NCBI RefSeq assembly: GCF_024436035.1
Contig: NZ_JANFNG010000023.1
Coordinates: 1 to 64,000 of the forward strand
Source: Streptomyces humicola
GTDB lineage: Bacteria > Actinomycetota > Actinomycetes > Streptomycetales > Streptomycetaceae
DNA: 64,000 nucleotides
Direction: 5' to 3'
Below, piece by piece: positions 1 through 64,000 of this stretch; the first letter of the stretch is position 1; every line of letters begins with the position of its first letter. Below the pieces are notes generated by a model. The model made no database searches. It was not told the DNA's origin and saw nothing but the letters and a program-made list of their open reading frames with translations. The position numbers were made by a program, and so were the translations under genes.

Positions 1-370
1 GGAACGGAAGCTTCCATCGAGACCGTCTCACCGGCCCCTCCGGGCTTTCCCTTCGATGTTTCCGACTCTATCAGATTTCTCCGGCCGGAATTCCGCGCTG
101 CTTCGACAGCCCTTTTGGCGCACGTCGCCGCCGGGCTCTCGTTCAGGCGGTTGGGACAACGTACTGGACGGGAGGGGCCGAAGCAAATCGCCTCGATCGG
201 TCCGGCCGTGACGGCGCCGCTACGGCTCATCGAGCATCTTGGGTCCGGATGCGACCGGTTCCGGGCATGCGGAATCCGTAGTTGCCATGACTTAGGCTGC
301 TCTAGCGGTACCGCCGTCCGGGACAGGTGGGGACGGCGCATCTGAACTCCGCATCTAGGAGGCTTCCCCC
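1..370. other. Upstream region of crr, no gene recognised
   Basis: I see no convincing coding frame here. A perfect 10-bp palindrome GGAAGCTTCC lies at 6-15 and another, GCGGTACCGC, at 305-314. The crr Shine-Dalgarno (AGGAGG) is at 357-362, 8 nt before the ATG. The stretch probably holds the crr-ptsI promoter, but no single -35/-10 pair stands out. Confidence 0.5.
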
Positions 371-823
371 ATGACGACGACTGTCACCTCCCCGTTGGCC
401 GGGCGCGCCATCGGGCTGGCCGCGGTGCCCGATCCGGTGTTCGCCGGTGCGATGGTGGGCCCCGGCACTGCGATCGACCCGGTCCGCGAGCCTTCGACCG
501 CGGTTGCGCCCGTGGACGGGGTGATCGTGTCGCTCCATCCTCATGCGTTCGTCGTCGTGGACGAGCAGGGCCACGGAGTGCTCACTCACCTGGGCATCGA
601 CACCGTGCAGCTGAACGGGGAGGGATTCGAGCTCCTTGTGAACAAGGGCGATACCGTCCAGCGCGGTCAGGGCATCGTCCGCTGGGACCCGAGCCGGGTG
701 GAGGCCGCGGGCAAGTCGCCGATCTGCCCGGTCGTGGCGCTTGAGGCCGGCGCCGAGGCGCTCGGCGAGCTTGCGGAGGACGGCGACCTCAAGTCCGGCG
801 ACCAGGTCTTCCTCTGGAACTGA
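371..823 (+). CDS. crr: PTS glucose-type phosphocarrier IIA (Crr)
   Basis: This 150-aa soluble IIA protein accepts phosphate from HPr and passes it to sugar-specific IIB domains; in actinobacteria it serves GlcNAc and other PTS sugars. The PTS_EIIA_1 fold spans nearly the whole chain. The phospho-accepting histidine is seen as His73 in LTHLGIDTV and the supporting histidine as His58 in HPHAF. The start has a perfect AGGAGG 8 nt upstream. ptsI follows after 29 bp, so the two general PTS components are probably co-transcribed. HPr (ptsH) is not in the window. The crr-ptsI pairing is typical of Streptomyces. Confidence 0.95.
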   Translation: MTTTVTSPLAGRAIGLAAVPDPVFAGAMVGPGTAIDPVREPSTAVAPVDGVIVSLHPHAFVVVDEQGHGVLTHLGIDTVQLNGEGFELLVNKGDTVQRGQGIVRWDPSRVEAAGKSPICPVVALEAGAEALGELAEDGDLKSGDQVFLWN

Positions 824-852
824 CCCCTCACAACGGACCGGAGACTGGTGAG

Positions 853-2523
853 ATGGAGACAACGCTGCGAGGCGTCGGCGTGAGCCACGGTGTGGCGATC
901 GGCGAGGTACGGCACATGGGTACGGCCGTGCTGGAACCGCCGGCAAAGCAGATCCCGACCGATGAGGCGCCCCGTGAGCAGGCGCGTGCTCGGCAGGCTG
1001 TGGAGGCGGTGGCCGCCGATCTGATCGCGCGGGGCAATCTGGCGGGCGGTGAGGCGCAGGCGGTGCTCGAAGCGCAGGCCATGATGGCTCAAGATCCAGA
1101 GCTGATGGCGGATGTCGAGCGCAGGATCGCCGTGGGGAGTACGGCGGAGCGCGCGGTGTACGACGCCTTCGCCGCGTACCGTGCGCTGCTGGCGGGTGCC
1201 GGGGAGTATCTGGCCGGGCGCGTGGCCGACCTGGACGACGTGCGGAACCGGATCGTGGCGCGCCTGCTCGGTGTGCCGATGCCCGGGGTTCCGGACAGCG
1301 ACGAGCCGTATGTGCTGATCGCGCGGGATCTGGCCCCGGCGGACACGGCGCTGCTCGATCCGGCGCTTGTGCTGGGTTTCGTCACCGAGGAGGGCGGGCC
1401 GACCAGCCACAGCGCGATTCTGGCGCGGGCGATGGGCGTTCCCGCCGTGGTGGCCCTCCCGGGCGCGAGCGAGCTGGCCGAGGGCATCGTGGTCGCGGTG
1501 GACGGCAGCACGGGTGAGGTGTTCGTCGAGCCCAGCGAGGAGCGGCGGGCGACATTGGAGGAGGTCGCTGCCGCGCGCAAGGCCGCGCTTGCCGCGTCGA
1601 CCGGGCCCGGCGCCACCTCCGACGGGCACAAGGTGCCGCTGCTCGCCAATGTCGGCGGTCCCGGCGACGTGGCAGCGGCGGTCGCGGCGGGTGCCGAGGG
1701 CGTGGGTCTGTTCCGTACCGAGTTCCTGTTCCTGGACGACAGCAAGAACGCGCCGTCGGAGGAGAAGCAGGTCGAGGCCTATCGCAAGGTGCTCGAAGCG
1801 TTTCCCGAGGGCCGGGTCGTGGTGCGGGTGCTGGACGCGGGTGCGGACAAGCCGTTGGAGTTCCTGACTCCGGCTGACGAGCCGAACCCGGCGCTCGGTG
1901 TGCGTGGGCTGCGGACGCTGCTGGACCATCCCGATGTGCTGCGTACGCAGTTGCAGGCGCTGGCGAAGGCCGCCGCCGGCCTGCCGGTGTACCTCGAGGT
2001 GATGGCGCCGATGGTGGCGGACCGGATCGATGCCAAGGCGTTCGCCGACGCGTGCCGTGAGGCGGGTCTGCAGGCGAAGTTCGGTGCCATGGTGGAGATC
2101 CCGTCGGCGGCGCTGCGGGCGCGCTCAATCCTTCAGGAGGTCGAGTTCCTGTCGCTGGGGACCAACGACCTGGCGCAGTACACGTTTGCTGCGGACCGGC
2201 AGGTGGGTGCGGTGTCCCGGTTGCAGGACCCGTGGCATCCGGCGCTGCTCGACCTGGTCGCCACCTCTGCGGAGGCGGCCAAGGCCGAGGGCAAGAGCTG
2301 TGGTGTGTGCGGTGAGGCGGCCTCCGATCCGCTGCTGGCTTGTGTGTTGACGGGGCTGGGGGTGACCAGCCTGTCGATGGGTGCTGCGTCGATTCCCTAT
2401 GTCCGGGCCACGCTGGCGAAGTACACGCTGGCGCAGTGCGAGCGGGCGGCGGCGGCCGCGCGCGCCGTGGACACGGCGGACGAGGCACGGCGGGCGGCAC
2501 AGGCTGTGTTGTCCGGCGAGTGA
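853..2523 (+). CDS. ptsI: PTS enzyme I (PEP-protein phosphotransferase)
   Basis: Enzyme I takes phosphate from phosphoenolpyruvate and transfers it to HPr in the cytoplasm. At 556 aa it has the normal family length. An N-terminal HPr-interacting region is followed by the phosphohistidine domain with GGPTSHSAIL, active His186. The C-terminal PEP-binding barrel shows the conserved SLGTNDLAQY and CGVCGEAASDP motifs. It lies 29 bp after crr in the same direction and is followed by a strong hairpin at 2557-2588 that probably ends the operon. Confidence 0.96.
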   Translation: METTLRGVGVSHGVAIGEVRHMGTAVLEPPAKQIPTDEAPREQARARQAVEAVAADLIARGNLAGGEAQAVLEAQAMMAQDPELMADVERRIAVGSTAERAVYDAFAAYRALLAGAGEYLAGRVADLDDVRNRIVARLLGVPMPGVPDSDEPYVLIARDLAPADTALLDPALVLGFVTEEGGPTSHSAILARAMGVPAVVALPGASELAEGIVVAVDGSTGEVFVEPSEERRATLEEVAAARKAALAASTGPGATSDGHKVPLLANVGGPGDVAAAVAAGAEGVGLFRTEFLFLDDSKNAPSEEKQVEAYRKVLEAFPEGRVVVRVLDAGADKPLEFLTPADEPNPALGVRGLRTLLDHPDVLRTQLQALAKAAAGLPVYLEVMAPMVADRIDAKAFADACREAGLQAKFGAMVEIPSAALRARSILQEVEFLSLGTNDLAQYTFAADRQVGAVSRLQDPWHPALLDLVATSAEAAKAEGKSCGVCGEAASDPLLACVLTGLGVTSLSMGAASIPYVRATLAKYTLAQCERAAAAARAVDTADEARRAAQAVLSGE

Positions 2524-2556
2524 CGGCACCGGCCATGTTTGGCCTGTGGTCCGTGT

Positions 2557-2588
2557 GAGGGGCGTTCCGCGCGGGCGGAGCGCCCCTC
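2557..2588 (+). terminator. Hairpin terminator after ptsI
   Basis: A 14-bp stem (GAGGGGCGTTCCGC pairing with GCGGAGCGCCCCTC, one G-U) closes a 4-nt GCGG loop, 33 nt after the ptsI stop. There is no U-tract, as is common for GC-rich actinobacterial terminators. Confidence 0.75.
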
Positions 2589-2608
2589 CCCGCATGACGT
2601 CGTCCCTT

Positions 2609-2661
2609 CTTTACGGCTTTACGGCTTTTCTTTACGGCTTTGCGGCTTTATTGCTTTATGG
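2609..2661. repeat. Six-unit 8-bp tandem repeat, consensus CTTTACGG
   Basis: Units CTTTACGG (2609), CTTTACGG (2617), CTTTACGG (2630), CTTTGCGG (2638), CTTTATTG (2646) and CTTTATGG (2654) run head to tail, with one extra CTTTT after the second. The array is AT-rich against its surroundings. It lies between the convergent ends of ptsI and the 2656-3564 gene and overlaps the latter's stop codon. Confidence 0.8.
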
Positions 2662-3564
2662 CGCGTCGGGTGTGCAGGGCGGGATGTCCGTGCCCGCGGA
2701 GTAGACGACACCTGGTTCCGGCGGCACGGGTTCGCCGGTGTCGGCGTCGGTGCAGTAGGCGTTGAACACCTCGGCTTCGGTCAGCGGCTGGAGTCGGCCG
2801 TCGCGCAGGGTCCAGCCACGGACCCGGTCCGGCTCGTCGGGGCGTGACGTTCTCATCACCACGCCTCCGGGGCTGTCGATGGCCATGCCTGCGGCCAGCA
2901 CGGTGCAGAACACCAGCGCCTCCGATTCGGCGAGCCGGACCGATCCGTGCTGGTCGCACTCGGCGTGCAGCACGCCGATCAGCTGCTGTTGTTCGGCCGG
3001 GATGCTGCAGACGATGTGGTGGATGCCCGAACCGACTGATTCGAGCAGTCGCATGAGCGCGTGCGATGCGCGTTCGAACATGTCATGCGGTTTTCTGCTG
3101 CTCCCATCACCACAGCGCTCACAGCGTTCGAAGCGGCCGTCGCGTGCGAGCAGCTGTGTGGCGCGCTCCCAGGTGGCTCGCCGTCCCGACTCGGTGACGA
3201 GTTCGGCGATGAGGCGGCCGACCGGCTGGCCCCGGTAGCGGACGGCGGCTCCGAGCGCCGCCACCTCGGCCGTGTAGCGCGTCCGCGTCGCGGGCGTGTC
3301 CGGCTCCTGGCCGGTGTCCTCGCAATAGTGGGCGTACTCGGCCGGGTCGAAGAGCGTCGCCGTGACGTGGATGCCCTGAGCGGTGAGCGACCGCATGAGC
3401 TGGTGCATGCGTTCGAGGTACTCGTCGTGGTCTGCGAAGGCGAAGGTGGTGTATCTGCGCATCGCGGCAAAGTCGTCCCCGTCCGCCAACAGGGCTACGG
3501 TGCTCGGGACTTCACGGCGCAGAGCGCGTGGTGACACGGTGCGGTGGTTCCTGCTGCGTGACAT
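2656..3564 (-). CDS. Conserved actinobacterial protein of unknown function
   Basis: The predicted 302-aa soluble protein begins MSRSRNHRT. I chose ATG 3564 because a GAGGGGGAG Shine-Dalgarno sits just upstream; an in-frame start at 3630 lacks one. I do not recognise a catalytic domain. A CERCGDG sequence near the middle could be part of a small metal site. The chain is rich in Arg/Asp/Glu and has no signal peptide or membrane segment. It lies about 115 bp downstream of the acetoacetyl-CoA ligase gene on the same strand, so it may be co-transcribed with it. The C-terminal stop falls inside an 8-bp tandem repeat, which suggests that the tail may vary between strains. Confidence 0.7.
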   Translation of the reverse strand: MSRSRNHRTVSPRALRREVPSTVALLADGDDFAAMRRYTTFAFADHDEYLERMHQLMRSLTAQGIHVTATLFDPAEYAHYCEDTGQEPDTPATRTRYTAEVAALGAAVRYRGQPVGRLIAELVTESGRRATWERATQLLARDGRFERCERCGDGSSRKPHDMFERASHALMRLLESVGSGIHHIVCSIPAEQQQLIGVLHAECDQHGSVRLAESEALVFCTVLAAGMAIDSPGGVVMRTSRPDEPDRVRGWTLRDGRLQPLTEAEVFNAYCTDADTGEPVPPEPGVVYSAGTDIPPCTPDAP

Positions 3565-3679
3565 GGCTCCCCCTCGGCACAGCAAGTCCAGCCCTACGGT
3601 CGGTGACGACCTTCGGGACCCTTTACTCACTCACCGTAACCAGTGCCACTGACAACGGGCCTGCCGTCAGTCCTTGCCG

Positions 3680-5704
3680 TCAGCCCTGGGTTCGCCGGTC
3701 GGCGGCCATCTTCTCGTAGTAGCGCAGCAGTCCGATGTCGTCGACAGAGCCGGGGTTCACCGCCTTGTCCAGCGGCGTGCCCTGGAGCAGACGCTTCACC
3801 GGGACCTCGATGCGTTTGCCGGTGAGGGTGTGCGGTACACCGGGCACGGCGATGATCTCGTCGGGTACGTGCCGGGGCGAGAGTTCGGAGCGGATGGCCT
3901 GCTTGATGCGGTCGCGCAGTCCGTCGTCGAGTGCCGCGCCCTGCGTGAGCTGGACGAACAGCGGCATCCAGTATCCGCCGTCCGGCTGCTCGATGCCGAT
4001 GACGAGGGATTCACGGACCTCCGGGAGCCGTTCGACCACCTCGTAGATGTCGGCCGAACCCATCCGCACACCCTGCCGGTTGAGGGTGGAGTCGGAGCGC
4101 CCGTGGATGATCACGGTGCCGCGTGAGGTGATCGTGATCCAGTCGCCGTGCCGCCAAGCGCCCGGGAACATCTCGAAGTAGCTCTCGCGGTAGCGGCTGC
4201 CGTCCGGGTCGTTCCAGAAACGGAGGGGCATGGACGGCATCGGCTGGGCGACGATCAGCTCGCCTACCTCGTCGACCAGCGGCTTGCCGTTCGGGTCCCA
4301 CGCCTGCAGATCGGTGCCGAGACACGGCGCCTGCAGCTCGCCGATGTAGACGGGCAGCGTGGGCACACCGCCGGCGAAGCAGCTGCACACGTCGGTGCCG
4401 CCGCTGACCGAGGCGAGCCAGACATCCTCCTTGACGGCGTCGTGGATCCAGCGGAATCCGTCGGGGGGCAGTGGGGAGCCGGTGGTGGCGATGCACTGGA
4501 CGGAGGACAGGTCGTAGTCGCGTGCCGGCGCGACCCCGGCCTTGCGGCAGGCCATGACGTATGCGGCGGAGGTGCCGAAGACGGTCGTCCCGGTGCGCTC
4601 GGCGACCTGCCACTGGGCGCCGGTCTCCGGGTAGCCGGGGCTGCCGTCGTAGAGCACCACCGTGGATCCGGCGAGCAGGCCGGAGACGAGGAAGTTCCAC
4701 ATCATCCAGCCGGTGGAGGTGTACCAGAAGAAACGGTCTCCCGGCCCGAGGTCCATGTGCAGGCCGGTCTGCTTGAGGTGCTCGATCAGGATGCCGCCCT
4801 GGGACTGGACGATGGCCTTGGGCAGGCCCGTGGTTCCGGAGGAGTACAGCACCCACAAGGGGTGCTCGAACGGCACCTGCTCATAGACCGGCTCCGGATC
4901 GCCGCCCGTGAGGGCGGACCACTCCAGGGCGCCATCGGGCGCCGGGTTGCCCAGCAGCGGGATGTGCACGACGGCACGCACGGTGGGCAGTTCGCGGCGC
5001 AGCTCCGCGACGATCTGTGTGCGGTCGTGCTCCTTGCCGCCGTAGCGGTAGCCATCGACCGCGAACAGGACGACGGGCTCGACCTGTTGGAAGCGGTCGA
5101 GGACGCTGCGCGCGCCGAAGTCGGGGGCGCAGGAGGTCCACACCGCGCCGACGGCGGCGGTCGCCAGGAGTGCTACGACGGCCTGCGGGATGTTGGGCAG
5201 GTAGCCGCTGACTCGGTCCCCGGGGGTGACGCCCATGCCGCGCAGCTGCGCGGCGAGGGATGCCACCTGCCGGCGCAGTTCGGCCCAGCTGATCTCCTGG
5301 ATCTCATGGCGCTCGTCGAGGTGGAGCAGGGCGGCCTCACCGGCACGTGAGGCGTCCTCGGCGCTGCGCAGTGCATGCTCGGCGTAGTTGAGCGTGGCGC
5401 CGGGGAACCACACGGCGCCGGGCATCGACGCATCGGCGAGCACGCTGTCGTACGGGGTGGCGAACCGCACGTCGAACCACTCGGCGACGGCCTGCCAGAA
5501 GCGCTCCGGCTCGCGCACCGACCAGGTGTGCAGCGCCTGGTAGGAGGCGAGCGGCCCTGCCGGGTCCGCGGCGGGGGCGCCGAAGCGGCCGGCCGCCCAG
5601 CTCTGGAATCGGGTGACCTGGGCGCGCGCGATGCGGTCCGGGCCGGGCCGCCACAATGGCTCCTGGGGGCCCAGGCCTGGGGTGGACTGCGCTGCGCTGC
5701 TCAT
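3680..5704 (-). CDS. Acetoacetate--CoA ligase
   Basis: This 674-aa enzyme of the ANL adenylate-forming superfamily would activate acetoacetate to acetoacetyl-CoA with ATP. The length, the ACAS_N-type N-terminal region (residues ~40-110, with ASYQALHTWSVREPERFW), the AMP-binding signature LYSSGTTGLPKAIVQS and the C-terminal lid containing GVPHTLTGKRIEVPVK fit acetoacetyl-CoA synthetase better than acetyl-CoA synthetase. ATG 5704 has AGGAG upstream; the longer open frame beyond it is not needed. It diverges from the GH31 gene across about 230 bp. The likely role is use of ketone bodies or recycling of acetoacetate from PHB and leucine breakdown. Confidence 0.9.
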   Translation of the reverse strand: MSSAAQSTPGLGPQEPLWRPGPDRIARAQVTRFQSWAAGRFGAPAADPAGPLASYQALHTWSVREPERFWQAVAEWFDVRFATPYDSVLADASMPGAVWFPGATLNYAEHALRSAEDASRAGEAALLHLDERHEIQEISWAELRRQVASLAAQLRGMGVTPGDRVSGYLPNIPQAVVALLATAAVGAVWTSCAPDFGARSVLDRFQQVEPVVLFAVDGYRYGGKEHDRTQIVAELRRELPTVRAVVHIPLLGNPAPDGALEWSALTGGDPEPVYEQVPFEHPLWVLYSSGTTGLPKAIVQSQGGILIEHLKQTGLHMDLGPGDRFFWYTSTGWMMWNFLVSGLLAGSTVVLYDGSPGYPETGAQWQVAERTGTTVFGTSAAYVMACRKAGVAPARDYDLSSVQCIATTGSPLPPDGFRWIHDAVKEDVWLASVSGGTDVCSCFAGGVPTLPVYIGELQAPCLGTDLQAWDPNGKPLVDEVGELIVAQPMPSMPLRFWNDPDGSRYRESYFEMFPGAWRHGDWITITSRGTVIIHGRSDSTLNRQGVRMGSADIYEVVERLPEVRESLVIGIEQPDGGYWMPLFVQLTQGAALDDGLRDRIKQAIRSELSPRHVPDEIIAVPGVPHTLTGKRIEVPVKRLLQGTPLDKAVNPGSVDDIGLLRYYEKMAADRRTQG

Positions 5705-5826
5705 GTGACGGCTCCTGGCTCCCGAATACGCCTGTGTGCGTTGTACCGCGACCGGGCGGAATGTGCACGGGCACGGCTGGGCAGGACGATGCCACGTGAT
5801 CGTTCGCGGCGCCAGGGGTGGCATGC

Positions 5827-5848
5827 CATATCCGGCGGCCGCGATATG
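5827..5848. promoter_or_regulatory. Inverted repeat between acetoacetyl-CoA ligase and GH31 genes
   Basis: CATATC and GATATG arms, 6 bp each and separated by 10 nt, lie in the divergent promoter region. This could be an operator for either gene; no regulator is adjacent. Confidence 0.35.
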
Positions 5849-5936
5849 TGCCCGAGCCACAGATGCGATGGGGAGACGGGTGAACACCGGTTGAACGTGC
5901 ATCGTGGCGGGCGCGTCCAGTGGGAGGGTGAACGGC

Positions 5937-8300
5937 ATGGAAACGCGGGAGCTGGGACGGTTCTTGCGCGTGGTCGGGACGAGCGGGGGGCGGCGGGAGC
6001 TGCGGGCCGCATGGCGCAGGCGGCGCGCGGACGCGCGTGATCTGCCGCGGCGCGGGTCTGAGCGGGCGCGGGTGCCGGGGCCGGCGCAGGGCGCGGAGCC
6101 GCTGCCGGGCGGAGGGGTCGTGCGGTTTGCGCGCTCGGCGCTGTGGATCCGTGTCACGATGGGCGGCGCGGTGTTCTGCGGGTGGGACGGCGCGGAGCCC
6201 GAGCCCTCGTACGCGTTGGCAAACGGCTGTCCCGACCCGGACGCGCGGACGACGCTGGAGCCCGACCCGGGCGGCGACGGCTGGCGGGTGGTGTCGGAAC
6301 GGATCACGGTGGTGGTCTCGCACCACGGCGCCGTGGAGTTCCGCACGCCCGGTGGTGCGCTGTTGCGGCGCGAGTTGCCGCCGCGGTGGTGGGACTGCCC
6401 GGGGGACGAGTCGCGCTGGGTGCAGCGCTCGCAGACGCCTGCTGACGCCCGGGTGTTCGGCCTCGGCGGACGCGCCGCGGGGCCTCGTCTTGCGGAGGGC
6501 TCGTACCGTCTGTGGAACACCGACCCCCTGGGCTCCTTCGAGCCGGGGGACGATCCGCTGTCCATCACCATGCCCGTGCAGCTGGTGGTGGCCGATGCGG
6601 GGTGCCACATGGTCTTCCACGACAACACCTGGGACGGACGGGTGTGCCTGCGCGAGGGCGAGGAGGGGGCCGGTTCCGGGCACGACCGTCCGGGCAGCTG
6701 CGAGTTGCGCGTTGAGGGCGGTCCGCTGCGGTACTGGGTGATGGCGGGGGTGCCGGGACGGTTGCTGCGGACCTGGACGTCGCTGACCGGGCGTCCTGCG
6801 CTGCCGCCCCGCTGGGCGCTCGGCCACCACCATGCGCGGTGGGGTTTCGGGGACGCGCGCGAGGTGCGACGGGTTGCGGACGGCTACCGGGAACGCGGTC
6901 TGCCGCTGTCGGCGGTCCACCTCGACATCGACCATCTGGACCGGCACCGAGTCTTCACCGTCGACGAGGAGCACTTCCCGGATCTGCCGGGCCTGGCGGA
7001 GGAACTGTCGCGGTCGGGGACGCGGCTGGTGTCGATCGTCGACCCGGGGATTGCGGCGCAGCCGGGCCTTGCCGCATACGACAGTGGGACGGCTGCGGAC
7101 GTTTTCGTGCGGGATGCGCGCGGCCGTGTGGTACGCGGGGTGGTGTGGCCGGGCGAGGCGGTCTTCCCGGACTTCACCGATCCGCAGGTGCGCAAGTGGT
7201 GGGCCGGGTTGTATGCGGAACGGCTGGGGAGGGGTTTCGCGGGGTTCTGGCACGACATGAACGAGCCCGCCTCGTTCGCCGCCTTCGGCGACAGGTCGCT
7301 GCCCCGCTCCGCGCGCCATGTACTGGAGGGGCGCGGCGGTGACCATCGTGAGGCGCACAACGTCTACGGTCTTGCGATGGCACGCGCCGGGTACGAGGGA
7401 CTGCGGGAACTGCGGTCCGAGGCACGGCCGTTCCTCTTCTCCCGCTCCGGTTGGGCCGGTATGCAGCGTTACGGCGGCACCTGGTCCGGGGATGTGGCGA
7501 CGAGCTGGGCCGGGCTGCGTGCATCGCTGTCGCTGGTGCTCGGGCTCGGATTGTGCGGTGTGCCGTATTCGGGGCCCGATGTGGGCGGGTTCAGTGCGGT
7601 GCCGAGCGCCGAGCTGTACGTGCGGTGGTTCCAGCTCGCGGCGTATCTGCCGTTCTTCCGTACGCACTCGGCGATGGGCGCGGGGCGCCGTGAGCCGTGG
7701 GAGTTCGGTGCGCAGGCACTTCAGTGCGCGCGGGCGGCGCTCGTGGAGCGGGTGCGGCTGATGCCGTACCTCTACACGCTGGCTCATCTCACGCATCGCA
7801 CGGGTGCGCCGTATGTGCGGCCGCTGTGGTGGCACCACCCGCAGGACCGGGCGCTGCGTGATGCGGGGGATGCGTTCCTGCTGGGTGACGCGCTGCTTGT
7901 GGCGCCCGTGCTGGAGCAGGGCGCGCAGGTGAGGAGCCTGCAGCTGCCGGGCGGGCGCTGGTACGACACCGCGACGGGCACCGCGTACGAGGGGCCTGGG
8001 CAGGTGCTGCTCGATGCGCCGCTGCACCGGATCCCGGTGCTGGCACGGGCGGGCGCGGTGGTGCCGGTGGTCGGCGAGGACGGGCGGACGGAGCTCGATG
8101 TGTGGCGTCCGGCGGCAGGGCGGCAGGGGCGCGGTGTGCTGATCACCGACGACGGGGACGGCTGGGACGAGCCGCGCACCGAGCGCTTCACCGCGCGTTG
8201 GCAGGACGGTGAGGTGGTGGTGGAACGCGAAGGGGGTGTGGGTGAGCCGCTGGGCGAGCCCGGTCACCGGGTACGGCTGCACGGGGAGGTGCCCGGCTGA
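5937..8300 (+). CDS. Glycoside hydrolase family 31 (alpha-glucosidase type)
   Basis: A 787-aa cytoplasmic-looking enzyme predicted to hydrolyse alpha-linked glucosides or xylosides by a retaining mechanism. The GH31 nucleophile motif is seen as GFWHDMNEPASF (Asp near residue 440) and the acid/base motif as TWSGDVATSW (Asp near residue 520). An N-terminal beta-sandwich precedes the barrel and a C-terminal beta domain follows. There is no signal peptide. ATG 5937 is preferred because GGAGGG lies about 10 nt upstream, while a GTG at 5904 has none. Substrate cannot be told from sequence; proximity to PTS genes suggests general carbohydrate metabolism. Confidence 0.92.
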   Translation: METRELGRFLRVVGTSGGRRELRAAWRRRRADARDLPRRGSERARVPGPAQGAEPLPGGGVVRFARSALWIRVTMGGAVFCGWDGAEPEPSYALANGCPDPDARTTLEPDPGGDGWRVVSERITVVVSHHGAVEFRTPGGALLRRELPPRWWDCPGDESRWVQRSQTPADARVFGLGGRAAGPRLAEGSYRLWNTDPLGSFEPGDDPLSITMPVQLVVADAGCHMVFHDNTWDGRVCLREGEEGAGSGHDRPGSCELRVEGGPLRYWVMAGVPGRLLRTWTSLTGRPALPPRWALGHHHARWGFGDAREVRRVADGYRERGLPLSAVHLDIDHLDRHRVFTVDEEHFPDLPGLAEELSRSGTRLVSIVDPGIAAQPGLAAYDSGTAADVFVRDARGRVVRGVVWPGEAVFPDFTDPQVRKWWAGLYAERLGRGFAGFWHDMNEPASFAAFGDRSLPRSARHVLEGRGGDHREAHNVYGLAMARAGYEGLRELRSEARPFLFSRSGWAGMQRYGGTWSGDVATSWAGLRASLSLVLGLGLCGVPYSGPDVGGFSAVPSAELYVRWFQLAAYLPFFRTHSAMGAGRREPWEFGAQALQCARAALVERVRLMPYLYTLAHLTHRTGAPYVRPLWWHHPQDRALRDAGDAFLLGDALLVAPVLEQGAQVRSLQLPGGRWYDTATGTAYEGPGQVLLDAPLHRIPVLARAGAVVPVVGEDGRTELDVWRPAAGRQGRGVLITDDGDGWDEPRTERFTARWQDGEVVVEREGGVGEPLGEPGHRVRLHGEVPG

Positions 8301-8357
8301 CCGGCCCGTCCTGAGCAGCCCGGCCCATTCCCCGTTCACGGCGGACGTGGCAGACTT

Positions 8358-8372
8358 CTGACGGTTCGTCAG
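8358..8372. promoter_or_regulatory. Palindromic operator CTGACG-N3-CGTCAG
   Basis: A perfect 6-bp inverted repeat with a 3-nt spacer lies 34 nt before the DUF35 start. Its flanks (TT on both sides) match the palindrome at 61875-61889, and the CTGAC/GTCAG core recurs at 55218-55232. It is probably a TetR-type operator of an acyl-CoA regulon; the regulator is not in the window. Confidence 0.7.
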
Positions 8373-8406
8373 TTGTAGCTGTTCGGGGCGTGGAGGAGTG
8401 TGGCGG

Positions 8407-8856
8407 GTGGCGCGGGAGCGGGTGCCGGTGGTGGCCGGCTGGTTCGGCGGCGAAGGCGAGGAGTTCCGGCTGACCGGGACGCGATGCCGGTCGTGCGAGG
8501 CGGTGTTCTTCCCGAGGGAGGACGCCTTCTGCCGCAACCCTGAGTGCGGCGGGCGGGAGTTGGACGAGGTGCCGCTGGCGCGCCGCGGCCGGGTCTGGTC
8601 GTACACCGATGGCCGCTACCGTCCGCCTGCGCCGTACGTCTGCGACCCCGAGCGCGAGTGGCAGCCGTACACGCTGGTCGCCGTGGAGCTCGCGGCCGAG
8701 CGGATGGTGGTGCTCGGCCAGGCCGCACCCGGCGTCGGCGTGGCGGATCTCGCCGTGGGGATGGAGGTCGAGCTGGTGCCTGGGGTGCTGAACGAGGACG
8801 AGGAGCACCTCTGGATGACGTGGCACTGGCGACCGGTGACGGAAGGTGCGCTGTGA
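8407..8856 (+). CDS. DUF35 zinc-ribbon/OB-fold protein, partner of thiolase-fold enzyme
   Basis: A 149-aa protein with a zinc ribbon (CRSC near residues 29-32 and CRNPEC about 18 residues later) followed by an OB fold. DUF35 proteins bind acyl-CoA and form complexes with thiolase-like or MaoC-like partners, as in the Ltp2-ChsH2 retro-aldolase of sterol side-chain breakdown. GTG 8407 is chosen because GGAGG lies 10 nt upstream; the GTG at 8398 overlaps that site. The thiolase-fold gene follows after 130 bp, supporting a functional pair. The intervening DNA has a GAGGGGCGCCCCTC palindrome at 8901-8914. Confidence 0.85.
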   Translation: MARERVPVVAGWFGGEGEEFRLTGTRCRSCEAVFFPREDAFCRNPECGGRELDEVPLARRGRVWSYTDGRYRPPAPYVCDPEREWQPYTLVAVELAAERMVVLGQAAPGVGVADLAVGMEVELVPGVLNEDEEHLWMTWHWRPVTEGAL

Positions 8857-8986
8857 GTGCGCACGCGAGCAGGTGGAGGGGGGCGGCCGAGGCGCCCATC
8901 GAGGGGCGCCCCTCCGGCGCGACAGGCCGGCCGCGGAGATTGCGAGCGGGCGGAGAAGCGATTGCAGAAGCGATTGAGGAGGCCGA

Positions 8987-10177
8987 GTGAGCGACGATGT
9001 GGCCGTGCTCGGGGTGGGGATGCATCCCTGGGGGAAGTGGGGGCGGCGGTTCACTGAGTACGGGGTGGTGGCGGCCCGCGCGGCACTGGCCGACGCGGGG
9101 ATCGACTGGCGGGCGGTGCAGTCTGTGGTGGGAGCCGAGACCGTCCGCGGGGGCTACCCCGGCTATGTCGCGGGCGCGAGCATCGCTCAGGCACTCGGCT
9201 GGCAGGGCGCGCGCGTGACCAGTGTGTACGCCGCATGCGCCTCCGGTGCCCAGGCGATCGGCACCGCACGCGCCCAGATCCTGGCGGGGCTGGCCGACGT
9301 CGTCCTCGTCGTGGGCGCGGACGCGGCGCCCAAGGGCTTCTTCGCACCGGCCGGGGGCGATCGGCCCGACGACCCGGACTGGCTGCGCTTCCGGGTACTG
9401 GGGGCCACCAACCCCGCGTACTTCGGGCTCTATGCGCGCCGCCGCATCGCCGTCCACGGCGACACGCCCGAGGACTTCGCACAGGTGAAGGTGAAGAACG
9501 CGGCCGCGGGCTCGCTCAACCCCAACGCCCGTTACCGGGCACGGGTCTCGGCCGAGGACGTCGCCCGCTCCCCGGTCGTCGCCGACCCGCTGCGGCTGCT
9601 CGACATCTGCGCCACGTCGGACGGGGCCGCGGCGCTCGTCCTGTCCGGCCTCGACTTCGCGCACAGTCACGGCGTTTCCGAGCCGGTGCGCATCCGGGCC
9701 GTCTCCACCGTCACCCCGCGCTACCCGAGGACGGAGCTCGATCTGCCGGACATCGCGACGGACTCGGCGGCGGCCGCCGCCCCGCCCGGGCTCGGCCTCC
9801 GTCCCTCGATCGCGGCCGCGGCCTACGAGGAGGCGGGCACGGGCCCCGAGGACCTGGACGTCGCGGAGGTATACGACCTGTCCACCGCGCTTGAACTGCA
9901 GTGGTACGAGGATCTCGGCCTATGCCCGGCCGGAGACGGTGCGAAACTCCTCCGGGAGGGAGCCACATCGCTCGGCGGGCGGATCCCCGTCAACCCCAGT
10001 GGTGGGCTGGCCTCCTTCGGGGAGGCGGTGCCTGCGCAGGCCATCGCGCAGGTCTGCGAACTGACGTGGCAGTTGCGCGGCCGCGCGGGCGATCGCCAGG
10101 TGGCGGGGGCCAGCTGCGGGATCTCGGTCAACCAGGGCCTGTTCGGACACGGCTCCGCTGTGATCGCGGTCCGCTGA
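8987..10177 (+). CDS. Thiolase-fold lipid-transfer-type protein (Ltp/SCP-x family)
   Basis: This 396-aa protein has the SCP-x-like thiolase fold. The nucleophile region reads AACASGAQA, so a cysteine is present. However, the region that normally carries the catalytic GHP histidine reads VNPSGGLASFGEAVPA, so that histidine is missing. The neighbour is a DUF35 protein. By analogy with Ltp2-DUF35 complexes it may cleave or form a C-C bond on an acyl-CoA by an aldol route rather than act as a classical thiolase. GTG 8987 follows GAGGAGG. It is probably transcribed with the DUF35 gene from the promoter carrying the CTGACG palindrome. Confidence 0.85.
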   Translation: MSDDVAVLGVGMHPWGKWGRRFTEYGVVAARAALADAGIDWRAVQSVVGAETVRGGYPGYVAGASIAQALGWQGARVTSVYAACASGAQAIGTARAQILAGLADVVLVVGADAAPKGFFAPAGGDRPDDPDWLRFRVLGATNPAYFGLYARRRIAVHGDTPEDFAQVKVKNAAAGSLNPNARYRARVSAEDVARSPVVADPLRLLDICATSDGAAALVLSGLDFAHSHGVSEPVRIRAVSTVTPRYPRTELDLPDIATDSAAAAAPPGLGLRPSIAAAAYEEAGTGPEDLDVAEVYDLSTALELQWYEDLGLCPAGDGAKLLREGATSLGGRIPVNPSGGLASFGEAVPAQAIAQVCELTWQLRGRAGDRQVAGASCGISVNQGLFGHGSAVIAVR

Positions 10178-10298
10178 GCGGGCGCTCGATATACCCGCGG
10201 GTCCCGCCCACCGCACCTCGCCCTCACGCACCGAAATCCTTCATGAACGATGCGTTAATCATACTCCGACGTAGCCAGGGCTTCGCCATTCTGGTCAG

Positions 10299-11960
10299 GT
10301 GCCCTCCTGGACGGACCAACTGCGCTTCGCCTTCCAGCCCGTGGTCAACGTGGTGACCGGTTCCATCGTGGCCCTTGAGGTCCTCGCCCGCCCGGAGGAG
10401 GGCGACATCCTGGGCAGAGCGCAGCGTCTCCCCGACCTTGACGTGGAGTTGGCGGCCCGCGCGGTGCGAGCCGCTGCCCCTCAGGAGACGCTGCTGCCGT
10501 TGCACGTCAACCTCTTCGCCGCCACCCTCGCCGGGCTGCCGGAGCCGACGGCGCTGCTGAAGGCGGTGCGGGAGGCGGGCCGCCGCCCATGGGAGGTCAC
10601 GGTGGATGTGGGCGCGCCGTTCGCCGGGCTGTGGCACGACGCGCTGCGCGCAGGGGTGCGGGCGCTGCGGGACGAGGGGTACCGGATCTGCGTGGACGGC
10701 GTCGGGGACGGGGACGTGCCCATGCGTCTGCTCGCCGAACTCGCCCCGGACATCGTCAAGATCGATGCGTCGCTGACCCGCGCGCTGCCCGACGACGGGG
10801 CGCGCCGTGCGATGGTCTCCGGAATGCGGAGGTTCTGCGAGGCGTGCGGCGGGCGCCTTGCCGTCGAAGGCGTGGAGACCGAGCGGCAGTTCGCCGCCGT
10901 GCGGGAGCTGGGCGTGCATCTGGCCCAGGGCAACCTCTTCGCACCCGCGACCCGACGGGCCACTGCGGATGTGTACCGGCCGCCGGTGCCGCCGGCGGCG
11001 ACGGCCGCGCCCTCGACCGCGCCGGCCGGGCCTTCCGTGGCGCAGTTCCTGCGGCCGGCGGCGCTGCTTCCGCTGACCGTCTCGGCCGACCAGGTGCGTG
11101 CCCTGTTGACCCGGACCCCCGACGCGTCGGGCGTGGTGCTCGTCGACGACGACGGGATTCCGGTGCGCACCATCGACCGGGACCGGTTCCTGCTGTCGCT
11201 GTCCGGGCGGTACGGGCACGCCCTCCACGCGGACCGTCCGGCGCTTCGCCTCGGCGACCTTCCGCGCACGATCGCGGTCGGCGCGACGGCGTGGGAGGTG
11301 CTCGACGTGGTGGCGGCCGATTCGACGCGGCGCACCGGCGACGACGTGGTCGTGGTCGACCCCTTCGGGCGGTGTGTCGGAGTGGTGCGGCTCGCCGACA
11401 TCGTACGGTCGCTCGCCGAGAGCCGGGTCGAGGAGGCGGCGAGCCTCAATCCGCTCACCCGCCTTCCCGGTTCCGACGCGGTCAACTCCGAGGTGGAGCG
11501 GCGGATCCAGGAGGGGCTCGGCTTTGCACTGAGCTGGCTGGACGTCGACGGTTTCAAGCAGGTCAACGACGGTGCCGGCTTCGCGGCCGGGGACGAGCTG
11601 ATCCGTGCGGTGGGACGTCAGCTGGCCGATGCGGCCGCCCGGCTGCCGGGGATCCGCGTCGGCCACATCGGGGGTGACGACTTCCTCGTCCTGTGCGACC
11701 CGGCTGAGGCGGAGCAAGTGGCGGCCGCAGTGCTCGACCGGCCGTGGTCGGCCGGCGGCCGCCCGGTGACGCTCTCGCTCGCAACGCTGGTCTGCGGCAG
11801 CGGACGAGTCGCCGATCATCACGAGGCCGCTGCGCACTTGGCCCCGCTGAAGAAGGAGGCGAAGGCGCAGAGCGGCTCCAGCTGGGTACGGGGGTATGCG
11901 GGTTCCGCAGGCCGTCACGTGCTGCGCGGCGGCACCGGCGAGTGCCTGTCCAGGGGTTAG
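10299..11960 (+). CDS. EAL-like / CBS-like / GGDEF signalling protein
   Basis: A 553-aa cytoplasmic protein in the order EAL-like (residues ~5-215), linker and CBS-like pair (~240-375), GGDEF (~385-540). The GGDEF site reads GGDDF near residue 458, so diguanylate cyclase activity is possible; no RxxD inhibitory site precedes it. The EAL part keeps an ExLxR-like EVLAR, VKID, GVETE and LAQG, but the DDFGTG loop reads DGVGDG and the second metal-binding Glu region reads VTVDVG. Phosphodiesterase activity is therefore doubtful. GTG 10299 lacks a clear Shine-Dalgarno. The gene converges on the GTPase gene with a 4-bp overlap. Confidence 0.8.
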   Translation: MPSWTDQLRFAFQPVVNVVTGSIVALEVLARPEEGDILGRAQRLPDLDVELAARAVRAAAPQETLLPLHVNLFAATLAGLPEPTALLKAVREAGRRPWEVTVDVGAPFAGLWHDALRAGVRALRDEGYRICVDGVGDGDVPMRLLAELAPDIVKIDASLTRALPDDGARRAMVSGMRRFCEACGGRLAVEGVETERQFAAVRELGVHLAQGNLFAPATRRATADVYRPPVPPAATAAPSTAPAGPSVAQFLRPAALLPLTVSADQVRALLTRTPDASGVVLVDDDGIPVRTIDRDRFLLSLSGRYGHALHADRPALRLGDLPRTIAVGATAWEVLDVVAADSTRRTGDDVVVVDPFGRCVGVVRLADIVRSLAESRVEEAASLNPLTRLPGSDAVNSEVERRIQEGLGFALSWLDVDGFKQVNDGAGFAAGDELIRAVGRQLADAAARLPGIRVGHIGGDDFLVLCDPAEAEQVAAAVLDRPWSAGGRPVTLSLATLVCGSGRVADHHEAAAHLAPLKKEAKAQSGSSWVRGYAGSAGRHVLRGGTGECLSRG

Positions 11961-12571
11961 CGGGTCGTGGCCGGCTCGCGCTGCGCCGAGGCGCGTTCCA
12001 TTGCATGGGCGACCACAGTGACCAGTACCTCTTTCGCCGATTCGCGCTGCCTCGCGTCGCACAGCACGACCGGGACCTGCTCGTCGATGTCGAGTGCATG
12101 GCGTACCTCCTCGACGGGGTAACGCCGGGCGCCTTCAAAACAGTTGACGGCGACAGCGAAGGGCATCCCTCGCCGTTCGAAGTAGTCGATGGCACCGAAG
12201 GATTCCTGCAGCCTGCGGGTGTCGGCGAGCACCACCGCGCCGAGCGCGCCCTGCGCCAGCTCGTCCCACAGGAACCAGAAGCGGTCCTGGCCGGGGGTCC
12301 CGAACAGGTAGAGCACGAGGTCCTCGCGCAGGGTGATGCGGCCGAAGTCCATTGCCACGGTGGTGGTGTGCTTCGTCTCCACCCCGGCGATGTCGTCGAA
12401 CGGCCTCCCCGCCTCGGTGAGCGACTCCTCCGTCCGCAACGGCCGTATCTCGCTCACCGCAGCCACCAGTGTGGTCTTGCCGACACCGAAGCCGCCCGCC
12501 ACCAGGATCTTGAGCGCTACGGGCTCCGCGGTGACGGCCTTGCGCCGGCGGTCAGAGCGACCGAAGACCAT
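11957..12571 (-). CDS. CvnD-type small GTPase (conservon GTPase)
   Basis: A 204-aa Ras-like GTPase of the conservon D family, with P-loop GGFGVGKTT at residues 26-34, a switch region and TPGQDRFW as the G3-like motif. Conservon GTPases work with a sensor kinase-like protein, a roadblock/LC7 protein and a DUF742 protein at the membrane. Here the gene stands alone, downstream of an XRE regulator on the same strand. A conservon A-B-C set without a D gene lies 5-9 kb away at 17510-21016. It overlaps the convergent GGDEF gene by 4 bp. Whether it serves that distant set is inference. Confidence 0.88.
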   Translation of the reverse strand: MVFGRSDRRRKAVTAEPVALKILVAGGFGVGKTTLVAAVSEIRPLRTEESLTEAGRPFDDIAGVETKHTTTVAMDFGRITLREDLVLYLFGTPGQDRFWFLWDELAQGALGAVVLADTRRLQESFGAIDYFERRGMPFAVAVNCFEGARRYPVEEVRHALDIDEQVPVVLCDARQRESAKEVLVTVVAHAMERASAQREPATTR

Positions 12572-12700
12572 GGATCTCTTCCTCCGATGTGCTGTTCATC
12601 CAGGCAGGATCACCCAATCGTGCTGGGGCGGCCGGGAACAGTCAGTATCGAAAAGATATCGGTACAGGATGCTCACAAAACGCACGTGACACCGGCCGAT

Positions 12701-13612
12701 TCACGCCTGCTGAGTGACGAGCTCCTTGAGGAACTGGACGGTCTCGTCCGGGGTGGCCGATTCCGCACACAGGCGGTCCATGACCGCCAGATAGTTCTCC
12801 ACGTCCTCCTGCTTGTCCATGTAGAGCGCGCTGGTCAGCTGCTCCAGGTAGACGATGTCGGGGAGGTCGCGCTCCATGAAGCGCAGGATGGTGACCGGGC
12901 CTCCGGCCGCGGCGAGGCCGCCGACGCTGAACGGCGCCACCTGCAGCGTGACATTCGGCCGCTCGGCCACCTTGAGCAGGTGTTCGAGCTGGGCACGCAT
13001 CGCGTCCCGGTCGCCGAGCGGGCGGCGCAGAGCGGCCTCGTCCATCACGGCCCACAGCCTGGGCGGGTCCGGAGCCTCGAGCAGCTTCTGACGCGTCATG
13101 CGCAGGGCGACCCGGCGTTCGACCTCTCGGGGCACGGCGTTGGGATGGCCGAGTCTGGTGACGGCGCGTGCGTACTGCTCGGTCTGCAGCAGGCCGGGGA
13201 TGAACTGGACCTCATAGGTGCGGATCAGGGAAGCCGCTTCCTCCAGGCCGATGTGCGTCTCGAACCAGTGCGGCAGGACGTCGCCGTACTGGTTCCACCA
13301 GCCGGGGGTGCTGGCCTGCCGGGCCAGCGCGAGATAGTCGGCCCGCTCCTCCTCGTCCACCACCCCGTAGAGGGTGAGCAGGTCGGCCACGTCGCGCTCT
13401 TTGAAACCCACACGTCCCAGCTCGAGGCGGCTGATCTTCGCGTGCGATCCGCGGATCGCCTCGCCGGCCGCTTCCCGGCTGATCCCGTTGGCCTCACGGA
13501 GCTTGCGCAGCTGGGTGCCCAGCACGATACGCAGGACGGTGGGCCCGCCCCGGGGCTGCTCGAGATAGCGCCTTATGGCCGGTTCGCCACTCGGCCGCAT
13601 CTTGGCCGTCAT
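12701..13612 (-). CDS. XRE-family regulator with DUF5753 domain
   Basis: A 303-aa protein with an N-terminal helix-turn-helix (about residues 27-82, LGTQLRKLREANGISREAAG) and a C-terminal DUF5753 sensor domain from about 105 (GLLQTEQYARAV is typical). Streptomyces encode dozens of these next to a DUF397 protein and an ATP-binding protein; the WhiJ family controls development. ATG 13612 has GGGAG 5 nt upstream. The DUF397 gene is directly upstream on the same strand (89 bp) and the ATP-binding gene diverges from it, completing the triad. Confidence 0.92.
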   Translation of the reverse strand: MTAKMRPSGEPAIRRYLEQPRGGPTVLRIVLGTQLRKLREANGISREAAGEAIRGSHAKISRLELGRVGFKERDVADLLTLYGVVDEEERADYLALARQASTPGWWNQYGDVLPHWFETHIGLEEAASLIRTYEVQFIPGLLQTEQYARAVTRLGHPNAVPREVERRVALRMTRQKLLEAPDPPRLWAVMDEAALRRPLGDRDAMRAQLEHLLKVAERPNVTLQVAPFSVGGLAAAGGPVTILRFMERDLPDIVYLEQLTSALYMDKQEDVENYLAVMDRLCAESATPDETVQFLKELVTQQA

Positions 13613-13700
13613 GCCAACTCCCGTGAGTGACTGCGTGTGTACTCAGTCTCGCATTTGCGACCCCTCTTAGTACAGTCGCGTGCCTGTGCGGCGCAACACC

Positions 13701-13949
13701 TCAGCCGGCGATGTCTCCCACGAGGGCGTCGAAGTCGCCGTCCTTGGCGCCGCCGATGAAGGCGACCATCTCCTCGCGCGTGTAGATCAGCGCCGGGCCC
13801 GAAGGGAAGCGCGAGTTGCGGACGGCCGCGCCCCCGCCGGGCAGGGCTGCCACCTCGACGCAGTTCCCGCTCGGGTTGCTGCGGCGGCTCTTCCGCCAGA
13901 CGACGCCGTCGATCCGGTCGGCCTGGATGCCGTTGTCGAACTGCTCCAT
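13701..13949 (-). CDS. DUF397 small protein
   Basis: An 82-aa DUF397 protein; WRKSRRSNPSGNCVEVA, RNSRFPSGPALIYT and the AFIGGAKDGDFD tail are the family signatures. Members are proposed partners, perhaps antagonists, of the adjacent XRE-DUF5753 regulators. ATG 13949 has AAGGAG 8 nt upstream. It lies first in the minus-strand unit ahead of the XRE gene, downstream of the 12-bp repeat array that separates it from the ATP-binding gene. Confidence 0.9.
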   Translation of the reverse strand: MEQFDNGIQADRIDGVVWRKSRRSNPSGNCVEVAALPGGGAAVRNSRFPSGPALIYTREEMVAFIGGAKDGDFDALVGDIAG

Positions 13950-14013
13950 CACAGCTGCTCCTTGCTGCCGTCGCGCGCGCATCCCGCTCAGCTGACATCT
14001 TATCAACTCTGCG

Positions 14014-14097
14014 TGCACGTGCATCCGTTCTTGCAGATGTGCTTACCGTTGCACTTACTGCTGTGCTTGCGACTGTAATTGCAGATGTGCTTGCAGC
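14014..14097. repeat. Seven-unit 12-bp tandem repeat in divergent promoter
   Basis: Seven head-to-tail 12-mers begin at 14014, 14026, 14038, 14050, 14062, 14074 and 14086; the best consensus is TGTGCTTGCAGA. Units 3, 5 and 7 are closest (TGTGCTTAC/TGTGCTTGC/TGTGCTTGC). The array sits in the region between the DUF397 and ATP-binding genes and is a likely multi-site operator for the adjacent XRE-DUF5753 protein. Confidence 0.85.
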
Positions 14098-14176
14098 GCC
14101 AGCAACGCGCGGGGATAGTAGGTACCGGCAGGCCCCATTGGTGACGACCGCCCCTACAGGCTCCGCGGAGAGCGTG

Positions 14177-14719
14177 ATGACAGCACATCCGGCCCCTTCA
14201 CCCGGCTCCGGTGATGCACCAGCCGACGGTCCCGGCAAGCACTGGCTGTCGACGGCCGCGCACGGGGCCTTTCCACTCGACGGGGACGGCCGCGGCCGCT
14301 CCGGAGCCTCCGGGTTCGCCGCCTGCGCCCTTGAGGCGGACCTCCAAGCGGCGAGCGAGGCACGGCACTTCGCGCGTTCCACGCTCTACGCCTGGGGAAT
14401 GGCGGAGTTGGTGGACAACGTCGCCGTCATCGTCTCCGAGCTGTTGAGCAATGCCATCCGCTACGGACTGGCCAGCCCGCGCCGCCTCCCGGCCTCACCG
14501 CACCCGGTGTGGCTGGGCCTGCTGCGCCGGGGGGAGACGACGGTGCTGTGCGCGGTCTCCGACCCCAGCAGTGATGTGCCGGTGCTCAGGGAACCCGATT
14601 ACTTCGCCGAGTCCGGGCGAGGGCTCCACGTCATCGACTCGCTGAGCGACTCATGGGGATGGACACCGCCCGACCACGCCGGCAAGACGGTTTGGGCGGC
14701 GGTCTCCATCCCCGAGTGA
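14177..14719 (+). CDS. ATP-binding protein of the anti-sigma/HATPase_c type
   Basis: A 180-aa protein with a GHKL-type ATPase domain: N-box VSELLSNAIRYG, then a glycine-rich SGRGLHVIDSLSD. It belongs to the RsbW/SpoIIAB-like single-domain kinases that sit beside XRE-DUF5753/DUF397 genes in Streptomyces. I start it at ATG 14177 (GGAG just upstream). The reading frame stays open upstream to 14039, but that extension encodes the 12-bp repeats and is probably not translated. It probably acts in the same switch as the divergent regulator pair; its partner sigma factor, if any, is unknown. Confidence 0.85.
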   Translation: MTAHPAPSPGSGDAPADGPGKHWLSTAAHGAFPLDGDGRGRSGASGFAACALEADLQAASEARHFARSTLYAWGMAELVDNVAVIVSELLSNAIRYGLASPRRLPASPHPVWLGLLRRGETTVLCAVSDPSSDVPVLREPDYFAESGRGLHVIDSLSDSWGWTPPDHAGKTVWAAVSIPE

Positions 14720-14737
14720 TCGTTTCCGCAAGCCCGG

Positions 14738-15517
14738 TCAGTAGGCCGAGTTCACGTTGTCGATCGAACCGTACTGGTGGTAGGCGTAGTTGCATGCGGC
14801 GACGATGTTGGCCACGGGATCGGTGATGCTCCAGGACGTGCCCGCGATGTGGTACGCCTCGAACGTCGGCTGGATGACCTGCAGCAGGCCCTGTGACGGG
14901 GTACCGGCGGTGGCGTTGGAGTCCGTCAGGTTGACGGCGTTGGGGTTGCCCGACGACTCGCGCATGACGTTGCGGTATATGCCGTCATAGGTACCGGGGA
15001 TGCCGTGCTGCTGCATGATGGCGAGCGCGTGCCGGATCCAGCCGTCGAGGTCGTCGGCGTAGCTCGAGGCCGCGGCAGCGGCCTGGGCGCGCGCCTCGGC
15101 TGCGGCCTTCGCCTTGGCCTCCTCCGCGGCCTTGGCGGCCGCGGCCGCCTTGGCGCGGGCCGCGGCGGCCGCCCTCTGACGGGCCGCCTCGGCGGCCTTC
15201 GCCTTTGCCTCGGCGGCGGCCTCGGCCCTGGCGAGCGCCTCCGCCTTGGCCTTCGCGACGGCCTCGGCCTGCGTCTGCTGGGCGATGACCTGAGTGGAGA
15301 AGGTACGGACCAGGTTGTGCTGGTAACCTTCCGCCTGCGCAAGGCCGGTGTCGGCAACTGCGGTGGCCGACGAGGACGGCGTGTCGGCGGACGCCGCACC
15401 GGAGAGACTTCCCGCACCGGCGGCAGTCAGGACCGCGACCGAGGCCAAGGTGGGACGGGAGCGGGCGGAACGACGCGGGCGGCGGTGCTTGCCGCGGGCA
15501 GGGCTGTTCGACGCCAT
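14738..15517 (-). CDS. Secreted lytic transglycosylase (SLT fold) with Ala-rich coiled coil
   Basis: A 259-aa exported muralytic protein. A basic N-terminus and hydrophobic stretch (TLASVAVLTAAGAGSLSGAASA) form a signal peptide. Next is an Ala/Lys/Glu-rich helical coiled coil (about residues 80-155), then a C-terminal transglycosylase domain with RESSGNPNAVN (catalytic Glu) and GLLQVIQPTF. ATG 15517 follows AAAGGAG at about 11 nt. The 5' leader holds a c-di-AMP riboswitch, so expression should respond to c-di-AMP, as for resuscitation-promoting factors and other wall hydrolases in actinobacteria. It converges on the ATP-binding gene. Confidence 0.92.
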   Translation of the reverse strand: MASNSPARGKHRRPRRSARSRPTLASVAVLTAAGAGSLSGAASADTPSSSATAVADTGLAQAEGYQHNLVRTFSTQVIAQQTQAEAVAKAKAEALARAEAAAEAKAKAAEAARQRAAAAARAKAAAAAKAAEEAKAKAAAEARAQAAAAASSYADDLDGWIRHALAIMQQHGIPGTYDGIYRNVMRESSGNPNAVNLTDSNATAGTPSQGLLQVIQPTFEAYHIAGTSWSITDPVANIVAACNYAYHQYGSIDNVNSAY

Positions 15518-15545
15518 GGGCTGGCGCACTCCTTTCCTTCCCTCT

Positions 15546-15673
15546 CGCCTACCGGGTTAGCTGACGGGTTCGGAGCAGGAAGGTCTCCTACGGGCACACG
15601 GAAGGCCCGATTCACCCCAGGGACGTAGTGGGTCCCCGGCTCCCCTGGCTCGCGCCTGACGGGGACTCGGCGA
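15546..15673 (-). ncRNA. ydaO/yuaA c-di-AMP riboswitch
   Basis: Read on the minus strand, the leader carries the conserved ydaO elements in order: GAGCCAGGGGAGCC, a GGGTGAATC block, and GAACCCGTCAGCTAACCC followed by GTAGGCGAG. The closing stem pairs TCGCC (15673-15669) with GGCGA (15550-15546). It ends about 28 nt before the transglycosylase ATG, next to the Shine-Dalgarno. The known ligand of this class is cyclic di-AMP, and the usual effect is to turn expression off when c-di-AMP is high. Confidence 0.93.
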
Positions 15674-15822
15674 TGGCTGCCCGTGCCGCGGTTGCGGCGG
15701 GTTCTTGCAGGCAGCAGACATGGACGCTATTCGCTCCCCGTTGACATCAGCAAACACATGCCGCCACATGTAACGCACGCCACACACGGGTTTCCGACGA
15801 AGGGCGAGAGACTCAGGAAGAC
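15674..15822. other. Intergenic region, riboswitch promoter side
   Basis: With the riboswitch this makes a 305-bp gap between the transglycosylase and the next upstream gene on the minus strand. It should hold the transglycosylase promoter. I see no further gene. Confidence 0.5.
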
Positions 15823-16500
15823 TTAGGACATAAGGGGATTCGCCATCAGCGACGCCACTTCGTTCTCGGCCCAGTGGCCGGCAGCACCAGGGCGGTCGGC
15901 GAGATATGCGGCGATCCGCCGCGCGCTCCAGGCTCCCGCTTCCTCCAGCCCCGACGCGATCTGCATCAGATACAGGGCGGACGGCTTGTTCCAGGCGACG
16001 TCGCCCATGCCCCACGGCGCGGTGAAGGTGAGCATCGGACGGCCCTCAAGCTCCCCCACGTACACCAGAGTTTCGTAGCGCCCGGGACCGAAACGGGTAC
16101 GGCCACCCCCCAGGACCTCTGTGAGGTCGAGGTCGGCGTCGGCGCCGGGGTCGCGGTACATCTCCTGAGCGACGAGATCAGGGATTTGACCTGTCGCCAG
16201 CAGATGGGCGCGCGCCCAGACGGTCCCCGGTACGTCCGGGTCGTAGAAGGCACGGCCGCCGGTCCATACCTGCGATTCGAGCGCGAAGTACATCTCCCCG
16301 TCGAGTTCGACGGGCGCCGACCGCTGGGGCCCGCGGGGATCACGGCACCCCGGGTACGTCCTCGCACCACCGGGAGGGCAGCCGCCCGCCAAGTAGTGGC
16401 GCAACCGCGACAGGCGCATGTTGGAGCCGTAGGAGACGTACCAGACGAGGTCGCCCCCCTCGGGACCGCCCCGCCGGCCCGCCCCGCAGCTCTCCGACAT
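15823..16500 (-). CDS. Gamma-glutamylcyclotransferase-like protein
   Basis: A predicted 225-aa cytoplasmic protein. The YVSYGSNM motif near residues 21-28 is the substrate-binding signature of the GGCT/BtrG fold, and an acidic residue in ALESQVW may be the general base. The family forms 5-oxoproline or trims gamma-glutamyl groups, but many members have unknown substrates; homologues in Streptomyces are often mislabelled. The start is uncertain: ATG 16500 has no good Shine-Dalgarno, and 16527 is an alternative. It diverges from the ligase gene across about 70 bp. Confidence 0.7.
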   Translation of the reverse strand: MSESCGAGRRGGPEGGDLVWYVSYGSNMRLSRLRHYLAGGCPPGGARTYPGCRDPRGPQRSAPVELDGEMYFALESQVWTGGRAFYDPDVPGTVWARAHLLATGQIPDLVAQEMYRDPGADADLDLTEVLGGGRTRFGPGRYETLVYVGELEGRPMLTFTAPWGMGDVAWNKPSALYLMQIASGLEEAGAWSARRIAAYLADRPGAAGHWAENEVASLMANPLMS

Positions 16501-16571
16501 CCGAGTCACCGCAGCCACCACCCGCATATGCCGTCCCGCCGAGCCTAGCGCGCAGCCGCCGTTCCCCCGAC

Positions 16572-17498
16572 ATGAACACTCAGCGTGAATTTGGTACAAA
16601 TGGTCTCGTGACCACGCCCGCAGGGGATCCGATCCCGCTGCCGGTCGAGGTGATGCTGGCACGCCAGGTGGAGCACATCCCCGCTGCCGACCAGCTGCCG
16701 GGCGGGTGCGCCTACGAGCCGAAGTTCGACGGCTACCGGCTGATCATCCTCACCGGGCCGGTCCGGCTGCAGACCCGGTCGGGCCGGATCGTCACCGAGA
16801 TCTTCCCCGAGGTGGCCGGCGCTGCGGCACGGCTCCCCGGCGGTTCGGTGCTCGACGGTGAGCTCGTCCTGTGGCGCGACGGCAAGGTGGACTTCGCCGC
16901 GCTGCAGCGCCGCGCGCTCTCCGCTGCCGACTCGCAGGAGATGCGGCTGCCCACGAACGTCGCGCTCTTCGACCTGCTGGCGTACGAGGGCACGGACTGG
17001 CGCGACCGGCCGTACGAGGAGCGCCGCAGCGGCCTGACCGCGCTGCTCGCGCCGATCGGGCCTCCGCTGCAGGTCACCCCGGTGACGACGGATCCGCAGG
17101 AGGCCGCCGACTGGTACCGGAACATGCACGCCGTCGGCATCGAGGGCCTGGTGGTCAAGGGGCTCGCCCAGCCGTACCGGCCGGGCCGGCGCGAGTGGCT
17201 GAAGCTGCGCCACGCCGAGCCACGGGAAGCGATGGCCATCGGGTTCACCGGGCCGCGCGCCCGCCCGGACGCGCTGGTGCTGGACCTGGGTGAGGGGCCA
17301 GTGGTCTCCGCGCCCCTGACGCAGCCGGTGCTCGGCCAGATCGCCCGCATCCTGGCGCGCGAGCCCGCGGCCGGCGCTGCGCTCTCCGGAGTGGCGATGG
17401 CGTACACACCGCTGCTCGAACCGCTGCCCGTCGAGGTACGGCAAGGCACCACGCGCTACACCCGCACCGTGGTGACCCGGCTGCGCCCCGACCTGTAG
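16572..17498 (+). CDS. Stand-alone ATP-dependent DNA ligase (LigC/LigD-ligase type)
   Basis: A 308-aa enzyme that seals DNA nicks with ATP. The adenylation motif I is seen as EPKFDGYR with Lys51 as the AMP acceptor, followed by LDGELVLW (motif III) and EGLVVKG (motif IV). It has only the nucleotidyltransferase and OB domains, with no polymerase or nuclease part. It thus resembles the small ligases that back up end joining or base-excision repair in mycobacteria and Streptomyces. Both ATG 16572 and GTG 16608 lack strong Shine-Dalgarno sites. The gene converges on the DUF742 gene with an 11-bp gap. Confidence 0.9.
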   Translation: MNTQREFGTNGLVTTPAGDPIPLPVEVMLARQVEHIPAADQLPGGCAYEPKFDGYRLIILTGPVRLQTRSGRIVTEIFPEVAGAAARLPGGSVLDGELVLWRDGKVDFAALQRRALSAADSQEMRLPTNVALFDLLAYEGTDWRDRPYEERRSGLTALLAPIGPPLQVTPVTTDPQEAADWYRNMHAVGIEGLVVKGLAQPYRPGRREWLKLRHAEPREAMAIGFTGPRARPDALVLDLGEGPVVSAPLTQPVLGQIARILAREPAAGAALSGVAMAYTPLLEPLPVEVRQGTTRYTRTVVTRLRPDL

Positions 17499-17509
17499 CA
17501 GCGGCTCAG

Positions 17510-17899
17510 TCACAGCGCGCGCAGCCCGCTGATCACCTCGCGCAGAATGCTCTCGTCGGGCAGCTCCGCCGGGGGGACGGGCCGGGTGACGCGGACCAGA
17601 CCCGCGTCGAGCAGATCTCCGATGAGCACGCGCACCACGCCCACCGGCAGGTCGAGTTCCGCGGCGAGTTCCGCGACGGAGGACGGTTCGGCGAGACACT
17701 GCTCGACGATGGCGAGATGCTCGGGCGCCAGGGAGTGATCCATGGCGCCCGCGTCGTCCGGGTGTGCGTCGGCGATCACCAGCGCGATCAGATCGAGGCG
17801 GTCCTCTGCGGCGTGGCTCGTGCGACCGCGCGTCATGGCATACGGCCGCACCACCGGTCCCGCCGCGTCGTCGAACCACCGGTCCGCTTCGGAACTCAT
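17510..17899 (-). CDS. cvnC: DUF742 protein, conservon component C
   Basis: A 129-aa DUF742 protein. RPYAMTRGRT near the N-terminus and a winged-helix-like part (SVAELAAELDLPVGVVRVLIGDLLDAGLV) are typical. In conservons this component links the roadblock protein and GTPase below a membrane sensor. It is third in the unit after the sensor (18308-21016) and roadblock (17907-18311) genes. The usual fourth gene, the GTPase cvnD, does not follow; a convergent ligase gene does. Confidence 0.92.
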   Translation of the reverse strand: MSSEADRWFDDAAGPVVRPYAMTRGRTSHAAEDRLDLIALVIADAHPDDAGAMDHSLAPEHLAIVEQCLAEPSSVAELAAELDLPVGVVRVLIGDLLDAGLVRVTRPVPPAELPDESILREVISGLRAL

Positions 17900-17906
17900 G
17901 CGTCCA

Positions 17907-18311
17907 TTATCCCGTGGTGCGGGGAGCCGTTCCCAGGTGCGCTCCGACGCGCTTGACGAGCAGCGCCATCTCGTAGGCGATCAGGCCGACATCGGATTCC
18001 GCGTCCGCGAGCACGGCAAGGCAGCTGCCGTCCCCCGCCGCGGTGACGAAGAGGAACGCCTCGTCGAGCTCGACCATCGTCTGGCGGACCTGGCCGGCGT
18101 CGAAGTGGCGGCCGACGCCCTTGGCCAGGCTGTGGAACCCCGACGCGACGGCCGCCAGGTGTTCGGAGTCCTCCCGCGTCAGATCCTTGGACGCGCCCGT
18201 CGCCAGGCCGTCGCCGGAGAGCACAAGTGCCTTGCGGACACTGCCCACCCGGGCGACCAGGTCGTCCAGCAGCCAGTTCAGCTCGCCCGCAGTGCTCGAT
18301 GGTGCGGTCAT
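17907..18311 (-). CDS. cvnB: Roadblock/LC7 protein, conservon component B
   Basis: A 134-aa roadblock/LC7-fold protein (LNWLLDDLVARVGSVRKALVLSGDGL is the family start). In conservons it regulates the small GTPase. ATG 18311 has GGAGGGGG upstream and overlaps the stop of the sensor gene by 4 bp (ATGA), showing translational coupling. The DUF742 gene follows 7 bp later. Confidence 0.93.
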   Translation of the reverse strand: MTAPSSTAGELNWLLDDLVARVGSVRKALVLSGDGLATGASKDLTREDSEHLAAVASGFHSLAKGVGRHFDAGQVRQTMVELDEAFLFVTAAGDGSCLAVLADAESDVGLIAYEMALLVKRVGAHLGTAPRTTG

Positions 18312-21016
18312 CGACCGTCCCCCTCCGATGTCGTTCCCTGTTGTTGCTCTATGGGGCCTTGCTCGATGGAGCATTGCTCACCGGGACCGCCGTCGGGGCG
18401 GTCCGCGGTCCTGGTGTCGTCCGTCTCGGCACGGCCGCGCTGCCAGCCGCGCTGCAACGAGCTCATGCGCGCGCGGACTTCGTCGGCGTCCCGGTCGTGG
18501 GCGGGTGCCGGCGCGGTCGCCGGTTCTCCGGGGCCTTGCGGGGCTCCGTCGCGGCCGGGGTCCTCGCAGCGCAACTGCGGGGCCAGACTGGCCTGGCGGA
18601 CCCGGCGGGGCAATCCCTCGGATGTCTGATCCGAGGGAGAGGCCGCGGCTGCGCCTTCGGTACGGTGCCGGCGCGTGGTGTCCACCGTGCGGCCGCCGTC
18701 GGCGACCAGCACCGGGGTGCCGCGACGCCGGCGCGGGAGGGGCGCGGGCCCGTCGTCCGGCGGCGACGGCTGTGCCGGCCCGGCGTCGGGTGAGGCCTCG
18801 TCCGGGGCCTGCTGGTGCTGCTCGGCGAACTCGAACGGGCGTGGACGCGGCACGGGTTCGGGGTACGGTCCCGGCCGAGGTTCCCGCTCCCCCGCGCCCT
18901 GCGGGAGGGCCGGAAGGATCCCCCAGGCGCGGAATGCGTCATCGGGGTCGTTCTCTGCGGCGCCGACGAGGTCGCCGGGCGCCATCCGCATCGCGTCCGC
19001 TCCGGGTTCGCCGTCGGGGGCGTCAGCGGCGTCGCTCCCGTCGCCGACGAGCCGCTCGGCGGTGAGCCGTGCCAGCACCCCGGTTGCCGGCTGCTCGCCG
19101 GTGTCCGGCGGCTCCTGCCCGCCGCCGTCGGTGAGCAGCGCTGCGGGGACGAGCACGACGGCGGTGGTGCCGCCGTACGGGGAGTGGCGCAGCGAGACGC
19201 GTACGTCCTGGCGCTGGGCGAGGCGGCTGACGACGAAGAGGCCGAGCCGGTCGGTGTCGGAGAGTTCGAACTCCGGGGTTTCGGCGAGGCGCAGATTGGC
19301 GTCGAGCAGCGCGTCGGGCGTCATGCCGAGCCCCCGGTCGTCGATCTCGAGGACGAAGCCGTTGGCGACCCGCTGGCCGTGGACGTGCACGGTGGTGTGC
19401 GGGGGCGAGAACACGGTGGCGTTCTCGATGAGTTCGGCGAGGAGGTGGGTGAGGTCGGCGACGGCAGCACCCGATACCGACAGCCGCGGCAGCCGCCTGA
19501 CCTCCACCCGTTCGTAGTCCTCGACCTCGGCGACGGCGGCGCGTACGACGTCCATCAGGGGAATGGGTTTGCGCCACTGGCGGGAGGGTGCCGCGCCGGA
19601 GAGGATGACGAGGCCTTCGGCGTGGCGGCGCATGCGGGTGGTCATGTGGTCGAGGCGGAACAGATCGGCGAGTTCCTCACCCGCCTCCGTACGGCGCTCC
19701 ATGGCGTCGAGCAGGGTGAGCTGCCGGTGGAGCAGCACCTGGCTGCGGCGCGCGAGGTTGACGAAGACGTCGGAGACGCCCTTGCGCATGTCGGCCTGGC
19801 GCACTGCGGCCTCGACGGCCGCCCGTTGCAGAGTGTTGAGCGCCCGCCCGACCTGCCCGATCTCGTCGTCCGGGTACTCCAGGCGCGGCACTTCGGTCTC
19901 GACGTCGACGACGTCGCCGGCGGCGAGCCGGCGAATGACGCTGGGCAGCCGGGAGCCGGAAGCCTCCTGCGCCTCCCTGCGCAACGCGGACAGGTCGCGC
20001 GCGAGTGAGCGCCCGATGCGCAGCGAGATGACGACGGATGCGAGAACGGCGAGAAGTCCGGCGCCGCCGGCGATTCCCGCCGCGAGCACGATGTGTACGG
20101 CGAACGGTTCGACGCGCTTGTTGTAGTGGTCGTAGGCCTGGCGGTCGAGGTCCGACAGGTCGCCGAGGACGGAGGAGGCCGTGGACTGCCAGATGGCGGG
20201 GGTGACGGCGGTCGGCGCCCGGTCGGCGTCGGCGGTAATGATCTGCTCCTCGGCGTTGTGCAGTGCCAGGCCGGTGCCGCTCTTCCAGTACGTGTCGAAG
20301 AGCGCCGCGTCGGATGCGGGGAGCAGGTCGGGGTAGGTGGCGTAGATGGTGCGCTGTTCGGCGACGGCGTCGGAGAACTCCCGCTGTTCGGGGCGGCTCA
20401 TCCGGCCGGAGACCAGTGCGGCGGCGTACAGCGCGTCCTCGCGGGAGATCAGCTCGCGGGCGCGGTCGAGCTCGGTGAGTACGCGCGCCTGGCGGTCGAG
20501 GTCGACGCTCTGCAGCGGGTCGAGGCCGAGGAAGAAGGTGTAGTAAGGGTCGATCGCGTCGTTGTACGCAGTGAACGCGTCGGCGCGGGTGATCTGGTTC
20601 TCGTCGACCTGGCGGCGCAGCGTGTCGAGGTCGCCCGCCTGTTTGACGAGGACGTCGAGGCGCTGCAGGGAGGTGGCGTCCAGCTTGCTGCGGATGCTCC
20701 GGTCGGCGCTGTGGTCGCGCATCACGGTGACGGCCTGGTCGGTGTTCTGCTCCGCGGTGCGAAGATCGGGTCCGGCGTCGGCGCGGCGCGGGTCGGCGAG
20801 GTAGACCAGGGCGGCGAGGCGTTCCTTGGAGAGCGCTTCTGCGGTGTCCTCGACGGGATAGGCGATCTTGTCGGTCACCTGCTGGACGTCGAAGAGTCCG
20901 AAGACTCCGCGGCTGGTCATCCATGCCGCGAATGCCCAGATGGCGACGAGGGAGAACAACGGCACCAGCAGCAGCGCCACGATCTTCCGACGGATCGTCG
21001 TACCGCGAAAGCGCAT
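18308..21016 (-). CDS. cvnA: Conservon component A: NIT-HAMP sensor histidine kinase-like protein
   Basis: A 902-aa membrane sensor. One membrane helix lies at about residues 12-32 and a second near 305-330; between them is a helical extracellular nitrate/nitrite-sensing (NIT) type domain. A HAMP-like linker, a coiled dimerisation segment (DMRKGVSDVFVNLARRSQ) and a GHKL ATPase follow (N-box LAELIENATVFSPP, then DDRGLGM). The last ~230 residues are Pro/Asp-rich and probably disordered. GGGGAGG lies just before ATG 21016. It heads an A-B-C operon; no response regulator is nearby, as usual for conservons. Confidence 0.92.
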   Translation of the reverse strand: MRFRGTTIRRKIVALLLVPLFSLVAIWAFAAWMTSRGVFGLFDVQQVTDKIAYPVEDTAEALSKERLAALVYLADPRRADAGPDLRTAEQNTDQAVTVMRDHSADRSIRSKLDATSLQRLDVLVKQAGDLDTLRRQVDENQITRADAFTAYNDAIDPYYTFFLGLDPLQSVDLDRQARVLTELDRARELISREDALYAAALVSGRMSRPEQREFSDAVAEQRTIYATYPDLLPASDAALFDTYWKSGTGLALHNAEEQIITADADRAPTAVTPAIWQSTASSVLGDLSDLDRQAYDHYNKRVEPFAVHIVLAAGIAGGAGLLAVLASVVISLRIGRSLARDLSALRREAQEASGSRLPSVIRRLAAGDVVDVETEVPRLEYPDDEIGQVGRALNTLQRAAVEAAVRQADMRKGVSDVFVNLARRSQVLLHRQLTLLDAMERRTEAGEELADLFRLDHMTTRMRRHAEGLVILSGAAPSRQWRKPIPLMDVVRAAVAEVEDYERVEVRRLPRLSVSGAAVADLTHLLAELIENATVFSPPHTTVHVHGQRVANGFVLEIDDRGLGMTPDALLDANLRLAETPEFELSDTDRLGLFVVSRLAQRQDVRVSLRHSPYGGTTAVVLVPAALLTDGGGQEPPDTGEQPATGVLARLTAERLVGDGSDAADAPDGEPGADAMRMAPGDLVGAAENDPDDAFRAWGILPALPQGAGEREPRPGPYPEPVPRPRPFEFAEQHQQAPDEASPDAGPAQPSPPDDGPAPLPRRRRGTPVLVADGGRTVDTTRRHRTEGAAAASPSDQTSEGLPRRVRQASLAPQLRCEDPGRDGAPQGPGEPATAPAPAHDRDADEVRARMSSLQRGWQRGRAETDDTRTADRPDGGPGEQCSIEQGPIEQQQGTTSEGDGR

Positions 21017-21243
21017 GGCCTCCCCAACGTCGGCCCCGGGCAGGGCGATGGACCGTCAAACCGGCCGCGAGCCTACTACTGAGGGGCGACCAACTCGAAA
21101 GCGCTGTGACGAGAGCTGGCCGAAAAAATCCCGCCCGGCCGGGAACTCCGGCCACGGCCCAGCGTTACCTCCGTACGAGCGGGTGTGCGGAATACCCCGC
21201 CTCAAAGCGGGCAGTCAGTTGTAAGTCGGGCGTGCATGTCGGG

Positions 21244-21259
21244 CTACCGCCTGCGGTAG
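21244..21259. promoter_or_regulatory. Inverted repeat just upstream of the small membrane protein
   Basis: CTACCGC and GCGGTAG, perfect 7-bp arms with a 2-nt spacer, end about 13 nt before ATG 21273. This may be a small hairpin or operator affecting translation or transcription of the 21273 gene. Confidence 0.35.
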
Positions 21260-21272
21260 GGAGCGCAGCATC

Positions 21273-21695
21273 ATGGAGACCGGGTCGCGCAGATCGCGCC
21301 TGTTGTGGACTGAGGAGCCGGTCGGCCGGAGGCGCATGCCCGATCCCGTCCGCGCCTCGGCGGTCCGCGCGGGCCTGCTCGTGTCGACGACCATGATCGA
21401 GGCGATGGTCGCCGTCCTCGGCACTCTCGCACACACATGGATTGCGCCACCGGCGGCACTGTGCACGGTCGTCAGCACGGTGGTCACCACCTGGGCCGTG
21501 CTGGATGTGTGGATCACCCGGCAGGTGTGGAACCAGCGCAATGGCGTGGTCTCCGGCCCGAGCAGCGCGGCGCGTGCGCTGCGGCGGGAGCGGCGCCGTG
21601 CACGCAAGGCCCGACGTGCCGAGGCCCGACTTGCCCGGCGGGTTCGCCGGCCGCCCGATGTGCTGCCGGGGCCGGACGTGCTCTCCGGGACCTGA
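21273..21695 (+). CDS. Small conserved membrane protein
   Basis: A 140-aa protein with two predicted membrane helices (about residues 32-52 and 57-80) and a very basic C-terminal tail (many Arg, RRERRRARKARRAEAR). I recognise no enzymatic domain. ATG 21273 has GGAG 9 nt upstream. It diverges from the conservon sensor gene and converges on the large SMC-like gene, ending 23 bp from that gene's stop. A membrane anchor for a neighbouring complex is possible but not shown. Confidence 0.65.
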   Translation: METGSRRSRLLWTEEPVGRRRMPDPVRASAVRAGLLVSTTMIEAMVAVLGTLAHTWIAPPAALCTVVSTVVTTWAVLDVWITRQVWNQRNGVVSGPSSAARALRRERRRARKARRAEARLARRVRRPPDVLPGPDVLSGT

Positions 21696-21717
21696 ACCCG
21701 CCGTCACTCCCCCGTGG

Positions 21718-24700
21718 TCATCCCGCCTGCTCGGCCGGGCGCCGGAACATCCTGGTGGCGGTGATCTCGCCATGCACCGGCTCGCTGTCCGGATCCTGTT
21801 GGGGCAGCCCCGGCCGCAGGTGCTCCTCGACGCTGATGTACTTCAGCCCTGCCCGCAGATCCGCGTCGTTGCGCAGCCGTACCACCAGCGGGAACTCCGC
21901 GAGCGCGGTGGTGTCGAACAGGCCCGTTGTGTAGATCAGCTGGACGCCGAGCGCGTCCGCGACGGCGCGCTGCAGCTCCAGCAGATAGGTCGCGTTGGCC
22001 CGGCCGATCGGGTTGTCGAGGAAGAGGGTGCCCGCGTGCTTCTGGCGGTCCCGGCCGCTGTCGTTGCTGCGCAGCGCCGCCATCGTGCAGTACAGCGCGA
22101 TTGCCGCGGTGAGCAGCTGCCCTCCGGAGAAGACGTCCCCCATCTGCCCGACCGGTACCCGCTCTGCGCGCAGTACGGCATCGGGCTTGAGGATTTCGAC
22201 GCTGACCCCGCGTGGCTCCAGGGCCGCCTGCACCCCGCGCAGCAGCAGCGTCATGCCGTCGCGGCGCAGGTCGGAGTTCTTTCGGACGGCCGCGCGCGTC
22301 GCCTCGTCGATGACCTCCCCCAGGCGTCCGCTCAGCACCGCGTGGTCCGGATCGTCGAAGCGGATGCGCAGGAACTCCTGGCCCGACCACTCGCCCAGGC
22401 CCTCCGGCAGCCGCGAGAGCCGCTGCGCCGAACGCAGCGTGGCGAGCGCCGCCTCGACCAGGCCGCGCAGCCGGTCGACGATGGAGTCCCGGTTGCGCTC
22501 CAACTGCTCCAGCTCGTCGGAGAGTACGCGAAGGCGTGGTGCGAACGCGGCGGCCCAGGCGGCGGCGTGCTCGGACAGGGACGCGGCGGGCAGTTCGCGG
22601 ATCTGCTGCCGGGCGGGGGTACGGACCTGCTCGAAGCAGGTGGCGTTGGCGTGGCGCACGAGCTGGTCGGCCGCCTCGCGCAGCTGCGACTCGGCCGACG
22701 ACAGGTCGGCCGCGCAGCCGCGCAGCGAACGCCGTGCCTCCGCGGCCGCGTGGCGCGCCTCCTCCAGGCTCCCTGGGTACGGATCGGGTTCGTCGTCCGC
22801 CGCGGCGTCGTGCGCTGTGTCACGCAGCAGGTCGCGCAGGAGCGCGGTGAGCTCGTCGAAGCCGCTCGCCGCGTCCTCGGCGGCCCGGTGGGCGCGCTGC
22901 AGTTCGGTGAGGCGGTCGCGTGCCGTCGCCAACGCGTCGGTGTGCTCGGCGAGTTCCGCGGTCACGGTGCGCAGAAGTGTCTGCGCCTGTCCGGCGCCGT
23001 CGGGGACAAGCTCCTCGGGCAGTTCGGTGTGGGTGTCGCCGTCGGCCGGGGCGAGGCGCTCCGCCTCGCCCCGCAGTCTGCCGAGCTGCTCACTGGCGGC
23101 CGCTGCCCGCGACTCGATGCGCTGTACGAGTGCCTCGGCGCGGGCGGCCGCCGCCTGACGTGAGGGGCCGTCGGCGCCGTCGGGGCCTTCGAGCAACTGG
23201 GCGGCGCGGGTACGGACCTTGTTGGTGAGGCGGTCCAACTCGGCAAGTGCGGCGCTCTCGTCGCTCTCCGCCCGCGCCTGCTCGGCTCGCAGGTCGGCGC
23301 CGACGCCCACCTTCTCGTACACCTGGGACGCGGCGCGGTAGGCCTCGCGCAGCGCGGGCAGAGAGGCGCCCGGGGCGGGGCCCGTGTCATCCACTGCGGC
23401 CGCCTCGGCATCGGCGCCGGCGATCTCGGCGCGCTCGGCGCGCAGCGCGCGCACGGTACGGCGCGCGTCGTCGGCTGCGCGCTGAGCGGCCCGGCGGTCC
23501 TCGTCCGCGGAGCGGGCCCTGGCGATCCAGGACTCGGCGCGTTCCTCGGCCTCGGCTGCCTCCTCGGCGAGCTCGCGCATGCGTCGCTGCCATGCGGCGC
23601 GTTCACGCAGCCGGAAGGCGAGCCCCGCGAGGGCGTCGGCGCGGCGGCGGGCTCGCTGCGCCGCCTCCTGGCGCTGGTCGCGCACGCGGGACGCCTCGTC
23701 CGCGGCCCGGTCCGCCTCCCCGCGCCGGGCCCGGGCCTCGGCCAGTTGCTGCTGGGCGCCGGCGGCCGCGGCCCGCGCCGATTCGACGGCGGCGGCGAGT
23801 TCCGCCAGACGCCCGGCCGGGCAGGAGGCGCGCCATGAGCCGAGGCGGGCCGCCAGCTCCCGGTCGTGGCCGAGGCGTGCGGCGAGGGCCCTGATCTCCT
23901 CCTCGCGGGCGGTGGCGCGGGCCCGCAACGACTGGCGCTCACCGTCGGCGGCCTGCTCGTCGTGCATGGCCGGGTTCGGCGGTACGAGGAAGACGTCGTC
24001 GGCGGCGGCCGTTGCCGTGGGCGGCGCCAGCAGTGCGGCAGCGGTGCCGACGGCGACGGTGGAACGCGGCAGCAGCGCCGCCTCGGCGAGGACGTCGCGG
24101 GCGCGCTGGTAGGTGCCGGGATCGGTGACCACGACGCCGTCGACGAGTTCGGGGCGGGCGGCGAGCACGGCCGCGTGGTCGGCGGGGTCGACGGCCTGCG
24201 CGAGATAACGCCAGCCGGGGAGTGCGGGCACGCCGTGCTCGCCGAGGTATTCGACGGTCGCCAGCACGTCGGGGCCGGGCGGCAGCAACCCACCGTCACC
24301 GAGCGCGGCGAGGATCCGCGCGTCCTCCGCGGCCGAGGTCCGCAGCTCGAACAGCTGGCGTTCGGCGCGTGCGACGCAGTCGCCGAGCAGCTCGGTCAGG
24401 GTCTCGGCATTGCGGTCCAACTCGGCGACGGTGAGCTGTCCTTCGGGTGCGGAGCCCGCGCGCGGCGCCGGGACCGATGCCGCTGTGCCGTCGGCTGCGG
24501 CCGGCGGCAGGCCGATGAGTTCGGCGAGACGGTCGTCGGCCGCCAGGGCCTCGGCTGCCCGGCGCTCCGCCGCGTACCCGGTCTCCGCGGCCTGAAGGGC
24601 GTCCGTGGCACGGGCCGCAGCGAGAGCGGCGCGGCCCTCGGCGTCCGCGGCGTCGCGGGAGCGTTCCGCGGCCGCCGCGGCGGCGTCCCGCGCGCTCTCC

Positions 24701-26346
24701 CATTCCGCGACCGCCGCCTTCTCCGCGTCGCTCGCGTCGAGCGCCGCCCGCGCCGGGTCGGCGTCGGGGGCCGCGTCGTCGAGCCATCCGGCGCCAACCG
24801 CCTCCGCCGTCTCCTGTTCGACCTCGGCAAGCCGCTGCTGCAGATGGCCGGCCTCGCTGCGGGCGCGCTGCGCCGCCGTGGCGGCCGATGTCGCGTCGCG
24901 GTGCGCGCTGTCGGACTCGCCTTGCAGGGCGACCGACCGCTCCTCTTCGGCGTCCGCCTGGCGTTCGGCGCTCTCGGCCGCCGCGTGCAGGGCCCGTACG
25001 AGGTCGGCGGCGGCCTTGGCCCGCGCGGCGAGGGCAGGTGCGGCGTCGCGTTCCGCCTCGCGGATGGCGGCGGCGACCCTGGCGGAGCGGTCGGCGGCGG
25101 CGCGGTGGCGCAGTACGGTCTCGGCCGCCTGCCATGCGGCGTGCAGCGTCCGCGCCTCGGCGAGCTCCCGGCGCAGGCCGGCCGTGTCCTTCTCTGCGGC
25201 GGCGAGGCTCAACGACGCGTGGCGGTAGGCGAGTTCGGCGCTGATACGCGCGGTGCGGCCGCGTGCCGCATCGGCGTCGGTGACCGACTGCGCGGCGTCG
25301 CTGACGCGCCGGTCGAGCTCGGCGGCGCGGGCGCGTTCGGTGGCGGCGCGGGCGGAGAGCCGTCGGGCCAGTTCGCGGGTGCGGCGCTCGCTCTGCGCGT
25401 GCACGGCGCGTGCGCTGTCGCGGCGCTCGGTGTGGTCGGCGATCCCTTCCAGGTGTTCCAGGGAGCCCGCGGTGAAGTCGCGCTCGGCGGTCAGCTCCGC
25501 GCGGCGTCCCAGCTTGTGGGCGAAGCCGTGGACGAGGTCGGCGAGGCCGTCGGTGTCACGCGTGTCGGTGACCGCGCGCAGCAGCAGGTCGGTGAAGTCG
25601 GAGTCCTTCTTGACCGAGAACAGGCCGGCCGCCTCGCCCTCGTCGGCGTTCATCTCGCGCTGGTAGCGGAAGAGTTCGGGATCGAGGCCGAGGTCGCCGA
25701 GGTGCTCGTTCCAGCGGTCGTGGATCTCCTCCCACACCACGTCCAGGTGGGGGTAGGCCTTTCCGGCTTCGATGAGGGCGTCGCGGAAGCCCTTCATGGT
25801 GCGGCGGCGCCCCCGCGCTGCCGAGATGCCTTCCGCGGCGGGCCGTACGGACGCGGACTCGGCGACGGGCAGCGAGTCAAGGCAGAGACCCGGGCCGGGG
25901 CGGAAGGAGTACCAGGCCTCGGCGAACTTCCGTGGGTCGGAGGAGACCTGACGGCCGCGCCATTCACTCACCTTGCCGACGACGACGAGTTCGCCGGTGA
26001 CGGTGTGCTGCCACTCCAGTGCCACATGCCCGCAGTCCTCGGCGAGCAGGAACTTGCGCAGCACGCCGGAGCTCGCGCCGCCCAAGGTGTTGCGGTGGCC
26101 CGGCAGCATCACCGAAAAGATCAGCTTGAGCAGCACGGACTTGCCGCCGCCGTTCTCCAGGAAGAGCACTCCGGCCGGTGCGGGGCGGCGCGGCGGGCCC
26201 ACCGGCTCGTCCTCAAAGAACTCGCCCTGCGCGGGGGCGGGCTGCGGGACCGGGTCGCCGACGCCTCGCAGGTCCAGGACGGTGTCGGCATAGCGCGCGC
26301 CGGCCGGTCCGATGGAGTAGAGGCGGACCCGGGACAGCTCGTACAT
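21718..26346 (-). CDS. SMC/MukB/JetC-like coiled-coil ATPase (1542 aa)
   Basis: A very large ATPase with split ABC halves joined by coiled coils. The N-terminal Walker A is ENGGGKSVL (residues ~64-72). Long Ala/Glu/Arg-rich coiled coils run from about 280 to 1300, broken near 600-760 by a non-coiled, hinge-like region. The C-terminal half has ABC signature FSGGQLLTAA and Walker B GTLFLDNPIG. The residue after the Walker B Asp is Asn where SMC proteins have the catalytic Glu. Layout and partners fit MukB/MksB/JetC. It is third in an operon with the genes at 26435-27406 and 27403-28935. ATG 26346 has only a weak GAGAG upstream. Confidence 0.85.
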   Translation of the reverse strand: MYELSRVRLYSIGPAGARYADTVLDLRGVGDPVPQPAPAQGEFFEDEPVGPPRRPAPAGVLFLENGGGKSVLLKLIFSVMLPGHRNTLGGASSGVLRKFLLAEDCGHVALEWQHTVTGELVVVGKVSEWRGRQVSSDPRKFAEAWYSFRPGPGLCLDSLPVAESASVRPAAEGISAARGRRRTMKGFRDALIEAGKAYPHLDVVWEEIHDRWNEHLGDLGLDPELFRYQREMNADEGEAAGLFSVKKDSDFTDLLLRAVTDTRDTDGLADLVHGFAHKLGRRAELTAERDFTAGSLEHLEGIADHTERRDSARAVHAQSERRTRELARRLSARAATERARAAELDRRVSDAAQSVTDADAARGRTARISAELAYRHASLSLAAAEKDTAGLRRELAEARTLHAAWQAAETVLRHRAAADRSARVAAAIREAERDAAPALAARAKAAADLVRALHAAAESAERQADAEEERSVALQGESDSAHRDATSAATAAQRARSEAGHLQQRLAEVEQETAEAVGAGWLDDAAPDADPARAALDASDAEKAAVAEWESARDAAAAAAERSRDAADAEGRAALAAARATDALQAAETGYAAERRAAEALAADDRLAELIGLPPAAADGTAASVPAPRAGSAPEGQLTVAELDRNAETLTELLGDCVARAERQLFELRTSAAEDARILAALGDGGLLPPGPDVLATVEYLGEHGVPALPGWRYLAQAVDPADHAAVLAARPELVDGVVVTDPGTYQRARDVLAEAALLPRSTVAVGTAAALLAPPTATAAADDVFLVPPNPAMHDEQAADGERQSLRARATAREEEIRALAARLGHDRELAARLGSWRASCPAGRLAELAAAVESARAAAAGAQQQLAEARARRGEADRAADEASRVRDQRQEAAQRARRRADALAGLAFRLRERAAWQRRMRELAEEAAEAEERAESWIARARSADEDRRAAQRAADDARRTVRALRAERAEIAGADAEAAAVDDTGPAPGASLPALREAYRAASQVYEKVGVGADLRAEQARAESDESAALAELDRLTNKVRTRAAQLLEGPDGADGPSRQAAAARAEALVQRIESRAAAASEQLGRLRGEAERLAPADGDTHTELPEELVPDGAGQAQTLLRTVTAELAEHTDALATARDRLTELQRAHRAAEDAASGFDELTALLRDLLRDTAHDAAADDEPDPYPGSLEEARHAAAEARRSLRGCAADLSSAESQLREAADQLVRHANATCFEQVRTPARQQIRELPAASLSEHAAAWAAAFAPRLRVLSDELEQLERNRDSIVDRLRGLVEAALATLRSAQRLSRLPEGLGEWSGQEFLRIRFDDPDHAVLSGRLGEVIDEATRAAVRKNSDLRRDGMTLLLRGVQAALEPRGVSVEILKPDAVLRAERVPVGQMGDVFSGGQLLTAAIALYCTMAALRSNDSGRDRQKHAGTLFLDNPIGRANATYLLELQRAVADALGVQLIYTTGLFDTTALAEFPLVVRLRNDADLRAGLKYISVEEHLRPGLPQQDPDSEPVHGEITATRMFRRPAEQAG

Positions 26347-26360
26347 GGCGGACGACTCTC

Positions 26361-26420
26361 GTTTGTCTTCTTGTGTGTGGTGTTGTCTGTTATGTCTTGT
26401 CTGTTGTGTCTTGTCTGTGG
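26361..26420 (-). repeat. AC-rich leader with 14-bp tandem repeats before the SMC-like gene
   Basis: On the minus strand the 88-bp gap between the second and third SMC-operon genes is almost free of G-C clusters. It contains ACAGACAAGACACA, ACAGACAAGACATA and ACAGACAACACCAC head to tail. This base composition is unlike the surrounding DNA. It would give an unstructured mRNA leader in front of a gene with a weak Shine-Dalgarno. Confidence 0.75.
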
Positions 26421-26434
26421 TGTCGGCGTGGTGT

Positions 26435-27406
26435 TCAGGAGTGGAACGGCAGCCCGGCGTCGGCGACCAGGTCCAGCTCCTCGGTTCCGTCCGGCGCCAC
26501 CAGCGACGGAGTGCCGTCGGCGACCGGGACGACGCCGAGGGCGAGGAGTTCGGCCATGGCCGCGCTGCCGGCCATGTCACGCACTTGGAGCTGGTAGCGG
26601 GCGGTCGTGCGGTAGGTGCCGCCGGACTCGTCGCCGGTGCGCTGCAGGAACCCCGAGTCGACGAGGAACGCGACGGCCTTGCCCACGATGCCGGTGGTCG
26701 AACCGGCGAGGCGGCGGGCGTCCTTGGTGGCTCCTGTCGCGCTGCGTCGTGCGTAGACCCGCCAGGCCGCTTCCAGGCCGGGCGCCTCGCTCGCCGGGTC
26801 GGTGTTCTCGCCCTGCTCCTCGGCCCGCTCCTCCAGGCGGCGGCACGCTTGGCGGACGAAGGCGTCGACACCGTTGACGGTGATACGGCCGATGTAGCCG
26901 TCGTCGGCGAGATCGGCGGGGCGCGGGAACGCCATGGCGGCGACGGCGAGATGGGCCAGACCGTGCAGGAAGCGGTCGGTGGAGTCGGAGGCGGCACGGC
27001 GCGAGTAGTCGCCCATGCGGACGGCGAACACCGAGTCCTCGGCGGCGGCGAGCGCCATGCCGGCGCGCGCGGAGACCTCCAGTATCACCAGGCCGAGCCC
27101 GGCGGCGACGGCGTCGGCGAGCCGTGCGAAGGCGGGGTCGTCGCGGTGGCGTCGGATCAGCTCGGCGTACTCGGCATCACGCGCGGGCAGCAGCTTCGGC
27201 TGAAGTCCGCAGGCGACCAGACGCGAGGCGTCGGCGACATCGGCCGGCGTCATGCGGTCCGGGGCGCCGGCGCCCTGCTGCGCCTCGGCGCCGTGCTCGT
27301 GTTCGTCGCTCATCTGCGGCCTGTCTGCTCGCTTCTCCGCCCGCGAGGCGAGAGGTGCGGGCATCATCGCCGTCTGCGGCCCGGAGGCCTCGCGCGCGTC
27401 GCTCAC
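26435..27406 (-). CDS. Second subunit of SMC-like complex (JetB/MksE-like)
   Basis: A 323-aa protein without signal peptide or membrane helices. After a disordered first 50 residues come helices and a winged-helix-like C-terminal part ending in GGTYRTTARYQLQVRDMA, a strand-rich stretch like the wing of KITE proteins (MukE/MksE/JetB). The assignment rests on position and general architecture, not on a clear sequence signature. GTG 27406 overlaps the stop of the upstream gene by 4 bp (GTGA), so the two are translationally coupled. The SMC-like ATPase gene follows after 88 bp. Confidence 0.65.
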   Translation of the reverse strand: MSDAREASGPQTAMMPAPLASRAEKRADRPQMSDEHEHGAEAQQGAGAPDRMTPADVADASRLVACGLQPKLLPARDAEYAELIRRHRDDPAFARLADAVAAGLGLVILEVSARAGMALAAAEDSVFAVRMGDYSRRAASDSTDRFLHGLAHLAVAAMAFPRPADLADDGYIGRITVNGVDAFVRQACRRLEERAEEQGENTDPASEAPGLEAAWRVYARRSATGATKDARRLAGSTTGIVGKAVAFLVDSGFLQRTGDESGGTYRTTARYQLQVRDMAGSAAMAELLALGVVPVADGTPSLVAPDGTEELDLVADAGLPFHS

Positions 27407-28935
27407 GTGATCTCCTCTGCCGTCCGTCCGGCGGCCATCTCCGCCGCGTCGAGCAGTGCCGAGCCGACGATCAGGTCGGCGCCGCCGAACTCCGGGTCGT
27501 CCAGCTCGGTGCCGTCGTCGACAGCGAACAGCAGCCGCTGCTCGCCCTGCCGGTACGCCGTGCCGACCGGCGGGCTGGCCGCGTGGACCGCCAGCAGGGC
27601 GACCAGATAGGGCAGTTCAGGGTCGCGGCGCCGGGCCTCGGCGAGGAGCCCGGACAGCCGGCGGGGCGCGTCGTGCGGGAGATCGAGCAGTTCGAGGGCG
27701 GCGTCGAGCTGCTCCTCGGTGAACCTGCTGTCCTCGGGCGTCGCGACGAGATCCGGCTCGGGCATCCGCGCGCCGAGGTGCTCACGTTCCACCGGCGGCG
27801 TGAGCAGCGCCTCGACGAGATCGCCCACCCGCACCGCGGGCGGGGTGCGCAGCCCGGCGCCGCGCGCGAAGAAGGCGTCGGTGACCCGGGCCGCCTGCTC
27901 CACAGGGAGCAGCAGCACGGGGGCGAGCAGTTGCCCGTACAGGTCGAGGCCGGCCCGCGCGGGCGGCGCGGCGAACGCCTGCCGGTCCTGTTCGGCGCGG
28001 AAGAGCGGCCCGGCCTCCAGCAGCCGGGACTGCAGCTGCGTGTGGCGGCGGATGCAGTCCTTGACGATGTCGACGAGTTCCGCGGCGCGCCGCTTGTGCT
28101 CGGGCTCCTCCGACTCGTCGCGCGCCTTGCGGATGTTGGTGAGGATCGCGTTCTCGTGGCGGTAGCGGTCGGCGACGTGGTCGAGCGCCTCGTTGATCAG
28201 GTCGGGCACGGCGCGCAGCCAGTCGACCGCGCGGACGTCGCGCCGGGTCGCCTCCAGGGCGCGGCGGAGCGACTCGGCGTACTGGACGGTGCGGTACCTG
28301 GCCTGTTCCGCGGCGAGTTGGGCGTCGGCGAGACGGCCGCGGTTGATCAGCACTTCCAGCTTGACCTCGGCGGCGATCTGGGCGCTGGTGACGTCGGTGT
28401 CGAGGGCGCCGACGAGCACGTTGACGGCCTCGTCGGTGGCGCGCAGATAGACCGTGCCGCCGGGCCCCGGCACCTCCTCGATCAGCTTGAAGTCGTAGTC
28501 ACGGCGGACGTAGACGCCGTCGGTGCCGAACGTTCCGTACACCGCGCGGAATCCGCGGTCGACGCTGCCGACGTTGATCAGGTTCTCCAGCGCCCAGCGG
28601 GCCACCCGCTCGTGCTCCTCCGCGCTGCGCTGGGGGGTCTGGGCGGCGACGCGCGGCAGCAGGCGGGCGATTATCTGATCGTGGTCGGCGCCGGTGTCGA
28701 AGTCCATGTTCAGCGTGACCAGGTCGATGGCGGCGAGCGCCACCTCGGCCATCGCGTACGTGGAGTACTCCCCGGCGAGATTGGCCTTGCGTACGTCCAG
28801 GTCGTGCAGCGGCGCGGTGCAGGCCAGCGCCTTGAGCCGACGGGCCAGGCCCTCGTCGGCTGCGGGCCCGGGCGCGACGGGGCGCGCCGGGCCGGCGGTG
28901 TGCTGCGCAGGGGTCCGCGCGGTGGACGTACTCAC
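27403..28935 (-). CDS. First subunit of SMC-like complex (kleisin/JetA-like)
   Basis: A 510-aa soluble protein. The N-terminal half (KALACTAPLHDLDVRKANLAGEYSTYAMAE start omitted from motif calling) is helical and carries RRDYDFKLIEEV. A coiled-coil segment lies around residues 215-335 and an acidic C-terminal half follows. This layout and its place at the head of the operon fit a JetA/MukF-like kleisin, but I see no diagnostic motif. GTG 28935 is chosen because a TAATGT -10 box lies 7 nt upstream, as in leaderless transcripts; ATG 28965 is possible but has no Shine-Dalgarno. No JetD/MksG nuclease gene is adjacent. Confidence 0.65.
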   Translation of the reverse strand: MSTSTARTPAQHTAGPARPVAPGPAADEGLARRLKALACTAPLHDLDVRKANLAGEYSTYAMAEVALAAIDLVTLNMDFDTGADHDQIIARLLPRVAAQTPQRSAEEHERVARWALENLINVGSVDRGFRAVYGTFGTDGVYVRRDYDFKLIEEVPGPGGTVYLRATDEAVNVLVGALDTDVTSAQIAAEVKLEVLINRGRLADAQLAAEQARYRTVQYAESLRRALEATRRDVRAVDWLRAVPDLINEALDHVADRYRHENAILTNIRKARDESEEPEHKRRAAELVDIVKDCIRRHTQLQSRLLEAGPLFRAEQDRQAFAAPPARAGLDLYGQLLAPVLLLPVEQAARVTDAFFARGAGLRTPPAVRVGDLVEALLTPPVEREHLGARMPEPDLVATPEDSRFTEEQLDAALELLDLPHDAPRRLSGLLAEARRRDPELPYLVALLAVHAASPPVGTAYRQGEQRLLFAVDDGTELDDPEFGGADLIVGSALLDAAEMAAGRTAEEIT

Positions 28936-28942
28936 GACGGAC

Positions 28943-28948
28943 ACATTA
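28943..28948 (-). promoter_or_regulatory. Candidate -10 box for leaderless start of SMC-like operon
   Basis: TAATGT on the minus strand lies exactly 7 nt before GTG 28935, the spacing of actinobacterial leaderless transcripts. It lies downstream of the oxoprolinase stop at 28984 and would separate the SMC-like operon from the oxoproline operon. The -35 is not clear. Confidence 0.4.
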
Positions 28949-28983
28949 GGCGGTCCCACCGACATTGATCTAAATCGGCTCGG

Positions 28984-31900
28984 TCAGGACGGGCTGCTCC
29001 CGTACCCGCCGCCGCCCGGCGTCCGCACGACGAGCACATCCCCGGCGCCGACCTCGGCCGCGTCGCACCCGCCCAGCTCGTCGACGGCGCCGTCCGCCCG
29101 CTCGACGAGGTTGGCGCCGAGCGCTCCCGGCCCGCCGCCCGCCATGCCGTAGGGCGCCACCCTGCGGTGGCCGGACAGCAGCGCCACCGTCATCGGTTCG
29201 AGGAATCGGATACGCCGCTCGACGCCGCATCCGCCGTGCCAGCGGCCGCTGCCGCCGCTGCCGTTGCGGATCCGGAACTCCTCGACGCGCACGGGGTAGC
29301 GCCATTCGAGGATCTCGGGGTCGGTAAGGCGCGAATTGGTCATATGGGTCTGCACCGCATCGGCGCCGTCGAAGCCGTCGCCCGCGCCCGAGCCGGAGGC
29401 GACGGTCTCGTAGTACTGGACGCGGTCGTTGCCGAAGGTGACGTTGTTCATGGTGCCCGATCCCTCGGCCTGGGCACGCAGCACGGCGTAGAGGGCGCCG
29501 GTGACGGCCTGGGAGGTCTCCACGTTCCCTGCGACCGTGGCGGCCGGGTAGCTCGGTGCGAGCATGCAGCCCTCGGGCACGCGGACGTCGAGCGGCTTCA
29601 GGCAGCCGCTGTTGAGCGGGATGTCGTCGGCGACGAGGGTGCGGAAGACGTAGAGCACGGCCGCCATGACCACCGAGCGGGGGGCGTTGGTGTTCCCCGG
29701 CTGCTGCGGCGAGGTGCCGGTGAAGTCGAGGACGGCGCTGCGCGAGGCGCGGTCCACGCGCAGCGCGACCTGGATGACGGCGCCGCCGTCGGTCTCGTAG
29801 CGGTACTCGCCGTCGTCGAGGTCGGCGATGATCCGGCGCACCGATTCCTCGGCGTTGTCCTGCACGTGCCGCATGTAGGCGTGCACGACGTCGAGGCCGA
29901 ACTGGTCGACCATGCGGTGCAGTTCGTGGATGCCCTTCTCGTTGGCGGCGATCTGGGCGCGCAGGTCGGCGAGGTTGGCCTCCGGGTCGCGCGAGGGGTA
30001 CAGCGCGCCGGTGAGCAGCGCGCGCGTCTCCGCCTCGCGCAGCCTGCCGTCGCGTACCAGCAGCCAGTTGTCGAACAGCACGCCTTCCTCGTCGATGGTG
30101 CGGCTGAACGCGGGCATCGAGCCAGGGGTGAGGCCGCCGATCTCGGCGTGGTGGCCGCGTGAGGCGACGAGGAACAGCAGCTCCCGCCCGTCGGCGTCGA
30201 AGACGGGGGTGACCACGGTGACGTCCGGCAGGTGAGTGCCGCCGTGGTAGGGGTCGTTGATGGCGTAGACGTCGCCCGGCCGCATACCCGCCCGTCTCCC
30301 GCCACCCCCCTCGTCCGAGGCGCTGCGCGCCGCTGTCACTCCGGCATTGCGCCGCAGCACCTCCTTGATGGACTCGCCCATCGAGCCGAGGTGGACCGGG
30401 ATGTGCGGGGCGTTGGCGATCAGATTGCCCTCGGGGTCGAACAGGGCGCAGGAGAAGTCGAGCCGCTCCTTGATGTTGACTGAGTGCGCGGTGTTCTCCA
30501 GGCGGACGCCCATCTGCTCGGCGATCGCCATGAACAGGTTGTTGAACACCTCCAGCATCACCGGGTCGACGCTGGTGCCGACCGCCGTCGTGCGCGGGCG
30601 TGGCCGGGAGCGGGTGAGGACGAGGTCGCCGTGCGGATCGCCGGCGGCGCGCCAGCCGGGGTCGACGACGGTGGTGGCATCGGCCTCGGCGATGATCGCC
30701 GGGCCCTCGACGACGTCACCGGGCCGGATGTCGTCCCGCCGGTACAACTCGGTCTCCTGCCAGCGCCCTTCGGTGAAAATCCGCACCGTGGCCGCCGGGC
30801 GAAGGGTCCCCTCGGGCTGCTCGTGCACGGCAGGGGGCTGTGCGGGCGGCCCCGAGGAACCGGTGGCCTCGACGGAGACCGCCTCGACGACGAGTGGCTT
30901 GTCCATGACGAAGCCGTAGCGGCCGCGGTGGTCGCGCTCGAATGCGGCCTGCATCCGCTCGGGGGTGTCGAGTGCGACGGGGAGGGAGGAGTCGGTGCCC
31001 TCGTAGCGCAGCAGCACCCGGCCGGTGGTGCGGACGGTGTCCGCCGGCACGCCGTCGTCGTGCAGCTGCGCTCGCGCGAGCCGCTCCAGTTCGGCGCACG
31101 CCTCCTCGACCTTGCTCATCGTCCCGGCGGCGAGCCGGGACTCCACGGACCGTTCGCGCAGCGCCACCGCGTCCGCCATGCCGATGCCGTACGCCGACAG
31201 CACCCCGGCGAGCGGCGGTACGAGGACGGTGTCGATGCCGAGCGCGTCGGCGACCGCGCAGGCGTGCTGGCCGCCCGCGCCGCCGAAGCTGGTCAGCGCA
31301 TAGCGGGTGACGTCGCGGCCGCGCTGGACGGAGATCTTCTTCACCGCGTTGGCGATGTTGAGCACGGCGATGTCGAGGTAGCCCGCGGCGACCTCCTCCG
31401 GGGTGCGGCGGTCGCCGGTCGCCTCGGCCGACTGTTCGGCGAGCTCTTCGAAGCGGCGGCGTACGACAGCGTCGTCGAGCGGCTGGTCGCCGTCCTTGCC
31501 GAACACCCGTGGGAAGTGGGCGGGTTGGATGCGGCCCAGCATGACGTTGGCGTCGGTGACGGTGAGCGGGCCGCCGCGCCGGTAACAGGCGGGTCCGGGA
31601 TCGGCGCCTGCCGAGTCGGGGCCGACGCGGTAGCGCATCCCGTCGAAGTGGAGCACCGAGCCCCCGCCCGCCGCCACGGTGTGGATGTCGGTCATGGGTG
31701 CGCGCATCCGCACCCCCGCGACCTGGGTGCCCAGCACCCGTTCGATCTCGCCCGCGTAGTGCGAGACGTCGGTGGACGTGCCACCCATGTCGAAGCCGAT
31801 TGCACGGTCGTAGCCCGCCCTGGCGGCGGCGCGCGCCATGCCGACCACACCGCCGGCGGGGCCGGAGAGCACCGCGTCCTTGCCGCGGAAGTGACCGGCC

Positions 31901-32637
31901 TCCCGCAGCCCGCCGCCGGACTGCATGAACATCAGCCGCACGTCGCGCAGTTCGCCGGCCACCTGGTCGACGTAGCGGCGCAGGATCGGGGAGAGATAGG
32001 CGTCGACGACGGTGGTGTCGCCGCGTGGCACGAGTTTGATCAGTGGGCTCACCTCGTGCGAGCAGCTCACCTGAGTGAAGCCGAGCCGTCGTGCCGCCTC
32101 GGCGACGGCGCCCTCGTGCTCGGGATGGCGGTATCCGTGCAGGAAGACCACGGCCGCGCTGCGGATGCCGTCGCGGTGGGCGTCGCGCAGCGCCTCGGTG
32201 GCCGCGCCCAGGTCCAGGGGGCGCACCGTCTCCCCGTGCGCGCCGACGCGTTCGGGTACCTCGATGACGCGCTCGTACAGCGCCCCGGGCAGCACGATGT
32301 GCCGGTCGAAGAGGCGGGGCCGGTTCTGGTAGGCAATGCGCAGCGCGTCGCGGAAACCTTCGGTGACGACGAGGACGGTGGGTTCGCCGGTGCGTTCCAG
32401 CAGGGCGTTGGTGGCTACCGTCGTCCCCATCTTGACCACGTCGATCCGATGGGACGGGATCGGCTCATCCGGCTCCAGGCCGAGGACGAGCCGGATTCCG
32501 GCGACGGCCGCGTCGCGGTAGGCCTCCGGGCGCTGGGAGAGCAGCTTGCGGCTGACCACGTGTGCGTCCGGGGTCACCGCCACGACGTCGGTGAAGGTGC
32601 CGCCACGGTCGATCCAGAACTGCCAGCGCCCGGTCAT
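28984..32637 (-). CDS. ATP-dependent 5-oxoprolinase, single chain (HyuA-HyuB fusion)
   Basis: A 1217-aa enzyme with the hydantoinase/oxoprolinase A half (N-terminal [25 protein letters not shown]; residues ~1-665) fused to the B half (from about 690, [16 protein letters not shown], through [13 protein letters not shown]). It is the length of eukaryotic-type OPLAH, which hydrolyses 5-oxo-L-proline to glutamate with ATP; hydantoinase activity cannot be excluded. ATG 32637 is favoured because MTGRWQFW begins the fold. It lies 39 bp after pcp in the DUF969-DUF979-pcp operon, which supports oxoproline as substrate. Confidence 0.88.
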
Positions 32638-32676
32638 GTGCTCATTGTGCGCCCGGAGCATCCCGCCGCGCCCGGG

Positions 32677-33321
32677 TCAGTGCGTGGCACCGCCGGCCAC
32701 CACGATGTCCTCGGTACGGGAGGCGGCAGCGGTCACGACGGCGCGCAGCCCTTCGGCGGCGAGGGTGACCGGCAGCGACGGCTGTGCCCGGTCGGTGACC
32801 TGCTCGGGCGCGTACGGCAGATGAACAAAGCCGCCGCGCATGTGCGGTCGCTGCGTGGCCATCAGATGCATGAGGCCGTAGAAGACGTGGTTGCAGACGA
32901 AGGTGCCCGCGGTCTGCGATACGGAGGCGGGCACCCCTGCGGCGCGGGCCGCGGCCACGCACGCCTTGACCGGCAAGGTGGAGAAGTACGCGGCCGGCCC
33001 GCCCTCGACGACGGGTCTGTCGACCGGCTGCCGTCCGGCGTTGTCGGGGATGCGCGCGTCGTCGACGTTGATGGCGATGCGCTCCACGGTCACGTCCGGG
33101 CGCCCTCCGGCCTGGCCGGTGCAGATCACCACGTCCGGCTCGGTGCGTGCGACCGCCGCCGTCAGCTCGTCGAGGGCGACGGAGAAGACACAGCTGAGCC
33201 GTGATGAGACCACCTCGACACCCGGCGGATGGACGGCGACGACGTCGGCGACTGCCCGCTCCGACGGGTTGACGCTGTCGCCGCCGAACGGTTCGAAGGC
33301 GGTGAGCAGGACACGAGTCAT
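32677..33321 (-). CDS. pcp: Pyroglutamyl peptidase (pyrrolidone-carboxylate peptidase)
   Basis: A 214-aa cysteine peptidase of family C15 that removes N-terminal pyroglutamate from peptides, giving free 5-oxoproline. The N-terminal LLTAFEPFGGDSVNPS and the catalytic-cysteine motif TAGTFVCNHVFY are clear. ATG 33321 is preferred: GAGGGG lies 7 nt upstream, whereas the ATG at 33327 abuts it. It sits in the operon DUF969-DUF979-pcp-oxoprolinase, directly supplying the substrate of the next enzyme. Confidence 0.95.
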   Translation of the reverse strand: MTRVLLTAFEPFGGDSVNPSERAVADVVAVHPPGVEVVSSRLSCVFSVALDELTAAVARTEPDVVICTGQAGGRPDVTVERIAINVDDARIPDNAGRQPVDRPVVEGGPAAYFSTLPVKACVAAARAAGVPASVSQTAGTFVCNHVFYGLMHLMATQRPHMRGGFVHLPYAPEQVTDRAQPSLPVTLAAEGLRAVVTAAASRTEDIVVAGGATH

Positions 33322-33331
33322 CTCCATCCCC

Positions 33332-33376
33332 CTCAGAAAGCGAAGACTCAGAATACGAAGACTCAGAAAGCGAAGA
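33332..33376 (-). repeat. Three 15-bp tandem repeats carrying in-frame stops
   Basis: Plus-strand units CTCAGAAAGCGAAGA, CTCAGAATACGAAGA and CTCAGAAAGCGAAGA occupy 33332, 33347 and 33362. On the coding minus strand each gives Phe-(Ala/Val)-Phe-stop in the DUF979 frame, so the end of that gene has been triplicated in the gap before pcp. Confidence 0.85.
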
Positions 33377-34328
33377 GCGCCATGATGAGCATCGTGCACA
33401 CCAGCAGCGCGCCCGCGGTGGGCAGTTGGGCCTTGATCGGCCCGTATTGGTCCTTCAGTTCGAGCAGCGTGGCGGGCACGATGTTGAAATTGGCGGCCAT
33501 CGGGGTGCACAGCGTCCCGCAGAAACCTGCGAGCATGCCGGTGGCGAGGACGGCCGCGGGGTTGCCGTGCGCCTGCTGGATCAGCACAGGCCAGCCGACC
33601 GCTGCCGTCATCACCGGGAAGGCCGCGAAGGCGTTGCCCATGATCATGGTGAACAGCGCCATTCCGAGGCAGTACACGACCACGGCGGTGTACGTCTGCC
33701 CGTGCGGCAGCAGTTGCGAGGTGATCCCGCCCACCGCCCTGCCGACCCCGGCCTGCTGGAATATGGCGCCGAGCGTGGCGAGCAGCTGCGGAAGCAGCAG
33801 CGCCCACCCCATCGCCTCGAGCATCCCGCGGCCGGCGTGCAGGGGCTCGGCCGGCCGCCGCTCGCGCAGCAGGACCATGGCGACGACGAGGGCGATCACG
33901 GCGCCCGCGCCGAGGCCGAGGATCGTCTCGCTGCCCGGTTCGAGCACGGGCGTTCTCCCGATGCGCCAGCCCTTCACGACAACGGCGCAGAGCATCGCCA
34001 CGACCGGAATGGTCAGCGCCGGTAGGAAGATGCGGTTGCCGAGCCGGGCGGCGGATGCGGCGCGCTGGGCGTGGTCGGTGCGCACCGCGCCGCGTCCGGT
34101 GAAGCCGAACCCGGCAAGGACAGCCATCAGCAGGACGGCGGCGCCGAGCGGTTCCGCGGGTGCGGTCTTGTCGACCACGAAGGTGCTGTAGACGAAGCCG
34201 GCGCCGATGAGGCCCCAGAAGGCCGCCGTGCCGCGGCGCTTGGGGTTGGTCCGGTCACGCAGCATCTGCACGGCCATGGTGAGGAAGACGGCGCCGATCA
34301 GCCAATAGAACCATTCCGCCTTGATCAT
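33363..34328 (-). CDS. DUF979 membrane protein (putative oxoproline/peptide permease subunit)
   Basis: A 321-aa polytopic membrane protein with about 9-10 hydrophobic helices. FTMIMGNAFAAFPVMTAAVGWP and GFCGTLCTPMAANFNIVP are conserved DUF979 stretches. DUF979 always travels with DUF969, and often with pcp; the two together are predicted to form a transporter. ATG 34328 overlaps the DUF969 stop (ATGA). The last codons, Phe-Ala-Phe-stop, lie in a 15-bp tandem repeat. Context with two oxoprolinases suggests import of 5-oxoproline or pyroglutamyl peptides; transport has not been shown for this protein. Confidence 0.88.
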   Translation of the reverse strand: MIKAEWFYWLIGAVFLTMAVQMLRDRTNPKRRGTAAFWGLIGAGFVYSTFVVDKTAPAEPLGAAVLLMAVLAGFGFTGRGAVRTDHAQRAASAARLGNRIFLPALTIPVVAMLCAVVVKGWRIGRTPVLEPGSETILGLGAGAVIALVVAMVLLRERRPAEPLHAGRGMLEAMGWALLLPQLLATLGAIFQQAGVGRAVGGITSQLLPHGQTYTAVVVYCLGMALFTMIMGNAFAAFPVMTAAVGWPVLIQQAHGNPAAVLATGMLAGFCGTLCTPMAANFNIVPATLLELKDQYGPIKAQLPTAGALLVCTMLIMALFAF

Positions 34329-35041
34329 GACGCGGCCTCCCCCGCGGAGCGGCGGGCCTGTGGTGCGCCCACGGCCGCCGACTCGCGTTCCAGCGCGCGG
34401 TCCAGGCACAGCAGCCGGGCGCCGTGGATGACGAAGGCGCAGGCTGCGGTGGGGATCGCCCACAGCGCGAGCCGCACGGGCTCCAGATGGGTGCCGTATG
34501 TGGTGTTGACGAATCCGGTGATCAGCAGGATCGAGCCGACCGCGAGGAAGCAGTCCTCACCGAAGAAGAGTCCGACGGTGTCGGCGCTCGCCGCGTAGGA
34601 CCGCACGCGCTCGCACACCCGCTCCGGGAGGGTGCCATGCCGGCGCTCGGCGGCGCCCTCCGCGATCGGGGCGACCATCGGACGTACCGTCTGGGCTGGG
34701 CCGCCGACGCTCTGCAGGCCCACCGCCGCGGTCAGCTGACGCAGCAGCAGGTAGAGCGTGAGGAAGCGCCCGGTGGTCAGCTTGGCGAACCGGCCGATGA
34801 ATGCACGGGCCTGTTCCTGCAGCCCGTGCCGTTCGAGCAGGCCGATCACCGGCAGGGTGATGGCGAAGATCGTGACCGAGCGGCTGCCGGCGAATCCCGT
34901 GCCGAAGGCTGCGAGGACGTCGCGCAGTGACAGTCCGCCGAGCAGGCCGGTGACGACGCCGGCCACACCGACCACGAGCAAAGGGTTCCGCTTCGTGGCG
35001 AATCCGGCAATCACCACGAGGACGCCGATCAGAGTGAGCAT
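34325..35041 (-). CDS. DUF969 membrane protein (putative oxoproline/peptide permease subunit)
   Basis: A 238-aa polytopic membrane protein. The start LIGVLVVIAGFATKRNPLLVV, the SVTIFAITLPVIGLLERHGLQEQA block and GLQSVGGPAQTVRPM are typical of DUF969. ATG 35041 has GGAAGG 7 nt upstream. It is the first gene of the minus-strand oxoproline operon and diverges from the GntR regulator; the palindrome at 35102-35114 lies between. It probably forms the membrane unit with DUF979. Confidence 0.88.
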   Translation of the reverse strand: MLTLIGVLVVIAGFATKRNPLLVVGVAGVVTGLLGGLSLRDVLAAFGTGFAGSRSVTIFAITLPVIGLLERHGLQEQARAFIGRFAKLTTGRFLTLYLLLRQLTAAVGLQSVGGPAQTVRPMVAPIAEGAAERRHGTLPERVCERVRSYAASADTVGLFFGEDCFLAVGSILLITGFVNTTYGTHLEPVRLALWAIPTAACAFVIHGARLLCLDRALERESAAVGAPQARRSAGEAAS

Positions 35042-35101
35042 GCGTCCGCCTTCCACACTGGGGACCCCTGGACGGAGGGGGCTTGCCGAGGACGGTAGAG
35101 T

Positions 35102-35114
35102 ATTGTTGAACAAT
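35102..35114. promoter_or_regulatory. Palindrome ATTGTTGAACAAT, predicted GntR operator
   Basis: A perfect 6-bp inverted repeat around one G lies between the divergent DUF969 and GntR starts. TTGTTnAACAA-like sites are typical of FadR-subfamily GntR regulators. It is placed to control both operons. Confidence 0.75.
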
Positions 35115-35153
35115 CCCACAAGGGGACGAGGGCAAGGAGCGGTGAAGAGCGTC

Positions 35154-35855
35154 ATGGAACGCAGCGAACGCAGCGATCCGTTCGGCGGGGTACCGGCCGA
35201 ACAGCTGGTCCCCGGCCGCGCCAGCGCCGCCCAGCTCGTCGCCGGTGTGCTGCGCGACCGCATCGCGGCCGGAGCGCTGCTTCCCGGCGACCGGCTGTCC
35301 GAGGAGTCGCTCGGCGAACGGCTCGGTGTCTCCCGCAACACGCTGCGCGAGGCGTTCCGCATGCTCGCCGAGGAACGACTCGTGGTGCACGAGATGAACC
35401 GCGGCGTGTTCGTGCGCGTCCTCGCGCCGGACGACGTCAGCGACATCTACGTGGTGCGCCGTGCCCTGGAAACCGCGGGCGTACGGGCGGATCCGCCGTC
35501 GCCCGGCGCTGTGCAGGCCGTCGCCGCTGCCGTCGCCGACGGTGAGGCCGCGGCCGAGGCCGGCGACTGGACCGCGGTGGGCAACGCCGACCTCCGGTTC
35601 CACCGGGCGATCGGCGCCCTCACCGGGAGCGAGCGGGTCGACGCCGCCCTCACCGGCGTGCTCACCGAACTGCGTCTCGCCTTCGCCGTCATGCCCTCGC
35701 CGCGCCCGTTCCACGAGCCCTTCCTGCACCGCAACCGCGAGCTGTCCGAGCTGCTGTCACGAGGCGAACGCCGACGGGCGGAGCACGAGTTGACCACCTA
35801 TCTCGAGGACGCCCGCGTAATGATCACAGACCGCATGACGGAGGCCGAGGCATGA
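35154..35855 (+). CDS. GntR-family (FadR-type) regulator of the oxoproline locus
   Basis: A 233-aa regulator with an N-terminal winged helix (about residues 20-85, LSEESLGERLGVSRNTLREAFRML) and a C-terminal all-helical FCD effector domain (DLRFHRAIGALTGSERVD). The start could be GTG 35142 or ATG 35154; AAGGAG at 35134-35139 is too close to the first and somewhat far from the second. It is the first gene of the pxpABC operon, overlapping pxpA by 4 bp, and diverges from the DUF969 operon. The effector is probably 5-oxoproline or glutamate-related (inference). Confidence 0.88.
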   Translation: MERSERSDPFGGVPAEQLVPGRASAAQLVAGVLRDRIAAGALLPGDRLSEESLGERLGVSRNTLREAFRMLAEERLVVHEMNRGVFVRVLAPDDVSDIYVVRRALETAGVRADPPSPGAVQAVAAAVADGEAAAEAGDWTAVGNADLRFHRAIGALTGSERVDAALTGVLTELRLAFAVMPSPRPFHEPFLHRNRELSELLSRGERRRAEHELTTYLEDARVMITDRMTEAEA

Positions 35856-36622
35856 CCACAGCCGGACCGGCCATCGATCTCAACGCCGATCTCGGCGAGG
35901 GGTTCGGCCGCTGGACGCTCACCGACGACGAGGCCCTGCTCTCCGTCGTCACCAGTGCCAACGTCGCCTGCGGCTTTCATGCAGGCGATCCCGCCACCAT
36001 GCGCCGCGTCTGCGACCGGGCCGTCGAGAACGGGGTGCGCATCGGCGCCCAGGTCTCCTACCGCGACCTGCTCGGCTTCGGCCGGCGGGCGATGGACGTG
36101 CCACCCGAGGAGCTCGCCACCGAAGTCGCCTACCAGATCGGGGCCTTGGACGTCTTCGCCCGCGCAGCCGGCGCACGCGTGGCGTACGTCAAACCGCACG
36201 GCGCGCTGTACAACCGCACCGTCAGGGACGAGCAGCAGGCCGCCGCGGTCGTCGACGGGGTGCTGCTCGCGGGCGGGGCGCTGCCCGTCCTCGGACTGCC
36301 CGGCTCCCAGCTGCTCAAGGCCGCCGAGAAGGCCGGATTGTTCGCCGTCCCCGAGGCGTTCGCCGACCGTGCGTACACCAGTGACGGCAGGCTCGTGCCC
36401 CGCGATCAGCCGGGCGCTGTGGTCCACGACCCGGACACGGCGGTGGCGCGGTCGGTGCTGATCGCCACGGACGGATCGGTCACGGCCGCCGGCGGGGAGC
36501 GCATCGCCGTGCGCGCCCGGTCGCTGTGCCTGCACGGGGACACACCGGGCGCGGCACGGCTCGCCGGCCGGGTGCGCCGCGAACTGGAGGCCGCGGGCGT
36601 GGTCCTGGAGGCGTTCGCGTGA
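35852..36622 (+). CDS. pxpA: 5-oxoprolinase subunit A (LamB/YcsF family)
   Basis: A 256-aa LamB/YcsF protein. DLNADLGEGFGRW at the N-terminus, NVACGFHAGDP, and VKPHGALYN are the family signatures. With PxpB and PxpC it forms the bacterial ATP-dependent 5-oxoprolinase. ATG 35852 overlaps the GntR stop by 4 bp, and its own stop overlaps the pxpB GTG, so the operon is tightly coupled. Confidence 0.95.
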   Translation: MTTAGPAIDLNADLGEGFGRWTLTDDEALLSVVTSANVACGFHAGDPATMRRVCDRAVENGVRIGAQVSYRDLLGFGRRAMDVPPEELATEVAYQIGALDVFARAAGARVAYVKPHGALYNRTVRDEQQAAAVVDGVLLAGGALPVLGLPGSQLLKAAEKAGLFAVPEAFADRAYTSDGRLVPRDQPGAVVHDPDTAVARSVLIATDGSVTAAGGERIAVRARSLCLHGDTPGAARLAGRVRRELEAAGVVLEAFA

Positions 36623-37311
36623 CGGAGACGGGAACGGGAGCGGGAACGGGAACGGGAACGGGAGCGGGGACCACCGCGGTGCTCCCGGCGGGGATGCGGG
36701 CCGTGCCCGTGGGCCGGCGCGCCCTGCTCGTCGAGGTGGAGACGTCCGAGGAGGTCGCCGCGCTCCACGGCGAACTGCTGCGCCGCCGTGCGGTGGGCGC
36801 GCTGCCAGGGGTGGACGACATCGTTCCCGCGGCACGCACCGTCCTGGTGGACGGCCTCGACGACCCGCAGGCGCTCGCCGCAGAACTGCCGCACTGGACG
36901 ATCCCGCGCCCGCGGGCCGAGGACGGGCCCGAGCGCGTGATCCGGATGCGTTTCGACGGGCCGGACCTCGACGAGGTGGCACAGGTGTGGGGCATCGCCC
37001 CGGGCGAACTCCCCGGTCTCTTCGAGGAGATCGTCTTCCGGGTGGCGTTCTGCGGATTCGCCCCCGGCTTCGGCTACTTGACGGGCCTGCCCGGGCATCT
37101 GCGCCTGCCCCGGCGGGCCACGCCGCGCACCTGCGTACCCGCGGGATCGGTGGCCCTCGCCGGGCCGTATGCGGGTGTCTACCCGCGGTCCTCCCCCGGT
37201 GGCTGGCAGTTGATCGGCAGCACGGACGCGGTGTTGTGGGATCCGTCGCGGGAACCGGCTGCGCTGCTGGCCCCCGGGGCCCGTGTCAGATTCCGCAGGG
37301 CGGCCCGGTGA
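36619..37311 (+). CDS. pxpB: 5-oxoprolinase subunit B
   Basis: A 230-aa PxpB/KipI-type protein. The conserved FCGFAPGFGYLTGLP block, RATPRTCVPAGSVALAG and GGWQLIGST are clear. GTG 36619 overlaps the pxpA stop. Residues 2-17 are a Thr/Gly/Glu/Ala run encoded by a hexanucleotide repeat at 36624-36671, an addition not expected in the family. The stop overlaps the pxpC start. Confidence 0.93.
   Translation: MTETGTGAGTGTGTGAGTTAVLPAGMRAVPVGRRALLVEVETSEEVAALHGELLRRRAVGALPGVDDIVPAARTVLVDGLDDPQALAAELPHWTIPRPRAEDGPERVIRMRFDGPDLDEVAQVWGIAPGELPGLFEEIVFRVAFCGFAPGFGYLTGLPGHLRLPRRATPRTCVPAGSVALAGPYAGVYPRSSPGGWQLIGSTDAVLWDPSREPAALLAPGARVRFRRAAR
36624..36671 (+). repeat. Hexanucleotide repeat in the 5' end of pxpB
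   Basis: Eight GGGAAC/GGGAGC-type 6-mers run head to tail right after the GTG start and encode alternating Gly and Thr/Ala. Length changes would keep the frame, so the N-terminus could vary without loss of the protein. Confidence 0.85.
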
Positions 37312-38231
37312 CCGTGCGACATGTCGACGTCGTACGGGCCGGGGCACTGACGACCGTCCAGGACCTGGGACGCCGCGGCCACCGGCATCTCGGGGTGCCG
37401 CGCGCCGGAGCGCTCGACCTGCCCGCGCACCGGCTCGCCAACCGTCTGGTGGGCAATCCGGACCATGCCGCGACGCTCGAGACGACTTTGGCCGGCCTCG
37501 CCGTCCGCGCGGGTTGCGCGCTCACCGCGGCGGTGACCGGAGCGCCGTGCCCGGTCCGCGTCGACGGGCGTCCGGCCGCGTGGGGTGCTCCCGTACGGGT
37601 GGAACGCGGTGCGGTGCTCGAACTCGGCGCCGCCACCCACGGAGTGCGCAGCTACGTGGCGTTCGACGGCGGCGTCGGCGTGGCGCCCGTGCTCGGCAGC
37701 CGCTCCCGCGACCTGCTCTCCGGCCTCGGCCCGGCGCCGTTGCGCGAAGGTGACACGCTGCCGCTGGGCCGGCCCTGCGGACCCGCGGCCGCGGTCGACA
37801 CGGTGGCGTCGCCGGGCGTGCCGAGGGAACTGGTCCTGCCTGTCGTGCCGGGCCCGCGCGACGACTGGTTCGCCAAGGACGCCCTGCGCACCCTTGCCAT
37901 CGGTGCGTACCGGGTGGCCCCGGCGAGCAACCGGATCGGCCTGCGCACCGAGGGGCCCGCCCTGCCGCGTGCGCGCAGCGGTGAACTGCCCAGCGAAGGG
38001 ATGGTCCTCGGCGCCGTGCAGGTCCCGCCGGACGGCCGTCCCGTCGTCTTCCTCGCCGACCATCCGACGACGGGCGGCTACCCCGTCATCGGCGTGGTAC
38101 CGGAGGATCGGCTGGCCGCGGCCGCCCAGGCCCGGCCCGGAACGCCCGTGCGGTTCGTGCCTCTGCGGCGGGGGGCGGTGGCTCAGCCCGTCCGCACCGT
38201 CCCCGGCGCCGGAGCCGTCATGCCGTCCTGA
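37308..38231 (+). CDS. pxpC: 5-oxoprolinase subunit C (biotin-dependent carboxyltransferase-like fold)
   Basis: A 307-aa PxpC/KipA-type protein. VVRAGALTTVQDLGRRG at the start, VPRAGALD, SYVAFDGGV and the C-terminal FLADHPTTGGYPVIG are the family signatures. GTG 37308 overlaps the pxpB stop. It completes PxpABC, which hydrolyses 5-oxoproline to glutamate with ATP. The last 14 bp overlap the convergent SGNH hydrolase gene. Confidence 0.94.
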   Translation: MTVRHVDVVRAGALTTVQDLGRRGHRHLGVPRAGALDLPAHRLANRLVGNPDHAATLETTLAGLAVRAGCALTAAVTGAPCPVRVDGRPAAWGAPVRVERGAVLELGAATHGVRSYVAFDGGVGVAPVLGSRSRDLLSGLGPAPLREGDTLPLGRPCGPAAAVDTVASPGVPRELVLPVVPGPRDDWFAKDALRTLAIGAYRVAPASNRIGLRTEGPALPRARSGELPSEGMVLGAVQVPPDGRPVVFLADHPTTGGYPVIGVVPEDRLAAAAQARPGTPVRFVPLRRGAVAQPVRTVPGAGAVMPS

Positions 38232-39153
38232 CCTCCTCGGCCGGTGGCGCCTGCTCGGCCCGGGGAACCGGCAGCGCGGCGAGGGCGCGTACCGTCGCGC
38301 GGTGCACGGCCAGGTCGAGTGCGGCGTCGGAACCGGCCGCACGGTGACGGCACTCGGCGGCAGCGAGCCGCAGTAGATCCGGGAGCAGGTCGCGGCAGCG
38401 GTCGACGACCCAGCGGGTGCCGCGCGTCGCCATCCACCACACGCTCGCCGCCGGTCCGGGCCCCGGACCGTCCGGGACCGTTCGCGGCGGCTCACCGGTG
38501 GCGAGCCCCCGTGCGGCGAGCAGGGCATGGAACTCCCGGGCGAGCAGCCGGTGTCCGAGCTCGCTGGGGTGCAACCGGTCGGCGCTCCACGCCGCACGGT
38601 CGGCGACCCACGGATGGTCGGCGGCGTGCAGATGGATTGCGCCATGGCGGGCGGACAGGGCGTGCACGACGTGGTTGAGGGCCCGCATCCGCCGGCCGAG
38701 CGGCCGGGCCAGCGGCCAGGGCAGGCCGAGCATACGGCCCGGATCGGGCAGGCATGCGGTGAGTGGTACGGTCCCGTCCGCGCGCAGCGTGCCCAGCACG
38801 GTGTCGAGCCGTGCGGCGACGGCGGCGATGTCGTACGAACCCCGCAGCGTGTCATTGGCCCCGATGATGACAGAGGCCAGGTGCGGGCGGTGGCGCCGTG
38901 CCTGCTCCAGCTGTTCACCGGCGACGTCGCCCGACAGCGCGCCGCTGCGCGAACAGTTGATCAGCAGCGCCGCGCCGGGCGGAGCGACAAGCCCCTCCGT
39001 GAGCAGCGCCGCCCAGCCGCGCCACCCTCCCGGCGCGCCGGGCACGGGATCGCCGAGCCCCTCGGTGAGCGAGTCGCCGAGCGCGGCGAAGCGGATCGTC
39101 TCCGGCCCGCTCTGTTCGGGGCGTTCCTCATAGTGGGCGTGACGGACCGTCAT
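38218..39153 (-). CDS. SGNH/GDSL-type hydrolase
   Basis: A 311-aa enzyme with SGNH blocks: GDSLTEG (catalytic Ser, about residue 28), a block with Gly near SRSGALSGD, GANDTLRG (Asn) and DRLHPSELGH (Asp/His). It should be an esterase or deacetylase; no signal peptide is seen. It is last in a three-gene minus-strand operon after two GT4 glycosyltransferases, with 4-bp overlaps, so it may deacylate a glycolipid or glycan made by them. Confidence 0.88.
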   Translation of the reverse strand: MTVRHAHYEERPEQSGPETIRFAALGDSLTEGLGDPVPGAPGGWRGWAALLTEGLVAPPGAALLINCSRSGALSGDVAGEQLEQARRHRPHLASVIIGANDTLRGSYDIAAVAARLDTVLGTLRADGTVPLTACLPDPGRMLGLPWPLARPLGRRMRALNHVVHALSARHGAIHLHAADHPWVADRAAWSADRLHPSELGHRLLAREFHALLAARGLATGEPPRTVPDGPGPGPAASVWWMATRGTRWVVDRCRDLLPDLLRLAAAECRHRAAGSDAALDLAVHRATVRALAALPVPRAEQAPPAEEVRTA

Positions 39154-40316
39154 GGCAGATCCGCGGCGACCGGGGCCGCGTCAAGCGCGGCGAGGAACGC
39201 GGTGACGGCATTGCGCCACCCGTAGCGCTCGGCATGCGCACGCGCGACCGCGCGCCGGGCCGACTCGGGGCGCGCGAGCAGCGATCCGACGGCATCGGCG
39301 AAGCAGCCGGCGTCGTCGGCGGCAGCCGCACCGGCCGGACCGATCACCGCGGGAAGCGCCGACGATGCGCTCACCACCACCGGCGTGCCGCAGGCCAGCG
39401 CTTCGAGCGCGGAGAGCCCGAAGGTCTCCACCGGGCCGGGAGCGAGGACCACGTCCGCACAGGCCATCAGCGCATGCAGGGCGTCCTTGTCGGCGACGTG
39501 GCCGAGGAACCTCACGGGCAGCCCGTCCTGCCGGGCACGTCGTTCGAGGCGGACGCGGAGCGGCCCCGCGCCGGCGACCACCAGGACCGCGTCGTGGCCC
39601 CGGGCCCGCAGTTCGGCGAGCGTGTCCAGGGCTCGGCCGGGCTGTTTCTCCACCGACAGCCGGGTGCAGACGGCGAGCAGTATCTGGTCGGGCCGCGCAT
39701 ACCAGAGCCTGGTGCGGGCGGCGTCCTCCTCCGGGGGCGGTGCGCACGACTCCAGGTCCACGCCGAGCGGCGCGTGCACGACGTTGCGCGCGCCGATGCG
39801 TTCGAACTCGGCCGCGGCCCACGCCGTGGTGCAGACAATGCGTGAGTACGCCCGAGCGGTACGGGTGTTGAGCAGGTCGGCGGCCCGGCGGGCGGGGCGC
39901 TGCGGTATCCCGCACATGCGCAGCACCCCGTCGACGCTCTCGTGCGAGACCATCACGGACGGCACCCGGCGCCGCCGTGCCCACTCCCCCGTCCAGCGCA
40001 GGGTCGTGCGGTCGGAGACCTCGATGCGGTCCGGGTCCAGCATCTCCAGTACCGCGGTCACGGCGCGGCGGTCGGCGAGCACCCGGTATCCGCCGGTGCC
40101 GGGGACGACGGGACCGGGCAGGGTGATCACCCGGCCCTGTTCCGTGTCTTCGTCCAGCTGCCTCGGTCCGGGGACGATCAGCACGGGCTCGTGCCCGGCC
40201 TCGCGGTAGCCGGCCCCGAGGTGGTGGAGCGCGGTGCGCAGGCCCCCCGAGACGGGTGTGACGAAGTTGGCGAGCCGGACGATGCGCAGCGCCCCCTCGG
40301 CACGTGTCGCTGTCAT
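39150..40316 (-). CDS. GT4-family glycosyltransferase (second of pair)
   Basis: A 388-aa GT-B fold glycosyltransferase. An N-terminal acceptor domain starting with IVRLANFVTPVSGGLRTALH is followed by a nucleotide-sugar domain with SVEKQPGRALDTLAEL and the GPVETFGLSALEALACGTPVVV region (EX7E-type motif). Membership resembles actinobacterial mannosyltransferases such as PimB or MgtA, but donor and acceptor cannot be read from sequence. Start and stop each overlap a neighbour by 4 bp. Confidence 0.88.
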   Translation of the reverse strand: MTATRAEGALRIVRLANFVTPVSGGLRTALHHLGAGYREAGHEPVLIVPGPRQLDEDTEQGRVITLPGPVVPGTGGYRVLADRRAVTAVLEMLDPDRIEVSDRTTLRWTGEWARRRRVPSVMVSHESVDGVLRMCGIPQRPARRAADLLNTRTARAYSRIVCTTAWAAAEFERIGARNVVHAPLGVDLESCAPPPEEDAARTRLWYARPDQILLAVCTRLSVEKQPGRALDTLAELRARGHDAVLVVAGAGPLRVRLERRARQDGLPVRFLGHVADKDALHALMACADVVLAPGPVETFGLSALEALACGTPVVVSASSALPAVIGPAGAAAADDAGCFADAVGSLLARPESARRAVARAHAERYGWRNAVTAFLAALDAAPVAADLP

Positions 40317-41473
40317 GCTGCCACGCTCCTGCGGTTCCGCCGTTCGGCTCCCCCGACTCCGCCGAGCACCTGCTCGTAATGGCCGAGCAGCAGGTCGCCG
40401 ACGGCCTCCCAGGTGCGGCCCTCGACGGCCGAACGGCCCGCCGCGCCGTACGAAGCGCGCAGCGCGGGGTCCTGGACGAGCCGGGCGACTGCGTCCCTGA
40501 GTGCGTCCGCGTCCCCCGGCGGCACCAGCAGCCCGGTCCTGCCGTGGTCGACGAGGTCGAGCGGACCGCCCGAGGCGGGAGCGATCACCGGCAGTCCGCT
40601 GGCCATCGCCTCCTGCACGGTCTGGCAGAAGGTCTCCAGGGGCCCGGTGTGCACGAAGAGGTCCAACGAGGCGTAGATGCGGGCGAGTTCGAGGCCGGTC
40701 CGGCGGCCGAGGAAGAGTGCCTGCGGCAGTGCGTGCCGCAGTGCGGAGTCGCTGGGCCCGTCCCCGACCACCACCAGCCGGACGCCTGGCAGCCGGGCGG
40801 TTGCGGCGAGCAGTTCGACGCGCTTTTCCGGTGCGAGACGGCCGACGTATCCGACGAGGAGTTCACCGCCCGGCGCGAGGGTGCGGCGCAGCGCCTCGTC
40901 CCGGCGTGTGGGGTCGAACCGTACGGCGTCGACGCCACGCGGCCACAGGTGGACGCGCGGTATGCCGTGCCGCTCCAGATCGGCGGCGGAGGCCGTCGAC
41001 GGGGCGAGGGTGCGGTCGGCAGCCGAGTGCAGCGTACGCAGCCGGTGCCAGGCCGCGGCCTCGCCGAGCCCCAGGTAGGTGCGGGCGTAACCGCCCAGAT
41101 CGGTCTGGTAGACGGCGACGGCCGGCAGCCCCAGGCGACCGGCGGCGGTGACGCCGTGGGCCCCGATGACGAACGGGCTGGCGAGATGGACGAGATCGGC
41201 GCGGTGTGACGCGATGGCGGTGGCGACACGCCGCCCCGGAAGCGCGACTCGCACCTGCCGGTAACCGGGCAGAGGCAGGGAAGGGACACGGACCACGGGA
41301 CAGGGCGCGTCGGCGTCGGCGCCTTCGGCGGCGCGATCGCGTGCCGCGCCGGCCGGAGCGATCACCAACGGTGCGCAGCCCCGCCGTGCGAGATGCTCGG
41401 CGGTGCGCAGCGCGCAGTGGGCGACCCCATTGACATCGGGCGGAAAGGATTCGGTGACGAGTGCGACTCGCAT
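40313..41473 (-). CDS. GT4-family glycosyltransferase (first of pair)
   Basis: A 386-aa GT-B glycosyltransferase. The N-terminus MRVALVTESFPPDVNGV and the donor-site region GPLETFCQTVQEAMASGLPVI match GDP-mannose-dependent alpha-mannosyltransferases of the MgtA/PimB group. It leads the operon with a second GT4 enzyme and an SGNH hydrolase, overlapping the former by 4 bp. A role in a mannosylated lipid or cell-surface glycan is likely but inferred. Confidence 0.88.
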   Translation of the reverse strand: MRVALVTESFPPDVNGVAHCALRTAEHLARRGCAPLVIAPAGAARDRAAEGADADAPCPVVRVPSLPLPGYRQVRVALPGRRVATAIASHRADLVHLASPFVIGAHGVTAAGRLGLPAVAVYQTDLGGYARTYLGLGEAAAWHRLRTLHSAADRTLAPSTASAADLERHGIPRVHLWPRGVDAVRFDPTRRDEALRRTLAPGGELLVGYVGRLAPEKRVELLAATARLPGVRLVVVGDGPSDSALRHALPQALFLGRRTGLELARIYASLDLFVHTGPLETFCQTVQEAMASGLPVIAPASGGPLDLVDHGRTGLLVPPGDADALRDAVARLVQDPALRASYGAAGRSAVEGRTWEAVGDLLLGHYEQVLGGVGGAERRNRRSVAA

Positions 41474-41603
41474 ACTGCGGTTTTCGGCGCCGCCGAAGAT
41501 GACAGGGCCACGACGACCTTTCCCCCCGGGAAACGTTGCGTGAGCTTCTGTCCCCGCCTGTGCCGCGGCTGCGGTCGCAGGTGCGGTTGCGGCACCCCGC
41601 GGG

Positions 41604-43016
41604 CTACCGCGTGGGCCTCGCGCCCAGCCTGCCGCGGACCGCGGTCTGGACCTCGGCCTCCTCCGCCGGATCGGCGGCGAGCCTGCGCAGCTGGGCGAGC
41701 ACGCGGACATCACCCGTCGCCGCGCGCCGCGCCGCGAGCTCGCGCGTGGCCTCCTCGCAGTCCCACAGGCACTCGATGGCGAACCCCTCCGCAAAGGACG
41801 GATCCGTCACGGCGAGCGCCCTCGCCGCACACCCGCGCACATGCGACGAGGATGTCTCGCGGTAAATATGGCGCAGAACGGGCGCCGCACAGCCGATGCC
41901 GAGCCGCCCGATCCCCTCGACCAGAACGGCAAGGCCCTCCGCGTCGGCGCCCGAGGCGCGGACCAGGCGGCGCAGCGCGGCGAGCACCCGCCCCGCGTCC
42001 CCGGCCTCGCCGCGGACGGCCAGCACACGGGCGGCGGCGGCGCCGAGCGCGTCCTCGCGTGCGGCCCATGCTCGGGCGCGCTCCAGGGCCGCGGCGCCGC
42101 GCATGCGCGCGAGGGACTCCAGAGCGGCCCGTGAGACGACGGGCGAGCCGTAGGCCGCCGCTTCGATCAGGTCGAGCACCTGCCCGTCCTGGCGGTCGGC
42201 GAGGAAGCGCAGCGCGGCGGCGCGTGCAGCCTCGGGCCCTCCCTTGGCCGCGGCGAGCAGCTCCTGGCGGTGTTCGGGTCCCGCGACCGCCGCCAGGCAG
42301 CGTGCGGCGGGCGCGTCACGGTGCTGCGCGGGGTAGGCGTCGAGTCCCTGCTGGGCCCAGTCGAGGACGTCGTGCACGCTCCAGCCGGGAGCCGGGCCCG
42401 CCGGACGCAGTTGCCGCTGCCAGCGGTCGAAGGCGTGCCGTTCTTCTGCGGCGCGCACCCGATCGCCGTGCACCGGGTCCTCGGCCCACAGCCGCCACGG
42501 CCGCCTTTCGTACGCCTCGCGCAGCGCACGCGCCAGCGCGGCGTCGCCCTCGGGCGTGCACGGGAAGCGCGCGAGCACGGCGGGGGCGAGTGAGCGGAGC
42601 CCCTCGTCGTCGTCACGGAGCGCGAGCTCGTCCAGGGCCCAGGCCCAGTTGGCGCCCTTGGCGGCGTAGTCGCGCAGCAGCCGCAGCGCGTCGCGGCGGC
42701 CGTATCCGGCGAGGTGGCCGAGGACGGACAGGGCCAGCCCGGTGCGCTGCTCGTCGTCGTCGAGAAGGTCGTCGGCGTGGAAGAGATGCTGTTCGATCCC
42801 GTCGAGCCCGCCTTCGAGCTCGGAGTACAGGCGCGCGTAATACAACGAGCGTGATTCCACTTGCCAGTCTCGGCGGGGATCGCTCAGGACGCACTGCTCC
42901 AGCGCGGCGAGGGCCTCGCCCCGCTGCTCCGCGAGGGCATGCAGGGTCCCGTCTCCGCGTCCTCTCTGGAGGAGGCCGAGAAGGGTGCCGCTTGGCGCTA
43001 TGACCGGGTCGAACAT
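41604..43016 (-). CDS. HEAT-repeat (PBS-lyase type) protein
   Basis: A 470-aa protein whose C-terminal two thirds (from about residue 230) are made of Ala/Arg/Leu-rich helical repeats of the HEAT/PBS-lyase type (for example VSRAALESLARMRGAAALER and HVRGCAARALAVTDP). Such repeats usually mediate protein contacts; I infer no reaction. ATG 43016 has GAGG about 11 nt upstream. It diverges from the PP2C phosphatase gene. Confidence 0.75.
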   Translation of the reverse strand: MFDPVIAPSGTLLGLLQRGRGDGTLHALAEQRGEALAALEQCVLSDPRRDWQVESRSLYYARLYSELEGGLDGIEQHLFHADDLLDDDEQRTGLALSVLGHLAGYGRRDALRLLRDYAAKGANWAWALDELALRDDDEGLRSLAPAVLARFPCTPEGDAALARALREAYERRPWRLWAEDPVHGDRVRAAEERHAFDRWQRQLRPAGPAPGWSVHDVLDWAQQGLDAYPAQHRDAPAARCLAAVAGPEHRQELLAAAKGGPEAARAAALRFLADRQDGQVLDLIEAAAYGSPVVSRAALESLARMRGAAALERARAWAAREDALGAAAARVLAVRGEAGDAGRVLAALRRLVRASGADAEGLAVLVEGIGRLGIGCAAPVLRHIYRETSSSHVRGCAARALAVTDPSFAEGFAIECLWDCEEATRELAARRAATGDVRVLAQLRRLAADPAEEAEVQTAVRGRLGARPTR

Positions 43017-43392
43017 GAGGGCAATCCTCGCTTGAGGTGTGCGGTGTCGACAAACGAAAATCCGCAGGTCGGTGCAAACCCGCCGCGGGCGGCACCACGG
43101 GCCATGATGCCCCCGGGCGCGGTGCGGGGGCCACGGTATTTGTCCCATCCACCGGTGCCATCGCGCCAGTACGCCTTCACAGGCGATCACCGGACGCAGG
43201 TTGACGCCGTACCGCCATGACCAGAGATGAACCATTCCGGCGCCGCTTCTGGGCCACCCGGCCACTGGAATATGCCGGAAGCACCACCGGATCGGGTATT
43301 GCGGAAACCCTTACGGACCATCGCTCACTGTGCAACAGTCGTGACTGGCCCAACTACCGCTCGCGCCGCGTCGAAGCACGTTCGGAGAAGTC
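43017..43392. other. Divergent intergenic region between HEAT-repeat and PP2C genes
   Basis: 376 bp without a supported gene. A short open frame from 43217 (81 aa) has no family features and is probably chance. The PP2C Shine-Dalgarno GGAG lies just before 43393. Confidence 0.5.
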
Positions 43393-44859
43393 ATGCCGTC
43401 CCACCCGCATGCGGACCATGCCGCTGTCCCATCGCCGGATCCCGGCGTTGTCGACGCGCTGATCTCCCAAGCACGGGAACTGCGCGGGCAGCTGGACGCC
43501 GTACGCGTCGTCCCGTCCGCCGACGAGGACGACCCCCACCGCCGGTGGCAGCGCGCTCTGTGCGATCTCGCCGTGCACCACCTCGACAACCTCGGCGAGC
43601 ACCTCGGCCAGCTCAAGGAGGAGCTCGCCCCCGAGGAGGGCGTCGCGTACCCGGCGTACGCGCCCGACGAACCCGGAACCGAACTGCCTCCGGGCCCCGC
43701 AGGCGTACGGGCGCTCGGCCGCGCGGGCAGCGCGGAGTGGAACCTGCTCACCGACGAGGTCACCTGGTCCGACGAGCTGTACCGGATATTCGGCCGCACC
43801 AGGAAGGACGGGCCGCTGACCCTGGACGAGCTCCCGTCCTGGCTCTTCGCCGAGGACCAGCAGTCGCTCACCACGATGGTCACCGCCTGTCTGGTCGACG
43901 GGCGGCCGATCGACGGCGAGTTCCGCATCGTGCGCCCGGACGGCTCGGTGCGCACGGTGCACATGGTGGGCGAGCCGGTGCTCGACGCCGACGGCGGGAC
44001 CGCCTCGATGTGGGCGGTACTGCGAGACGTCAGCGAACTGCGCCGCAGCCAGCGGACGTTGCGCGAGACCCGTGACTCGCTGCAACGGCAGCGGCAGATC
44101 GCGCAGGCCGAGCACCGGCTGGCGGTTGAGCTGCAGGAGGCCGTGCTTCCCCCGTGGCGCGGCCCCCTGCGGTTCCCGCTGGAGGGCGGGTCCGTCGCGC
44201 TGGACCTCGCCGCCCGCTACTTCCCCTCCGCCACCGGCGCGTTGATCGGCGGCGACTGGTACGACGCGATGCAGCTGCCCGACGGCGCCACGCTGCTGAC
44301 CGTCGGCGATCTGACCGGGCACGGGGTGGCGGCCACCTCGGGAATGGCGATGCTGCTCGGCGCGCTGCGCGGGATGGCGGTCACCGGCATGGCACCGGGC
44401 CCGCTGATGAACGCCCTCAACCAACTGCTCGACCGCTCGGCGCAGCCTGCTCTCGGCAGCGCGCTGTGCTGCCGCTACGAGGCTGAGACGCATGCGCTCA
44501 CCTGGTCGCAGGCCGGCCACCCCGCCCCGCTGCTGTTCCGCGACGGGGCGGGGCGTGCCCTCGACGCGCCGGAGGGCGTGCTGCTCGGCGCGACGTCCGG
44601 CGCCGCGTACGGGCAGGCCAGGGCGCAGCTGCTGCCCGGCGACCTCCTCGTGCTCCACACGGACGGCATCGCACCGAGGCGCGCCTCGCTCGCCGACCCG
44701 GTCGGCGCGGCGGACGGGGACACCACGCGACTGCTCGGGCTCGCGACGCGGTTCGCCGAGTGCCGTAGCGCCCAGGACTGCGTGCGTGTCGTCGTCGAGG
44801 AGCTCGACACGCCCGAGCGCGAGCGCGACGCCTGCGTGCTGATCGCCCGCGTCTCATGA
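43393..44859 (+). CDS. PAS domain - PP2C/SpoIIE-type serine phosphatase
   Basis: A 488-aa cytoplasmic protein. A PAS domain (about residues 110-215, WNLLTDEVTWSDELYRIFG) is followed by a short coiled linker (RETRDSLQRQRQIAQAEH) and a SpoIIE-type PP2C domain with metal-binding GGDWYDA and VGDLTGHGVAAT. Streptomyces have many such phosphatases acting on anti-anti-sigma factors. GGAG lies 6 nt before ATG 43393. No anti-sigma partner is adjacent. Confidence 0.92.
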   Translation: MPSHPHADHAAVPSPDPGVVDALISQARELRGQLDAVRVVPSADEDDPHRRWQRALCDLAVHHLDNLGEHLGQLKEELAPEEGVAYPAYAPDEPGTELPPGPAGVRALGRAGSAEWNLLTDEVTWSDELYRIFGRTRKDGPLTLDELPSWLFAEDQQSLTTMVTACLVDGRPIDGEFRIVRPDGSVRTVHMVGEPVLDADGGTASMWAVLRDVSELRRSQRTLRETRDSLQRQRQIAQAEHRLAVELQEAVLPPWRGPLRFPLEGGSVALDLAARYFPSATGALIGGDWYDAMQLPDGATLLTVGDLTGHGVAATSGMAMLLGALRGMAVTGMAPGPLMNALNQLLDRSAQPALGSALCCRYEAETHALTWSQAGHPAPLLFRDGAGRALDAPEGVLLGATSGAAYGQARAQLLPGDLLVLHTDGIAPRRASLADPVGAADGDTTRLLGLATRFAECRSAQDCVRVVVEELDTPERERDACVLIARVS

Positions 44860-44935
44860 ATCGACCGAAGCGACGAAGCGACAACGGTCGGCGATGGTGA
44901 TTTGACGGCAATGGCGAATTGACGGCGCTGCGACC

Positions 44936-46429
44936 TCACACCGCGGCACTCCCGCCCTTCGGTTCGATTTTGGTCGGCAAGGCGATGCGGATCTCGTCCC
45001 GCAGGTCCTGGATCTGGCTGTACTGCGCATACCGGCCGGTCAGCCGGTACATCTCACGCAGCCGGTCCCAGGTGCGATGGGACGAGTTCTGGCCGATGCT
45101 CAACAGAGCAAGCCGGGCATAGCGGTCCCCCTGCTCGGGATCGTCGGCGATGAAGCACGCCGACGCCATCGAGATGTGGTCGAAGATCTTCGAACGGTCG
45201 TGTCCGGCGCGCCGCAGATCCAGCGCCCGCTGGGCGTGCTGCTGCGCCGGCGACGCCGCCGCGGGGTCGTGCTCGGCCAGCATGCGGTACGCGAGCGCCT
45301 GCATGCCGTGGAAGTCGGCCTCGTCGAAGTTCTGCATCCAACTCGGGGACGGCACATCGCGCTTGTCGGAGACGAACAGGTCCTCGGCCTGGCCGAGGGT
45401 GCGCCGCATCGCCTGGCCGCGCCCCATGGACGCCTGCGCCCAGGCCTCGATGGTCTGCAGCATCGCGCGTGTGCGCGGCAATGTCTCGTCACCCGAGCCC
45501 GACTGGGCGAGGTTCATCAGATCGAGGGCGTCGTCGGGACGGCCGAGATGGACCATCTGACGTGCGGCACGCGAGAGCGCTTCGCCGGCGCGCGGGCGGT
45601 CACCGCCCTCCCGGGCCGCATGCGCGGCGATCACGAAGTACTTCTGGGCGGTGGGTTCGAGGCCCACGTCGTGGGACATCCACCCGGCGAGCACCGCCAG
45701 ATTGGCGGCCACGCCCCACAACCGCCGTTGCAGGTGCGGCGGATGGCGGTAGGAGAGCATCCCTCCCACCTCGTTGAGCTGGCCGACCACGGCCTTGCGC
45801 TGGAGTCCGCCGCCGCGCGAGGCGTCCCAGGCGCGGAAGACCTCGACCGAGCGCTCCAGCGCTTCGATCTCCTCCGAGCCCACGGGCGCGGCCTCGTAGC
45901 GGTCGTACCCGGCGGCGACGGCGGATGATGCGGGATGCAGAGGATTGTCGAGTTGGGGGGCGTCGGCCGCGAGAGCCGGGTCGGTGTGCAACCAGTCGTA
46001 CATGGCGCTGCTGAGTGCGGAGCCGGCGGCGAGCGCGGCACCCGCGCCCACAAGACCGCGTCGGTTGAGCATGAGGTCCATTCCCGTGAATTCGGTGAGG
46101 ACCGCGGCAGTTCGCTCCGGTGCCCAGGGCAGGCCGTCAGGATTGCTCACGGCTTTTCTTCCCGTACGCCGTTGCCGGTCGAACCCGAGATCCTCGATGG
46201 TCACGACACGGCCGAGGCGCTCGGTGAACAGGGCCGCCAGCACCTTCGGCACGGGATCGCGCGGCGTCTCGCCGGTCTCGATCCAACGGCGTACCCGTGA
46301 GGTGTCGGTCGACAGCTGCGGGTGGCCCATGGCCGCCGCCTGCCTGTTGACCATCCTCGCGAGCTCCCCCTTGGACCATCCGGTGAGGCCGAACAGGTCC
46401 GCGAGACGGGTGTTGGCTTCCTTGGTCAT
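44936..46429 (-). CDS. NsdA/NsdB-family developmental regulator
   Basis: A 497-aa protein with the N-terminal [14 protein letters not shown]...[10 protein letters not shown] region found in NsdA and NsdB, which repress sporulation and antibiotic production in S. coelicolor, followed by TPR-like helical repeats (about residues 190-480). A hydrophobic stretch [19 protein letters not shown] near 125-143 is common in the family. ATG 46429 has GGGGG 4 nt upstream. It diverges from the APH-fold gene across a repeat-rich 414-bp region. Which paralogue it is cannot be told. Confidence 0.88.
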
Positions 46430-46843
46430 CAAGCCCCCAGGTTCCTCGGCACAGTTGACATTAATGGCCCCCAGAGGCGGTCGCGAGCATTCGCCATGGT
46501 TCGCCAGGGTCCGCCACATGGTCTGCCACCCATCGACGGGTGTGATGTAGGAACGCGCCACCCCGCCCCGCCCGGGCCCCCCTCCGGAATCTCACGCCGG
46601 GATCTCACCCCGAGATCCCGGCCGGATCCCGGCCGGGGCCAGGCCGGATCCCGGCCGGGGCCAGGCCGGGGCCCGGCCGGGGCCCGGCCGGGGCCCGGAT
46701 CGGGATCCGGGTCCGGCAGCCGCATTCCCCAGGGTGCGGCTGCCGGTTCACCGGATGCGACGGTGGCGTGCGCCGCCCCTGAACGAGTCCTGCACGAGCC
46801 AGAAGCGCTTTACCAGGCACACGAAGGGATCTGTTACCACCTC
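46430..46843. other. Divergent intergenic region, carries 11-bp tandem repeats
   Basis: 414 bp between the NsdA-like and APH-like genes. Its main feature is the array at 46613-46700. Long open frames across it come from the repeat and high GC; I see no supported gene. Confidence 0.6.
46613..46700. repeat. Eight-unit 11-bp tandem repeat
   Basis: Eight 11-mers follow each other without gaps from 46613: AGATCCCGGCC, GGATCCCGGCC, GGGGCCAGGCC, GGATCCCGGCC, GGGGCCAGGCC, GGGGCCCGGCC twice and GGGGCCCGGAT. The 11-bp period is about one helical turn. It lies in the shared control region of the NsdA-like and APH-like genes. Confidence 0.85.
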
Positions 46844-47980
46844 ATGTACTCAGCATCGTCCTCCGTGTCCGCCCCGACCCGGCCGGCCGCCTTCCGCGGC
46901 ACCGGCCTCGCCCCGCGCCCCCGTCCGGTGTCCGCCGAGCCGTACCTGGACCCCTCCCACGCGGCCGGTGCGGGCCGCGCCATCGGGCGGTCGCGCAGCG
47001 TCCCCGCGGGCACCTCCCATCCGCTCAGCGGCAGGCTCGACCTGACCGGCCCCCAGGGCGCCCAACTGCGGTCGGCGATCGCCTCCGTGCAGCGGATCTG
47101 CCCCGAGTTCACCCCGGCCCAGGTGCTGCGCCGCAGCAGCCGGTCGGTGCTGCTGGTCGGCACGGCGGGCCGCAGCCCGGCCGTCGCGAAGTGCCTGATC
47201 GACCACTCGTCCGCCTGGGCCGAGCGGTTCCGTCACGAAATAGCGGCATACCGGGCGTTCGTCCGACACCGCCCTCCGGTGCGCGTACCGCGGCTCATCG
47301 CGGCCGATCCGGAGAGCTGCACGCTCGTGGTGGAACGCATGCCAGGACGCGTGGCAGCGGTGCACCGGCACCCTTCCGAGGCACCACCGCGCAGCGATGT
47401 GCGGGCGGCGCTCGGGGCGTTCTGCCGCATCAATCTGTGGCGTCCGCCGGCCGGGGTCTTCGACGCCCCGGTCGACTATCCGGCGCGGATCTCCCGCTAC
47501 CACGAACTGGGGCTCCTTACCGACCGGGATCTGGGCGATCTGCAGAAGCTGCTGCACGGTCTCGCCCACGCCCAGGGGCAGTTCTGCCACGGCGACGCGC
47601 TGCTGCAGAACGTGCTGCTCTCCCCCGCCGGGCCGGTGCTCGTCGACTGGGAGCACGCGGGGTGGTATCTGCCTGGGTACGACCTCGCCGTGCTGTGGTC
47701 CGTCCTCGGCGACGACCCCGTGTCGCGGCGGCAGATCAGCCAGATGGCCCAGACGGCCGGCCCGACCTCGCGCGACGCGTTCCTGGTGAACCTCATGCTC
47801 GTGCTGACGCGTGAGATCCGCACCTTCGAATCGGCCCTGCAACGCTCCCTGCACGCCGGCGGCCCTGCCGCTTCGGGGACGGCCGAGACGGGCGAGGAGC
47901 AGCGGCTGCTGCTGCGACGCCTGCACGACGACTGCGGAATGGCGCGCCGGGCCGTGCGGGCGGCGGTGGGCACCCGCTGA
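46844..47980 (+). CDS. APH-fold phosphotransferase (aminoglycoside phosphotransferase family)
   Basis: A 378-aa kinase-like protein. After about 80 poorly ordered residues come the N-lobe ([18 protein letters not shown]) and the APH catalytic motifs: [11 protein letters not shown] (catalytic Asp) and LVDWEHAG (metal-binding Asp). The family also phosphorylates choline, homoserine, fructosamine and others, so antibiotic resistance should not be assumed. ATG 46844 has no close Shine-Dalgarno. A strong hairpin follows at 48012-48041. Confidence 0.85.
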
Positions 47981-48011
47981 CCGTCCTCCCCGCGCCCCCT
48001 CAGGCCCCGAC

Positions 48012-48041
48012 GCCCGTGCCGGGTGGCTCCCCGGTACGGGC
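48012..48041 (+). terminator. Hairpin terminator after APH-fold gene
   Basis: A 12-bp stem (GCCCGTGCCGGG with CCCGGTACGGGC, one G-U) and 6-nt loop, 31 nt after the stop at 47980. Confidence 0.65.
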
Positions 48042-48194
48042 GTTGACATGCCGATGACAGGGAAGATGACGGGGCGTATGACGGTTGGACGACATGCCAT
48101 GTGGGCCGGACGGGTTGGTCATTGACCGACCGTCGGATGAACGGTACGTCTGGGATCCGGCCCGGACGGGTCCGGCCCGCACGAGGAGGCTGTC

Positions 48195-50243
48195 TTGCGA
48201 GCATCCGGCATCCGGCCAGTCGCATCCCAGGCATCAGCGTCCCGGCGGTCCCCGCTGCGAGCGGTCACCGCCACGGCCGCTGCCGCCGCGTTGCTTCCCG
48301 TGTGCGCCGCGGCTGCCTCACCGGCCCACGCCCGGCCGCGGGAACCCGGAGCGCTGCAGGCCGCGTTCGCGGCGGCTGCCCGCCGCTACCACGTCCCGGA
48401 GAGCGTGCTGCTCGGTGTGGCGTACATGGAATCGCGCTGGGACACGCACAAAGGGCGGCCGAGCGTGAGCGGCGGCTATGGCCCCATGCACCTCACCGAC
48501 GCGCAGACCGCGATCGAGCAGTCGGTGTGGAAGACCGACGGTGACGCGCTCGGCGACCCGCGCGGCGACGGTTCCCGCCCGATGACCATCCCCTCCACCG
48601 TGAGGATCCCGGAGCTGCGGGCGATTCCCGCGGCCCTGCAGACCGCCGACCAGGCTGCCGCCCTCACCGGCATCGGCAACGAGCAGATCCGCGAGGATCC
48701 TGCCGAGAACATCGCGGGAGGCGCCGCGCTGCTCGCCGCCGCGCAGCGTGAGCTCAAGCAGCCGGTCAGCGACGATCCCGGCCAGTGGTTCGGCGCGGTC
48801 GCCCGCTACTCGGGCGCCGACGACGCCTCCACCGCCGCCGACTTCGCGGCCGACGTCTTCCAGGCGATCAGGGACGGCGAGTCGCGCGTCACGGACACCG
48901 GGGAACGGGTCACCCTCGCGCCCGAGCCTCGGGTCAAGCCGCTCACCGCCCAGACGGCGACGATGGGGCTGCGGGCCGCCGAGTCCTCCGGCACCGAATG
49001 CCCGAGCAGCGTCGCCTGCGAGTGGGTTCCGGCACCGTACGAGAAGTACGGCCGGGCGCGGAAGGACTACGGCGACTACGACGTCGCCGACCGGCCCTCC
49101 GACGAGACGATCGACTACATCGTCATCCACGACACCGAGTCCACGTGGGACACCACCATGCGGCTGGTGCAGAACCCGAAGTACCTGGGCTGGCACTTCA
49201 CCGTGCGCTCCATCGACGGCCACATCGCCGAGCACATGCACACCAAGGACGTCGGCTGGCACGCAGGCAACTGGTACGTCAACGCCAAGTCCATCGGTGT
49301 CGAGCACGAGGGCTTCCTCGCCGATCCCGACGCCTGGTACACGGAGGAGATGTACCGCGCCTCGGCTCGACTGGTGCGGTACCTGGCGCACAAGTACGAC
49401 ATCCCGCTCGACCGGCAGCACATCCTCGGCCACGACAACGTGCCCGGCATGAACACGGCCGGGATCAAGGCCCAGCACACCGACCCCGGCCCCTACTGGG
49501 ACTGGGCACACTACTTCGAGCTCCTGGGGGCGCCCTTCCGCGCGACCGCGGACGCTGACGGCGGCGAGGTGACCATCGATCCGTCGTACGAGGACAACGA
49601 GCCCCGTTACACCGGCTGCGGCGAGCCCGGCAAGCCGTGCTCGCCGCACGGCTCGGACGCGGTGCGTCTGTACACCGAGCCGAGACAGGACGCCCCGCTC
49701 GTCGACGACGTGGGCCTGCACGGCGACGGCCCGAGCACGGAGGGCCTCAACGATGTGGGCGCCCGTGCCTCGACCGGCCAGCAGTACGCGGTCGCCGGTC
49801 GGGACGGCGACTGGACGGCGATCTGGTACCTCGGCCAGAAGGCCTGGTTCTACAACCCGTGGGACGACCCGGCGGCGGTCGACGCGCAGGGCTGGGTGGC
49901 CAGGCCCAGGCCGGGCGTGCGCTCGGTCCCGGTCTACGGCATGGCGTATCCGGAGCGGTCGGCCTACCCGCGCGGCGTCCGCGCCCAGCCGGTCACTCCG
50001 CTGCCGTACGCCATGCCCGCCGGGCAGTCGTATGTGATCGGCGGCGTGGAGCGGGGCGAGTACTTCTCCGCGAAGTCCTTCGATCCCGCGCGGCACAAAG
50101 TGGTGCGCGGCAAGCAGCGGTACTACGAGATCCAGTTCGGCCACCGGGTGGCGTTCGTCAAGGTGAACGACGTGACCGTGGCGCCGTCCCGCGGCACTGA
50201 CCGGGTCAGCCCTGCTGGAACATCGTCGCCGGGAGCGGCTTGA
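48195..50243 (+). CDS. Secreted cell-wall hydrolase: lysozyme-like domain + N-acetylmuramoyl-L-alanine amidase
   Basis: A 682-aa exported protein, probably translated from TTG 48195, 5 nt after GAGGAGG. A signal peptide (Arg-rich start, then AVTATAAAAALLPVCAAAAS) precedes a transglycosylase-like domain (YMESRW with Glu79, then GGYGPMHLT). An amidase_2/PGRP domain spans about residues 300-450, with zinc-site IVIHDTES and QHTDPGPYWDW. A C-terminal SH3-like part has GDWTAIWYLGQKAWFYNP. It would cut the stem peptide from muramic acid and perhaps the glycan strand. Its end overlaps the convergent 50206-50706 gene by 38 bp. Confidence 0.92.
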   Translation: MRASGIRPVASQASASRRSPLRAVTATAAAAALLPVCAAAASPAHARPREPGALQAAFAAAARRYHVPESVLLGVAYMESRWDTHKGRPSVSGGYGPMHLTDAQTAIEQSVWKTDGDALGDPRGDGSRPMTIPSTVRIPELRAIPAALQTADQAAALTGIGNEQIREDPAENIAGGAALLAAAQRELKQPVSDDPGQWFGAVARYSGADDASTAADFAADVFQAIRDGESRVTDTGERVTLAPEPRVKPLTAQTATMGLRAAESSGTECPSSVACEWVPAPYEKYGRARKDYGDYDVADRPSDETIDYIVIHDTESTWDTTMRLVQNPKYLGWHFTVRSIDGHIAEHMHTKDVGWHAGNWYVNAKSIGVEHEGFLADPDAWYTEEMYRASARLVRYLAHKYDIPLDRQHILGHDNVPGMNTAGIKAQHTDPGPYWDWAHYFELLGAPFRATADADGGEVTIDPSYEDNEPRYTGCGEPGKPCSPHGSDAVRLYTEPRQDAPLVDDVGLHGDGPSTEGLNDVGARASTGQQYAVAGRDGDWTAIWYLGQKAWFYNPWDDPAAVDAQGWVARPRPGVRSVPVYGMAYPERSAYPRGVRAQPVTPLPYAMPAGQSYVIGGVERGEYFSAKSFDPARHKVVRGKQRYYEIQFGHRVAFVKVNDVTVAPSRGTDRVSPAGTSSPGAA

Positions 50244-50706
50244 GCAGCTGGTACAGGTCGTCGGTGATCGGCCGGTCCCAGGTGGCGATGGTGACCTGCA
50301 CCCCGTCGTCGCGGTCGAACTGGGCGCAGGAGATGCGCTCCTCGCTGACCTTGATCCGCCGCACGATGAGGAGACTGTCGCCGTGCATCACGGGGATGTC
50401 CTCGCGCTCCACCTCGTGCACGGGCTCGTCGTTGCCGAGCGCCACGAGCAGCTGGGCCACCTCGAACGGGACGTGTCCTTCGCCCGGCTCACGGGCGGGT
50501 GAGCCCTGCGGCAGATTGCCGATGAGCATGGCGGGCCCGCGGCCGCCGAACAGGTCGTACCGCAGGAAGATCCCCTGACAGCTGCCGTCGGGCCCGGGAA
50601 GCAGGCCGGCACCGAGGTTGCCCGGCCAGTCGCCCGGATCCATGGCCAGGACATCGAAGTCCGGCCCTGCGGGCGTGGCGGCGCTGCGACGACGGAGGAA
50701 GGACAT
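50206..50706 (-). CDS. Small conserved actinobacterial protein
   Basis: A 166-aa soluble protein without a known catalytic motif; it has an alpha/beta look and acidic pI. ATG 50706 is favoured over 50745 because MSFLRRR follows directly and homology-like composition begins there, though no strong Shine-Dalgarno is seen. It converges on the amidase gene with a 38-bp overlap. Function unknown. Confidence 0.65.
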   Translation of the reverse strand: MSFLRRRSAATPAGPDFDVLAMDPGDWPGNLGAGLLPGPDGSCQGIFLRYDLFGGRGPAMLIGNLPQGSPAREPGEGHVPFEVAQLLVALGNDEPVHEVEREDIPVMHGDSLLIVRRIKVSEERISCAQFDRDDGVQVTIATWDRPITDDLYQLLKPLPATMFQQG

Positions 50707-50783
50707 GCGGCCATCGTACGTGTCCCTGCCGACGAGGTCCGACACGGAGGCGGCCCGACCGGCGCAGGTGCCTCAGGCAGGCC

Positions 50784-51023
50784 TCAGATGAGGTCGAACT
50801 CGCCGTCGCGTGCGCCGAGTACGAAAGCGCGCCATTCCGCCGGAGTGAAGACCAGCGCGGGTCCCTCCGGATTGCGGCCGTGACGCATGGCGATGTAGCC
50901 CTCGACGAAGGCGATCTCGACGTCACCCGTACCCTGACCGCTCGACTGCCACTGTGCGGCGTCGAGGTCCAGCTGCGGTTTCGGCTCGCTCACCATACGC
51001 TGCGGGGCGGTGCCTTCGGCCAC
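50784..51023 (-). CDS. DUF397 protein without adjacent XRE partner
   Basis: A 79-aa DUF397 protein (HGRNPEGPALVFTPAEWRAFVLGARDGEFDL is the family C-terminus, given here only as position 45-78 of the chain). GTG 51023 has an excellent GGGAGGAG 7 nt upstream and is chosen over ATG 50996. Unlike the copy at 13701, no XRE-DUF5753 or ATP-binding gene is beside it. Confidence 0.82.
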   Translation of the reverse strand: MAEGTAPQRMVSEPKPQLDLDAAQWQSSGQGTGDVEIAFVEGYIAMRHGRNPEGPALVFTPAEWRAFVLGARDGEFDLI

Positions 51024-51144
51024 GTCCGTTCTCCTCCCGTCGGTGCCCACCCGACCAGCGTATCCACGGTGAGCGGCGCCGAACAGGGCGAGTGCCCAGC
51101 TGATCGTCCACGGTCGGAAACGGATTGGATCCAGTCGCAAACCA

Positions 51145-52311
51145 TCAGCTCGTGGGCCGCTCGGCACCCACCACCCACATCGAGAAGAACTGGGATCCTC
51201 CCCCGTACGCATGCCCCAGCGCGCGGCGCGCGCCGTCCACCTGATGTTCCCCGGCCTGGCCGCGCACCTGCATCGCCGCCTCGGCGAAACGGATCATCCC
51301 GGATGCCCCGATGGGATTGGTGGACAGCACACCACCCGAGGGATTGACGGGCAGATCTCCCCCGATCTCCGTCACGCCGGACTCGGTGAGCTTCCAGCCC
51401 TCGCCCTCTGCCGCGAAGCCGAGGTTCTCCAGCCACATGGGCTCGTACCAGGAGAACGGCACGTACATCTCGACGGCGTCGATCTCGCGTCGCGGATCGG
51501 TGATCCCCGACTGGAGGAAGACGTCGGCGGCGCACTCCTTTCCCGCCCGCGGCGATACATAGTCCTTGCCGGCGAACATCGTGGGCTCACTGCGCATCGC
51601 CCCGCCGAGCACCCATGCCGGCCGGCGGGGTGCACGGCGCGCGCCGACGGCGTCGGTGAGCACCATGGCGCAGGCGCCGTCGGAGGAGGGACAGGTCTCG
51701 GAGTAGCGGATCGGGTCCCACAGCATCGGCGAGGACTGCACCTTCTCCAGCGTGATGTCCTTCTCGTGCAGATGGGCGTACGGGTTCTTCAGCGCGTTGC
51801 GCCGGTCCTTGTAGGCGACCAGCGATCCGATGGTGTCTGGTGCGCCGCTGCGGCGCATGTAGGCGCGCACATGCGGGGCGAAGAAGCCGCCCGCCCCGGC
51901 GAGCAGCGGCTGCTGGAACGGAATGGGCAGCGACAGACCCCACATGGCGTTGGACTCGGACTGCTTCTCGAAGGCGAGGGTGAGCACCGTGCGATGGACG
52001 CGGGCGGCGACGAGGTTGCAGGCGACCAGCGCCGTGGAGCCGCCGACCGAGCCTGCGGTGTGCACCCGCAGCATCGGCTTGCCCACCGCCCCGAGCGCAT
52101 CGGCGAGATACAGCTCCGGCATCATCACGCCCTCGAAGAAATCGGGCGCCTTGCCGATGACCACGGCGTCGATGTCGGCCCACGTCAACTGCGCGTCGTC
52201 CAGGGCGCGTACCGCCGCCTCCCTCACCAGGCCCGCGATGGACACGTCCCGCCGGGCCGCTACGTGCTTGGTCTGGCCGATCCCGACGACGGCCACCGGC
52301 TCCTTCACCAT
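51145..52311 (-). CDS. Thiolase-fold protein lacking the catalytic Cys (Ltp type)
   Basis: A 388-aa SCP-x/lipid-transfer-type thiolase-fold protein. Where thiolases have Cys-Ala-Thr-Gly-Ser, this reads TAGSVGGSTAL, so the nucleophile is Ser or absent. The GHP histidine region reads VNPSGGVLSTNPIGASG, Asn replacing His. It cannot be a classical thiolase. Ltp-type aldolases of sterol side-chain degradation show the same losses. ATG 52311 overlaps the stop of the upstream paralogue by 1 bp, and GGAGGGGG lies 7 nt before it. Confidence 0.87.
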   Translation of the reverse strand: MVKEPVAVVGIGQTKHVAARRDVSIAGLVREAAVRALDDAQLTWADIDAVVIGKAPDFFEGVMMPELYLADALGAVGKPMLRVHTAGSVGGSTALVACNLVAARVHRTVLTLAFEKQSESNAMWGLSLPIPFQQPLLAGAGGFFAPHVRAYMRRSGAPDTIGSLVAYKDRRNALKNPYAHLHEKDITLEKVQSSPMLWDPIRYSETCPSSDGACAMVLTDAVGARRAPRRPAWVLGGAMRSEPTMFAGKDYVSPRAGKECAADVFLQSGITDPRREIDAVEMYVPFSWYEPMWLENLGFAAEGEGWKLTESGVTEIGGDLPVNPSGGVLSTNPIGASGMIRFAEAAMQVRGQAGEHQVDGARRALGHAYGGGSQFFSMWVVGAERPTS

Positions 52312-53369
52312 CACCGATCCCCCTCCAGGACGGCCACCAGGTTCTGTTGCAGGCACGGGCCCGAGGTCGCGTGGGCGAGCGCCCTGCGTGACGCGCCGCG
52401 GTGGATGCACGCGGCGGCCTCGCCGATGCGGATCAGCCCCGCGGCCATCACGGGGTTGGCGGCGAGCGCACCGCCCGACGGGTTGACGTCCACCTCGTCG
52501 CCGAGGCGCAGTGCCTTGCGCAGCACCACCTCCTGGGAGGTGAAGGGCGCGTGGAGCTCGGCGGTATCGACGGGGGCGTCGAAGGCTCCGGCCCGCTCCG
52601 CCGCCAGCCGGGTGGACGGCGAGTCGGTGAGGTCGCGCACGCCCAGGCCGTGCGGCTCGGTGCGGTGGTCCATACCGCGGATCCACGCAGGGTGCGGGCA
52701 CAGCCGGCGGGCGGTGTCGCCTGCGGCGAGTACGACGGCGGCAGCGCCGTCGCCCACCGGCGGGCAGTCGTGGCGCCGCAGCGGCTGGACGACATAGTCG
52801 GCGGTGAGGAGTTCGGCCGTCGGCGGTGAACTCGCGAGCTGCGCATGCGGGTTGTCCTGCGCGGAGCCTCTGCTGCGTGCGGCGATGCCGGCGAGCCGGC
52901 GTTCGTCGGTGTGGCCCGCGTCGATGAGCGCCTGCGCTTGGAGCGCCGCCAGTGAGACCGAGTCCGGCCACAGGGGCGCGACGTAGTACGGGTCGAGCTG
53001 GCGGCTGAGGACGTCCCGCAGTTCGCCCGGCGAGGACTTCCCGTAGGAGTAGACGAGTGCCGTCTCCGCCTCGCCGGTCAGGATCTTCACCCATGCCTCG
53101 TAGAGCGCCCACGCCCCGTCCGTCTCGACGTGGGATTCGGAGATGGGCGGCCAGGCACCGACGCCGTCGAGCGCCATGGTGAACGAGAAGGCACGGCCGG
53201 CGAGATAGTCGCACGATCCCGAACAGGTGAAGTCGATCTCGGAGGTGGTCAGCCCGACCTGTCCGAGCGCGTCGTGCAGCACCGGCATCAGCATCTCCAC
53301 CTCGGACGTCTCCTCCGAGGTGCGGGTGTGCCGGCTCTGCGCGAACGCGACGACCGCAACGTCCCTCAT
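52311..53369 (-). CDS. Second thiolase-fold protein lacking the catalytic Cys
   Basis: A 352-aa thiolase-fold paralogue. The nucleophile region reads SHVETDGAWAL (no Cys) and the GHP region reads VNPSGGALAANPVMAAG (no His). It is translationally coupled both to the upstream double DUF35 gene (4 bp) and to the downstream paralogue (1 bp), so the three proteins probably form one complex. By analogy with Ltp-ChsH2 systems this would be an acyl-CoA retro-aldolase or a related non-thiolytic enzyme. Confidence 0.87.
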   Translation of the reverse strand: MRDVAVVAFAQSRHTRTSEETSEVEMLMPVLHDALGQVGLTTSEIDFTCSGSCDYLAGRAFSFTMALDGVGAWPPISESHVETDGAWALYEAWVKILTGEAETALVYSYGKSSPGELRDVLSRQLDPYYVAPLWPDSVSLAALQAQALIDAGHTDERRLAGIAARSRGSAQDNPHAQLASSPPTAELLTADYVVQPLRRHDCPPVGDGAAAVVLAAGDTARRLCPHPAWIRGMDHRTEPHGLGVRDLTDSPSTRLAAERAGAFDAPVDTAELHAPFTSQEVVLRKALRLGDEVDVNPSGGALAANPVMAAGLIRIGEAAACIHRGASRRALAHATSGPCLQQNLVAVLEGDR

Positions 53370-54316
53370 AGCAGCTCCCTGTACGAGTCGTAGTCGGCGT
53401 CCGGCTCACCGGTGGGGCGGTAGTGGTCCGGATGGCGGCCGCCCTCGGTCCACACCGGTTCCACGCGCATCCCCATGCGCACCTGGTCGTAAGGGATTCC
53501 GCCGATGCGGCCGTGCAGGGCGAGATCGGCGCCGTCGAGCGCGATGTGCACGTAGACGTACGGCACCTCGATGTCCACGTTCTTCGCCTTGATGTTGACG
53601 ACGCAGAAGGTGGTGACCGTGCCGCGCGGTCCGACCTCGACCTGCTCGTCGGTGGCGACCCCGCAGGTGGGGCATGCGCCGCGGGGCGGGACGTAGACCT
53701 TGCGGCAGGAGGGGCAGCGTTCGCCGATGGTCTTCCGTCCGGCGAGCGCGGTGATGTAGCGGGACTGCGCGCGGCCCGGGAAGTAGGTGTAGTCGAGCCG
53801 GGCGGGGGCGGTGATGCCGGTCACCGGATCGGCGAACTCACCGCTGTGCGGCCGCGCTTCATGCGTCGTCGGGCCATCGTCGTCCGGCTCGAAGCACGCG
53901 ATGTCGGTGATGGCGCCTTCCCGTTCCAGCGCCCAGCGGATGCGCACCCGCATCCCGGTGCGCACGCTCTGCGCACCGCCGGGCGCGTCCAGCGCGTGCA
54001 GCAGGGCGGTGTCGGCGCCGTCCAGCCGGACCAGCACCCAGGCGAACGCCCGGTCCAGTGGCTGACAGGGACGCGGTTGCGGGTTCCAGGCCCAGGCGGT
54101 GACGGTGCCGGCGGTACCGACCTCGACGAGTTCGCGGATCTCCTCGGCGGTCACCGGGTCGTATTCGGCGGGTGGTACGAGCACCCGTCCGTCGGCCGTG
54201 CGGACTCCCAGCACGCTGCGTTCACGCAGCCCGGTCAGGAATGCGCTCTGCACCGGCCCGAGGGAACGGGTGAACGGGAACTCGACGACCAGCGGGGCAC
54301 TCAGGACGTCCGGCAT
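53366..54316 (-). CDS. Double DUF35/OB-fold protein (acyl-CoA binding)
   Basis: A 316-aa protein with two DUF35-type OB folds: an N-terminal one (about residues 35-160, no metal site) and a C-terminal one (about 170-300) preceded by a zinc ribbon, CPSCRKVYVPPRGACPTC. DUF35 partners hold acyl-CoA for thiolase-fold enzymes. ATG 54316 has GGAGG 10 nt upstream; ATG 54337 is possible. It overlaps the next thiolase-fold gene by 4 bp. Confidence 0.9.
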   Translation of the reverse strand: MPDVLSAPLVVEFPFTRSLGPVQSAFLTGLRERSVLGVRTADGRVLVPPAEYDPVTAEEIRELVEVGTAGTVTAWAWNPQPRPCQPLDRAFAWVLVRLDGADTALLHALDAPGGAQSVRTGMRVRIRWALEREGAITDIACFEPDDDGPTTHEARPHSGEFADPVTGITAPARLDYTYFPGRAQSRYITALAGRKTIGERCPSCRKVYVPPRGACPTCGVATDEQVEVGPRGTVTTFCVVNIKAKNVDIEVPYVYVHIALDGADLALHGRIGGIPYDQVRMGMRVEPVWTEGGRHPDHYRPTGEPDADYDSYRELL

Positions 54317-54336
54317 GGGCGTATGCCCTCCTCTCA

Positions 54337-55140
54337 TCAGGCGCGGCGGAAGACCGGGGGCCGCTTCTCCGCGAAGGCTCTGGAGCCCTCCTTGGCGTCT
54401 GCCGTGTCGAAGACCGGCCAGCCGCGCTCCAGTTCGCGCTCCAGCCCCTCGGTCTCGGTCAGTTCGGCGGTCTCGTAGACGGACACCTTGACCGCCTCGA
54501 CCGCGAGCGGGCCGTTGGCGTTGACCAGCTCGGCGGTCTCCAGGGCCTTCGCCAGCGCCTGGCCGTCCGGGACGACATGCCCGATCAGGCCGATCCGCTC
54601 CGCCTCCGCCGCCGTGTACGGACGGCCGGTGAGCAGCATCTCCAGCGCATGGGTGCGCGGGATCTGCCGGGCGAGGCGCACGGTCGACCCGCCGATGGGG
54701 AAGAGCCCGCGCCGTACCTCGTACAGGCCGAAGACGGCGCTCTCGGCCGCGATGCGGATGTCGGTGCCCTGCAGCATCTCGGTGCCGCCCGCGACGCAGT
54801 GCCCCTCGACGGCCGCGATCACCGGTTTGCGCGGGCGGTGGTGGCGCAGCATCGCCTTCCAGTGCAGATCCGGGTCGGCCTTGAGGCGGTCGCGGTGGGG
54901 GTCGCCGTCGAGGCGTCCTCCTCCGGCGAGAGCCTTGAGGTCCATCCCGGCGCAGAAGGTGCCGCCCGCCCCGGTGAGGACGACGGAGCGTATGGAGTCG
55001 TCCTCGTCCGCCTCGGTCCAGCCGTCGTACAGTCCCACCAGCATGGGCAGCGACAGGGCGTTCTTGGCCTCCGGCCGGTTGAGGGTCAGTACGAGCGTCG
55101 CGCCCACGCGCTCCACGGTGAGGTGTTCGGTGCCGCCCAT
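54337..55140 (-). CDS. Enoyl-CoA hydratase/isomerase family protein (crotonase)
   Basis: A 267-aa crotonase. The oxyanion-hole regions GTFCAGMDLKAL and EGHCVAGGTEMLQGTDIRIA are conserved; the length is standard. In sterol side-chain degradation an EchA19-type hydratase follows FadD19, which is the gene type found divergently here. It is first in a four-gene minus-strand operon with the double DUF35 and thiolase-fold genes. Its promoter region carries a KstR-like site and the CTGAC palindrome. Confidence 0.92.
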   Translation of the reverse strand: MGGTEHLTVERVGATLVLTLNRPEAKNALSLPMLVGLYDGWTEADEDDSIRSVVLTGAGGTFCAGMDLKALAGGGRLDGDPHRDRLKADPDLHWKAMLRHHRPRKPVIAAVEGHCVAGGTEMLQGTDIRIAAESAVFGLYEVRRGLFPIGGSTVRLARQIPRTHALEMLLTGRPYTAAEAERIGLIGHVVPDGQALAKALETAELVNANGPLAVEAVKVSVYETAELTETEGLERELERGWPVFDTADAKEGSRAFAEKRPPVFRRA

Positions 55141-55175
55141 CGCGCCTCGTCTCCTCCGGTCGGGCCGTCCAGACC

Positions 55176-55189
55176 TAGAACAGGTTGCA
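55176..55189. promoter_or_regulatory. KstR-like site TAGAACAGGTTGCA
   Basis: This 14-mer fits the KstR consensus TnnAACnnGTTnnA at all eight fixed positions, and its left arm (CTAGAAC) is a perfect half-site. It lies between the divergent crotonase and acyl-CoA synthetase genes. KstR governs sterol catabolism in mycobacteria and rhodococci; no kstR gene is in this window. Confidence 0.45.
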
Positions 55190-55216
55190 GTAGGCGCAGG
55201 TCAAGTTCAATAGTTT

Positions 55217-55233
55217 TCTGACTATGAGTCAGA
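55217..55233. promoter_or_regulatory. Palindrome TCTGACT-ATG-AGTCAGA
   Basis: Perfect 7-bp arms with a 3-nt spacer. The CTGAC...GTCAG core has the same spacing as the palindromes at 8358-8372 and 61875-61889. It is placed to control both the crotonase operon and the acyl-CoA synthetase. Confidence 0.7.
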
Positions 55234-55333
55234 TTGGCTCGCTGGTGGCTCTTCCCACCTCGCGCGCCGGGGGTTCTAATGGCCGCCACGCGGAGGCGGG
55301 CCGGAACCACGAGCGCAGGGGAGCTGATGAGCT

Positions 55334-56965
55334 GTGGAATACAACCTTGCCGACCTCTTCGAGTCGATCGTCGACACGGTTCCGGACCGTGAGGCGCTGG
55401 TCCACATCGACCACCCCGGCACGGGCACGGAGCGCCGGCTCACCTACGCGGAGCTCGACGCGGCCGCCAACCGCATCGCCCACCACCTGGCGGCGAACGG
55501 CATCCGTTCGGGCGACCATGTCGGCCTGCACCTCTACAACTGCGTCGAATACCTGCAGACCGCGCTCGCCTGTCTGAAGATCCGCGCCGTCCCGGTCAAC
55601 GTCAACTACCGCTATGTGCAAGACGAACTGGTGTACCTCTACCGCGACGCGGAGCTCGTCGCCCTCGTCTACGACGCGGAGTTCAGCGAACGCGTCGCCG
55701 CCGCGGCACCGCAGGCACCGACGCTGCGCCATCTGCTGCGCGTCGGCGCGCCGCCGCCCGGGGGCGCCGCGCCCGCGCCGGCTCCCGTCGACTTCGCGGA
55801 CGCCGCGGCGTCGGCGTCCGACGAGCGCGACTTCGGGCCGCGCTCGCCCGACGACCAGATCGTCATCTACACGGGTGGGACCACCGGCATGCCGAAGGGG
55901 GTGATGTGGCGGGCCGAGGACCTGTTCTTCTCCGGTCTCGGCGGCGGCGCGCCGACCGGCGAGCCGGTCAAGCGCCCCGAGGAGCTCGCCGAACGCGTCG
56001 CGGCGGGCGGTGAGGGCATCGTCTTCTTCCCCACCGCGCCGCTGATGCACGGCACCTCCATGCTCACCGCGTTCATCGGCTTCTTCTTCGGCCAGAAGGT
56101 CGTCCTGCACTGCAAGTACGTCCCGGAGGAGGTGCTGCGCACCGTCGAGCGCGAGCGCGTGACCAGCATCTCGCTCGTCGGCGACGCAATGCTGCGGCCG
56201 CTCGCGGACGCGCTGGCAGGCGCGTTGAAGGGCGTCGACTGCTCATCGTTGTTCTCGATCTCCAGCTCCGGCGCGGTCCTCTCGCAGACGGTGCGCGACC
56301 ACGTGCAGCAGCTGATCCCGAACGTGATGCTGCTCAACAACTTCGGCTCGTCCGAGTCCGGTTTCAACGGCACCGCGACGGACGACTCCGGACCCGGCAG
56401 GGGATTCCGCCTGCGGGTCAACTCCCGGACGGCGGTGGTCGATCCGGCGACATACGACCCGGTGGCGCCGGGCCAGGTGGGCCGGCTCGCCCAGCGCGGG
56501 CACGTACCGCTCGGCTACTACAACGACCCGAAGAAGACCGCTGAGACCTTCTTCCGCAGCGAGGACGGCGAGCGGTGGGTGCTGCTCGGCGACATGGCGA
56601 CCGTGGACGCCGACGGCATCGTCACCGTGCTCGGCCGCGGCTCGCAGTGCATCAACACCGGCGGCGAGAAGGTCTATCCGGAGGAGGTCGAGGAGGCGCT
56701 CAAGGCCCACCCTGACGTGTACGACGCACTGGTCGCCGGCGTCCCCGACGACACCTGGGGCAACCGTGTCGCCGCCGTCGTCCAGCCGCGCGACGGGGCC
56801 GAGCCGCCCACCCTGGAACAGATACAGGCGCACTGCCGCACCAGGCTCGCCGGATACAAGATCCCGCGCACCCTGGTGGTCACCGAGCACATCCAGCGCT
56901 CGCCGAGCGGCAAGGCGGACTACCGCTGGGCGCGGGCCGTCGCCTCCGGAACGCTGCGGGCCTGA
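55334..56965 (+). CDS. Acyl-CoA synthetase (FadD19-like)
   Basis: A 543-aa adenylate-forming enzyme. The P-loop-like IYTGGTTGMPKGVMW and the C-terminal SGKADYRW lysine region are clear. The N-terminus (NLADLFESIVDTVPDREALV) resembles FadD19, which activates C24/C27 sterol side-chain acids, more than short-chain ligases. GTG 55334 has GGGGAG about 10 nt upstream. It is divergent from the crotonase/DUF35/thiolase-fold operon. The end overlaps the convergent ABC permease gene by 46 bp. Confidence 0.9.
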   Translation: MEYNLADLFESIVDTVPDREALVHIDHPGTGTERRLTYAELDAAANRIAHHLAANGIRSGDHVGLHLYNCVEYLQTALACLKIRAVPVNVNYRYVQDELVYLYRDAELVALVYDAEFSERVAAAAPQAPTLRHLLRVGAPPPGGAAPAPAPVDFADAAASASDERDFGPRSPDDQIVIYTGGTTGMPKGVMWRAEDLFFSGLGGGAPTGEPVKRPEELAERVAAGGEGIVFFPTAPLMHGTSMLTAFIGFFFGQKVVLHCKYVPEEVLRTVERERVTSISLVGDAMLRPLADALAGALKGVDCSSLFSISSSGAVLSQTVRDHVQQLIPNVMLLNNFGSSESGFNGTATDDSGPGRGFRLRVNSRTAVVDPATYDPVAPGQVGRLAQRGHVPLGYYNDPKKTAETFFRSEDGERWVLLGDMATVDADGIVTVLGRGSQCINTGGEKVYPEEVEEALKAHPDVYDALVAGVPDDTWGNRVAAVVQPRDGAEPPTLEQIQAHCRTRLAGYKIPRTLVVTEHIQRSPSGKADYRWARAVASGTLRA

Positions 56966-57732
56966 GCCGGTGCCGGCGCCATCGGGTATCTGCTTCTCGT
57001 CCGCAGGTGGAGCACGGTCAGACCGACCAGCGCCGTGCCGGCGAGCCAGGCCGCGGCGAGTGCGGTGTACGGCCACGGGGTGTGCCGGGTGAACCCCGCG
57101 CCCACGGCGGACTGCATGGGCCCGTAGGCCGGGAAGTAGCGCAGCACGCTCTTGTCCGCTGCCGGATTGCCCATCGGGTTCTGGATGGTGGTGTCGACGA
57201 GACTGGTCATGACGATCACGAACATCCCCTCCAACTGGCCGGGAAGGGCGACCGCGACGAGGATCCCGAGCCCGCCGTAGGCGAAGGCCGCGGCGAGCAG
57301 GCTGAGGCCGAGCGGCAGCAACTGCTCCGGCGTCCAGAACATCCTCACCAGCGCGGTGGTGTAGGCGGTGGTGAGGAAGGCGACGACGGTGAGCATGGTG
57401 AGCTTGGCGGCCAGCAGCGACCTGGCCGGGAACCCGCAGTGGATCAGGCGGCGTTCGAAGGGCGCGCAGCGGCGGGCCGCGGAAAACATCATGAACCCGA
57501 CGATCAGGGTGACCGCGTTGAGGGCTCCGGTGAGCAGCGACAGATGCTGCCCGTCGACGCCGAGCGTCCGATCGCCCGCGCGGTAGTGGAAGGCGACCGC
57601 CGTATGCGGGACGACCCAGTCCATCAGCGCCACCCAGAGCGGCACGAAGGCGGCGACGAGAGTGAGAGCGAAGCGGTTGCCGGCCTGCTCGGCGAGCGCG
57701 TACCGGGTGGCCAGCCGGTAGGGGCGCATCAC
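56920..57732 (-). CDS. ABC-2 type permease
   Basis: A 270-aa membrane protein with about six predicted helices, the layout of ABC-2 exporter permeases. It overlaps the ATPase gene by 4 bp, so the two form an exporter; substrate unknown. The last 46 bp overlap the convergent acyl-CoA synthetase gene. It lies at the end of the minus-strand operon that starts at the flavoprotein gene 60724-61830. Confidence 0.85.
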   Translation of the reverse strand: MMRPYRLATRYALAEQAGNRFALTLVAAFVPLWVALMDWVVPHTAVAFHYRAGDRTLGVDGQHLSLLTGALNAVTLIVGFMMFSAARRCAPFERRLIHCGFPARSLLAAKLTMLTVVAFLTTAYTTALVRMFWTPEQLLPLGLSLLAAAFAYGGLGILVAVALPGQLEGMFVIVMTSLVDTTIQNPMGNPAADKSVLRYFPAYGPMQSAVGAGFTRHTPWPYTALAAAWLAGTALVGLTVLHLRTRSRYPMAPAPAQARSVPEATARAQR

Positions 57733-58373
57733 CGGGCGAGCTCCCGCCGGGAGCTGGGCGCCTCGGGCTCCGCCTCGTGCAGCGTCCCGTCGGCGAGGTG
57801 GTGGATCCGGTCGAGGCGGCTACGGTCGAAGACCAGGTGCGAGACGACGAGGACGGCGGTGCCCTGAGCACGCAACTCGTCGGCGAGCCGCCAGAACCGC
57901 AGGTAGGTCTCCCAGTCGAAGCCCTGGTACGGCTCGTCGAGGAGCAGCAGACCGGGGTTGTGCATCAGGGCGAGCACGAGATGGAGTTTCTGCCGGGTTC
58001 CTCCGCTGAGGGTCCGCACGCGTGAGCCGAGCCGGTCGGTGAAGGCGAACCGGTCGAGGAGCGCCAGGGCGCGGTCGAGGCCGGGGAGCCGGTAGGCGAG
58101 CTGGAAGTAGCGCAGGTGCTGGTCGACGGTGAGGGAGGGATTGAGCACGGGTTGCTGCGAGCAGTAGCCGAGCGTGGCTCGACGGACCACGGATCCGCCG
58201 TCGGGGCGCTGACGACCCGCGAGGATCCGCAGCAGCGTGGACTTGCCCGCGCCGTTCTCACCCACCACTCCCACCAGGCTCCCGGCCTCGACGTCGAAGC
58301 GCACTCCGCGCAGCACCTGCCGTCCCCGGTACGAGGCCCGCAGCTCGTGGGCGGTCAGAACGGTGTCGCCCAC
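57729..58373 (-). CDS. ABC transporter ATP-binding protein
   Basis: A 214-aa ABC ATPase. Walker A GENGAGKSTLL (residues ~38-48), signature LSGGTRQKL and Walker B LLLLDEPYQGFDW are complete. It pairs with the downstream permease (4-bp overlap), and its start overlaps the methyltransferase stop by 19 bp, showing close coupling in the same operon. Confidence 0.93.
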   Translation of the reverse strand: MGDTVLTAHELRASYRGRQVLRGVRFDVEAGSLVGVVGENGAGKSTLLRILAGRQRPDGGSVVRRATLGYCSQQPVLNPSLTVDQHLRYFQLAYRLPGLDRALALLDRFAFTDRLGSRVRTLSGGTRQKLHLVLALMHNPGLLLLDEPYQGFDWETYLRFWRLADELRAQGTAVLVVSHLVFDRSRLDRIHHLADGTLHEAEPEAPSSRRELAR

Positions 58374-59095
58374 GCGGTACCCGCCTTCTCGGCCTCGGGT
58401 GACTGCGCCGGCACGGCGGGCCGCGCGGGTTTGCGATACCGGGCGCGGATGTTCTGCGGCCCGCGGCGTACGGACTGCGCTTCGAACAGCGCCGCGGCGA
58501 TCGCCTCGGTGGCGATGCGGCGCCGCCCCCGCATCACCGGCCGCCAGAGGAAGAGCACGAGGTGGCCTCCGGGCCGCAGCACCCGGTGGGCCTCGCCCAG
58601 CGCGCCCGGCGGATCGGGCATCTCCTCCAGGCTGTAGCCGTAGAAGAGCACGTCCACGCTCTCGTCCGCGAGCGGCAGCCGCTGCCCGTCGCCGCCCAGC
58701 GGCGCGACGCGCGCGGCGGGACGGCCGCGCAGCCGCCGGCGCACCGCCTTGGGTACGCCCGCGGGTTCGGGGTCGAGGGCGACCAGCAGCCCGCCGCGGC
58801 CCAAGTGGCGGGCGAGGCGGGCGGTGTAGAAGGCGCCGCCGCTGCCGACCTCGACGCAGCGGGTGCCCGGCGCGACCGGCACCCAGCGCACATCACGCCG
58901 TACCAGGTCCCACCCGAGCAGTGCACGCGGCAGCGGATGGCTGATCAGCGCATACAGGGCCGCGGGGGTCCGCCACCGGCGGCGGCCGCGCTTCTGCACG
59001 GGCCGCGGCCGCCGGGACGGCGGTTGGAGCAGTCCCGCACCGAGAATGCCGAGGAGGATGCTCAGGGGGCGGCGGAGGCGCATGGCGGGGCTCAC
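58355..59095 (-). CDS. Class I SAM-dependent methyltransferase
   Basis: A 246-aa methyltransferase. SAM motif I is seen as CVEVGSGGAFYTARLA, followed by VDVLFYGYSLEEMPDP and VLRPGGHLVLFLW. A hydrophobic N-terminal segment (LSILLGILGAGLL) may touch the membrane. Start GTG 59095 or ATG 59083; neither has a clear Shine-Dalgarno. It sits between an acyl-CoA synthetase and an ABC exporter. Substrate unknown. Confidence 0.85.
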   Translation of the reverse strand: MSPAMRLRRPLSILLGILGAGLLQPPSRRPRPVQKRGRRRWRTPAALYALISHPLPRALLGWDLVRRDVRWVPVAPGTRCVEVGSGGAFYTARLARHLGRGGLLVALDPEPAGVPKAVRRRLRGRPAARVAPLGGDGQRLPLADESVDVLFYGYSLEEMPDPPGALGEAHRVLRPGGHLVLFLWRPVMRGRRRIATEAIAAALFEAQSVRRGPQNIRARYRKPARPAVPAQSPEAEKAGTAWATPF

Positions 59096-59158
59096 ACCCA
59101 GTCAATCGAGGCCGATCCCGTGGGGACACCCAAAGTCACCCGATCGGCGGCCAGGATT

Positions 59159-60727
59159 TCACACTGCGCTGTCGTGCCCCTCCCAGTACGGTGCGCGCAG
59201 CCGCCGCTTGTACAACTTGCCGTTGGGGTCGCGCGGCATCTCGGCGATGAAGTCGACGGACTTGGGGCGCTTGTAGCCGGCGAGCCGTGCCTCGCAGTGC
59301 GCCAGGATCGCGTCGGCGAGCTGCGGGCCCGGCTCGTGGCCGGGCGCCGGTTCGACGACGGCCTTGACCTCCTCGCCCCAGTCGTCGTGCGGGATGCCGA
59401 AGGCGGCGGCGTCGGCGACGGCCGGGTGGGTGAGAAGCACCGATTCGATCTCGGCCGGGTAGATGTTGACCCCGCCGGAGATGATCATGTCGATCTTGCG
59501 GTCGCGCAGGAAGAGGTAGCCGTCCTCGTCGAGAAGGCCGAGGTCGCCGACGGTGAAGAAGTCGCCGATGCGGTTCTTCCTGGTCTTGGTCTCGTCCTTG
59601 TGATAGCTGAAGCCGCCGGTGTTCATCTTCATGTAGACGGTGCCGAGCTCTCCCGGAGGAAGCCTGTTCCCGTCGTCGTCGAAGATCGCGATTTCGCTGA
59701 TCGGCCAGGCCCTGCCGACCGTGCCCGGCTTCTTCAGCCAGTCGGCCGCCGGGGCGAAGGTGCCCCCGCCCTCGCTCGCCGCGTAGTACTCCTCGACACA
59801 GCTCCCCCACCACTGCAGCATCGCCCGTTTGACGTGCTCGGGGCAGGGGGCCGCGCCGTGGATGGCGTGCCGCATCGAGGAGACGTCGTAGCGCGCCTTC
59901 ACCTCCTCGGGGAGGGCGAGGAGGCGGTGGAACTGGGTCGGGACCATGTGGGTGTGGGTGCATGCGTATCGGTCGATGAGCCGCAGCATCTCCTCGGGCG
60001 TCCACTTGTCCATGAGCACCACTGGGTGCCCGATGTGCAGCGCCGCACCGGCGAACTGGAGCACGGCGGTGTGGTAAAGGGGCGAGCAGACGAGGTGGAC
60101 GTTGCCGTCGAACGGCTTGATGCCGAAGATCCCGAGGAAGCCGCCGAGGTAGGTCTCCTCCGGGAGTTTGCCCGAAAGGGGACGGCGGATGCCGCGCGGC
60201 CTGCCCGTCGTGCCCGAGGTGTAGTTCATCACCCCACCGCTGGTGCGGCCCTCCGGCGGCGCAGCCGGCTGTCCCTGCGACAGCCCCGCATAGGGCGCGA
60301 ATCCGTCGATCGTCCCGACGGCGCGGCGGGCGTCCGCGGGCAGCCCGGCCTCGTCCGCCGCGGCGCGCGCCTGGTCCGCGTACCGCTCGTGGGCGATGAG
60401 GACCTTGGCACCCGAGTCCGAGACGATCCAGGCGATCTCAGGGCCGACGAGATGGTGGTTGACCGGGACGAGATAGAAACCGGCCTGGAAGGCGGCGAGA
60501 TAGGCGGTGAAGAACTCCACACCGTTGGGGAGGACGACCGCGAAGGCGTCCCCGGTGCGCAGCCCTGCGGCGCGCAGGCCGTGCACGAGCCGGTTGGCGG
60601 CGGCGTGCAGGCGGCCCGCGGACCACTCCTCGCCGTCCGGAGCGGCGAGCACGATCCGTTCCGGGTCCTGTGCGGCCTGCGCCCAGAAGCCGTTCGATGG
60701 TTGCGACGCCTCGGGGTGCAACGTCAT
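59159..60727 (-). CDS. Acyl-CoA synthetase
   Basis: A 522-aa ANL enzyme. MNYTSGTTGRPRGIRRP is the ATP loop, YYAASEGGG the A5-type motif and GDLGLLDEDGYLFLRDR the A7-A8 region; the C-terminal GKLYKRRL lysine completes the active site. ATG 60727 has GGAGG 5 nt upstream and overlaps the flavoprotein stop by 4 bp. It probably activates a carboxylate handled by the surrounding beta-oxidation-like genes. Confidence 0.9.
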   Translation of the reverse strand: MTLHPEASQPSNGFWAQAAQDPERIVLAAPDGEEWSAGRLHAAANRLVHGLRAAGLRTGDAFAVVLPNGVEFFTAYLAAFQAGFYLVPVNHHLVGPEIAWIVSDSGAKVLIAHERYADQARAAADEAGLPADARRAVGTIDGFAPYAGLSQGQPAAPPEGRTSGGVMNYTSGTTGRPRGIRRPLSGKLPEETYLGGFLGIFGIKPFDGNVHLVCSPLYHTAVLQFAGAALHIGHPVVLMDKWTPEEMLRLIDRYACTHTHMVPTQFHRLLALPEEVKARYDVSSMRHAIHGAAPCPEHVKRAMLQWWGSCVEEYYAASEGGGTFAPAADWLKKPGTVGRAWPISEIAIFDDDGNRLPPGELGTVYMKMNTGGFSYHKDETKTRKNRIGDFFTVGDLGLLDEDGYLFLRDRKIDMIISGGVNIYPAEIESVLLTHPAVADAAAFGIPHDDWGEEVKAVVEPAPGHEPGPQLADAILAHCEARLAGYKRPKSVDFIAEMPRDPNGKLYKRRLRAPYWEGHDSAV

Positions 60728-61830
60728 ACGGACCTCCCTGCGATGCGGTTGATGCGGGCGATGGTGCGCTCGAAGCCGCGCGTGAGGTCGTCGACGACGG
60801 CCTGGACGCTGCGTTCTTCGGTCATCCGGCCGACGATCTGGCCTACGGGCGTGCCGAGCAGCGGCTCCACCTCGTACTTCTGGATCCGCGAGACCGCATC
60901 GGCGACCAACAGCCCCTGCAGGGGCATCGGCAGCGGGTCGGGCCCGGACGGGTCGTCCCACGCGTCGGTCCATTCGGTGCGCAACTGGCGCGCGGGTTTG
61001 CCGGTGAGGGCGCGTGAGCGGACGGTGTCGCCGGATCCCGCGGTGAGCAGTTTGCGGGTGAGGGCGGAGGAATGCAGTTCGGCCTCGGTGGTGGTGAGCC
61101 AGACCGAGCCGAGCCAGACGCCCTGTGCGCCCAACGCGAGGCCCGCGGCGACCTGTTCGCCGGAGCCGATGCCGCCGGCGGCGAGCACGGGGAGCGGGTC
61201 GACGGCGGCGACGATCTCGGGGGTGAGCACCATGGTGGTGATCTCGCCGGTGTGACCGCCGGCTTCATATCCCTGGGCGACGACGATGTCGATCCCGGCG
61301 TCCTGGTGGTGCTTGGCGTGGCGGGCGCTGCCGGCGAGCGCTGCGACGAGGATGCCGTGGTCGTGGGCGCGCCGGATGACGTCGGCCGGTGGTGAACCGA
61401 GGGCGTTGGCGAGGAGTTTGATGGGGTAGTCGAAGGCCACATCGAGCTGGGAGCGGGCGACCTGCTCCATCCATCCGGTGATGCGCCAGTCGGCCCGGTC
61501 GTCGGGGGCGAGCTCCGGTACGCCGTGTTTGGCGAGGGTCTCCTGGACGAACGCCCGGTGTCCTTCGGGGATCATCGCCTCGATGTCGGTGACGCTCACC
61601 CCGTCGACCTTCTTGGCGGGCATCACCACGTCGAGGCCGTAGGGCCGCCCGTCGGTGTGTGCGTCCAACCAGTCCAGATCGCACGCGAGTTCGTCGGCGG
61701 CGCCGTAGCGGACGGCGCCGAGTACCCCGAGGCCGCCCGCGCGGCTGATCGCCGCGGCGACGGCGGGGAACGGCGTGAAGCCGAAGATGGCGTGGTCCAG
61801 TCCCAGGCGTGTGCTCAGCTCCGTCCTCAT
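60724..61830 (-). CDS. Nitronate monooxygenase-family flavoprotein
   Basis: A 368-aa FMN-binding barrel protein of the NPD/nitronate monooxygenase family. VAQGYEAGGHTGEI and PVLAAGGIGSGEQVAAGLALGAQGVWLGS are the FMN-site blocks. In mycobacteria a relative (IpdC) takes part in sterol ring C/D degradation, so denitrification of nitroalkanes should not be assumed. It is first in the operon with the acyl-CoA synthetase, methyltransferase and ABC pair, and its promoter has the CTGACG palindrome. Confidence 0.9.
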   Translation of the reverse strand: MRTELSTRLGLDHAIFGFTPFPAVAAAISRAGGLGVLGAVRYGAADELACDLDWLDAHTDGRPYGLDVVMPAKKVDGVSVTDIEAMIPEGHRAFVQETLAKHGVPELAPDDRADWRITGWMEQVARSQLDVAFDYPIKLLANALGSPPADVIRRAHDHGILVAALAGSARHAKHHQDAGIDIVVAQGYEAGGHTGEITTMVLTPEIVAAVDPLPVLAAGGIGSGEQVAAGLALGAQGVWLGSVWLTTTEAELHSSALTRKLLTAGSGDTVRSRALTGKPARQLRTEWTDAWDDPSGPDPLPMPLQGLLVADAVSRIQKYEVEPLLGTPVGQIVGRMTEERSVQAVVDDLTRGFERTIARINRIAGRSV

Positions 61831-61874
61831 GAGGGGCAGGATGCCGTACGCCGCATGCGAGGGGAAGAGATTTT

Positions 61875-61889
61875 CTGACGAATCGTCAG
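61875..61889. promoter_or_regulatory. Palindromic operator CTGACG-N3-CGTCAG
   Basis: Perfect 6-bp arms around AAT, 44 nt before the flavoprotein start and overlapping the stop codon of the DUF2236 gene. Sequence and flanks match the site at 8358-8372. Confidence 0.7.
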
Positions 61890-62752
61890 TTCGGTTCGGG
61901 TCCGCCCGCGGTCGCCGCCTTGCTCAGCCGGTACGCCGAGGGGTGGCTCCCGGGGCCGAGCCTGCCGACGGCCTTGAGAATGTGACCCGGCGGCAACTGC
62001 CAGCGCAGCGCGGCCGGGACGGCGCGCAGCGCGGAGCCGGTCAGGCGCAGCCGCCGGGTGACGGTCGCCTCCGCGGGGGCCCGTCGTCCGTAGAGCTCGT
62101 GTGCGAACGCCGGGAGCGCGGCGTAGGCGAGCCGGCTCGCCCGGCGCCAGACGACCTCGCGCGCCGGCACCACCAACGGCGAGACGGGCGGGGCCTGCAG
62201 GAAGGCGAAGACCTGGTAGGCCTCGGTGGTGGCGGCGAGATCGGGCAGCGTCTTGTCGAAGTAGGTGGCGAGGGAGGCGGTGTCGCCCGGTACGTCGCTC
62301 GGGTCGAGGCCGACGAGACGAGCGGACTCACGCTGCTCGTCGACGTAGGCGTCGGCCTGGGCGTCGGTGAGCGGAAAGCCGGAGCGCCGGGCTGTCTGGA
62401 GATAGGAGTCGATCTCGGCGCAGTGCACCCACAGCAACAGCTCGGGGGCGTCGACCGGATAGCGCTCGCCGTCCGGGTCCGCGGCGCTGAGCCTGCGGTG
62501 GATCGAGCGCACCTTGGCCGCAGCCGCTTCCGCCTCCAGCGTCGTGCCGTAGGTGATGGTGCCGACGAAGTCGGCGGTGCGCAACAGCCGCCCCCAGGGG
62601 TCCCTTCTGAAGTCGGAATTCTGCACGACACCGCGCACCGCACGCGGGTGCAGCGCCTGCAGGTAGAGGGCGCGCACCCCGGCGATCCACATCATCGGAT
62701 CGCCGTGCAGCTGCCAGGTCACCGAGCCGGGGCCGAAGAGTCCGGGATCCAC
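61886..62752 (-). CDS. DUF2236 oxygenase-like protein (Lcp/MpaB family)
   Basis: A 288-aa protein of the DUF2236 family, which includes latex-clearing protein. The N-terminal ALYLQALHPRAV motif is typical; the family binds b-type haem and may oxidise lipids or isoprenoids. No signal peptide. It lies 67 bp after the acyl-CoA dehydrogenase gene on the same strand; a direct repeat CCCCTCGGCGA (62789 and 62802) lies between. Confidence 0.88.
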   Translation of the reverse strand: MDPGLFGPGSVTWQLHGDPMMWIAGVRALYLQALHPRAVRGVVQNSDFRRDPWGRLLRTADFVGTITYGTTLEAEAAAAKVRSIHRRLSAADPDGERYPVDAPELLLWVHCAEIDSYLQTARRSGFPLTDAQADAYVDEQRESARLVGLDPSDVPGDTASLATYFDKTLPDLAATTEAYQVFAFLQAPPVSPLVVPAREVVWRRASRLAYAALPAFAHELYGRRAPAEATVTRRLRLTGSALRAVPAALRWQLPPGHILKAVGRLGPGSHPSAYRLSKAATAGGPEPN

Positions 62753-62819
62753 GCCGTCAGGCTATCGGTGGTCGGCGACCCTCGTATCCCCCTCGGCGAA
62801 ACCCCTCGGCGAGAATCGG

Positions 62820-63998
62820 TCAGCGCCTGACGCGCGGCATGCCGAGCCCTATCCAGGAGATGATCTCGCGCTGGATCTCGTTGTTGCCACCACCGAAGGT
62901 GAAGATGACCGCACTGCGGTAGCCGCGCTCCAACTCGCCGTGGAGCACTGCGCCCGCCGAGCCCTCCTTGAGCGGTCCGGCAGCGCCGACCGCCTCCATC
63001 AGCCAGGCGTAGGCGTCGCGTCGCGCCTCCGAGCCGTAGACCTTGACCGCGGATGCGTCCTGCGGGGTGAGCGTGCCCCGTTGCAGGGCGTCGACCATGC
63101 GCCAGTTGAGAAGCTTCATCGCGTCGAGGCGGGCGTGCGTACGGGCGAGGCGGCCGCGCACCCATCCGAGGTCGATGACCCGGCGGCCGTCGGCGAGCTT
63201 GGTGTCGGCGGCCCAGCGCTGGACGTCATGCAGCGCCCGGATCGCCATCGTGCCGTGGGCGGCGAGGGTGACGCGTTCATGGTTGAGCTGCGTGGTGATC
63301 AGCCGCCAGCCCTTGTTCTCGTCGCCGACCCGATGGCTCACCGGGACCCGGATGTTCTCGTAGTAGCTGGCGGTGGTGTCGTGCGAGGCGAGGGTGTTGA
63401 TCACCGTGCAGGAGTAGCCGGGGTCGCGCGTCGGCACCAGCAGGATGGAAATGCCCTTGTGCGCGGGCGCCTCCGGGTCGGTACGGACCGCGAGCCACAC
63501 CCAGTCGGCGGTGTCGCCGTTGGTGGTCCAGATCTTCTGGCCGTTGACGAGGTACGAGTCGCCGTCGCGCACCGCCCGCGTGCGGAGCGAGGCGAGGTCG
63601 GTACCGGCGTCCGGCTCGGAGTAGCCGATGGCGAAGTCGATCTCCCCGGAGAGGATCCTGGGCAGGAACTCCGCTTTCTGCTCCTCGGTGCCGAACTGCA
63701 TGATCGTCGGCCCTACGGTGTTCAGCGCCATCAGCGGCAGCGGCATGCCAGCCTGCGCCGCCTCATCGAAGAAGATGAACTGCTCCATCGGGGTCAGCCC
63801 GCGACCCCCGTACTCGGCCGGCCAGCCGACCCCCAGCCAGCCGTCGGAGCCGAGCCGTCGGATGGTCGAGCGGTAGAAACGCTTCGCCTCCGCCCGGTCG
63901 GCATACCTGGCGTATGCGTTGTCCGGCACCAGGGCGGAGAAGTAGGAACGCAGTTCGGAGCGCAGCTGCTGCTGCTCCGGGGTGTAGTCGAGGTGCAC
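62820..63998 (-). CDS. Acyl-CoA dehydrogenase
   Basis: A 392-aa FAD acyl-CoA dehydrogenase. FAIGYSEPDAGTDLASLRTRA, IWTTNGDTADW and the C-terminal TFGGGNNEIQREII are family signatures. The apparent GTG at 63998 is two bases from the window edge. The N-terminus HLDYTPEQQQLRSELRSYF fits a family start, so the gene is probably complete, but a start further upstream cannot be ruled out. It fits the acyl-CoA degradation cluster, as a FadE partner of the synthetases and hydratase. Confidence 0.9.
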   Translation of the reverse strand: MHLDYTPEQQQLRSELRSYFSALVPDNAYARYADRAEAKRFYRSTIRRLGSDGWLGVGWPAEYGGRGLTPMEQFIFFDEAAQAGMPLPLMALNTVGPTIMQFGTEEQKAEFLPRILSGEIDFAIGYSEPDAGTDLASLRTRAVRDGDSYLVNGQKIWTTNGDTADWVWLAVRTDPEAPAHKGISILLVPTRDPGYSCTVINTLASHDTTASYYENIRVPVSHRVGDENKGWRLITTQLNHERVTLAAHGTMAIRALHDVQRWAADTKLADGRRVIDLGWVRGRLARTHARLDAMKLLNWRMVDALQRGTLTPQDASAVKVYGSEARRDAYAWLMEAVGAAGPLKEGSAGAVLHGELERGYRSAVIFTFGGGNNEIQREIISWIGLGMPRVRR

Positions 63999-64000
63999 GG

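What the first reader, a model, noticed from the sequence alone, without database searches (positions are those of the whole stretch)
21718..28935. Three-gene SMC-like complex without a nuclease subunit
A 1542-aa split-ABC coiled-coil ATPase and two coupled partner proteins match the plan of MukBEF/MksBEF/Wadjet JetABC. The JetD/MksG toprim nuclease that defines plasmid-defence versions is absent, and the partner sequences show no known signature. This may be an undescribed actinobacterial loop-extruding or DNA-handling complex, for chromosome upkeep, plasmid exclusion or another use.
Basis: partly seen in the sequence, partly recalled or inferred. Interest (0 to 1): 0.85.

Follow-up and report, generated by a model that had tools for sequence, protein, structure and literature searches.

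The report
Nuclease-less Wadjet complex in streptomycetes
Nearly every sampled streptomycete carries, next to its normal chromosome-organising machine, a second DNA-looping machine that looks like a plasmid-killing defence system that lost its DNA-cutting part long ago and was kept, probably for housekeeping.

Summary
The three-gene SMC-like operon is real. It is not signature-less: PADLOC type III Wadjet models match JetC (1399 bits) and JetA (630 bits). JetD, the nuclease that makes Wadjet a plasmid-restriction system, is missing beside it and was not found in the whole genome.
This is not a one-genome accident. The family is Streptomycetaceae. An orthologous JetA is in 72 of 73 family genomes sampled. 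JetD follows jetC in none of 34 family loci and 71 named loci whose far side is visible (the sets overlap). Distances indicate vertical descent: JetA against ScpA Mantel r = 0.89; JetA changes no faster than the ScpA domain of the same genomes. ATPase motifs are invariant, dN/dS is low, and all 36 checked carriers keep ScpA. The nearest JetD-bearing relatives are scattered copies, one on a Rhodococcus plasmid.
Best reading: a type III Wadjet that lost its nuclease and became a fixed second, MukBEF-like loop-extruding complex. JetD loss has been proposed in print for Pseudomonas MksBEF; my searches found no paper on this lineage. No function was tested.

The parts
27403..28965 (-). jetA: MukF-like kleisin subunit, 520 aa from the ATG; more likely start is the GTG at 28935 (510 aa)
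   Evidence: PADLOC JetA3 PDLC00567 630 bits; low-confidence model whose best PDB matches are chains of MukBEF/MukEF entries
26435..27406 (-). jetB: probable KITE subunit, 323 aa (possible true start ATG 27253)
   Evidence: no family match; its Rhodococcus homologue reaches PADLOC JetB3 only marginally, E 4e-4; lies between jetA and jetC in the intact loci read
21718..26346 (-). jetC: SMC-like ATPase, 1542 aa, split ABC head with long coiled coil
   Evidence: PADLOC JetC3 PDLC00588 1399 bits for the ORF that contains it; ATPase motifs invariant in the 35 family members aligned
26347..26434 (-). jetB-jetC spacer, 88 nt, A/C-rich, ending in a GAGAGTC-type stretch shared by many relatives (probable ribosome-binding site)
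   Evidence: spacer median 66 nt in 110 loci
21273..21695 (+). convergent small ORF (140 aa, reads as a membrane protein) directly after jetC, where JetD would lie; not part of the complex
   Evidence: relatives at this place in 11 of 35 family loci

Best explanation
The locus encodes a JetABC complex derived from type III Wadjet whose nuclease gene jetD was lost in an ancestor of Streptomycetaceae, and which was then fixed as a housekeeping SMC complex alongside Smc-ScpAB. Mechanism (inferred from Wadjet and MukBEF): JetC dimers bridged by the JetA kleisin and carrying JetB use ATP to load on DNA and extrude loops. Without JetD, completing or stalling a loop no longer leads to cutting, so the complex compacts, organises or helps segregate the chromosome, as reported for Pseudomonas MksBEF. 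Shown here: the three genes, their type III identity (JetA, JetC), absence of known kinds of JetD, intact ATPase motifs, constraint, vertical inheritance, coexistence with ScpA. Inferred: complex formation, loop extrusion, chromosomal role.
For: JetA3 and JetC3 model matches. No JetD in the own genome. Core JetA in 36 of 37 and 40 of 40 family genomes (4 shared, so 72 of 73; the 40 of 40 rests on the row order, and 39 of these 40 are of one genus code). Of the 72 carriers, 4 have a type III JetD, each away from the core locus. JetD was found beside jetC in none of 34 family loci and 71 named loci with at least 1200 nt visible after jetC, while the same scan found it in Wadjet-type loci. Family copies form one clade (SH-aLRT 99). 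Distance correlation with ScpA 0.893 (JetA, 26 genomes) and 0.901 (JetC, 25), 0 of 999 permutations; mean distance JetA 0.197, ScpA 0.269. dN/dS 0.04-0.20 (JetA), 0.12-0.32 (JetB), 0.11-0.34 (JetC) in 8 pairs that I chose. ATPase motifs invariant. ScpA in 36 of 36 carriers. Flanks in the window are metabolic and signalling genes, and neighbours read in relatives look alike. In nine single-contig family genomes JetA lies 10-20% from a contig end in 7; G012 is at 7.6% and G433 near 37% (positions; some sizes rounded).
Against: No functional data. Constraint shows that the complex matters, not what for. JetB correlates less with ScpA (r 0.607). Profile alignment to single E. coli MukF/MukE/MukB sequences is negative. 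The JetA model has mean pLDDT 50 and the JetB model 47, and the MukF matches have TM-scores near 0.2, so the fold evidence is weak. A nuclease of another family acting in trans would not have been seen. Frames are broken in one family genome, G012: not indispensable there, or a sequencing error. The JetD-less state also exists in a second family only patchily.
Confidence: 0.6

Rival explanations
1. It is still a defence system: JetABC recognises small circular DNA by total loop extrusion and either silences or sequesters it without cutting, or hands it to an unlinked host nuclease.
For: Its relatives with JetD are Wadjet, and plasmid restriction by Wadjet is established in print (PMC10586767, passages).
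Against: Defence systems are typically patchy and mobile (recalled). This one is near-universal in the family, vertical, slow-evolving and not among defence genes in the window. Four carriers hold a type III JetD at another locus in addition to the core copy, so the core copy does not replace it.
Confidence: 0.2
2. It is specialised for replication, repair or end maintenance of large, often linear, actinomycete chromosomes (for example tethering arms or positioning replisomes) rather than general compaction.
For: JetA lies 10-20% from an end in 7 of nine single-contig family genomes. Streptomyces chromosomes are linear (PMC8410768, abstract). A paper whose title I saw only in a reference list calls mycobacterial MksB a condensin that positions the replication machinery.
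Against: A related JetD-less lineage occurs patchily in a second family (f20; 19 of 35 genomes have a JetA match) whose chromosome shape I could not establish. Position alone says little about function.
Confidence: 0.13
3. It is a decaying remnant of a Wadjet system with no present function.
For: The effector gene is missing; frames are broken in G012.
Against: ORFs intact in the other family loci that could be read through, invariant catalytic motifs and dN/dS well under 1.
Confidence: 0.02

Closest known systems
Wadjet type III (JetABCD), e.g. plasmid unnamed3 of Rhodococcus pseudokoreensis R79 (NZ_CP070616)
   Same: Gene order jetA-jetB-jetC; JetA 55% identical, JetC 47.5% over the 41% of it that aligned; same FLDNP Walker B; PADLOC JetA3/JetC3
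   Different: The Rhodococcus locus has jetD directly after jetC; here it is missing locally and genome-wide, and the gene set is family-wide
MksBEF of Pseudomonas aeruginosa
   Same: Three-subunit SMC complex; [quoted passage not shown]
   Different: Here the ancestor is a type III Wadjet, in Actinomycetota, next to ScpA and nearly universal in a family; function not shown. I compared no MksBEF sequence
MukBEF of E. coli
   Same: Order kleisin-KITE-SMC (mukF-mukE-mukB); weak fold match of the JetA model to MukBEF/MukEF chains
   Different: No sequence similarity by hhalign to the single E. coli proteins; MukBEF replaces Smc-ScpAB (review), whereas here ScpA is kept
MksBEFG / EptABCD (type I Wadjet of Corynebacterium and Mycobacterium)
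   Same: Actinobacterial SMC-like plasmid-defence complexes (PMC10123090 and PMC10586767, passages)
   Different: They have the MksG/JetD nuclease; C. glutamicum's is type I

Membership tests
Wadjet type III (JetABCD) | JetC3-type SMC ATPase | tested here: met
   PDLC00588, 1399 bits
Wadjet type III (JetABCD) | JetA3-type kleisin | tested here: met
   PDLC00567, 630 bits
Wadjet type III (JetABCD) | JetB3-type KITE subunit | tested here: inconclusive
   No PADLOC match for the window protein; 49% identical to the Rhodococcus JetB, which itself matches JetB3 only at E 4e-4
Wadjet type III (JetABCD) | JetD Toprim nuclease in the operon or genome | tested here: not met
   Absent locally and not found genome-wide
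Wadjet type III (JetABCD) | Restricts circular plasmids | not testable with these tools
   Needs a deletion strain or reconstitution
MksBEF / MukBEF | Kleisin-KITE-SMC operon without nuclease | tested here: met
   the KITE label of JetB rests on position and distant homology
MksBEF / MukBEF | Sequence homology to MukF, MukE, MukB | tested here: not met
   hhalign against single E. coli sequences: probability at most 0.5% for JetA and JetB, 14% for JetC over 51 columns. MksBEF sequences were not tested
MksBEF / MukBEF | MukF-like fold of the kleisin | tested here: inconclusive
   The eight best PDB matches of the JetA model are chains of MukBEF/MukEF entries and the ninth is JetABCD, all at E above 1e-3, TM about 0.2, model pLDDT 50
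MksBEF / MukBEF | Organises the chromosome | not testable with these tools
   Needs Hi-C or imaging
Smc-ScpAB | ScpA-type kleisin partner | tested here: not met
   No Pfam family matched in the three proteins; the genome's one ScpA match lies on another contig, C45
Rad50 | CxxC zinc hook | tested here: not met
   No CxxC in JetC

The most novel reading that the evidence does not exclude
Streptomycetes have a second, overlooked housekeeping condensin, captured from a type III Wadjet defence system by loss of its nuclease and inherited since the family's ancestor. It shares chromosome folding with Smc-ScpAB and could be why smc deletions in Streptomyces are so mild. Defence-to-housekeeping conversion of SMC systems would then have happened more than once (MksBEF, this lineage, and perhaps separately in family f20).
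Probability: 0.45. Interest if true: 0.78.

Novelty: new variant of a known kind. Interest (0 to 1): 0.62.

Why it matters
It offers a clean natural experiment: a Wadjet core without its nuclease, whose kleisin is at least as conserved as the ScpA domain of the same genomes, kept through a large, genetically tractable bacterial family. Deleting it in a laboratory Streptomyces, alone and with smc, would test directly whether defence SMC complexes can become chromosome organisers, a point that a review of the field raises as speculation (PMC10586767, passages). It could also explain the mild phenotype of smc mutants reported in S. venezuelae (PMC8410768, passages). For annotation, a Wadjet caller that needed only JetA and JetC would label nearly every streptomycete as a plasmid-defence carrier.

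Tried and rejected
Pfam and NCBIfam gave nothing useful for the three proteins (coiled-coil noise and a 16-bit match).

The first distance test against ScpA was wrong: I read one strand only and got r near 0 with absurd distances. It was redone on both strands, and only that is used. One search returned ScpA loci for 27 of the 36 carriers (cap on loci); G033 (jetA cut by a contig end) was then dropped, leaving 26, and JetC also lacks G021 (contig end), leaving 25. The ScpA stretch compared is the Pfam domain (about 221 residues).

Residues that differ between JetD-bearing (4-6 sequences) and JetD-less lineages: conserved in the former and absent from both JetD-less families, 2 positions in JetA, none in JetB or JetC; conserved in both JetD-less families and nearly absent from the former, 10 of 203 in JetA, 3 of 91 in JetB, 46 of 375 in JetC. 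With so few JetD-bearing sequences I do not claim loss of a JetD docking site.

AlphaFold models of JetA and JetB came out poor (mean pLDDT 50 and 47). The JetB fold search gave no convincing match (best E 1.0), with MukEF entries at ranks 25 and 31. Sequence searches of solved structures were empty or chance. The viral-contig scan gave one match, a contig that begins inside a jetA 86% identical and shows no jetB or jetC in the 10.5 kb held; not pursued.

Rad50-type protein: rejected (no CxxC; partner genes conserved). Remnant: rejected. Unlinked JetD of a known kind: not found in this genome.

Full report
WHAT IS THERE. On the minus strand lie jetA (to 27403, start at 28965 or, more likely, GTG 28935), jetB (27406-26435, 4-nt overlap with jetA) and jetC (26346-21718). 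Three jetA orthologues (L004, L083, L092) have a stop at residue 4 of the longer form; in two others flagged with one stop, none lies in the part that aligns. The true jetC start is the ATG at 26346, after an 88-nt spacer whose last part resembles that of many relatives. JetC has Walker A, SGGQ signature and Walker B motifs at its two ends and no CxxC. Upstream are a 5-oxoprolinase and a pyroglutamyl peptidase; downstream are a small convergent ORF and a NIT/HATPase sensor kinase.

WHAT IT IS RELATED TO. Pfam and NCBIfam give no useful match. PADLOC gives JetC3 PDLC00588 at 1399 bits and JetA3 PDLC00567 at 630 bits, both models of type III Wadjet; JetB has no match. Among plasmids the nearest full system is on a Rhodococcus pseudokoreensis plasmid: JetA 55%, JetC 47.5% over 41% of its length, and there jetD follows jetC directly. 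That JetD, two other plasmid JetDs (Streptomyces, Polaromonas) and one from genome G010 match JetD3 PDLC00594.

JETD IS MISSING. The own genome has no match to Pfam JetD_C, PDLC00594 or a JetD alignment. Controls: G010 and G051 were found in both of the last two (G010 is itself a row of the alignment, so only G051 is an independent control there). Of the 36 carriers in the relatives set none has a type III JetD. Weak partial matches at E 1e-5 to 4e-4 occur in G030 and in G005 and G024. Pfam JetD_C occurs in G030 (the same place), G036 and, as a 43-position fragment, G025; I did not read their neighbourhoods. In the class sample 4 of 40 carriers have a type III JetD (G160, G230, G291; partial in G380), none at the core locus. 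An HMM scan of the 217 loci then held found JetD in Wadjet-type loci and next to jetC in none of the family loci. The far side of jetC, with at least 1200 nt, is visible in 34 of 35 family loci and 71 of 80 named loci. Some named loci are from the same genomes as the unnamed ones.

HOW WIDESPREAD. Family f1 is therefore taken to be Streptomycetaceae. Core JetA occurs in 36 of 37 f1 genomes (17 genus codes) of one sample and 40 of 40 of the other (39 of genus code g9); four are shared, so 72 of 73. That no f1 genome without a match exists is read from its row order, since 314 rows are not shown. The exception, G010, has a divergent JetABC followed by JetD and no ScpA hit. In the class sample JetA is found in 60 of 394 genomes: 40 f1, 19 f20, 1 f48. 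In f20 it is patchy, 19 of 35 genomes. Of 15 f20 copies whose downstream side could be read, 12 lack JetD and 3 have it (L203, L211, L214); 8 more were cut by contig or stretch ends. The one f48 copy (L198) also lacks it.

HOW IT EVOLVED. On a JetA+JetB tree of 57 copies (27 of the family's loci were put in), Streptomycetaceae form one clade (SH-aLRT 99) and the f20 core another (100). L198, labelled with f20 in the script, falls with the JetD-bearing L203 and L211. At least 3 changes of JetD status are needed (a quick tree with long branches; the order of Streptomycetaceae, f20 core and the L203 group is unsupported, 42). Loss is the simpler direction because the outer copies have JetD, but the root was not inferred. 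JetA and JetC distances follow those of ScpA (r 0.893, 0.901); JetB follows less well (0.607); 0 of 999 permutations reach any of them. Mean distances: ScpA domain 0.269, JetA 0.197, JetB 0.265, JetC 0.317. dN/dS is 0.04-0.34 over 8 chosen pairs and three genes. Walker A is invariant and signature and Walker B keep their catalytic letters in the 35 family JetCs aligned; G012 and G021 were left out. Frames are broken in G012; JetC or JetA runs off an end in L044 and L068.

HOW IT PROBABLY WORKS. Stated for relatives: JetABC is a dimer-of-dimers SMC core that recognises circular DNA, and JetD cuts (PMC10586767, passages). With the motor intact and the cutter gone, loop extrusion without cleavage is the direct inference. 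Vertical fixation, coexistence with ScpA (36 of 36) and metabolic or signalling neighbours (names of neighbours in relatives recalled) favour a chromosomal role. The mild phenotype of smc and smc hupS mutants in S. venezuelae (PMC8410768, passages) would fit a partly redundant second complex. I did not check that this strain carries jetABC.

STRUCTURE. AlphaFold models are poor. The JetA model nevertheless brings up chains of MukBEF/MukEF entries as its eight best PDB matches and JetABCD as ninth (none under E 0.001, TM about 0.2). The JetB model gives nothing usable. hhalign with E. coli Muk proteins is negative.

LITERATURE. Searches: Wadjet+Streptomyces, JetD+JetABC, MksG+lack+MksBEF, Streptomyces+MksB, Streptomyces+SMC-like+chromosome+MukB+condensin, phrases for JetD loss, Wadjet type III, Streptomyces+JetC, Streptomyces+MukBEF+core genome+SMC. 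None of the listings or passages I saw describes this lineage. A DefenseFinder survey reports Wadjet in 42% of Actinobacteria and enriched toward Streptomyces chromosome ends (PMC10482375, passages); its main text does not name JetD or JetABC. The library holds open-licence papers only, so absence there is not proof.

VERDICT. A nuclease-less type III Wadjet core, near-universal in sampled Streptomycetaceae, most likely acting as a second MukBEF-like complex. The pattern is solid; the function is inference.

Noticed in passing
window 28984-33807: A fused 5-oxoprolinase (hydantoinase A/B, 1225 aa) next to a pyroglutamyl peptidase: a probable pyroglutamate-recycling pair. LamB/YcsF-like and PxpB-like genes (names recalled, not searched) lie near jetABC in relatives.
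   Followed up: partly
window 18308-21016: NIT-HAMP-HATPase sensor kinase of a conservon-like operon (name recalled) follows jetC; the kinase cluster is near jetABC in 16 of 35 family loci.
   Followed up: partly
window 21273-21695: Small membrane-protein-like ORF convergent to jetC, with relatives in 11 of 35 family loci; function unknown.
   Followed up: no
window 26347-26434: The jetB-jetC spacer here is 45% A, 35% C, 3% T with ACAGACAAGACA-like repeats, unlike the mostly GC-rich spacers of relatives.
   Followed up: no
L057: In genome G036 about 5.2 kb with other genes lies between jetB and jetC.
   Followed up: no
L071 (genome G010): The only sampled family genome without the core JetABC also gave no ScpA match, yet has a divergent JetABC followed by JetD; incompleteness (93%) may explain part of it.
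   Followed up: partly
L061 (genome G012): jetB and jetC frames are broken in this genome, either pseudogenes or sequencing errors.
   Followed up: no
L203, L207, L213 (genome G372): One f20 genome holds a JetD-bearing copy, a copy with no JetD in the stretch read, and a third divergent copy cut by a contig or stretch end.
   Followed up: partly
L287 (IMG/VR contig): A contig classed as viral begins inside a jetA 86% identical to the window's, with no jetB or jetC in the 10.5 kb held.
   Followed up: no
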